From Lysobacter antibioticus (lineage in GTDB: Bacteria; Pseudomonadota; Gammaproteobacteria; Xanthomonadales; Xanthomonadaceae), in the NCBI RefSeq assembly GCF_000731095.1, contig NZ_JMTZ01000041.1:1-35546 (forward strand): a stretch of 35,546 nucleotides of DNA, read 5' to 3'. Below the pieces are notes generated by a model that saw only the letters and a program-made list of their open reading frames with translations, did not search any database and was not told where the DNA came from. A program made the position numbers and the translations under genes. Position 1 is the stretch's first letter, and each line of letters begins with the position of its first letter. Below, piece by piece: positions 1 through 35,546 of this stretch.

Positions 1-53
1 TTTTGGGCTTAGCAAAAGAAAGTAACCCGGCCGCGTTAGCGGACGGAAGCTTT
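1..53 (+). repeat. Terminal inverted copy, left (dispersed repeat)
   Basis: The first 53 bases match the reverse complement of 35491-35543 with one mismatch, so the window starts and ends with inverted copies of one element. Similarity continues weakly for about 20 more bases (gatgttgcttc on both sides). The short ORF running through it is repeat-derived and not a gene. The element probably continues outside the window. No transposase is visible next to it. Confidence 0.8.
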
Positions 54-100
54 GCTGTTGATGTTGCTTCGCTGTCCTACAGCCGGAGACGCGGGAGCAC

Positions 101-135
101 GACAGGACGCGGTCGCGGCTCGCGCCGCTCCTACC
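101..135 (-). repeat. REP-like repeat fragment
   Basis: This stretch is the inverted form of the family whose other copies begin gtaggagcggcgcgagccg (16134, 18488, 18628, 24033, 35321). It lies downstream of the ATP-grasp gene stop codon. Only one arm of the usual two-armed element is visible here. Confidence 0.65.
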
Positions 136-175
136 CTTTAAAGCTGTCTGAGCTGCGGCGTCGAGGCGCCTCGCC

Positions 176-1297
176 TCACTCCAAGGTAATCCCCGCCGCC
201 GCCGGCGTGCGGTCCTTCAGCGTTTCGCTGGCGCGCGCCCACCATTCGCGGTGCTCTTCGCTGGCGCAATACTCGGCATAGGACAGCTTGGCGATGGTCG
301 CCAGGGAATAGTCGGGACGGCCTTCGGCCAGCATCGCGCTCATCGCGCGCAGCAGGGGCAAAGAAGGCAGCAGGTCTTCAATGAAGAGGAATTGGCCGGC
401 CTGGTTCACTTCGAGGAAATGCGCATCGCCGTTGCCGTCGATGGCCAGGTCGATGCAGCCGAACACCAGGCCGAGTTCGCGCATCAGCGCGGCGAGCTTG
501 GCCTGGTCGACGGACGAGAGCTCGCCGACTTCGGCCTGCAGCCCCTGCGTGTTCTGGGGGACGCGCCAATCGACGAAGCCGTCGTCGTGCTGGGTGTACA
601 GGCGCGCGGCGAAGTAGCGGTCGCCGATCGCGGTCACGCGCAGGTCGTAACGTTTGTCGACGTAAACCTGGTAGATGCCGGGGCAGTGCAACAGGCTCTG
701 GTCGTCTTCGAGCATCGCCGGTTCGACGATGCGCGCATAGGTGCTGAACATGCGGCCGGTCTCGGCGTCCTTCCAGGTGTGGGTCAGGAAGGGTTTGTAG
801 ACCACGCGGCCGTGGCGCTGGACGAAACGGCGGATCTCGGCGGGGTCGTGCGAGACCAGGGTCGGAGGGAAGCGCAGGCCGCAGTGATGGGCGGCGCGCA
901 GTTGTACGAGTTTGTTCTCCGCCATCGCCGCGGCAGCGGGGCGATTCACCCACAGCCGGTCGGCGCCTTGATCGGTGAGTGCATAGACGTTCTTGAGGAA
1001 ACGCCCCCATTCGCCGCGCAGAAAGGGCTGGTCGCCGGCCTGCGCGCGCGGGAAGGATTCGGGATTGCGCGGCCGCCGATACCAGACCGTGCCGACGCTG
1101 GCGTCGTCGAGAGGGCCGCTCATGCGCAGGCCGAGGTCGGGGTCACAATGCAGGGACATCGCGCCGAGTTCGGCTTCGGCCAGCGAGCTCAGCCAGGTTG
1201 CGTCGATACCGCTGGCGCGCAAAGCCCAGCGCGCGGCGGAAGCATGGATGTCGTGGGCCAGCGAGGACAGGATCAGCGGACGGCGGTGAGCGGGCAT
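176..1297 (-). CDS. ATP-grasp ligase, graspetide (MvdD-like) RiPP maturase
   Basis: This 373-aa protein is predicted to use ATP to join Asp/Glu side chains of a precursor peptide to Ser/Thr (or Lys) side chains, giving macrolactones or macrolactams. Residues 1-105 look like the pre-ATP-grasp domain of MvdC/MvdD enzymes, with WYRRPRNPE at 72-80. The ATP-grasp fold follows: ENKL with Lys129, VVYKPF with Lys168, YQVYVDKRYDLRVT at 209-222 (Asp218, Arg220), CIDLAIDG with Asp283, and FLEVNQAGQFLFIEDL at 294-309 with Glu296 and Asn298 as metal ligands. DLRVT...FAARL and FLEVN..GQ are typical of graspetide ligases rather than of glutathione or D-Ala ligases. It is the last gene of the minus-strand locus, 165 bases after the precursor. 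The ATG at 1297 has no strong ribosome-binding site. The family call is firm; activity on the adjacent precursor is inferred. Confidence 0.88.
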   Translation of the reverse strand: MPAHRRPLILSSLAHDIHASAARWALRASGIDATWLSSLAEAELGAMSLHCDPDLGLRMSGPLDDASVGTVWYRRPRNPESFPRAQAGDQPFLRGEWGRFLKNVYALTDQGADRLWVNRPAAAAMAENKLVQLRAAHHCGLRFPPTLVSHDPAEIRRFVQRHGRVVYKPFLTHTWKDAETGRMFSTYARIVEPAMLEDDQSLLHCPGIYQVYVDKRYDLRVTAIGDRYFAARLYTQHDDGFVDWRVPQNTQGLQAEVGELSSVDQAKLAALMRELGLVFGCIDLAIDGNGDAHFLEVNQAGQFLFIEDLLPSLPLLRAMSAMLAEGRPDYSLATIAKLSYAEYCASEEHREWWARASETLKDRTPAAAGITLE

Positions 1298-1330
1298 GGA
1301 AGCGTTCGTGTTTTCAGGGCCATTGAAAAC

Positions 1331-1357
1331 GGCACGCCCCGTCGGACGGGGCGTGCC
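1331..1357 (-). terminator. Hairpin between precursor and ligase (possible attenuator)
   Basis: A perfect 13-bp inverted repeat (GGCACGCCCCGTC / GACGGGGCGTGCC, one central base) lies between the precursor stop and the ligase start. In the direction of transcription it is followed by GTTTTC, a short T run. It could act as a leaky terminator or mRNA stabiliser giving more precursor than enzyme transcript. Its function is inferred from position. Confidence 0.6.
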
Positions 1358-1462
1358 GGGTCATGCGTGGCGGCGGGGTTTACGCGCACGTCGCTCGCGC
1401 GCGGGTCCACCCTGCCTGGTGCATGGACTGCATCCGATCAGATCGAGCGGAAGTCGAGGCGA

Positions 1463-1648
1463 TTACAGGAAATCGGGATCGCCCGGATCGTCGCCGTTCG
1501 GACCGGTGGCGTGGGTGCTGTCGCCCTTGCCGCCGGAGATCGCTGCGATCTCGTCCAACGAAAGTTCGCGCGCTGCGATGCGGGCGAGCGGGCGGGCGGC
1601 TTCGTCCTGAGGCAGAGCGTTGTTGCTGTAAACGTCTTGCTTACTCAT
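1463..1648 (-). CDS. Graspetide-like RiPP precursor peptide, double-glycine leader
   Basis: This is a 61-aa peptide. Residues 28-40 read ELSLDEIAAISGG, a classical double-glycine leader end (ELS..E...ISGG) of the sort cut by C39 peptidases. Cleavage after Gly40 would release a 21-residue core starting at Lys41. The core holds Ser44, Thr45 and Thr48 followed by Asp53, Asp54, Asp57 and Asp59, plus an early Asp43; the motif is THATGPNGDD then PGDPD. Nucleophilic side chains first and acidic ones later is the arrangement expected of an ATP-grasp ester substrate. There is no Glu in the core and no microviridin motif (TxKxPSD). The start is supported by AGGAG at 1657-1661. It sits between the C39 transporter and the ATP-grasp gene on the same strand. 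The ring pattern and bioactivity are unknown. Confidence 0.85.
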   Translation of the reverse strand: MSKQDVYSNNALPQDEAARPLARIAARELSLDEIAAISGGKGDSTHATGPNGDDPGDPDFL

Positions 1649-1656
1649 GGAGCGTT

Positions 1657-1661
1657 CTCCT
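1657..1661 (-). promoter_or_regulatory. Ribosome-binding site of the precursor peptide
   Basis: AGGAG lies 8 bases before the ATG at 1648. It is the strongest ribosome-binding site in the RiPP locus and supports translation of the short ORF at high level. Confidence 0.7.
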
Positions 1662-1728
1662 AAACCGTAGAGTGCCAGGATGAGTTGAAAGGCCGTCCCG
1701 GCGTCGGCACGAGCATCGATGCTAACAA

Positions 1729-3882
1729 CTATGAAAGTCGCGGTTTGCTAATCGCGATCCCACTTTCGCCCTGAATGCGCGAAGCGATGGGGATTGCAAA
1801 CTCGGGCGTTGTGATCTGTTCACTGACGCCGTCGCGCAAGGCGACGACGCGGTCTGCGCTGCGGATCGTATCGGGCCTGTGCGCGATGACGATGCGGGTC
1901 ATGCGCAAGGCGGAAATCTCGCGATTGATCTCGTGCTCGCGGGCGACGTCGAGGTGGCTGGTGGCCTCGTCGAGCAACAGGATCGCCGGCGAGCGATACA
2001 AGGCGCGCGCCAACAGCACGCGTTGTTTCTGTCCGCCCGACAGCGACGAACCCAAGTCGCCGACCAAGGATTCGTAACCCATCGCCATCGCCGCGATATC
2101 GTCGTGGATGCGCGCCGCGCGCGCCGCCGCTTCGATGCGCCCGGGGTCGGCGGCGTGGTCGAAGGAGGCGATGTTCTCGCCGATCGAGCCGGCGAACAGC
2201 ACGTCCTCCTGCATCACCGCGCCGAACAGTTCGCGGTACGCGGCCAGGCCGTAGTCGTGAATATCAACGCCGCCGATGCGGATCGTGCCCGAGCTCGGGC
2301 GCAGCAGGCCGAGGATCAGCTTGGCCAGGGTGGTCTTGCCGCAACCCGAGGCGCCGACGATCGCCACCGATTCGCCGGCTTCGATGTCGAAACTGCAGTC
2401 GCGCAGGATCCACGGCTCGTCGTCGGCGTAGCGGAAGCTGAGCCGCTCGATCTCGATGCGCGGCGCCGGCACCGGGCCGGCGTAGTCGGTGTGCACGTTC
2501 GCTTCGGGCGGCTCGAAGGCGATGTCGGCGATGCGTTGGCCGTGCAGGCCGAGCAGGCGCAGGTCGACGAGCTTGTCGATCAGGCTGCCGGTGCGGGTAG
2601 CGAACAGGTCGGCATAGGCGACGAACACCACCATCATGCCGGCGCTGAAGCGGCCCTTCAGGGTCAGCCAGGCGCACAGCCAGATCAGCAGCACGCGCTG
2701 GGCGCCGAACACCAGCTTCGACAAGGCGGAGAACACTGCGGTGGTGCGGGCGATCGCGGCCTCGCGATTGGCCACCTCGACGCTGGCGTTGGCGATGCGC
2801 CCGCGACGGTCGTCCTGTTGATTGCCGAGCTTGATCGTCTGCACGCCCTGGATCGACTCGATCAACAGGCTCTGCTGCTTGGCGACGTGGATCAACTGCT
2901 CCTCCTTGAGCCGCCACAGCCGCCGGTACGCGGCCCAGCGCACAATCGCGTAGACGGCGAACGCGGCCAGCACCAACGCCGTCAACGGCGGGCTGTAGAA
3001 CAGCAGCAGCGCCAGCACCAGGGTCACGGTAAGGCCGTCGAGCAGGCTCTCGACGAAACTGCCGGTCAGGGTCTGCTGGATCGCCTGCACCGAGACGAAA
3101 CGCGACATCACTCCGCCGACATGGCGCTTTTCGAAGAAATCCAGCGGCAGCCGCATCAGGTGGCCGAACAGATTGGCCAGCCATTGCGAGTTCAAGGCGG
3201 CGCCGAGGTCGGCGACCAACCAACCGCGCATCGCCGTGAGCGTCGCCTGGAACACCACCACGACCAGGAAGCCGATGCCGAGCAGGTTCAACAAGCCGAT
3301 GTCGGCGGCCACCAGAACGCGGTCGATCACCCACTGCATCGCCAGCGGCAGCAGCAGGGTGAACACCTCCAGGCTCAGCGCCAGGATCAGGATCTGCGCA
3401 CCGGCGCGGCGCAGGCCGACGATGCGGCCGGCGAGCCCGCGCAGGCTCAGGCGCTGGCGTTCGCGCATCGGCACGAAGTCGGTCTTGGGCGACAGTTCCA
3501 GGGCGATGCCGGTGTACTGGCGGCCGAACTCGGCCAGCGGCAGGCTGACCGCACCGCGCGCCGGGTCGTGCAGTTCGGCGCGGCCACGGGCGATGCGCTT
3601 GAGCACGACGAAATGATTGAGGTCCCAATGCAGCACGCAGGGCAGGCGCAGATCGGCGAGGTGTTCGATCTCGGCCCGCAAGGGGCGGGTGTCGAAGCCG
3701 AGCGCGCCGGCGATCTTGATCAAACGCGCCAGAGTGGCGCCGCGCGGCGACACCGGGAAGCGCCGGCGCAGGCTGCTCAGATCGATGTCATGGCCATGGT
3801 GGACGGCGATCATCGCCAGACAGGCCAGGCCGCACTCGGCCAATTCGTTCTGCTGGATCACCGGCACGGACTTCGCGCTCAT
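1729..3882 (-). CDS. Peptidase-containing ABC transporter (C39 protease/ABC exporter)
   Basis: This is a 717-aa inner-membrane protein that should cleave the double-glycine leader and export the mature peptide. Residues 1-135 are a C39 peptidase with NELAECGLACL (Cys17), the His90 of HWDLNHFVVL and Asp106 of LHDPARG as catalytic triad. Residues ~160-430 are the transmembrane domain. The ATPase has Walker A GASGCGKTT (510-518), signature LSGGQ (614-618), Walker B ILLLDEA (634-640) and an H-loop IVIAHRP. The reading frame is open much further upstream, but the ATG at 3882 overlaps the previous stop as ATGA and begins right at the peptidase domain, as in the family. All key residues are present, so the transporter looks functional. 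The precursor follows 80 bases later. Related families are the lactococcin/colicin V and graspetide PCATs. Confidence 0.92.
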   Translation of the reverse strand: MSAKSVPVIQQNELAECGLACLAMIAVHHGHDIDLSSLRRRFPVSPRGATLARLIKIAGALGFDTRPLRAEIEHLADLRLPCVLHWDLNHFVVLKRIARGRAELHDPARGAVSLPLAEFGRQYTGIALELSPKTDFVPMRERQRLSLRGLAGRIVGLRRAGAQILILALSLEVFTLLLPLAMQWVIDRVLVAADIGLLNLLGIGFLVVVVFQATLTAMRGWLVADLGAALNSQWLANLFGHLMRLPLDFFEKRHVGGVMSRFVSVQAIQQTLTGSFVESLLDGLTVTLVLALLLFYSPPLTALVLAAFAVYAIVRWAAYRRLWRLKEEQLIHVAKQQSLLIESIQGVQTIKLGNQQDDRRGRIANASVEVANREAAIARTTAVFSALSKLVFGAQRVLLIWLCAWLTLKGRFSAGMMVVFVAYADLFATRTGSLIDKLVDLRLLGLHGQRIADIAFEPPEANVHTDYAGPVPAPRIEIERLSFRYADDEPWILRDCSFDIEAGESVAIVGASGCGKTTLAKLILGLLRPSSGTIRIGGVDIHDYGLAAYRELFGAVMQEDVLFAGSIGENIASFDHAADPGRIEAAARAARIHDDIAAMAMGYESLVGDLGSSLSGGQKQRVLLARALYRSPAILLLDEATSHLDVAREHEINREISALRMTRIVIAHRPDTIRSADRVVALRDGVSEQITTPEFAIPIASRIQGESGIAISKPRLS

Positions 3883-4466
3883 GAGCCCGTCCGATGAGCG
3901 TCGGGTGCGGCCTCGGTGTTCGACAGCGGCGCCAACACGAACTCGTAAAGACGTCGTTGCTCCAATTGAAGCTCGGCATCGACTCGCATACCCGCCTGCA
4001 ATGCCTGCGTGCCGATGCGCTGGCGATCCAGCTCGACCTGCACCGACCAGGCCGGCGCGTCCGGGCGCAGGCCGCTGCGCCGGTGGACCTCGTCGGGCGA
4101 TGAGGCCGCGGCGGCTATCGCGACCACGCGGCCGTGCTGCACGCCGTAGCGCTGATACGGGAAGGCGCGGTAGCGCAGGACTGCCGGCGTGCCCTGGTGG
4201 ATCGCGGCGATGGCGCGATCGGGCACCCACACCTGCGCCTGCAGGGGCGATGGGCCGCGCGGTGCGGCCTGCGCTACCAGCACGCCGCCGACACGTTCGC
4301 TATGGGTGTAACGGCCGAATGCGAGCAGGGCTGACAGTGCGAGCAGACCGAGCAGGCCGAGCGCGGCCATCGGCCAGCCCAGGCGCGAGATCGGCAGGCG
4401 GATGCTGCCGAGCCAGCGTTGTTTCCTGGCTTCGAGCATTTCGCGTCTGAACAGGTCTTCGTGCAC
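3879..4466 (-). CDS. Miniature HlyD-like membrane fusion protein lacking the helical hairpin
   Basis: This 195-aa protein resembles both ends of a CvaA/HlyD secretion accessory protein (usually about 400 aa) but lacks the middle. Residues 1-25 give the cytoplasmic LFRREMLEARKQRWLGS segment, 30-50 one membrane helix, and 51-64 the typical RYTHSERVGGVLV strand. It then jumps directly to LQAQVWVPDRAI and LRYRAFPYQRYG, which belong to the membrane-proximal beta domain after the hairpin. About 200 residues, comprising the lipoyl halves and the coiled coil that contacts TolC, are missing in frame. The GTG start at 4466 has GAGG 8 bases upstream; the stop overlaps the transporter ATG. It could be a degenerate gene or a genuine mini-adaptor; the intact frame and coupling favour expression. 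Confidence 0.8.
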   Translation of the reverse strand: MHEDLFRREMLEARKQRWLGSIRLPISRLGWPMAALGLLGLLALSALLAFGRYTHSERVGGVLVAQAAPRGPSPLQAQVWVPDRAIAAIHQGTPAVLRYRAFPYQRYGVQHGRVVAIAAAASSPDEVHRRSGLRPDAPAWSVQVELDRQRIGTQALQAGMRVDAELQLEQRRLYEFVLAPLSNTEAAPDAHRTGS

Positions 4467-4706
4467 GTAAGCCTCAGACGCGTGGCGAGGATCGAAGGGT
4501 GCCGTTCGGCGAACCCATGGCGATCGCGGTGCGTCTGTCGTCTCCTGCCGTTACGACTCGGTCGCTGAGTGTCGTACAAGGCCGATGGCGTTTCCAGGTC
4601 GCCATTGTCGAACGCCGTCACGGTTCGCGGGGATTGCAACAAATCGTTCAGCCCTGTTGCTGTCGGCCATGCCGCGATGCGCAGGCGTTCGAGACGCAGC
4701 GCATGC
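4467..4706 (-). promoter_or_regulatory. Leader region of the RiPP locus
   Basis: This 240-base stretch separates the DUF418 gene from the first RiPP gene, so the locus promoter is most likely here. I see no convincing -35/-10 pair. A 6-bp inverted repeat ATGGCG/CGCCAT with a 9-base spacer occurs near 4583-4605. No second precursor-like ORF was found. Confidence 0.3.
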
Positions 4707-5918
4707 TCAAGCGGCATCGCGCGCGGGTTTGCGCCAGCGCGGCCAGGTGCCGAGGGTGATCGCGCGCAACAGCCATTCCATCGGGCCATGGCCGTGACGC
4801 TGCATCCACCAGGCGCTGAGGCGCAGTTGCGCGCCGAACAGCAGGACCGCGAAAGCCAGTACTGCGAGCGGCGAGACCCGCCCCATCAGGCCGAGGCCGT
4901 AGCCGGTGAACACCAGCGCGGCGGCCGCCGATTGCAGCAGGTAGTTCGACAAGGCCATGCGTCCGGCCGGGGCCAACCATCGCACGAGTCGCGGGCCGGC
5001 GCGGCCGGCGAAGCCGCTCATGGCCAGGGCGGCATAGGCGCCGGTCAGCAAAGGCGCGGTCAGCAGGCTCAAGGCCAGCGCCGCCAGTTCGAGCGCGCCG
5101 CCGGGTTCGAAGGTGGAGACGCCGGCATAGAACGCCGCCGCCGGCAGGCCGATGCCGAAACCCCAGCGGCGCAGTCTGCGCAGCAACGGTCGATAACGAT
5201 CGAGGCGGGCAAACACTTCGCGACGGCCGGCGACCCGGCCCAACAGGAACATCGCCAAGGCGCATGGCGCCTGCATGAAGGCGAGCACGATCCCGGTCGA
5301 CGCCAGTTCGCTTATGCGCTGGGCGACGACCGCGCTGGGCGGACCGGTGAAGCCGGCGAGGGTCGCCTGCGCTTCGGCCGCGGCGCTGCGGGCATCGACG
5401 GCGCCGGTTTCGCCACTGAGCCGAATCAGCAAAGCCAGCCCGGCCCAGGCGGCGGCGGTGGCCACGATCAGGGCCAGGGCGCAACGCAACGCGGCGCGCT
5501 CCGACAGCGCGCGCATCGCCAGCAGGGCCAGGCCCATCGCCGCATAGGTGCCGAGGATGTCGCCGTGAAACAGCAGCACGGCGTGGGCCAGGCCGATCAG
5601 CCACAGCCCGAGCGAACGCCGCAGCATGCGCGGCACGAAGGCCTCGCCTGCGCGCTGCGCCGAATCGAGCTGCAGGCTGAAGCTGTAGCCGAACAGGAAC
5701 GAAAACAGCAGGTAGAACTTCATCTCGAACAAGCAGGCAACGAGCAGGCGCACCGCGCGGTCCAGCCCTCCGTCGTAACCCGGATCGGGCAGGCCCAGGC
5801 CGTAGTAGGGCGAGGCGAACACGCCGAGGTTGACGACCAGGATGCCGAACAGGGCGAAGCCGCGCAGGGCGTCGAGCTGTTCGATGCGTGGCGGGACGAC
5901 GCGGGCGGATGCGGTCAT
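4707..5918 (-). CDS. DUF418 family integral membrane protein
   Basis: This 403-aa polytopic membrane protein is of the DUF418 (YeiB-like) family, whose members are often linked to acyltransferase-3-like folds; the biochemical role is not established. The N-terminus RIEQLDALRGFALFGILVVN matches the family hallmark (D.LRG.A..GIL..N). KFYLLFSFLFGYSF follows at about 85-98, and the C-terminal DUF418 core contains GRMALSNYLLQS. Several hydrophobic segments span the whole length. The frame is open upstream to 6398, but the family begins at this ATG. It is divergent from the histidine kinase (127 bases between starts). No functional link to the RiPP genes is evident, though it directly precedes them on the same strand. 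Confidence 0.85.
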   Translation of the reverse strand: MTASARVVPPRIEQLDALRGFALFGILVVNLGVFASPYYGLGLPDPGYDGGLDRAVRLLVACLFEMKFYLLFSFLFGYSFSLQLDSAQRAGEAFVPRMLRRSLGLWLIGLAHAVLLFHGDILGTYAAMGLALLAMRALSERAALRCALALIVATAAAWAGLALLIRLSGETGAVDARSAAAEAQATLAGFTGPPSAVVAQRISELASTGIVLAFMQAPCALAMFLLGRVAGRREVFARLDRYRPLLRRLRRWGFGIGLPAAAFYAGVSTFEPGGALELAALALSLLTAPLLTGAYAALAMSGFAGRAGPRLVRWLAPAGRMALSNYLLQSAAAALVFTGYGLGLMGRVSPLAVLAFAVLLFGAQLRLSAWWMQRHGHGPMEWLLRAITLGTWPRWRKPARDAA

Positions 5919-6045
5919 GTGGGCGGTACGAACGGGGGAGCGTGAATGCTGCGCGCGGCGTCGCCGCGCTGCATCGGGCCGGCGACGGGAGCCAACCGGG
6001 ACGTTTGGCGGATTCGCCGCGCGCGGAAACTGGAATACTGGCGGC

Positions 6046-7554
6046 ATGAGCGAAATCCCCGCCGCACGCCCGGTGCCGGCCGCGCGCGCGCCGGCGCGCC
6101 GCTGGTGGAGCGGGCTGTTCTGGAAATGCCTGCTGTCGATGCTGATCGCCTCGTGGATCAGCACCGCGCTGCTGTCCGGCCTGGACCTGTATCTGTCGCG
6201 CACCGAGGTGCGCGAGGCGATGGCGCCACCGATGCTGCAGGGCGCGATGCAGCGCGAATTGCAGCAGTTCGGCGCATTGCCCGACCTGGCCATGACTTCG
6301 CACGCGCAATGCGAGGCGATCCTGCAGGCCTTGCTGGTGCGCATCGTCGGCATGGACTCGCAGGAGTGGATGAACTCGCACAGCTTCGCCGGCAGCACCC
6401 ACGACGGCCGTTTGTCGATCCGCTATCGCGACCGCGACGGCCGCGTATGCCGCTATCCCGCGCAGGCGAGTCCGCCGCTGGCGCAGATGCTGGAGGAGAT
6501 CGAGCAAGAAGCGGTGTCGTCGCATGCGCCGGTGCCGCGCCGCCACGAGCGCGAAGGCGACTGGATAAGCGCGGTGGCCTTGCCGCTGGCGCGGACTCCG
6601 GGCGCGACCCTAAGCGTCGGCCAGCACGCCGGCGGTTCGCTGGCGACCTTCATGCACATGGATTCGGGCGACATCGAAAGCCTGGCGATCTATCTGGTGC
6701 TGATCAGCGCGATGTCGGCGATCGCCGTGGCGACCCTGCTGACGCGCCGGATCGGCCATGCCGAGCGCGCCGCGGATGCGTGGGCCGCGGGCGAACTCGG
6801 CGCGCGCATCCACGATGCCGGCCGCGACGAGTTCGGGCGCTTGTCGCAGCGTTTCGACCGCATGGCCGATGCGCTCGGCGAAGTGATCCAGGTGCGCCAG
6901 GCGTTGGCGGTATCGGAGGAGCGCAACCGTCTTGCCCGCGACCTGCACGACACCGCCAAGCAGCGCAGCTTCGCTCTCGGCCTGCAGCTCAGCGTGCTCG
7001 ATCACCTGAGCCAGCGCGAGGGCGGCGAGCAGGACCCGCGCCAGATCACCTTGATCAAGGCCGCGCTCGGTTTGACCGGGCAACTGCAGCGCGATCTGGC
7101 CGACGTGATCCAGCGCTTCTCGGCACCGACAGTGGCCGAGCAGGGCTTGCGCAAGGCCATCGAGGACACCTGCTCGCATCTGCTCGCCGGCAGCGAGATC
7201 GAGTGGCGGCTGTTGCTCGACGGCGTCGCCGAGCGCGGCCTGGGCGCGTGGCCGCAGCATGCCGGTCAGCTGTTGATGATCGCCACCGAGGCGGTCAGCA
7301 ACAGCCTGCGCCACAGCGGTGCGCGCCGCATCGAGGTCGTCCTCAACAATTCCGGCAACCGCTACGGCTGGACCATCCAGGACGACGGCTGCGGCTTCGT
7401 CCCCAACGAACACGAGGCCACCGGCATGGGCCTGGCGAACATGCGCTTGCGCGCACGCACGCTGCCGGGCGGGCGTTTCCGTCTCGCCAGTTCTCCCAGC
7501 GGCACGGTGGTGACCGTGTCGTTCACGCTGGAATCGCAGGGAATCCAGGCATGA
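6046..7554 (+). CDS. NarL-type sensor histidine kinase
   Basis: This 502-aa membrane sensor kinase should phosphorylate the response regulator encoded immediately downstream. One transmembrane helix lies at ~24-46, a periplasmic domain at ~50-208 contains two cysteines (Cys89, Cys135), and a second helix covers ~210-232. A HAMP-like linker (RRIGHAERAADAWAAGEL...) follows, then the HisKA_3 motif RNRLARDLHDTAKQ with His301 as phospho-acceptor. The HATPase domain has EAVSNSLRHSGA (N box) and DDGCGF (G box). The ATG at 6046 was chosen because the protein then begins just before the first membrane helix; no clear ribosome-binding site is seen. The stop overlaps the next gene by 4 bases. The signal sensed is unknown. 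Confidence 0.9.
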   Translation: MSEIPAARPVPAARAPARRWWSGLFWKCLLSMLIASWISTALLSGLDLYLSRTEVREAMAPPMLQGAMQRELQQFGALPDLAMTSHAQCEAILQALLVRIVGMDSQEWMNSHSFAGSTHDGRLSIRYRDRDGRVCRYPAQASPPLAQMLEEIEQEAVSSHAPVPRRHEREGDWISAVALPLARTPGATLSVGQHAGGSLATFMHMDSGDIESLAIYLVLISAMSAIAVATLLTRRIGHAERAADAWAAGELGARIHDAGRDEFGRLSQRFDRMADALGEVIQVRQALAVSEERNRLARDLHDTAKQRSFALGLQLSVLDHLSQREGGEQDPRQITLIKAALGLTGQLQRDLADVIQRFSAPTVAEQGLRKAIEDTCSHLLAGSEIEWRLLLDGVAERGLGAWPQHAGQLLMIATEAVSNSLRHSGARRIEVVLNNSGNRYGWTIQDDGCGFVPNEHEATGMGLANMRLRARTLPGGRFRLASSPSGTVVTVSFTLESQGIQA

Positions 7555-8216
7555 GCACATCGGTATTGCTGGTCGACGACCACGAGGTGGTGCGCAAAGG
7601 CATCCGCAGCCTGTTGATGCTGACCGACGACTTCGAAGTCGTCGGCGAAGCCGGCGGCGGCGCCGAGGCGATCGCGCTGGCGCGCGAACTGGCGCCGGAC
7701 CTGATCGTGATCGACCTGATGATGCCCGACGTCGACGGCGTCGAGGCGATCCGCGCGATCAAGGGCCTGAGCCCGCGCAGCGCCATCGCGGTGCTGACCT
7801 CGACCGACCAGGACGACCTGGCCTTCGCCGCGATCGAGGCCGGCGCGCAGTCGCTGTTGTTCAAGAGCATGCTCGGCGACGAGCTGCTGGCGACCTTGCG
7901 GCGCATCGCCGGCGGCGAGGCGGTGATCCATCCCTTCGTCGCCCAGCGCATCCTCAAGGCGGTGCGGCGCAAGCGCGAGCCGCGCGAGGACCCCTTCGCC
8001 TGCCTGACCGAACGCGAGCTGGACGTCTTGCGCAAGCTGGCCGAGGGAGGCAGCAATGCGCGCATCGCCGCGGCCTTGAACATCGGCGAGAAGACGGTGA
8101 AGTCGCACCTCGGCAACGTGCTGGCCAAGCTGCACCTGGCCGACCGCACCGAGGCGGTCGCGTTCGCCTGGCGGCGCGGCCTGATGTCGGCGGAATCCGA
8201 GCACGGCGGCGGCTGA
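7551..8216 (+). CDS. LuxR/NarL-family response regulator
   Basis: This 221-aa cytoplasmic DNA-binding regulator is the partner of the upstream kinase (ATGA overlap, so translationally coupled). The receiver domain (1-120) has the acidic pair VDD at 8-10, phospho-acceptor Asp55 in VIDLMMPDVDG, a Thr switch residue in AVLTST, and Lys in LFKS. The C-terminal LuxR helix-turn-helix reads LTERELDVLRKLAEGGSNA and then EKTVKSHLGNVLAKL. Targets are not evident from the sequence. The next gene on the same strand is a protease autotransporter 580 bases away, with its own leader, so co-regulation is only a possibility. Confidence 0.93.
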   Translation: MSTSVLLVDDHEVVRKGIRSLLMLTDDFEVVGEAGGGAEAIALARELAPDLIVIDLMMPDVDGVEAIRAIKGLSPRSAIAVLTSTDQDDLAFAAIEAGAQSLLFKSMLGDELLATLRRIAGGEAVIHPFVAQRILKAVRRKREPREDPFACLTERELDVLRKLAEGGSNARIAAALNIGEKTVKSHLGNVLAKLHLADRTEAVAFAWRRGLMSAESEHGGG

Positions 8217-8230
8217 CGGTTTCGCGACGC

Positions 8231-8513
8231 CTCTCAAAGCCGTCATCCCCGCGAAGGCGGGGCGCATGGATGCGCTTGCGGGCGACTGACTCGCGCACTC
8301 ATGAACGCCAGGGCGTTATGCGCCCGGGCCGGGGGAGAGACTTCACAGCGATGCCTCGGTGAAGCCCTGGGTTCCCGCCTACGCGGGAACGACGGTAGAG
8401 AGGTCTCGCTGCGCCTCTCAAAGCCGTCATCCCCGCGAAGGCGGGGATCCAGAGACTTCAGAGCGACGCTTCGGTGAAGCCCTGCGCCCCGGCCTTGCGC
8501 GGGGGCGACGACA
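8231..8513 (+). repeat. Two tandem copies of a CCCCGCGAAGGCGGGG hairpin repeat
   Basis: The 32-base block starting ctctcaaagccgtcatcccc occurs at 8231-8262 and again at 8415-8446. Each copy contains the hairpin CCCCGC-GAAG-GCGGGG. Each is followed by agacttca..agcga.gc.tcggtgaagccctg and then another hairpin (cccgcctacgcggga at about 8370 in copy 1; a diverged form in copy 2). The first copy carries an extra ~75-base insertion. Short ORFs here are repeat-derived. It looks like a known style of xanthomonad intergenic repeat and fills much of the 8217-8798 gap. Confidence 0.75.
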
Positions 8514-8682
8514 AATAATTCTCACGGCTTCTCAAGCATCCGCGCGCTTTGTCGTGGCGTCTGGCGCCAGATTCGGCAAAGTCGAATCGATCGTTTCCGT
8601 CGCCTCACTATCCGCGCAAGCGTCGTTAGTCATGCCTGCCGAATGGCACAACTGGGTAGGGAGGCACACGTGTCCTTGCGTT

Positions 8683-8693
8683 TGTGATTCACA
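8683..8693. promoter_or_regulatory. TGTGATTCACA palindrome upstream of the protease gene
   Basis: TGTGA and TCACA half-sites, as used by CRP/Clp regulators, are separated by one base instead of the usual six. The site lies 105 bases before the protease start, and an ACACGTGT palindrome lies at 8666-8673. The non-standard spacing makes a Clp site doubtful; it may be an operator for another regulator. Confidence 0.25.
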
Positions 8694-8798
8694 CAGGTCG
8701 CACGAAGATCGACCGAACACGATGCCGCGATAGGCATCGGACCACTGCTTCAAGCGCCGCTACGCCGCGCTTTCGACACGATAAGGGACTACTGACCG

Positions 8799-11700
8799 AT
8801 GCAAGGCATTACCCGCACCACGCGTAATCGCGTTACCCGCATGCATTCCCGTTCCCTGCTTTCGCTCGCCATCGTCGGCGGCCTGCTCGCCGTTTCGGCG
8901 TCGGCCGCGGCGCAGAACGCGAACCCGATGGGCCAGCTCGGCAATCCCGACAGCTGGCGCAGCGACGAATTCAAGGCCGATTGGGGCCTGGCCACGATCA
9001 ACGCCCAGTACGCCTATGCGCGCGGCCTGACCGGCAAGGGCATCCGTCTGGGCGTGTACGACAGCGGCACGGTGTTCGGCCATCCCGAGTTCGCCGGCAA
9101 GGACCACCGCGCCGTGCACATGGCCGACGTGCTCGCCGACGGCAGCGTTTGCACCAACACCTCGATCATCGGAGGCGCCGGCGCCTGCTTCACCTCGCGC
9201 GGCGACCAGGCGCAGATCCGCTACGTCGGCTTCAACGCGAACGTGCCCGAGAACATCCGCCGCATCATCCAGTCCGGCCCCTACGTGCAGCCGGGTTGGG
9301 AGTTCAACACCCACGGCACCCACGTCGGCGGCACCATCGCCGCCAACCGCGACGGCAGCGGCATGCACGGTGTCGCCTTCGGCGCCGACCTGACCGCGGC
9401 CAAGTGGTCGTTCAACAGCGTGCGCGAGTGGGCGCGCAGCGCCACCGGCGGCTACAGCGTCGTCAGCATCGGCGGCGTCGGCCCGGAAGACGCGACCGTC
9501 GCCGGCATGTACGCGCAAATGAACGAGCAGGGTGTGCGCGCGGTCAATCACAGCTGGGGCTTGGCCAACGAGCCGAATACCCTGGCCCAGCTCGACGGCT
9601 ATCTGTTCGACCCCGACAACGCCGCCTATTTCGACACCTTCGCCAAGGGCTCGCTCGACAAGGGCATGCTGCAGGTGTGGGCGGCGGGCAATCACAACGT
9701 CGCCGGCACGACCCCGCAGACCGCGCCGCAGGCTGGCTTGTACGCGAGCCTGCCGCGCGGCCGCGCCGAACTCGAGCCGTACTGGCTGAGCGTGGTCAAC
9801 GTCAATCAGAACCTGGTGCTCAGCGCTTCGTCGATGCGTTGCGCGCAGACCGCGAACTGGTGCGTCGCCGCACCGGGTTCGACGATCAACTCGACCGTGC
9901 TCGGCGGCGAGGAATCGCTGCAGGGCGGGTTGGTGCGCAATCCCGACGGAACGATTTCCTTCGACATCACCGCCGGCGCGCCGACGTTCGAGTACGGCAA
10001 CCTCAGCGGCACCTCGATGGCGACGCCGCACGCAGTCGGTTCGCTCGGCCTGCTGATGGAGCGCTTCCCCTATCTCGCCAACACCCAGGTCCGCGACATC
10101 CTGCTGACCACCGCGACCGATCTCGGCGCGCCGGGCGTGGACGAGGTCTACGGCTGGGGCTTGATCGATTTGAAGAAAGCAATCGACGGCCCGGGCCAGA
10201 TCCGCGTCGACACCGATGTGGTGATGGACCGTCCGGGCGGCGGCGCCAAGGTGTGGGACGGTAAGGCTTGGGACGATTGGCGCAACGACATCGGCGGTTC
10301 CGGCGTGCTGAGCAAGTCCGGCCTCGGTTGGTTGCGCTTGAGCGGCAACAACAGTTTCGGCGGCCTCAAAGTCAAGGACGGCGTGCTCGAACTGACCGGC
10401 CACAACACCTACGCCGCGCAGGTCGAAGGCGGCACCCTGGTCGTCAACGGCAGCTTGACCACGGCCTCGTTGCCGGTGCTCGCCGGCGGCGCGCTCGGCG
10501 GCAGCGGCCGCATCGTCGGCGACGTGCGCATCGAAGGCGCGGTCTCGCCGGGCAATTCGATCGGCACCCTGAGCGTGCAGGGCAACTACGTGCAAGCGGC
10601 GGGTTCGACCTATGTCGCCGAGCTGTCGGCCGGCGGCGCCTCCGACCGCATCGACGTCAGCGGCCAGGCCCGTCTCGAAGGCGGCAAGCTGGTGGTGCTG
10701 CATGCGCCGGGCCAGTACATGCTCGGCCAGTCGTTCAACCTGATCAGCGCCGCCGGCGGCGTCAGCGGCCAGTTCGCCTCGCTCGACCAGACCGCGTTCT
10801 CGCCGTTCCTCAAGTTCGGCCTCAGCTATGCGGCCAACCAGGTCGGCGTCGACGTGACCCGCGGCGCCTCGCTGGCGGCGAGCGCGCAGACCGACAACCA
10901 GCGTGCCGCCGCCGCCGCGGCCGACCGCCTCGCGATCGGCCAGGGCATTCCGCAGCCGCTGACCCAGTTGTTCCCGGAACAGGCGCTGGCCGCGCTCGAC
11001 GCGCTCAGCGGCGAGGCCCACGCCAGCCTGCGTTCGATCATGGTCGACGACAACCGCCATGTGCGCGATGCCGCCTTGGGCCGTGCGCGCGCCGGTCGCG
11101 GCGATTTCGCCGCCGACAGCGCCGGCGAATCCTCGCAGGGCGCCTGGGTGCAGTTGCTGAAGTCCGGCGGCACCCTCGACGGCGACGGCAATGCCGCGCG
11201 CAATGAGTACAACGGCTCGGCCACCTTGCTCGGTTACGACTACCGCTTCGACGGCGGCTGGCGCATCGGCGTGCTCGGCGGCAGCGGCCGCAGCGACAAC
11301 AACGATGCCCGTAACGACAAGGGCCGCATCAAGACCCGTCACCTGGGCCTGTACGCCGGGCAGAACTGGGGCGGTTTCGGCCTCAGCGCCGGCGTCGCGT
11401 TCGCCCGTCACGACGTCGACCTGGATCGCGGCATCGCCTTCAACGGCTTCAACGATCGCGCCCGTTCCAACTACGACGCCGACAGTAAGCAGGGCTTCGT
11501 CGAAGGCGGCTACCGCTTCGACGCCGGCGCTTGGGCGTTCGAGCCGTATGCGCAGTTCGCCCAGGTGCGGGTGAAGAGCGATGGCTTCCAGGAAAGCGGC
11601 GGTGCCGCGGCGCTGACCGGCCGCGGCGCCGACAGCCGCGTCAACCTGTCGACGCTGGGTCTGCGCTTCAACGTCGACCTGAAGGGCTCGCAGCAGGAGC

Positions 11701-11960
11701 AGAGCTGGCTGAGCCTGCGCGGCGGCCTCGGCCGTCGCCATGCCAGCGGCGACCTCAACCCGGCGACCTCGGTGGCCTGGCGCGGCGGCGACGCCTTCCA
11801 GGTCCACGGTGCGCCCCTGGCCGACGACGCCACCCTGCTCGAAGCCGGCATCGCCGCACGCCTGAGCGCGAACGGTTTGTTGGAACTGAACTACAGCGGT
11901 CAGCTCGCCGACGAGGCGCACGACCACGGAGTCAACGCGCGGTATTCCCTGCGCTTCTAA
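8799..11960 (+). CDS. Subtilisin-like serine protease autotransporter (S8 family)
   Basis: This 1053-aa secreted protease uses type Va secretion. A signal peptide ends near ASAAAQ (residue 39). The S8 catalytic domain (~65-460) has Asp88 in LGVYDSG, His172 in THGTHVGGT, oxyanion Asn298 in WAAGNHN and Ser406 in LSGTSMATPHA, so all catalytic residues are present. An autotransporter-associated beta-helix segment (VKDGVLELTGHNTY, ~525-540) and a low-complexity linker follow. The C-terminal ~270 residues form the outer-membrane barrel, beginning around QGAWVQLLKSGG and ending in the aromatic residue Phe of RYSLRF. The ATG at 8799 has AAGGGA upstream; an alternative start at 8841 would give a more standard signal peptide. 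A terminator follows. Likely role: extracellular proteolysis, as in predatory or lytic xanthomonads. Confidence 0.95.
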   Translation: MQGITRTTRNRVTRMHSRSLLSLAIVGGLLAVSASAAAQNANPMGQLGNPDSWRSDEFKADWGLATINAQYAYARGLTGKGIRLGVYDSGTVFGHPEFAGKDHRAVHMADVLADGSVCTNTSIIGGAGACFTSRGDQAQIRYVGFNANVPENIRRIIQSGPYVQPGWEFNTHGTHVGGTIAANRDGSGMHGVAFGADLTAAKWSFNSVREWARSATGGYSVVSIGGVGPEDATVAGMYAQMNEQGVRAVNHSWGLANEPNTLAQLDGYLFDPDNAAYFDTFAKGSLDKGMLQVWAAGNHNVAGTTPQTAPQAGLYASLPRGRAELEPYWLSVVNVNQNLVLSASSMRCAQTANWCVAAPGSTINSTVLGGEESLQGGLVRNPDGTISFDITAGAPTFEYGNLSGTSMATPHAVGSLGLLMERFPYLANTQVRDILLTTATDLGAPGVDEVYGWGLIDLKKAIDGPGQIRVDTDVVMDRPGGGAKVWDGKAWDDWRNDIGGSGVLSKSGLGWLRLSGNNSFGGLKVKDGVLELTGHNTYAAQVEGGTLVVNGSLTTASLPVLAGGALGGSGRIVGDVRIEGAVSPGNSIGTLSVQGNYVQAAGSTYVAELSAGGASDRIDVSGQARLEGGKLVVLHAPGQYMLGQSFNLISAAGGVSGQFASLDQTAFSPFLKFGLSYAANQVGVDVTRGASLAASAQTDNQRAAAAAADRLAIGQGIPQPLTQLFPEQALAALDALSGEAHASLRSIMVDDNRHVRDAALGRARAGRGDFAADSAGESSQGAWVQLLKSGGTLDGDGNAARNEYNGSATLLGYDYRFDGGWRIGVLGGSGRSDNNDARNDKGRIKTRHLGLYAGQNWGGFGLSAGVAFARHDVDLDRGIAFNGFNDRARSNYDADSKQGFVEGGYRFDAGAWAFEPYAQFAQVRVKSDGFQESGGAAALTGRGADSRVNLSTLGLRFNVDLKGSQQEQSWLSLRGGLGRRHASGDLNPATSVAWRGGDAFQVHGAPLADDATLLEAGIAARLSANGLLELNYSGQLADEAHDHGVNARYSLRF

Positions 11961-11985
11961 CCCCCCGCCCGAAGGGGGAGCCCCC

Positions 11986-12023
11986 GAAGCCGCAACGATC
12001 TAGGTCGTTGCGGCTTCTTTTTT
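11986..12023 (+). terminator. Intrinsic terminator of the protease gene
   Basis: A perfect 13-bp stem (GAAGCCGCAACGA / TCGTTGCGGCTTC) with a 6-base loop is followed by six Ts, 25 bases after the protease stop. This is a textbook Rho-independent terminator. Confidence 0.93.
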
Positions 12024-12045
12024 GGGTTCGTCTGGGGGTAAAAGC

Positions 12046-12333
12046 AAGAGCAAGAGCAAATCCCCCCTGGCCCCCCTTTTTCAAAGGGGGGACTCGTTCG
12101 AGTGAGATCGGATGCTTTCTGTTCCTGAGCGAGGCAGGTGTAGGCATGAGGGAGGCAAGTGCAGGTAGTCGTAGAGCCATAGGCAAAGCCGAAGCCAAAG
12201 CCGAAGGTAAATACGCGTGCCGGCCGCGTTGCGCATCCGGCGAACGCTCCACCTGGCTACGCGTCTCCCCGACCACCCCTAGGCACTCCCCCCTTTGAAA
12301 AAGGGGGGCTAGGGGGGATTTGCTCCGGCTCTT
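12046..12333. repeat. MITE-like or REP-doublet element with 49-bp inverted arms
   Basis: The arms 12046-12094 and 12285-12333 are reverse complements at 45 of 49 positions. Each arm also contains its own hairpin (CCCCCCTTT...AAAGGGGGG). Between them lie about 190 bases with small repeats (ggcaaagccgaagccaaagccgaagg) and no convincing ORF. It fills most of the gap between the protease terminator and the LysE gene. No clear target-site duplication is seen. It could be a non-autonomous mobile element or two REP units in opposite orientation. Confidence 0.7.
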
Positions 12334-12513
12334 ACGACAACGAACCGCCGCCATCACCCGCGGTCCGAGACTCACCACTCCGACCATCACCATCCACCAC
12401 CCCCCAGCGTTGCGCCACACCCGCTTATGCCGGTCGCCGCATTCGGCGATGATGAGGCCCCGCCGCCATTGCCCCGTGCATCGCGCCGGTTCCCCACGAC
12501 TCCGGAGATGCGC

Positions 12514-13143
12514 ATGTTCGAGCTGTCGGCACTCTTGACCTTCGCCGGCCTGGCCCTGGTCATGGTCCTCACCCCGGGGCCGAACATGATTTATCTGGTC
12601 TCGCGCTCGATCTGCCAGGGCCGCAAGGCCGGGCTGATTTCGCTGGCCGGGGTCGGCGTCGGCTTCTTCTTCTATCTGTTCGCCGCCGCCTTCGGCATCA
12701 CCGCGCTGTTGTTCGCTGTGCCGTTCGCCTACGACGCGCTGCGCATCGGCGGCGCGATGTACCTGCTGTGGATGGCCTGGCAGGCGGTGCGGCCGGGCGG
12801 TCGCTCGCCGTTCCAGGTCCGCGACCTGGCCGCCGACAGCCCGCGCCGCTTGTTCACCATGGGCCTGCTGACCAGTCTGTTGAACCCCAAGGTGGCGATG
12901 TTCTATCTCGCCCTGCTGCCGCAGTTCATCGACCCGCAGCGCAGCGTGATGCTGCAGTCGTTGCTGCTGGGCAGCCTGCAGATCGCGATCAGCGTCGGCG
13001 TCAACGCGTTGATCGTCGCCGGCGCCGGCGGCATCGCCAACTTCCTGGCCGGACGGCCGCGCTGGGTGACCGCGCAGCGCTGGGTCATGGGCGGGGTGTT
13101 GTCGGGGCTGGCGGTGCGCATGGCGGTCGACGCCCGCCGCTGA
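12514..13143 (+). CDS. LysE/RhtB-family amino acid exporter
   Basis: This 209-aa inner-membrane protein has six hydrophobic segments and the family length. The N-terminal motif VLTPGPNMIYLVSRS and the G..AGL.S..GV.VGF block are diagnostic of LysE/RhtB exporters, as is LLNPKVAMFYLALLPQFID in the middle. These proteins export amino acids or derivatives such as homoserine lactone; the substrate here cannot be read from sequence. The ATG at 12514 has GGAG 6 bases upstream; the ATG at 12508 touches that site and is less likely, and the frame is open upstream. It is convergent with the DUF4031 gene, with only three bases between stops. Confidence 0.9.
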   Translation: MFELSALLTFAGLALVMVLTPGPNMIYLVSRSICQGRKAGLISLAGVGVGFFFYLFAAAFGITALLFAVPFAYDALRIGGAMYLLWMAWQAVRPGGRSPFQVRDLAADSPRRLFTMGLLTSLLNPKVAMFYLALLPQFIDPQRSVMLQSLLLGSLQIAISVGVNALIVAGAGGIANFLAGRPRWVTAQRWVMGGVLSGLAVRMAVDARR

Positions 13144-13146
13144 GGC

Positions 13147-13431
13147 TCAAGGCGCGCGGCCGGCAGCCTGGTCGCGCGCGCGCTGGATGATCGCGCGGAC
13201 CTGGGCGCGGTCGCGATGGCGCGAAATCGCCACCGCGCCGAGCGCGATCGCGCGTTCGCGCATCTGCGCGGTGACGTCGTAGTGGCAGCCGCTGGCCTTG
13301 TCCTGGAACGATTCGCGGCGCTTGCCGAGCCGCGCCGCGAAAGCGTGCAACTCGTCGAGGCGGTCGGCCATCAGATGCGCCCAGCGTTCGCCGCGCCAGG
13401 GCCACACGGCATCGTCGACGTACACGGTCAC
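13147..13431 (-). CDS. DUF4031 domain protein
   Basis: This 94-aa cytoplasmic protein begins VTVYVDDAVWPWRG and contains HLMADRLDELHAFAARLG and a later HYDVT motif, matching the DUF4031 family over its full length (~80-95 aa). The function of the family is unknown. The GTG start at 13431 has GGAG 7 bases upstream; the frame continues upstream without a better start. It is convergent with the LysE-type gene. Confidence 0.82.
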   Translation of the reverse strand: MTVYVDDAVWPWRGERWAHLMADRLDELHAFAARLGKRRESFQDKASGCHYDVTAQMRERAIALGAVAISRHRDRAQVRAIIQRARDQAAGRAP

Positions 13432-13575
13432 CGCATTTCTCCAGGGAATGAATCCAGCCGCGTCGCGGACGATTCTGTCACGACGCGCGGCTGAGAGCCG
13501 CGCAGGCGACAGGCTGTGCCCAGTATCCGACAATCGCGGTGTCGCGGGCGTCTTCCCTCGCTCGCAGGAGCCGTC

Positions 13576-13965
13576 ATGCGGATCTCGGCCATCCACCACG
13601 TCGCGATCATCTGTTCCGACTATCGACGCTCGAAGCACTTCTACACTCAGGTGCTCGGGCTGAGCGTGCTCGCCGAGGTGCATCGCGAGGCGCGGCGTTC
13701 TTATAAGCTCGATCTGGCCTTGCCCGACGGCGGCCAGATCGAACTGTTCTCCTTCCCCGATCCGCCGCCGCGGCCGTCCTATCCGGAAGCCTGCGGCCTG
13801 CGTCATCTCGCTTTCGCGGTCGACGACATCGACGCCTGCGTCGCCGAGCTGCAGGCGCAGGCCGTCGCGGTCGAGGCGGTGCGCGTCGACGAATACACCG
13901 GGCGCCGTTACACCTTCTTCGCCGACCCCGACGGTTTGCCGATCGAATTCTACGAACGCGGCTGA
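13576..13965 (+). CDS. VOC family (glyoxalase-fold) metalloprotein
   Basis: This 129-aa cytoplasmic protein has one pair of beta-alpha-beta-beta-beta modules. The four expected metal ligands are visible: His8 (IHHVAI), Glu56 (QIELFSF), His77 (LRHLAFAV) and Glu124 (PIEFYE). LRHLAFAVDDID and FFADPDGLPIEFYE resemble the YaeR/GloA2-type subfamily, whose substrates are mostly unknown. The ATG has CAGGAG 5 bases upstream. Its stop codon lies within a palindrome shared with the stop of the convergent DedA gene. Confidence 0.88.
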   Translation: MRISAIHHVAIICSDYRRSKHFYTQVLGLSVLAEVHREARRSYKLDLALPDGGQIELFSFPDPPPRPSYPEACGLRHLAFAVDDIDACVAELQAQAVAVEAVRVDEYTGRRYTFFADPDGLPIEFYERG

Positions 13966-13985
13966 GGCGCCGCGCGGCCGCCTCA
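13963..13985. terminator. Palindrome spanning two convergent stop codons
   Basis: TGAGGCG ... CGCCTCA is a 7-bp inverted repeat whose outer bases are the TGA stops of both convergent genes. The 9-base loop (CCGCGCGGC) is itself self-complementary. It could be a bidirectional transcription stop, although no T run follows on either side. Confidence 0.5.
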
Positions 13986-14915
13986 GGCGTGGGCGACGAG
14001 GTGGCCGTGCTCGCGCCAGGCCTCGAAGCCGCCGGCCAGCGGGCGCACGCGCTTGAAACCGCGCCGGCGCAGTTCGCGCGCGAGGGTCGCGGCCGAGGCT
14101 TCGTTCGGGCAATCGCAGTAGACGATGACCTCGTCGCGCCGCTCCAAAGGAACATCGGCCAGGGACACGTCGGCCAGCGAAGCGACGAATACCGCACCGG
14201 GTATCCAGCCGGAGGCGTCGCGTTGCGGCTGCGAGCGCACGTCGAGGATCATCGGGCCGTTGCCGTCTTCGAGCAGCCGATAGAGCTCAGGCACGGTGAT
14301 CCGCGCCATCCGCAGTTCGCGCAGGAACAGGCGGCGCTTGAGCAGCTTGTAGCCGACGAAGGCGGCGATGGCCGCGGCCACCAGCAGCAGGCCGTAGCGG
14401 CCGAGCGTCTCCAGGCTGTCGAGCACGTCGTTGACGGCCTCGTGGAAGACCGCGCCGACCGCGACCGCGAGGCCGGCCCAGAGCAGGGCGCCGATGCCGT
14501 CGTAGAAGGCGAAGCGACGCGCGCTGGTGCCGGTCTCGCCGGCCAGGGTGGTCGCGACCGCGGCGAAACCGGGCACGAACTTGGCCACCACCAGCGACGG
14601 CGCGCCCCAGCGCGCGTATACGCCGCGGGTCATCAGCACGCACGAGTCCGGCGACAGCGAGACCTTGCACATCAGCCGCAGCAAGGCCGCGCCGATCCGG
14701 CGCCCGCCGAGATACCACAGGCTGTCGGCAAGCAAGGCGGCAAGCGCGGCGATCAACAGGATCGGCCACAGGCTCTGCTGCTGGTCCACCGCAATCGCGG
14801 CGGTGACGATGATCGGCGGATAAGCCGGCACGGGCAGCCCGCCCTGATCGAGGAACACGCTGACGAAGACCACGAGCAGGCCGTAGGTCTGGATCAGATG
14901 CAGCAGGGCGTCCAT
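13983..14915 (-). CDS. DedA-type membrane protein fused to a rhodanese domain
   Basis: This 310-aa protein has a DedA/SNARE-associated membrane domain (1-~195) with the family motifs VFLDQGGLPVPAYP, F.PG.....LAGE (KFVPGFAAVATTLAGETG) and YDGIGALLWAG. It continues into a cytoplasmic rhodanese domain (~205-305) with VSELYRLLE-type start, MILDVRSQPQRDASGWIPGA, the catalytic loop VIVYCDCPNEAS (Cys267) and RPLAGGFEAW. DedA proteins act in membrane lipid or proton-motive-force homeostasis; the rhodanese may carry sulfur or sense redox state. AGGA precedes the ATG. The fusion is a recognised proteobacterial architecture. A tandem repeat array lies in its upstream region. Confidence 0.9.
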   Translation of the reverse strand: MDALLHLIQTYGLLVVFVSVFLDQGGLPVPAYPPIIVTAAIAVDQQQSLWPILLIAALAALLADSLWYLGGRRIGAALLRLMCKVSLSPDSCVLMTRGVYARWGAPSLVVAKFVPGFAAVATTLAGETGTSARRFAFYDGIGALLWAGLAVAVGAVFHEAVNDVLDSLETLGRYGLLLVAAAIAAFVGYKLLKRRLFLRELRMARITVPELYRLLEDGNGPMILDVRSQPQRDASGWIPGAVFVASLADVSLADVPLERRDEVIVYCDCPNEASAATLARELRRRGFKRVRPLAGGFEAWREHGHLVAHA

Positions 14916-14930
14916 CGGTCGGTCCTAAGA

Positions 14931-15054
14931 CCGCGTCACGCGGTCGGAAAACATGGCAATGCCGCGTCACGCGGTCGGGAAATATGGGCAAGCCGCGTCG
15001 CGCGGTCGGAAAAAATAGCGAGCCGCGCCGGGCGGCCGGGTAAACGTGGGCAAG
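14931..15054. repeat. Four tandem ~31-bp repeats with CCGCG-N3-CGCGG palindromes
   Basis: Units start at 14931, 14962, 14993 and 15023 (31, 31, 30 and 32 bases). Each begins ccgcgtcacgcggtcgg or a variant and ends with an A-rich stretch and ggcaag. A decayed fifth unit may start at 15055. The array begins 15 bases upstream of the DedA-rhodanese start, so it overlaps its leader and probably its promoter. The rest of the 14916-15301 gap shows no gene. Confidence 0.75.
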
Positions 15055-15301
15055 CCAACGGGGCCAGGCGGCCTCGCACGGCTGGAAAACCATCGGCAGT
15101 TTCCGCCCGCGCCGCGTCCGCTGCAATCGCATGGCGGCGACGGATCGTTGCGGGCCTGGCATCGGCGCTGCGGTCGCCGGACCGCCGCGTTCGGAGCCGA
15201 TGCGGGTCCAAACTGCGGTCGCCGTAGCCTTGGGCGTCACATCGGCGGCCGCACAATGCCCCGTGCCGGGACGATGCGGCCGGCCGTCACGGGAGTGTTC
15301 G

Positions 15302-16111
15302 ATGCGCCTGGAAGGCAGTCAGGAAACCTTGTTGATCACGCTTTATGCCAAGGCGATGGACAACCGCGCCACGCCGTCGATCCTGCGCGACGCCCTGGCC
15401 GACGACCTGGTCCGCCACATAGACTACGATTTCGAACGCTTCGGCCTGGGCCCGTCGGACATCCGCGGGCTGGCGCTGCGCTCGCGCATCATCGACGGCT
15501 GGACTCGCGCCGCGCTGCAAGCGCGCCCCGACACCCTGGTGCTGCATCTGGCCTGCGGCCTGGACTCGCGCGTGTTCCGGGTCGATCCGCCCTTGGAAGT
15601 GGATTGGATCGACCTCGATTTTCCCGAGGTGATCCGCCTGCGCGAGGCGCTGCTGCCGCAACGCGCCGGGCGCTACCGCACCTTGCCGAGCAACGTCATG
15701 GAGCCGGACTGGATCGAGCGCCTCGACAACCAGCGCCCGGTCCTGGTGATCGCCGAGGGCTTGTTTCCCTACCTCGACGAGCGCCGCGCCCGCGAACTGG
15801 TGCGGCGCCTGATCGAACGGTTTCCGCAGGGCGGGCAATTGCTGTGCGATCTGTACAGCCCGCTCGCGCTGCGCCTGCTCCGCCACGCGACCATGATCCG
15901 CGCGACCAAGGCCCGCATCGGCGATTGGACCCGCGCCGAACCGCGCAGCCTGGAAGCCTGGCATCCGCGGCTGCAGTTCGTCGACGAGCCGCGCCTGAGC
16001 GAAGTCGTCGAGGTGGCGGCCCTGCCGCGGGCGCAGCGCTGGCTGTTCAAGCTTTACGACCGCTCCGAATGGCTGCGCAACCTGGGCCGCGTGGCCCGTT
16101 TCCGCTTCTGA
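15302..16111 (+). CDS. SAM-dependent O-methyltransferase, LCM/TcmP-like
   Basis: This 269-aa cytoplasmic class I methyltransferase is of the leucine carboxyl methyltransferase-like family (COG3315 style). Motif I is VLHLACGLDSRVFRV (~80-94), followed by WIDLDFPEVIRLREALLP and then VLVIAEGLFPYLDERRARELV, which is typical of this family. In bacteria such enzymes are often linked to polyketide O-methylation, but no biosynthetic genes are adjacent here and the substrate is unknown. The ATG at 15302 has GGGAG 6 bases upstream; the frame is open upstream to 15131 but that part has no family similarity. It is divergent from the DedA gene. Confidence 0.87.
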   Translation: MRLEGSQETLLITLYAKAMDNRATPSILRDALADDLVRHIDYDFERFGLGPSDIRGLALRSRIIDGWTRAALQARPDTLVLHLACGLDSRVFRVDPPLEVDWIDLDFPEVIRLREALLPQRAGRYRTLPSNVMEPDWIERLDNQRPVLVIAEGLFPYLDERRARELVRRLIERFPQGGQLLCDLYSPLALRLLRHATMIRATKARIGDWTRAEPRSLEAWHPRLQFVDEPRLSEVVEVAALPRAQRWLFKLYDRSEWLRNLGRVARFRF

Positions 16112-16133
16112 CCAGCGAGCAGTCCCGCTTCCA

Positions 16134-16290
16134 GTAGGAGCGGCGTGAGCTGCGATCGTGTTCTTACGGTTGCGCTGTCGCTGCAGCTTTGTGGTCGCAG
16201 CTTACGCAGCTCCTACAGGGCTCCCGCCAGGTTCGCTTGCGCGCTTGGGTGGGAGCGGCGTCCCACAGGGAACCTTTTGGTCACAAGCCG
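16134..16290 (+). repeat. REP-like palindromic repeat
   Basis: GTAGGAGC at 16134 and GCTCCTAC at 16209 form exact 8-bp ends of an 83-base unit. A partial second unit begins gtgggagcggcgtcccacag near 16250 and ends with cacaagccgcgaccgcgg. Same family as the copies at 18488, 18628, 24033 and 35321. Short ORFs across it are spurious. The rest of 16112-16374 is unremarkable. Confidence 0.75.
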
Positions 16291-16374
16291 CGACCGCGGC
16301 GGCACCCTGCATATCGCCGCGTCGAGGCCTCTGCCGTACGGCCCGTCGTTACCGCCCTGAACGGCGCGCTCCGC

Positions 16375-16821
16375 TCAATCCGCCAACGCCGGGTCCGGTT
16401 TGCGAAACGCGATCGCCAGCCGGTTCCAGGCGTTCATCGAGATCGCGGCATAGGTCAGGGCGACCAGGTCGTGGTCGCCGAACTGCGCGCGGACCTCGGC
16501 ATACACCGCATCCGACACAGGCGCCTGGTTGACCGCGGTGATGGCTTCGGCCCAGGCCAACGCGGCGCGTTCGCGCGCCGTGAACGGGCCCTCGGCCCAG
16601 ACCCGCAGCAGGTGCAGACGGCGATGGCTTTCGCCGCGCCCGACCGCCTCTTCGGTGTGCACGCGCAGGCAATAAGCGCAGCCGTTGATTTGCGAGATGC
16701 GCACATTGACCAAGTCGATCAACGAGCGCTCCAGGCCGCTCTTGTCGACATAGCTTTGCAGGCCGGCCAGGGCGCGGGTGCCCTGCGGGTCGACGGCGTT
16801 GTAATCCAGGCGGGCGGACAT
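16375..16821 (-). CDS. AhpD-like carboxymuconolactone decarboxylase family protein
   Basis: This 148-aa cytoplasmic protein is an all-alpha alkylhydroperoxidase of AhpD-core type. The redox/proton-relay motif INGCAYCLRVHTEEA gives Cys48, Cys51 and His55, the signature CxxCxxxH, so a peroxidase or disulfide role is likely. WAEAITAVN and the C-terminal MNAWNRLAIAFRKPDP stretch are common in this subfamily. The ATG at 16821 has GGAG 6 bases upstream (better than the ATG at 16833). It is divergent from the LysR regulator, which probably controls it. Confidence 0.88.
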   Translation of the reverse strand: MSARLDYNAVDPQGTRALAGLQSYVDKSGLERSLIDLVNVRISQINGCAYCLRVHTEEAVGRGESHRRLHLLRVWAEGPFTARERAALAWAEAITAVNQAPVSDAVYAEVRAQFGDHDLVALTYAAISMNAWNRLAIAFRKPDPALAD

Positions 16822-16919
16822 GGCGGTCTCCATCGGATGAGCGTCGTGCGACGCGATGGCGCCACGTTAGGATGTTCGTTCCTGAAAGGCATTCCGCCAC
16901 GGATGCAAATCGAGATTGC

Positions 16920-17831
16920 ATGAATGAACAATCCCTGGGCTGGGACGACTACCGTTTCGTCCTCGCGGTCGGCCGCGCCGGTTCGCTGAACGGAGCGGCC
17001 AAGCGCCTGGCGGTCAGTCATCCGACCGTGTTCCGGCGCATCAACGCGATCGAGCGCGCGCTCGGCGCGCGTTTGTTCGAACGCGCCCGCGACGGCTACA
17101 CGCCGACGCCGACCGGCGAGGAAGTGATCGCCGTGGCGGCCGAGATCGAAACGCGCATCGCCGCGACCGAGCGGCGCCTGGCCGGCTTGGACGCGCGCCT
17201 CAGCGGCCGCATCCGCGTGACCACGGTCGAGCCGGTGCTGTACGGCCTGTTGCCGCCGCTGCTGGCGAAATTCCGCCGCGAGCACCCGGGCATCGTGTTG
17301 GAGCTGGTCGCCGACAATGCTGTGCGCGACCTCAGCCGGCGCGAGGCCGATGTCGCCCTGCGCCCGGGCGGCAAACCGCCGGAAGGCCTGATCGGGCGCA
17401 AAGTCGCGCGTTTGGCCGCGGCGGTGTACCGGCCGCGTACGCTGCGGCTGCCGCGCGGCGCAGGCCCCGAGGCCCTGGCCGACTGCGACTGGGTCGTGCC
17501 CGACGACAGCCTGGCGCATATCGGCATGGCGCAATGGCTGCACCGACAGCGCTACGACGAACGCGCGGTATTGCGCGCCAACAGCCTGTTGGCCTTGCGC
17601 GACGCGGCCGCGCACGGCATCGGCCTGGCGGTCTTGCCTTGTTTCCTCGGCGACGCCGACCGTCGCCTGGCGAGGGTGGGCGAGCCGCTGGAGGGCCTGA
17701 CCGCGGATCTGTGGTTGTTGAGCCACCCGGACCTGCGCCGCACCGAGCGTATTCGGGTCTTCAGCGAGGCCATGCGCGAAGGATTGGCCCGTTTGCAGCC
17801 GATGCTGGATGGCCGACCGGCCACCGCATAG
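16920..17831 (+). CDS. LysR-family transcriptional regulator
   Basis: This 303-aa regulator has an N-terminal winged helix-turn-helix: DDYRFVLAVGRAGSLNGAA, then RLAVSHPTVFRRINAIERAL and ARLFERARDGYTPTPTGE. The effector-binding domain (~90-295) starts GRIRVTTVEPVLYGLLPPLL. The sequence resembles the LysR subgroup with RADVALRP-like repeats (READVALRPGG), often repressors of divergent genes. The AhpD-like gene lies divergently with 98 bases between starts, the typical place for a LysR operator, although I could not define a T-N11-A site confidently. The start was chosen at 16920 because earlier in-frame ATG 16872 adds residues without family similarity. Confidence 0.9.
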   Translation: MNEQSLGWDDYRFVLAVGRAGSLNGAAKRLAVSHPTVFRRINAIERALGARLFERARDGYTPTPTGEEVIAVAAEIETRIAATERRLAGLDARLSGRIRVTTVEPVLYGLLPPLLAKFRREHPGIVLELVADNAVRDLSRREADVALRPGGKPPEGLIGRKVARLAAAVYRPRTLRLPRGAGPEALADCDWVVPDDSLAHIGMAQWLHRQRYDERAVLRANSLLALRDAAAHGIGLAVLPCFLGDADRRLARVGEPLEGLTADLWLLSHPDLRRTERIRVFSEAMREGLARLQPMLDGRPATA

Positions 17832-18105
17832 GCCCGTGGACGGGCGGAGGCGGACGCTGGCACCCGCATCCGTGAAGCCGGTCCGCCCGGATCGTCCGGC
17901 ACAAAAAGTCCACAGTTACTTTTGAAACCTGTGACTGAACGCACATCACATTAGGAAAAATCCTACACGCTTAGGGGTGTTCCGACGACGGTTTACTGTT
18001 CACGCAAGACGCATCTTTTGATTGCTCCGACGGCATCCGGATACAGATTCGCCCTGAGGCGAACTTCCCCCCACCGCGCCGGCTGAACTTTTACAAGGAT
18101 GAACC
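17832..18105 (+). promoter_or_regulatory. AT-richer leader before the 71-aa gene
   Basis: This 274-base gap is less GC-rich than its surroundings. It contains a perfect inverted repeat TAGGA-AAAA-TCCTA at 17952-17965, followed by acacgcttaggggtgttccgacgacgg. Such unusual composition just upstream of a small gene suggests a promoter/operator or an mRNA leader, but no defined regulator can be named. Confidence 0.4.
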
Positions 18106-18321
18106 ATGTTTCGCGTCGAACTGAAGCAGCGTGATGGCAGCGACGACAGTGCGCTGGCGGTAGCGATTGCAGAGATCGCGCAGGAATACCGCAGCGCCGA
18201 AGCGGCGTTGCGCGCAGTACTGCCGCAGGCCAGGAGATACGCCGCGCACGCCCCGAAGGGGTTGTGGCTGCGTATCTACGATGCCGATTCGCAGCCCGTG
18301 TTTGGCACGTTGGTTCCCTAG
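18106..18321 (+). CDS. Small conserved-looking hypothetical protein (71 aa)
   Basis: I do not recognise this protein. It is 71 aa, with no signal peptide, membrane helix or Cys. An amphipathic helix-like segment (LAVAIAEIAQEYRSAEAALRAVL) is followed by a short beta-like end (LWLRIYDADSQPVFGTLVP). AAGGA lies 8 bases before the ATG and a distinct AT-richer leader precedes it. Codon use fits the neighbours, which supports a real gene. It stands alone between the LysR gene and a repeat array. Confidence 0.65.
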   Translation: MFRVELKQRDGSDDSALAVAIAEIAQEYRSAEAALRAVLPQARRYAAHAPKGLWLRIYDADSQPVFGTLVP

Positions 18322-18477
18322 GGCCGACGTGCGGTTTGCGCCGCCCGGCTGACAGGGAGTCTGGCCGGGCGGCGCGGGCCTCCTTGCGTCCGCAGCGCGG
18401 GCGCCGAGCGAGTGCGTCCGCCGGCTCGGCTCAGGCCTCCTCGATGCGGCTCGCGCAAGGCCCATGGCCGAATTTGT

Positions 18478-18735
18478 CGCGCTCTTGGGTAGGAGCGGCG
18501 CGAGCCGCGACCGCGTCCTGTCCGCCGCGTCGTAGCTGTGGCTTCGCGGTCGCAGCTTATGACCCACGGGTTCCCTGTGGGACGCAGCTCCTATAGGGGC
18601 TCCGGTGAGATTCGTCCGCGCTCTTGGGTAGGAGCGGCGCAAGCCGCGACCGCGTCCTATCCGCCGCGCCGTAGTTGCGGCTTCGCGATCGCAGCTCACG
18701 CAGCGCCTACAGCGGCTCTGGCGAGATCCGCGTGC
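18478..18735 (+). repeat. Two tandem ~120-140-bp REP-like units
   Basis: Units start at 18478 and 18618 with gcgctcttgggtaggagcgg. Both continue cgcgaccgcgtcct.tccgccgcg.cgtag.tg.ggcttcgcg.tcgcag and end with g.ggctc.ggcgagat. The first unit has an extra ~24-base piece containing CCCAC...GTGGG. They belong to the same family as 16134 and 24033. The rest of 18322-18773 holds no gene that I can support. Confidence 0.75.
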
Positions 18736-18773
18736 CGTTTGGGCGCAACGGCCGGGTTCGGCTTCTGCTTTCC

Positions 18774-19379
18774 CTACGACGCATCGATCCAACCCCGCGC
18801 CGTTGCGGCGATCAGATCCGCGGGGGTGTCGAGGTCGTGTTCCAGCTCCGGGGCGTGCAGCCGCCAGACGGTCTCGATTGGCAGGCGCTTGAGCGCCGCG
18901 CCGAAGCCGCGGTCGCCGCGCAGTTGTTCGGCCTCGCGCCAGACCGCGGCGGCGATCACCGCCGGGATGCCGAGGGCATCGCCATGTGCGGTCGCAGCGC
19001 AGCCGGAGGCGGCTTGCGCGGCGCCCTCGAGCAAGGCCTGCAGATGCCCGGCCTCCAACGCCGGTTGATCGCAGCCGAGCACCAGCACCGGCGCTTCGAT
19101 ACCGACATCGCCCAGCGCGCGCGCGGCGGCGCGCAGGCTGCTAGCGAGGCCTTCCTGCCAGGCGTCGTTGTCGATGCACTCGACCGCCAGATCGGCGACG
19201 GACGCGGCCATCGCGCCGCTGCGCGCGCCGAGCACGACCAGGACGCGTTGTGCTCCGGTCGAGATCGCCAAACGTGCGGCACGGTGCAGCAAGGTCTCGC
19301 CGTCGCGACGCAGCCCCTGCTTGGGCTGTCCGAGGCGGCGGCTCGCGCCGGCGGCCAACACCACGGCGACATGCCTCAT
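18774..19379 (-). CDS. mocA: MobA/MocA-like molybdenum cofactor nucleotidyltransferase
   Basis: This 201-aa cytoplasmic NTP transferase starts with VAVVLAAGASRRLGQPK, the nucleotide-binding signature LAAGxSxRxGxxK of the MobA-like family. LVLGCDQPAL is the metal-binding segment, and a later DLDTPADL matches the family end. Its neighbour XdhC and the divergent iorAB genes suggest the MocA role: adding CMP to molybdopterin to make the MCD form used by xanthine-oxidase-type enzymes. It lies 3 bases after the XdhC gene. The exact nucleotide (CTP rather than GTP) is inferred from context. Confidence 0.85.
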   Translation of the reverse strand: MRHVAVVLAAGASRRLGQPKQGLRRDGETLLHRAARLAISTGAQRVLVVLGARSGAMAASVADLAVECIDNDAWQEGLASSLRAAARALGDVGIEAPVLVLGCDQPALEAGHLQALLEGAAQAASGCAATAHGDALGIPAVIAAAVWREAEQLRGDRGFGAALKRLPIETVWRLHAPELEHDLDTPADLIAATARGWIDAS

Positions 19380-19382
19380 CGC

Positions 19383-20399
19383 TCAGGGTTCGCCGTGGCG
19401 GTGGGTCTGCAACTGCGCGGCGATGCTCAGCGCGATCGCTTCCGGACCCTCGCCGCCGAGCTTGAGCCCGATCGGCGAATGCAGGCGCGGCGCCAGCGAG
19501 GTTTGCGCCGAGGCCGGCAGCACGCGGAACAGGTCTTCGCGCCGCCGCACCGGGCCGAGCAGGCCGACGAAACCGATCTGCTGGCCGTTGGCGCTTTCGG
19601 CCAGTTGTTCGAGCGCCTCGCGGTCGAGATCGAAATGGTGGTGCATCACCAGCGCCGCATCGTGCGGGCGCGCGGTCGCCAAGGCCTGCGCCGGACTGCG
19701 TTCGATGGCGTGGTCGGCGAGCGCGCCGGCCGCGCTCCATCGCGAGCGCCGTTCGACCAGGGTGGTCATCCAGCCCAGGGTGCGCAGCAGCGGCAGCAGG
19801 GTCGGGGTTTCCGGACCGGCGCCGAACACCAGCACCGACGGCGGCGCCGGGATTTCGAGCTTCCATTGCGCGGCTGCGGCCGACGACCACGGCGGGGTGT
19901 TGACCGCGAGGGTCCAGCGCATGCGTTCGTCGCCGACCGAGGCGGCAAGGGCGCCGTGATTGCGTAGGTCCAGGTGCAGGTCGCCATGGCCGCGCCGCCA
20001 CTCGTCGATCAAGGCCGGCCATTCGCGCAAAGCCGACAGCGGCAGCAGCGCCAGGCGCAGGCGGCCGCGGCAACCGACCGCGGAACCGGCGAACAGGTCT
20101 TCGTCGCTGCGGGTGTCGATGTCCATCCACTCGATGCCCTGCGACTGCGCGGCGTCGCGCGCGCGCAGTTCGATGTCCGGCTCGATGCAGCCGCCGCTGA
20201 GCCAGCCGACCTGGCCGTCGCGCGCACCGAACAAGGCCATCGCGCCGGGGCGGACATAAGTCGAGCCTTCGGTTTCGAGCACGATCGCCAAGGCGGCCGG
20301 ATCGCCGCGCGCGGCCGCGGCGGCGCTGGCCTCGAGCACCGCGCGCGGACCGCCGGGCGCGCTGCGCTTCGGAAACGAGGGGTCCGGCGAGTCGGCCAT
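19383..20399 (-). CDS. xdhC: XdhC/CoxI family molybdenum cofactor insertion protein
   Basis: This 338-aa cytoplasmic chaperone binds sulfurated Mo cofactor and delivers it to molybdenum hydroxylases. The N-terminal XdhC_CoxI domain reads LAIVLETEGSTYVRPGAMAL and VGWLSGGCIEPDIELRA (conserved SGGC). The C-terminal Rossmann domain begins SVLVFGAGPETPTLLPLL, followed by GFVGLLGPVRRREDLFR. The frame is open upstream to 20921, but the ATG at 20399 precedes the family-like start. It forms an operon with the nucleotidyltransferase and is divergent from iorAB, its likely client. Confidence 0.88.
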   Translation of the reverse strand: MADSPDPSFPKRSAPGGPRAVLEASAAAAARGDPAALAIVLETEGSTYVRPGAMALFGARDGQVGWLSGGCIEPDIELRARDAAQSQGIEWMDIDTRSDEDLFAGSAVGCRGRLRLALLPLSALREWPALIDEWRRGHGDLHLDLRNHGALAASVGDERMRWTLAVNTPPWSSAAAAQWKLEIPAPPSVLVFGAGPETPTLLPLLRTLGWMTTLVERRSRWSAAGALADHAIERSPAQALATARPHDAALVMHHHFDLDREALEQLAESANGQQIGFVGLLGPVRRREDLFRVLPASAQTSLAPRLHSPIGLKLGGEGPEAIALSIAAQLQTHRHGEP

Positions 20400-20706
20400 G
20401 AGTACGCCCAGGGGCGGAGAAGCTTCGAGTCTAGAGCGTTCGCGGCATCGGCGGCGTTGCGCTGCATCACGCCGGCCGGAGGCGGCAGTTTTGGGCAAGC
20501 CGCGATCGAGGCCAGCGCACGAAAATGCACGGACGTGTCGCATCGCTCGCCAGCGCGGCGCGGACTTGCGTCGCAACATGCGCAGCAAGGCTCGGAGAAT
20601 CCGGCAAGCCCCCTGTTTCGGCGCTTCATCTTGGTATCGAAGGCGATCTGGCGGCGGCCAATTTTGAGGAGTAGGCTCGGACGACCCCAGCCGCCGCGAG
20701 GGAACC
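20400..20706. promoter_or_regulatory. Divergent intergenic region of the molybdenum hydroxylase module
   Basis: These 307 bases separate xdhC from iorA and must hold promoters for both directions. No convincing sigma-70 pair, operator or small gene is seen. An AT-richer piece (ccaattttgagg) lies about 40 bases before iorA. Confidence 0.35.
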
Positions 20707-21162
20707 ATGAAGCTTCTTGTCAACGGCACCGAACACGAGGTTGCCGCGCCACCGGACATGCCCCTGCTGTGGGTGCTGCGCGACCTGATGCACCTGACCG
20801 GCACCAAGTTCGGTTGCGGCATCGCCCAGTGCGGTGCCTGCACGGTCCATGTCGACGGTGCGCCGCGACGCGCCTGCGTGACCCCGGTCGCCAGCGTCGA
20901 AGGCAAACAGATCACCACCATCGAAGGCCTGTCGCAGGACGGCAGCCATTCGGTGCAACGCGCCTGGGCCGAGATCGACGTGGTCCAGTGCGGTTACTGC
21001 CAGTCCGGCCAGATCATGTCGGCGGCTGCCTTGTTGACCCAGATCCCCCAGCCGACCGACACCGACATCGACCAGGCCCTGTCGGGAAACATCTGCCGTT
21101 GCGGCACCTATCCGCGCATCCGCGCGGCGGTGAAGCGCGCGGCCGAAATCGGCAAGGCCTGA
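20707..21162 (+). CDS. iorA: Isoquinoline 1-oxidoreductase-type 2Fe-2S subunit
   Basis: This 151-aa small subunit of a molybdenum hydroxylase carries two [2Fe-2S] clusters that move electrons from the Mo site. The plant-ferredoxin-type cluster is bound by Cys37, Cys42, Cys45 and Cys57 ([16 protein letters not shown]). The second, all-alpha domain has Cys95, Cys98 (QCGYCQSGQ), Cys130 and Cys132 ([10 protein letters not shown]). Length and motifs match IorA-type subunits. It has no signal peptide of its own and is probably co-exported with the Tat-signal-bearing large subunit. GAGG lies 7 bases before the ATG. First gene of a three-gene set. Confidence 0.92.
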
Positions 21163-21225
21163 TCGCGTCATCCCCCCGACGTCATGCTCGCAGCGCCGGC
21201 ACCTTGGGCGCTTTAGGAGGTCGAT

Positions 21226-23409
21226 GTGAATACCGTACCGGCGCCGTCGCGGCGCCAGTTCCTCAAGACCAGCGCGCTGATCGGCGGCGGCCTGGTGGTC
21301 GGCTTCGTGGTGCCCGGCGCCAAGCGCTTCGCCCACGCCGATCCGGCCGCGGCTGCGGCGGTGTCGAGCGGCTTCGTACCCAACGCCTTCCTGCGCGTGG
21401 GCGACGACGACACCGTGACGGTGTTGATCTCGCATTCGGAGATGGGGCAGGGCGTGTGGACCGGCCTGGCGATGTTGATCGCCGAAGAACTCGACGCCGA
21501 CTGGTCGAAGATCAAGGTCGAACACGCGCCCGCCGCGCCGGCGTATGCGCACACCGCCTTCGGCATGCAGATGACCGGCGGCTCGACCAGCACCTGGTCG
21601 GAATTCGATCGCTATCGCCAGGCCGGCGCGACCGCGCGCGCCTTGCTGGTGGCGGCCGCGGCGCAACGCTTCGGGGTGCCGGCCGATCAGGTCCGTACCG
21701 AGAACGGCGTGGCCATCGCCGGCGACAAGCGTGCGCGTTACGGCGAGCTCGCCGCCGACGCGGCCAAGCTGCCGGCGCCGACCGCGCCGCAGACGCTCAA
21801 GGAGGCCAAGGACTGGAAGATCATCGGCAAGCCGACCAAACGCCTGGACTCGCCGGAGAAAATCACCGGCAAGGCGAAGTTCGGCATGGACGTGCAGTTC
21901 GACGGCCTGTTGACCGCGGTGGTTGCGCGTGCGCCGGTGTTCGGCGGCACGGTCAAGTCCTTCGATGCGGCGCCGGCCAAGGCCGTGCCCGGCGTACGCG
22001 ACGTGCTGCAGGTGCCCAGCGGCGTGGCGGTGATCGCCGATCACTACTGGGCGGCCAAACAGGGCCGCGATGCGCTCGTCATCGATTGGGACCTCGGCCC
22101 GAACGCGGGCCTGGACACAACGAAGCTGCGCGAAGACTTCCGCAAGCTCGCCGCCACCGAAGGCGCGGTCGCGGCGCAGGCCGGCGACGTCAAGGGCGGC
22201 CTGGCCAAGGCCGCCAAGACCATCGAGGCCGAGTACAACGTGCCCTATCTGGCGCATGCGCCGATGGAGCCGCTGAACTGCACGGTCAAGATCGAAGCCG
22301 ACCGTTGCGAGATCTGGACCGGCACCCAGTTCCAGACCGTCGACCAGCAGGTCGCGGCCAAGATCACCGGCCTCAAGCCCGATCAGGTGCAGATCCACAC
22401 CATGTTCCTCGGTGGCGGCTTCGGCCGCCGCGCCACCCCGACCGCGGACTTCGTCACCGAAGCGGTGCACGTGGCCAAGGCCGCCGGCAAACCGGTCAAG
22501 ACCGTGTGGTCGCGCGAGGACGACGTGCGCGGCGGCTATTACCGGCCGATGTATCTGCAGCACGCGCGCATCGGCATCGATGCGCAGGGCATCCCGGTGG
22601 CGTGGCAGCACGTGCTGGTCGGGCAGTCGATCATCGCCGGCACGCCGTTCGCCGGGGCGATGATCAAGAACGGCATCGACGCGACCTCGGTCGAGGGCGT
22701 CGCCGATTCGCCGTATCTCAAGGAGATCGCCGACTACCGCGTCGACCTGCATTCGCCGAGCACCGGCATCCCGGTGCTGTGGTGGCGCTCGGTCGGGCAC
22801 AGCTACAACGCCTTCGTCATGGAAAGCCTGATCGACGAACTGGCCCATGCCGCCGGCAAGGATCCCGTCGAGTACCGCCGCGCGCTGCTCAAGCAACATC
22901 CGCGGCATCTGGCGGCGCTGAACCTGGTCGCCGACAAGGCCGGCTGGGGTACGGCCCTGCCGGCAGGTCGCGCGCGCGGCGTGGCGGTGCACGAATCCTT
23001 CGGCAGCTATATCGCCCAGGTCGCCGAGGTTTCGGTCGAGCCCAAACCGGGCGGAGGCCAGGGCATTCGCGTGCACCGTTTCGTCTGCGCGATCGACTGC
23101 GGTCTGGCGGTGAATCCCGACGGCGTGCGCGCGCAGATGGAATCGGGCATCAACTTCGGCCTCGGCGCGGCGCTGTACAGCCAACTGACTTTCAAGGACG
23201 GACGGGTGCAGGAGTCGAACTATCACGACTACCGCGTGCTGCGGTTGGACGAGGCGCCGCAGATCGAAGTGCACATCGTGCCGAGCACCGACAAGATGGG
23301 CGGCGCCGGCGAGCCCGGCACCGCGCCGGTCGCGGCGGCCGTGGCCAACGCGGTGTTCGCACTCAATCAACAGCGGCTGCGCGAACTGCCGCTGCAGTTG
23401 CCGGCCTGA
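21226..23409 (+). CDS. iorB: Molybdopterin-binding hydroxylase large subunit, Tat-exported (IorB-like)
   Basis: This 727-aa catalytic subunit is of the xanthine-oxidase family, IorB type. A twin-arginine signal is visible (PSRRQFLKTSALIGGG, residues 7-22), so the enzyme acts in the periplasm. Molybdopterin-binding regions include SHSEMGQGVWTGL, MTGGSTS, the central LGGGFGRRA and, near the end, GGAGEPGTAP, whose Glu (about residue 696) is the catalytic base. The GTG start at 21226 has a perfect AGGAGG 5 bases upstream. Family members oxidise N-heterocycles or aldehydes; the substrate here is unknown. It lies 63 bases after iorA and 10 before the cytochrome. Confidence 0.92.
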   Translation: MNTVPAPSRRQFLKTSALIGGGLVVGFVVPGAKRFAHADPAAAAAVSSGFVPNAFLRVGDDDTVTVLISHSEMGQGVWTGLAMLIAEELDADWSKIKVEHAPAAPAYAHTAFGMQMTGGSTSTWSEFDRYRQAGATARALLVAAAAQRFGVPADQVRTENGVAIAGDKRARYGELAADAAKLPAPTAPQTLKEAKDWKIIGKPTKRLDSPEKITGKAKFGMDVQFDGLLTAVVARAPVFGGTVKSFDAAPAKAVPGVRDVLQVPSGVAVIADHYWAAKQGRDALVIDWDLGPNAGLDTTKLREDFRKLAATEGAVAAQAGDVKGGLAKAAKTIEAEYNVPYLAHAPMEPLNCTVKIEADRCEIWTGTQFQTVDQQVAAKITGLKPDQVQIHTMFLGGGFGRRATPTADFVTEAVHVAKAAGKPVKTVWSREDDVRGGYYRPMYLQHARIGIDAQGIPVAWQHVLVGQSIIAGTPFAGAMIKNGIDATSVEGVADSPYLKEIADYRVDLHSPSTGIPVLWWRSVGHSYNAFVMESLIDELAHAAGKDPVEYRRALLKQHPRHLAALNLVADKAGWGTALPAGRARGVAVHESFGSYIAQVAEVSVEPKPGGGQGIRVHRFVCAIDCGLAVNPDGVRAQMESGINFGLGAALYSQLTFKDGRVQESNYHDYRVLRLDEAPQIEVHIVPSTDKMGGAGEPGTAPVAAAVANAVFALNQQRLRELPLQLPA

Positions 23410-23419
23410 GGAGACGACG

Positions 23420-23989
23420 ATGCGCGCATTGATCATCGCCATGGCGGCCCTCGCCGCTACCGCTTGCGGCCCGAAGGTCACCCCGGAGCAACGCGAGCAG
23501 GGCATCGCCGCGTTCGCGACCGTGCAGCAGGTGTTCCAGCATCCGCGTTGCCAGAACTGCCATATCCCCGGCGACCAGCCGCTGCAATTCGATGCCGGCC
23601 TGCCGCATGCGATGGGCGTGGTGCGCGGCCCCGAAGGCAAGGGCGCGGCCGGCCTGCCGTGCTCGACCTGCCACGGCGAAGCCAACCTGCCGGCGAGCTA
23701 TGGCCCCAATGCACCGCCGGGCGCGCCGCATTGGCAACTGCCGCCGCCGGATCACAAGATGGCCTGGATCGGGCTGCCGGCGCCGAAGCTGTGCGAGATG
23801 ATCAAGGACAAGAAGAGCAACGGCGGCCGCGATTTCGCCGCGCTGATCAAGCACGTCAGCGAAGACAAGCTGGTGCTGTGGGGCTGGGCGCCGGGCGGCG
23901 AACGTAAGCCGGTGTCGGTGCCGCACCCCGAGTTCGTCGCCAAGTTCAAGACTTGGGCCGACGCGGGCGGGCCGTGCCCGGCGTCTTAG
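23420..23989 (+). CDS. Diheme cytochrome c lipoprotein
   Basis: This 189-aa protein has a lipoprotein signal (LAATAC, Cys16) and two heme-binding motifs, CQNCH (44-48) and CSTCH (81-85). It should be anchored in the periplasm and receive electrons from the adjacent IorAB enzyme, taking the place of a soluble acceptor. GAGGAG lies shortly before the ATG and the iorB stop is 10 bases away, so the three genes form an operon. Outside the heme motifs I recognise no further domain. A cytochrome of this size beside iorAB is seen in other proteobacterial loci; the electron-transfer role is inferred. Confidence 0.87.
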   Translation: MRALIIAMAALAATACGPKVTPEQREQGIAAFATVQQVFQHPRCQNCHIPGDQPLQFDAGLPHAMGVVRGPEGKGAAGLPCSTCHGEANLPASYGPNAPPGAPHWQLPPPDHKMAWIGLPAPKLCEMIKDKKSNGGRDFAALIKHVSEDKLVLWGWAPGGERKPVSVPHPEFVAKFKTWADAGGPCPAS

Positions 23990-24032
23990 CCGGGCGCGCG
24001 AATCATCGTGTCGATGCGGTTGATCTTGAGGA

Positions 24033-24109
24033 GTAGGAGCGGCGCGAGCCGCGACGGCGAAACCGCGCTTGCGTCGCAACCGGGAGGTCGCGGATCGCGC
24101 CGTTCCTAC
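24033..24109 (+). repeat. REP-like palindromic repeat between convergent genes
   Basis: The unit begins GTAGGAGC and ends GTTCCTAC, with inner arms gcggcgcgagccgcgac and gtcgcggatcgcgccg. It lies between the stops of the cytochrome and cation efflux genes and could act as a bidirectional stop. Same family as 16134 and 18478. Confidence 0.75.
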
Positions 24110-24123
24110 CCTTGAAGCGGTCT

Positions 24124-25011
24124 TCAGTGACTGGGTGGATCACAAGCCACGCTCTCGATCTGCAAGGTGCAGTGCTCGATGCCGTAGCGTTCGTCGAGTT
24201 GCCGCGCCAATTCGCCGCGCAAGGCATCGGCATCGACGCCTGCGTCGACGACCAGGTGCGCGGTCATCGCCGGAGTGCTCGACCCCAGCGACCACACGTG
24301 CAGGTCGTGCACGTCGCCGACGCCGGGCGTTGCCGTCAGGGTCGCGCGCACCGCGGCGAGGTCGATGCCGCCCGGCACGCCTTCCATGAGCACGTTGCCG
24401 GCCTCGCGCAGCAGGGTCCAGGTACGCGGCAATACCCACAGGCCGATCAGCACGGCCAGGATCGGGTCGACCACGGTCCAGCCGGTGAAGCGGATGACGA
24501 TGGCGCCGGCGATCACCGCGACCGAGCCGAGCATGTCGCTCCACACCTCGAGGTAGGCGCCTTTCATGTTGAGGCTTTCGCCGCTGCCGGCCTTGAGCAG
24601 GCGCATCGCGACCAGGTTGACGATCAGGCCGAGCGCGGCGATCGTCAGCATGCCGGTGGTTGCGATCTGCGGCGGTTCGCTGAAGCGGCCGGCCGCTTTC
24701 CACAGAATGTAGGCGGCGACCGCGAACAGCATCAGGCCGTTCGCCATCGCGCCCATCGCTTCCATGCGCGCGTAGCCGTAGCTGCGTTTCGCATCCGCCG
24801 GTTTGCGGCTCAGCCGCACCGCGGTCAGCGCGATCATCAGCGCCAGGGTGTCGGTGCCCATGTGCGCGGCGTCCGACAACAGCGCCAGGCTGTTGGTCAG
24901 GAAGGCGCCGACGACTTCGGCGATCAGGAAGCCGCCGGTCAGGCCGAGCGCCCACCACAAGGGGCGCTCGTGGCGGATCGCGGTGCTGCCGTGGTCGTGT
25001 CCGCTGCTCAT
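24124..25011 (-). CDS. czcD: Cation diffusion facilitator (CzcD-type) metal efflux protein
   Basis: This 295-aa inner-membrane transporter has six predicted helices and a cytoplasmic C-terminal domain. It should export Zn, Co or Cd by proton antiport. Helix 2 carries SDAAHMGTD (Asp47, His50, Asp54). Helix 5 reads YLEVWSDMLGS with Asp159, and Glu155 stands where zinc-specific members have His. The N-terminal HDHG is a short metal-binding stretch. The C-terminal domain has VHDLHVWSLGSSTPAMTAHL and IEHCTLQIES, typical of CzcD. AGGAG lies 7 bases before the ATG. It is 94 bases downstream of czcA and probably in the same operon. Confidence 0.9.
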   Translation of the reverse strand: MSSGHDHGSTAIRHERPLWWALGLTGGFLIAEVVGAFLTNSLALLSDAAHMGTDTLALMIALTAVRLSRKPADAKRSYGYARMEAMGAMANGLMLFAVAAYILWKAAGRFSEPPQIATTGMLTIAALGLIVNLVAMRLLKAGSGESLNMKGAYLEVWSDMLGSVAVIAGAIVIRFTGWTVVDPILAVLIGLWVLPRTWTLLREAGNVLMEGVPGGIDLAAVRATLTATPGVGDVHDLHVWSLGSSTPAMTAHLVVDAGVDADALRGELARQLDERYGIEHCTLQIESVACDPPSH

Positions 25012-25105
25012 ATCGATGCTCCTGTTTGCGTCGTAAGCGGATCGCCCGCGGGCGATGCTCAGGATCGAGGCGGGCCGCGCGAACGCGACCCGCCCTGTTG
25101 CCGCC

Positions 25106-29368
<4,263 letters not shown>

Positions 29369-29372
<4 letters not shown>

Positions 29373-30730
29373 GGGGCGGCTCCTGCGGGGGCGGACGGTG
29401 GGGCGAGGAAGGATTCGCCGGTGAGGCGCTGGATTTCGATCAGCGCCAGCTGCGCGTCGAGCGCGGTGTCCAGGCGCTGTTTGCGCACGGCCACGCTGTC
29501 GGCCTGCAACAGGGCCAGTTCGAGATAACTGATGGCGCCGGCGCGGTAGGCGTACTCGGCGGCGTTTTCGGCCCGGCTCATGCGCGGCAGGACCTCGTCC
29601 TTGAGGCGCGCGACTTCGAGTGCGCCGACCCGGTAGCGGCCGTGCGCTTCGACCAGGGTCGAATACAGCGACAAGCCCTTGGCTTCGCGCTCGGTTTCGA
29701 GCACGGCCAGTTCGGCCTGGGCGCCGCGGATGCCGGGTTCGGCGCGGCTGCGTGCGCCGAGCGGCATCGACACGCTGCCGATCAAGGCGGTGTCGCCGCC
29801 GTCCTGCAAGCGGCGCACGCCGATCTGCCAATCGATGTCGGCGCTGGCTTGGCTCTGCGCCAGGCGCACGCGTGCTTCGCCGATGCGGCGCGCGTCGACG
29901 AACCGGGTCAGCTCGGGGCTGCGGTCGAGCAAGCCCGCCAAGGCGGTGGCTTCTTCGATCTTCGGCAAGGCATAAGGATCGCCGGCGACCTCGGCGAAAC
30001 CCGGGTCGCGTTCGCCCCACAGCGCGGCCAGGTGTTGGCGCGCGGCGAGCAGGCTTTGCTCGCTGCGCGCGCGATCGAGTTCGGCGCGCGCCAGCGCGGC
30101 CTGTGCGGTCAACAGGCCGGACTCAGGCGACGCGCCCGCGACCAGGCGCTGGCGCGCGGCGGCGACGGTGCGCTTGCGCTGGCCGATGTCGAACTGCGCC
30201 AGTTCGATCCGGCGTTGCGCGGCGACGATGCCGAGATAACGCCGCGCGGTCTCGGCCAGCAGGTCGAGTCGGCGGCTTTCGCGATCGACCGCGAGCGCAT
30301 CGATGCGGCTCTGGGCGAAGGCGCGGCGCGCGTCGAGCTTGCCGCCGCGTTCGAACACCGAGGCCAGGCTGAGGGTGATCTCGGCCCCCTTGACGCCGCT
30401 GACCGCGCCGCTGCCGAAGACGTTGTCGACCGCGGCGCCGGCGATCCAGGCCGGACGCTGCGCGGCGAGGTCGCGCTCGGCTTCGAGCACCGAACGCTGG
30501 CTGCCGAACAGACGCAGGTCGGGGTGGGCGTCGCCGATGCGCGCGAAGGCGTCGTCGAGAGTGAACACCGAGGCCGCGCGCGCGGCCCCGGTTGGGGGGG
30601 GAGCTGACGTGCCGGAAGTAGCAGGACCGGCAGTGGCCGGGCTTGAAGCGGCGGCAAGGGGAGGCCGCGCCTGTGCCGAAAAGCACAGAGCGGCCGTCAG
30701 GACGGCCAGGGCCGCCGGACGCAAACGCAT
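29369..30730 (-). CDS. czcC: CzcC-type outer-membrane channel protein
   Basis: This 453-aa TolC-family protein has an N-terminal signal (MRLRPAALAVLTAALCFSAQA) and an Ala/Pro-rich linker (~25-52). Two long helical repeats follow, with FTLDDAFARIGDAHPDL and RAENAAEYAYRAGAISYLELALLQAD, the latter being the diagnostic CzcC end. It forms the outer-membrane exit duct for the CzcCBA pump. AGGAG lies 8 bases before the ATG. It overlaps czcB by 4 bases and follows a small His/Cys protein gene. Confidence 0.92.
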
Positions 30731-30854
30731 GGGATGTTCTCCTGAATCTCGAAAGACGCCGGGCGCGAACGCAGCGCACGGCGACGAAGACCCGCGCAGG
30801 CCGACGCGGCGCCGCAGGGCGCGTGCGTGCGGCCGGCTCAGGCCGGCATCGGGA

Positions 30855-31238
30855 TCAGGCGGAGATCGGTGGGCGGAACGGGACCGCGGTCGGGGTCGGC
30901 ACGAACGCGATCGAGACGGCCGGCACCGGGGCGGCGGCGCTGGCTGCGAGCAGGCCGACCTCGAAGCGCGGCAACAGTGCGGCTTGCAGGGCGCAGCAGT
31001 GGCTCAGGTGCCAGCGGGCGTCGCCGCAGCCGTCCGGGTCGGCGTTGTCCGGGGCGGCGCTGTCGCCGGCGTATGCGCCGGCATGCTCGTGCGCCAGCGC
31101 CGCGACCGGCCCGGCGAGTTCGCCGATTTCGGTCGCGAAGGTCAGCGTCGGCTTGACCAGCATCACGGCGATCAGCACGCCGAAGACGAGGTAGCGGAAC
31201 GCGGTCGCGATGGCGGAGGGGCCGGGCATGGCGGGCAT
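30855..31238 (-). CDS. Small His/Cys-containing exported protein at the head of the czc operon
   Basis: This 127-aa protein has one hydrophobic segment at ~13-32, likely a signal or membrane anchor. A central acidic/His region (LAHEHAGAY, DPDGCGDARWHLSHCC, residues 71-82) could bind metal. The end reads FVPTPTAVPFRPPIS, a pattern resembling CzcI-like and other small proteins that precede RND metal pumps; the assignment to CzcI is tentative. It has the same strand as czcC, 124 bases away. Two ATGs (31238, 31229) are possible, neither with a good ribosome-binding site. Role inferred: periplasmic metal sensing or binding. Confidence 0.72.
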   Translation of the reverse strand: MPAMPGPSAIATAFRYLVFGVLIAVMLVKPTLTFATEIGELAGPVAALAHEHAGAYAGDSAAPDNADPDGCGDARWHLSHCCALQAALLPRFEVGLLAASAAAPVPAVSIAFVPTPTAVPFRPPISA

Positions 31239-31444
31239 CTTAGGAGCCGCCGACCCCGCTATACAATTTCAGGCCCCGCGCCGCCGTTCATGTGCGGCCG
31301 TAGCGCATCGCCACTGAATGCCGGCCGCCGCGGCCCGGCCGCGGTTCCACCCTCGCTCCCGATTGCGGCGATAATCGCGCCGCGCAACGGACCTGCGGAA
31401 CCGCGGGCAGGGACACCCAGACAGCAGTCCGGACAGGATCGGCA

Positions 31445-31468
31445 ATGACGGTGCCTCGGCGCCGTCAT
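31445..31468. other. 11-bp hairpin before the TonB-like gene
   Basis: ATGACGGTGCC and GGCGCCGTCAT pair over 11 positions with one T/G wobble and a 2-base gap. It lies 55 bases before the TonB-like start, in the 31239-31523 gap that separates it from the divergent czc operon. It might be a leader hairpin or an operator; no T run follows. A TATACAAT box is seen at about 31260 but cannot be assigned to a gene. Confidence 0.35.
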
Positions 31469-31523
31469 ATCGTTTGCCTAGTCTGCGCACGTATTCGGTA
31501 GTGGCGGTACAGGGGGTTTGGCA

Positions 31524-32543
31524 GTGAAGGTTGTTGTGAAACCGGTGTGTGAGTTTCCCGCCGGTCGTTGGTCGAAAGCCGGTGCGCGCGCGATCGCCGG
31601 TCTGGCCCTGGGCGTCGCCCTGGGCGGTTGCGGTTCCGAAGCTCCCCACAGCGCCGCGTCCCCGGCGCCGGTTGCCGATGCCGCGCTGGAGTTGCCGGCG
31701 CCGCTGGACGAACTCGATATCGAAGGGTTGCGCGCGCGCGCCACCCAGGCCCTGCGCGAGCAGCGCATCCACACCCCGGCCGGCGACAGCGCGGTCGACT
31801 ATTACCTGGCCCTGCGCGACAAGGAGCCGGGCCAGATCGACGTGATCGGTGCGCTCGACGAGTTGCAGCCCTATGTGGTGATCGCCGGCGAGCAGGCCTT
31901 GCTCGACGACGATCTGGCCGAATCGCACCGTTTGCTGGACTTGCTGGCGCGCATGGACCCGCAGGCGCCGGCCTTGCCGCGCATGCGCGAAAGCCTGCGT
32001 GTCGCCGAGGCCAGCCGCGAGCGCAAGACCCGCGAGGAAACCGAACGCCTGATGGCCGAGCGTACCGACGCGGCGACCGTGCTGTCGGCGCGTCGCGAGG
32101 CCGCGCGCACCGCCAATACGGCGTCGGCGAACGCGGCGATGAAGGCCGATGCGGCCGCCAGCGCGCTCGCCGCCGATGCCGCCGCGGCGAAAACCGGCAG
32201 CGCGTCGGCGGCGCAACCGGTGGCGGCGTCGGCCGCGACCCCGGCAGCGTTGCCGGCCATGACCTCGGCGAACGCCGCCTCGCCGGCGATGCCGCGCCTG
32301 CTCGCCGATGCCAGCCCGCGTTATCCGCTGCCGGCCTTGAACCGCAAGATCGAGGGCAGCGTCGAGATCAGCTTCACGATCCTGCCCGACGGCCGCGTCG
32401 GCGCGCCCAGGCTGGTGTCCTCGGAACCGGCCGGGGTGTTCGACGCCGCCGCGCTGGCGGCGGTGGCGCGCCTGCGTTTCGAGGCCAGCGGCCAGTCGCA
32501 TACGGCCCGCCGCACCCTCAATTTCCGCCTGCCTTCGCGCTGA
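31524..32543 (+). CDS. Lipoprotein with TonB C-terminal domain
   Basis: This 339-aa protein has an N-terminal signal ending in a lipobox-like ALGGC (Cys36) instead of the plain membrane anchor of TonB. A helical region (~65-170) contains ERKTREETERLMAERTD, and a long Ala-rich stretch follows to ~255. The TonB C-terminal fold (~258-339) contains PRYPLPALNRKIEGSVEIS, FTILPDGRVGAPRLVSS and FDAAALAAVARLRFEA, which is well conserved. It may couple inner-membrane energy to an outer-membrane receptor, but no ExbB/ExbD or receptor is nearby and no proline-rich spanning segment is seen. The GTG at 31524 has AGGGGG 7 bases upstream; a TTG at 31518 is less likely. Confidence 0.82.
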   Translation: MKVVVKPVCEFPAGRWSKAGARAIAGLALGVALGGCGSEAPHSAASPAPVADAALELPAPLDELDIEGLRARATQALREQRIHTPAGDSAVDYYLALRDKEPGQIDVIGALDELQPYVVIAGEQALLDDDLAESHRLLDLLARMDPQAPALPRMRESLRVAEASRERKTREETERLMAERTDAATVLSARREAARTANTASANAAMKADAAASALAADAAAAKTGSASAAQPVAASAATPAALPAMTSANAASPAMPRLLADASPRYPLPALNRKIEGSVEISFTILPDGRVGAPRLVSSEPAGVFDAAALAAVARLRFEASGQSHTARRTLNFRLPSR

Positions 32544-32679
32544 AGCCTGCGGCGGCGGGAGCGGCCGGCCTTTACATGGCCGACTGCGGCGGCCGACGGC
32601 GACGACCGATTGCGACGGCGGACACGTCCGTCGGGGCGGGAGCTTGGCGGTCCGCGCGCTGTGCCGCCACAATGCGGCG

Positions 32680-33375
32680 ATGGAGACTTTCGCCCCCCCC
32701 GCCTTACTCGAAACCGTCGAACGCGAGACCGGCCCGGCGCCGACCTGGAGCGTGCTGTGGCTGCACGGCCTCGGCGCCGACGGCCACGACTTCGCCCCGA
32801 TCGTGCCCGAACTGCTGCGCCGCGATTGGCCGGCGCTGCGCTTCGTGTTCCCGCATGCGCCGGTGCGCGCGGTCACGATCAACAACGGCGCGCGCATGCG
32901 CGCCTGGTACGACATCCGCGACATCAGCGATCTGGCCCAGCGCGCCGACGAAGCCGGCGTCGACGAGTCGGTGCAGCAGGTCGATGCGCTGATCGAGCGA
33001 GAAATCGAACGCGGCGTGCCGGCCTCGCGCATCCTGCTGGCCGGCTTTTCCCAGGGCGGCGCGATCACCCTGGCCACCGCATTGCGGCGCAAGCAGGCGC
33101 TGGGCGGGCTGATCGCCCTGTCGAGCTATCTGCCGATGCCCGAGCGCCTGGTCGCCGAGGCGACTGCGGTCGCGCCGAGCCAGCCGGCCTTCATGGCCCA
33201 CGGCCGACACGACCCGATGGTGCCCTACGCCGGCGGCGAAGGCGCCGCGGCGCGCCTGCGGGGCCTGGGCTTCCAGGTCGACTGGCATGCCTATCCGATG
33301 GCGCATCAGGTCTGCGCCGAGGAGATCGACGCGCTCGGCGACTGGATGTCGCAACGGTTCGCCGCCACGGCATGA
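32680..33375 (+). CDS. Carboxylesterase / phospholipase-type alpha/beta hydrolase
   Basis: This 231-aa cytoplasmic serine esterase is of the EstB/acyl-protein thioesterase type. It begins VLWLHGLGADGHDF (oxyanion loop) and has the nucleophile motif LLAGFSQGGA with Ser124. Asp178 in HGRHDPMVP and His209 in YPMAHQVC complete the triad. YDIRDISDLAQRADEAG is typical of this family. Substrates are short-chain esters or lysophospholipids. The ATG at 32680 is chosen from family length; no strong ribosome-binding site is seen. It is 13 bases before the sensor kinase gene on the same strand. Confidence 0.92.
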   Translation: METFAPPALLETVERETGPAPTWSVLWLHGLGADGHDFAPIVPELLRRDWPALRFVFPHAPVRAVTINNGARMRAWYDIRDISDLAQRADEAGVDESVQQVDALIEREIERGVPASRILLAGFSQGGAITLATALRRKQALGGLIALSSYLPMPERLVAEATAVAPSQPAFMAHGRHDPMVPYAGGEGAAARLRGLGFQVDWHAYPMAHQVCAEEIDALGDWMSQRFAATA

Positions 33376-33388
33376 GCCGGCTCTGACC

Positions 33389-34444
33389 ATGCTCGAGTCC
33401 GCCGGCGAACACGAACCGTGGCTGCCGGACTTATGCCGTTTGCCGCGGCTGGTGGTCATGCTGAGCATGGCCGAGCTGATCGTGATCGTGCTGGCGCTGG
33501 CGCCCGACGGTACCCGCTGGGACCTCGGCCGCTTCGTGTCTTCGAGCGCCTTCGCGCTGTGGCTGGCGCTGGCGATCTCGGTGCTGCTGTGCGTGTCGCG
33601 GCGCCAACTGTCGCGTTTGCCGCCCGGCGTGGGCGGCTTCATCGCCACCGCGACGGCGGCGGCGATCGCCGCGGCGGTCGCGGCGGTCACCCACATCATC
33701 GACAGCGTCACCGGCATCGGCCTGGTGCCGCCGGGGATCTCGTTCCAACGCTTCGTCGGCGGTACCGCGGCGGTGGCGATCCTCGCCGTCGGCGTGGTCC
33801 TGCGCTATCTCTACGTCAACGACAGCTGGAAGGCCCAGGTCCGCGCCAACGCCCGCGCCGAGGTCGATGCGCTGCAGGCGCGGATCAAGCCGCACTTCCT
33901 TTTCAACAGCATGAACACCATCGCCGGCCTGGTGCGCAGCGACCCGGTGGTCGCCGAGCGCGCGGTGCTGGACCTGTCGGACCTGTTCCGGGCCGCGCTG
34001 GGCGCGTCCAAGTCCGATTCCAGCCTGGCCGAGGAGGTCGAGCTGGCCGAGCGCTATCTGGCGATCGAGCAACTGCGCCTGGGCGAGCGCCTGCGGGTGG
34101 TCTGGCGCAAGCGCGAGCCGCTGCCGTGGCGGATGCCGCTGCCGCGTCTGGTCCTGCAGCCCCTGGTCGAGAACGCCGTGCTGCACGGTATCTCCCGGCT
34201 GCCGGGCGGCGGCGAGATCGAAATCGAGCTGACCGAGCTCGCCGACGAGCTCCTGCTGCGCATCCGCAACCCGGCCCCGCCCCCGGCCGACGGCCGCAGC
34301 GGGGCCCGCCACGCCCACAGCAGCATCGGCCAGCGCCTGCGTTATGCCTATGGGCCGACGGTGCGGATGACCGCGGGCTGGAACGAAGGCTACTATCTGT
34401 GCGAACTGCACGTGCCGACCGGGGTGGAGGCGCATAGCCGATGA
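33389..34444 (+). CDS. algZ: LytS/AlgZ-type sensor histidine kinase
   Basis: This 351-aa inner-membrane kinase has about four hydrophobic segments in the first 140 residues and a short linker. The His_kinase domain has RIKPHFLFNSMNTIAGL with His169, the HPK7-type phospho-acceptor (family motif PHFLFN). The ATPase region has RLVLQPLVENAVLHGI with Asn262 (N box); glycine-rich boxes are weak, as usual in this family. The ATG at 33389 overlaps nothing and gives family length. The stop overlaps the LytTR regulator start by 4 bases. In pseudomonads and xanthomonads such pairs (AlgZ/AlgR, FimS) control polysaccharide and type IV pili; this is inferred by homology. Confidence 0.88.
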   Translation: MLESAGEHEPWLPDLCRLPRLVVMLSMAELIVIVLALAPDGTRWDLGRFVSSSAFALWLALAISVLLCVSRRQLSRLPPGVGGFIATATAAAIAAAVAAVTHIIDSVTGIGLVPPGISFQRFVGGTAAVAILAVGVVLRYLYVNDSWKAQVRANARAEVDALQARIKPHFLFNSMNTIAGLVRSDPVVAERAVLDLSDLFRAALGASKSDSSLAEEVELAERYLAIEQLRLGERLRVVWRKREPLPWRMPLPRLVLQPLVENAVLHGISRLPGGGEIEIELTELADELLLRIRNPAPPPADGRSGARHAHSSIGQRLRYAYGPTVRMTAGWNEGYYLCELHVPTGVEAHSR

Positions 34445-35199
34445 AAGCGACGAGGCCGGCCATGAGAGTGGTGATCGCGGATGACGAACCGTTGGCGCGC
34501 GAGCGCTTGCGCAGCCTGTTGGCCGAGCGCGACGACGTCGAGGTCGTCGCCGAAGCGGCCGACGGCCAGCACGCCTTGCACGCCTGCGCCGAGCACCGGC
34601 CGGATCTGGTCCTGCTCGACATCGCCATGCCCGGCATCGACGGCCTCGAAGCCGCGCGCCATCTGGCCGCGTTCGAGCCGCGCCCGGCGGTGGTGTTCTG
34701 CACCGCCTACGACGCCCACGCCTTGTCGGCGTTCGAGGCCGAGGCGATCGACTACCTGGTCAAGCCGGTGCGGGCCGAGCGCCTCGACGCCGCGCTCGAA
34801 CGCGTGCGCACCTTCGCCGCCGGCCGCGAGCGCCACGTCGGCGGCACCGAGACCGCGCCCGGGCAAAGCCGCAGCCACCTGTGCGCGCGCCTGCGCGGCA
34901 GCCTGCGCCTGATCCCGATCGAGGACGTGCATTACCTGCACGCCGAAGAGAAGTACGTGATCGTCCATCACGCGCGCGGCGAAGACCTGATCGAGGAATC
35001 GCTGAAATCGCTGGAAGACGAATTCGGCGAACGCTTCGTGCGCATCCACCGCAATTGCCTGGTCGCGCGCCACGAGATCGTCGAACTCAAGCGCGACTCC
35101 GAAGGCCACGTCCAAGCCGTGCTGCGTCACGGCAAACAACCCCTGGAAGTCAGCCGCCGTTGCGTGGCGGCGCTGCGCGAGACCCTCAAGCATTTGTGA
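34441..35199 (+). CDS. algR: LytTR-family response regulator, AlgR-like
   Basis: This regulator is 252 aa. The receiver domain has VIADDEPLARERL (acidic pair at 14-15), phospho-acceptor Asp60 in LVLLDIAMPGIDG, and Lys in DYLVKPV. The C-terminal LytTR DNA-binding domain (~140-248) contains LIPIEDVHYLHAEEKYVIVHH and FVRIHRNCLVAR, matching AlgR. Partner of the upstream kinase (ATGA overlap). A second start at 34462 (MRVVIADDEP) has GAGG 6 bases upstream and matches the usual AlgR start, so the protein may be 245 aa. In related bacteria it regulates exopolysaccharide and twitching genes. Confidence 0.92.
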   Translation: MKATRPAMRVVIADDEPLARERLRSLLAERDDVEVVAEAADGQHALHACAEHRPDLVLLDIAMPGIDGLEAARHLAAFEPRPAVVFCTAYDAHALSAFEAEAIDYLVKPVRAERLDAALERVRTFAAGRERHVGGTETAPGQSRSHLCARLRGSLRLIPIEDVHYLHAEEKYVIVHHARGEDLIEESLKSLEDEFGERFVRIHRNCLVARHEIVELKRDSEGHVQAVLRHGKQPLEVSRRCVAALRETLKHL

Positions 35200-35202
35200 G
35201 GC

Positions 35203-35290
35203 TTTGGGATTTGGGATTTGGGATTGGGGATTCGGGATTAGGGATTGGTCATTGGGGATTAGGGGATTAGGGGATTAGGGGGTTCGGGGA
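35203..35290 (+). repeat. GGGATT-rich simple repeat
   Basis: The G-rich strand reads as imperfect GGGATT/GGGGATTA units (about 13 G-runs in 88 bases), right after the AlgR stop. It could form G-quadruplex structures. No gene is seen in it. Confidence 0.8.
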
Positions 35291-35320
35291 TCGACTCGTC
35301 CGGAGCTCGCCGAACCAAGG

Positions 35321-35436
35321 GTAGGAGCGGCGCGAGCCGCGACCGCGCTGCCTCAATCTCGCGCTGCATCCGGCCGTAATCCCCTGTAGGAGCGGCGTCC
35401 CACTGGATTTCCTCCGGTCATAAGCCGCGACCGCGT
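35321..35436 (+). repeat. REP-like repeat, two partial units
   Basis: GTAGGAGCGGCG begins at 35321 and again at 35386 (the second continues tcccactggatttcctccggtcataagccgcgaccgcg). Same family as 16134 and 18478. The remaining 35437-35490 stretch is unremarkable. Confidence 0.72.
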
Positions 35437-35490
35437 AGTTGCCGATTGTTGCGTTTCTGGCCGCAGGGCGGTGAAGCAACATCAGGATCT

Positions 35491-35543
35491 AAAGCTTCCG
35501 TCCGCTCACGCGGCCGGGTTACTTTCTTTTGCTAAGCCCAAAA
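35491..35543 (-). repeat. Terminal inverted copy, right (dispersed repeat)
   Basis: Reverse complement of 1-53 with one mismatch (C/A at one position). It continues toward the window interior with weaker similarity (gaagcaacatcag pairs with the left-end gatgttgcttc). Confidence 0.8.
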
Positions 35544-35546
35544 GAA

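What the first reader, a model, noticed from the sequence alone, without database searches (positions are those of the whole stretch)
176..4466. Uncharacterised graspetide-type RiPP locus with a C39 exporter
Four minus-strand genes form a complete maturation and export unit: a mini-HlyD protein, a C39-ABC transporter, a 61-aa precursor with a double-glycine leader, and an MvdD-like ATP-grasp ligase. Seen directly: a Cys/His/Asp peptidase triad, Walker motifs, graspetide ligase motifs (DLRVT..., FLEVNQAGQ), and the leader ending ELSLDEIAAISGG. Known: ATP-grasp ligases of this family make side-chain esters or amides, and C39 transporters cut after GG. Inference: the product is a small cyclic peptide of the omega-ester class with a core unlike microviridin, marinostatin or plesiocin. 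It has no dehydratase, lanthionine synthase or second modification enzyme. This is the best candidate for a new system in the window.
Basis: partly seen in the sequence, partly recalled or inferred. Interest (0 to 1): 0.85.

Follow-up and report, generated by a model that had tools for sequence, protein, structure and literature searches.

The report
Thatisin-type graspetide cluster in Lysobacter
These four genes make, trim and export a small ring-closed peptide that matches the already described 'thatisin' kind of graspetide from Lysobacter, so the locus is real but it is not a new system.

Summary
In detail: four minus-strand genes (HlyD-like, C39-ABC exporter, 61-aa GG-leader precursor, ATP-grasp ligase) lie at 176-4466. 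The graspetide reading is right: the modelled ligase matches solved graspetide synthetases ahead of other ATP-grasp enzymes, and a precursor with the same core precedes the ligase in the window and 20 of 20 relatives examined. The novelty claim fails. The core THATGPNGDDPxDP marks one ligase clade of Lysobacter, Luteimonas and kin, Lysobacter antibioticus HS124 included (82% identical ligase). That fits thatisin/iso-thatisin, characterised group 16 graspetides (PMC13097080, passages); source species and ring details are recalled, the original paper is not held. Predicted product: a 21-mer with two macrolactones, Thr45 and Thr48 onto two of Asp53, Asp54, Asp57.

The parts
3879..4466 (-). HlyD-like membrane fusion protein, shortened (195 aa): N-terminal part plus C-terminal barrel part; lipoyl and coiled-coil part absent
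   Evidence: TIGR01843 1.4e-14 over profile 308-414 of 422 only; in 17 of 19 loci with an HlyD the same N and C parts lie ~700 bases further apart, in 16 of these 17 in one open frame of 422-743 aa counted from stop to stop; G283 shares the short form
1729..3882 (-). C39 peptidase-ABC exporter (NHLM type), 717 aa
   Evidence: Peptidase_C39 3.6e-35; best NCBIfam TIGR03796 NHLM_micro_ABC1 1.8e-140, below its cut-off; match over 6-686 to the solved ABC-type bacteriocin transporter 4ry2
1657..1661 (-). AGGAG, probable ribosome-binding site of the precursor
   Evidence: sequence directly
1463..1648 (-). graspetide precursor, 61 aa, stop included
   Evidence: homologues before the ligase in 20 of 20 relatives examined; dN/dS 0.05
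1529..1648 (-). leader, residues 1-40, with RPLAR...AREL motif and GG cleavage site
   Evidence: RP[LFI][AG]R in 24 of 24 precursors, GG before the core in 24 of 24
1466..1528 (-). predicted core KGDSTHATGPNGDDPGDPDFL, residues 41-61
   Evidence: T45, H46, A47, T48, G49, G52, D53, D54, P55, D57, P58 identical in 24 of 24 precursors
1330..1358 (-). 13-bp perfect hairpin followed by TTTT, between precursor and ligase: possible attenuator or partial terminator
   Evidence: a hairpin of 9-13 bp in the same spacer in 21 of 21 loci, four or more T in a row after it in 7 of 21
176..1297 (-). graspetide synthetase (ATP-grasp ligase), 373 aa
   Evidence: family, profile and fold matches; grouped with 23 other THAT-type ligases

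Best explanation
This is the Lysobacter thatisin-type (group 16) graspetide cluster. The ligase binds the precursor by its leader (RPLAR...AREL; inferred) and, using ATP, phosphorylates side-chain carboxylates of the core and closes them onto threonine hydroxyls, most likely two macrolactones from Thr45 and Thr48 onto two of the three invariant aspartates Asp53, Asp54, Asp57. The C39 domain of the exporter cuts after Gly39-Gly40 and the ABC transporter moves the 21-residue product (predicted [M+H]+ 2076.889 with two rings) across the inner membrane. A hairpin after the precursor gene may let more precursor than ligase message be made. Shown here: gene content, conservation, ligase family and fold, clade membership. 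Inferred: ring number and partners, cleavage, export, attenuation. Target and biological role are not known.
For: The first 32 rows of the fold search with the ligase model are PruB, MdnC, CdnC, AMdnB, MdnB and PsnB chains, before DcsG, D-Ala ligases and RimK (that PruB and CdnC are graspetide synthetases is partly recalled). The window and 20 of 20 relatives, fetched for their ligase, have at least one precursor with THATG[PA][NG]GDDPxDP after a GG. A DNA pattern for THATGPxGDDP in the named genome collection gives 16 stretches: 15 of Lysobacter, Luteimonas or other Lysobacteraceae/Lysobacterales, each with a ligase homologue in the stretch (15 of 15), and one chance match (L061). One of the 15 is L. 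antibioticus HS124 (L059). PMC13097080 (passages) names thatisin and iso-thatisin as group 16 with Pro cis/trans isomers, and lists group 16 among those with high co-occurrence of an NHLM-type transporter, the best NCBIfam family of P0003. PMC9826346 (passages) says thatisin shares lactone formation and lacks a lactam ring.
Against: The paper that describes thatisin (Ramesh et al. 2021, 10.1021/acschembio.1c00672) is not held, so I did not see its sequence, strain or connectivity; the link to the name rests on the THAT core, L. antibioticus as source (recalled), two invariant Thr, invariant Pro residues and the transporter type. The ligase is below the curated cut-offs of the NCBIfam graspetide models. 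The branch that unites the THAT ligases has support 92/81, short of the tool's 95/80 mark. Three of 15 precursor stretches hold no C39 transporter (L057, L063, L065), and two of 21 loci show none in 15 kb (L054, L055, which are the same two genomes as L065 and L057).
Confidence: 0.88

Rival explanations
1. A graspetide of a new group, with a core and ring pattern not yet described.
For: The core differs from microviridin, marinostatin and plesiocin motifs (recalled); the thatisin sequence itself could not be read here.
Against: The same core in 15 of 16 named hits, L. antibioticus among them; the 24 ligases with that core need one change of label on the tree; group 16 thatisin is described as characterised.
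Confidence: 0.06
2. A cluster in decay: the exporter arm is broken by the HlyD deletion, and the peptide is no longer fully secreted in this lineage. (Not exclusive of the best explanation, so the odds do not add to one.)
For: HlyD has lost ~225 residues with the lipoyl and hairpin part in this genome and G283; its dN/dS in this pair is 0.32 against 0.05-0.06 for the other three genes, and about 1 in the 20 residues round the junction (dN 0.328, dS 0.335).
Against: N and C parts of the short HlyD run at 0.26, within the range of the same parts in three full-length pairs (0.10-0.35), and whole full-length HlyD runs at 0.13, 0.20 and 0.31; precursor, exporter and ligase stay at 0.05-0.06; frame and length are the same in both genomes.
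Confidence: 0.2
3. The ATP-grasp gene is not a RiPP enzyme but a RimK- or D-Ala-ligase-like enzyme, the small ORF being incidental.
For: Weak RimK-family match, 1.9e-7.
Against: Graspetide synthetases outrank the others by family, profile and fold; precursor conserved before the ligase in 20 of 20 relatives.
Confidence: 0.01

Closest known systems
Thatisin / iso-thatisin, graspetide group 16 (Lysobacter antibioticus by recall; Ramesh et al. 2021, seen only as a citation in PMC13097080 and PMC9826346)
   Same: THAT-type core (inferred from name, species and conserved Thr/Asp/Pro), lactone-forming ATP-grasp ligase, NHLM/C39 exporter, Lysobacter host; the L. antibioticus HS124 locus has an 82% identical ligase and the identical stretch THATGPNGDDPGDPD
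   Different: Ser44 for Thr before the THAT motif, C-terminus FL instead of DGAV, shortened HlyD
Microviridin (MdnB/MdnC, MvdC/MvdD)
   Same: Same enzyme fold; leader motif RP[LFI][AG]R resembles the PFFARFL motif named in PMC8939145
   Different: One ligase in the unit, no acetyltransferase seen; core unlike the microviridin motif (recalled); below MvdC/MvdD cut-offs
Plesiocin (PsnB) and PruB of Streptomyces coelicolor
   Same: ATP-grasp ligase with the matching fold
   Different: Core and leader sequences differ (recalled)
Lysobacter graspetide precursors 'cluster 859', ATP-grasp branch 3 (PMC8939145, passages and section 6 parts 1-2)
   Same: Predicted Lysobacter graspetide precursors; may be these very ones
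   Different: Sequences are in a figure that is not held, so identity could not be checked

Membership tests
Graspetide | ATP-grasp ligase of the graspetide synthetase family | tested here: met
   best matches are graspetide synthetases; NCBIfam cut-offs not reached
Graspetide | Adjacent precursor with leader and a core with conserved Ser/Thr/Lys donors and Asp/Glu acceptors | tested here: met
   two Thr and three Asp identical in 24 of 24 precursors
Graspetide | Side-chain ester/amide rings (loss of 18 Da each) | not testable with these tools
   Needs mass spectrometry
Group 16 (thatisin) | THAT-type core shared with an L. antibioticus precursor | tested here: met
   L. antibioticus HS124 has THATGPNGDDPGDPD as here; that this is thatisin itself is inferred
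Group 16 (thatisin) | Core identical to the published thatisin precursor | not testable with these tools
   Paper not held
Group 16 (thatisin) | Ligase in one clade with the L. antibioticus ligase and other THAT-type ligases | tested here: met
   24 THAT rows need one change, support 92/81; L041 (G116, taken as L. antibioticus HS124) lies in the well-supported set of 8 with the window (100/99)
Group 16 (thatisin) | Co-occurring NHLM-type transporter | tested here: met
   best family TIGR03796 (below cut-off); one search states the co-occurrence
Group 16 (thatisin) | Two interlocking macrolactones and Pro cis/trans isomers | not testable with these tools
   Ring connectivity recalled from the abstract of the 2021 paper; isomerism stated in PMC13097080
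Microviridin | Two ligases above MvdC and MvdD cut-offs | tested here: not met
   130.6 of 425 and 110.7 of 475 bits; one ligase in the unit
C39 peptidase-containing exporter | N-terminal C39 domain and ABC exporter domains; GG-leader substrate | tested here: met
   cleavage itself not tested
HlyD membrane fusion protein | Lipoyl domain and coiled-coil hairpin between the N-terminal segment and the barrel | tested here: not met
   only the C-terminal part of the profile is matched; relatives have the missing part

The most novel reading that the evidence does not exclude
The 195-aa HlyD is a working minimal adaptor: having lost the lipoyl and hairpin part that should reach the outer-membrane channel, it still serves the C39 exporter, so this lineage exports its graspetide by another route (release into the periplasm, or a partner protein that supplies the hairpin).
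Probability: 0.25. Interest if true: 0.4.

Novelty: new member of a known kind. Interest (0 to 1): 0.2.

Why it matters
It shows that the locus is not a new system but fits a characterised graspetide group, with a core nearly unchanged in 24 precursors. It adds a core variant (Ser44), a survey of the distribution in Lysobacteraceae, a recurrent hairpin between precursor and ligase, and an adaptor protein that lost its hairpin yet seems to be kept, which is a testable case of export without a full HlyD.

Tried and rejected
Considered and rejected: a new graspetide group (same core in L. antibioticus and 14 other named stretches); a RimK-like or other non-RiPP ligase; identity with Gra-8 of Lysobacter capsici (group 19; PMC9576775, passages and section 11): it is described with four conserved acceptors and at least four donors, which does not fit two invariant Thr and three invariant Asp; its sequence was not seen. 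The Tessaracoccus match is chance: it lies at the start of a 261-aa ORF after a 204-aa ORF that reads like superoxide dismutase (by eye), and no ligase homologue was found in the 8 kb.

Led nowhere or weak: the sigma-70 scan found no site in 1-5000, and the terminator scan found no more sites than shuffles (3 against a mean of 3.2), although one of the three is the 13-bp hairpin. Four or more T in a row follow the hairpin in only 7 of 21 loci (read), which speaks against a plain terminator in the others. The flank analysis picked several antisense ORFs because of the high G+C; only its conservation counts were used, and the genes downstream of the ligase in relatives were not named. Of the 28 further places (31 listed, less the window, G090:C1 and G070) I fetched 20 (L092-L111); 8 of the 20 show a small ORF upstream with RP[LF][AG]R and no THATG core (L092, L093, L094, L098, L102, L103, L104, L107, whose filter asked for a purine-rich stretch before the start and a limited length). 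These were not followed further. Two of the 22 other-genome ligases at 49% identity or more (L027, L028, short contigs) are not among the 21 loci.

Full report
What is there. The exporter starts at the ATG that overlaps the HlyD stop, giving 717 aa.

The ligase. NCBIfam's first matches are graspetide maturases, below their curated cut-offs; all 14 members of an alignment of THAT-type ligases match the same three models at 1e-20 or better. Sequence search of solved structures gives 5ig8, 5ig9, 7mgv, 9bou, 7m4s and 7drm, named MdnB, MdnC, RiPP-associated ligase (CdnC), PruB, AMdnB and PsnB. An AlphaFold2 model from 14 sequences (mean pLDDT 81.7, pTM 0.84; the segments 172-179, 181-186, 246-250 and 366-373 below 50) finds 32 chains of these six before the first other ATP-grasp enzyme (50 rows shown of 1271 matches).

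The precursor and its relatives. In 297 genomes drawn from the family, the window's included, 49 have a ligase match at 1e-15 or better. Of the 22 other-genome matches at 49% identity or more I fetched wider stretches for 20; with the window that makes 21 loci. Every one has at least one precursor and three have two, 24 in all. The 24 were picked by the string THATG, but the loci were picked by the ligase, so the pairing in 21 of 21 is not circular. In all 24, Thr45, His46, Ala47, Thr48, Gly49, Gly52, Asp53, Asp54, Pro55, Asp57 and Pro58 (window numbering) are identical; Pro50 and Asn51 in 23 each; the residue before Thr45 is Thr in 17, His in 5, Ser in 1 (the window) and Asn in 1. All 24 leaders have RP[LFI][AG]R and a GG before the core. 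The precursor runs at dN/dS 0.05 against G283.

Distribution and name. A DNA pattern for THATGPxGDDP in the named genome collection gave 16 stretches, 15 from Lysobacter, Luteimonas or other Lysobacteraceae/Lysobacterales and one chance match. All 15 have a ligase homologue in the stretch (one cut by its end), 12 of 15 a C39 transporter. One is Lysobacter antibioticus HS124; its contig length, 90,890 bases, equals that of G116:C10. G116 has three ligase matches; the other two were looked at in stretches of 8.0 and 6.0 kb and show no THAT in six frames. Thatisin and iso-thatisin are given as group 16 graspetides with Pro cis/trans isomerism, and group 16 is listed among those with high co-occurrence of an NHLM-type transporter (PMC13097080, passages); thatisin shares lactone formation and lacks a lactam (PMC9826346, passages). 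That thatisin comes from L. antibioticus and has two interlocking macrolactones is recalled; the citation of Ramesh et al. 2021 was seen in reference lists, the paper is not held. Searches: 'thatisin' lists four papers, two of them unrelated by title; graspetide with Lysobacter antibioticus none; graspetide with Lysobacter two. PMC8939145 (passages and section 6 parts 1-2) also reports a Lysobacter precursor cluster 859 that may be the same.

Tree. In a tree of 52 ligases (51 different) the 24 with a THAT core need a single change of label (support 92/81, just short of the tool's mark; 94% of bootstrap trees); the window's nearest row is G283 at 98% identity. Long branches are flagged among the other rows.

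HlyD. In 17 of the 19 loci with an HlyD, the two parts of the window's protein lie ~700 bases further apart, in one open frame in 16 and not in one frame in L046. Only the window and G283 have the short form. In 20 genomes of the genus, 14 have a match at 1e-6; 12 of these at 1e-36 or better, of which 10 have open frames of 422-464 aa and 2 are short. Full-length relatives carry biotin-lipoyl and barrel-sandwich matches that the short form lacks (three relatives). The short protein differs at 27 of 195 residues from that of G283, against 12 of 717, 1 of 61 and 9 of 373 for the other genes. Its N and C parts run at dN/dS 0.26, the whole at 0.32, and the 20 residues round the junction at about 1; the same parts of three full-length pairs run at 0.10-0.35 and the whole protein at 0.13, 0.20 and 0.31 (a fourth pair, L041-L042, was too alike to use). 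So it is faster than its neighbours, as HlyD is in general, with no clear sign of decay.

Hairpin. Between precursor and ligase a GC-rich hairpin of 9-13 bp (at most one mismatch) lies in 21 of 21 loci; the best hairpin beats all 30 shuffles in 19 loci, with 1 of 30 and 3 of 30 shuffles as good in L037 and L050. In the window the stem is 13 bp with TTTT after it, and the 168-nt stretch from precursor stop to ligase folds at z -3.9. Four or more T in a row follow in 7 of 21. An attenuator that favours precursor over ligase is inferred.

Neighbourhood. With four of the 21 loci as reference and ORFs of 90 aa or more, flanking ORFs recur in at most 10 of 21 loci, the HlyD and exporter in 19 and the ligase in 21 (the precursor is too short for that test). 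This supports 'no second modification enzyme', with the caveat that the downstream genes were not identified by family and that the fetched flanks differ in length.

Verdict.

Noticed in passing
3879-4466: HlyD shortened by ~225 internal residues in this genome and G283 only, of the genomes examined; same frame and length in both.
   Followed up: yes
1330-1358: 13-bp perfect hairpin with TTTT between precursor and ligase; a hairpin in the same spacer in 21 of 21 loci.
   Followed up: partly
L092, L093 (G316, G399, another family of the order): Close ligases (49% and 46% identical) beside small ORFs with a RPLAR..AR.L leader motif but no THAT core.
   Followed up: no
L094, L098, L102, L103, L104, L107 (family f12 of the order): Related ligases (37-41% identical) beside small ORFs with a RP[FL][AG]R leader motif, no GG and different acidic cores, some with NDAPD or NDWPD.
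   Followed up: no
L045, L046, L048, L068: Two THAT-type or P0002-like precursors in a row before one ligase.
   Followed up: no
G000:C32:11923-12669 (L006, L114): The same genome holds a second, distant graspetide-type ligase match (36% identical) with no THAT in the 7.5 kb looked at.
   Followed up: no
8799-11960: Subtilase-domain autotransporter, 1053 aa.
   Followed up: no
24124-30730: Minus-strand cation efflux protein, AcrB-type pump and outer-membrane efflux protein near each other, an efflux set; ORFs between them were not scanned.
   Followed up: no
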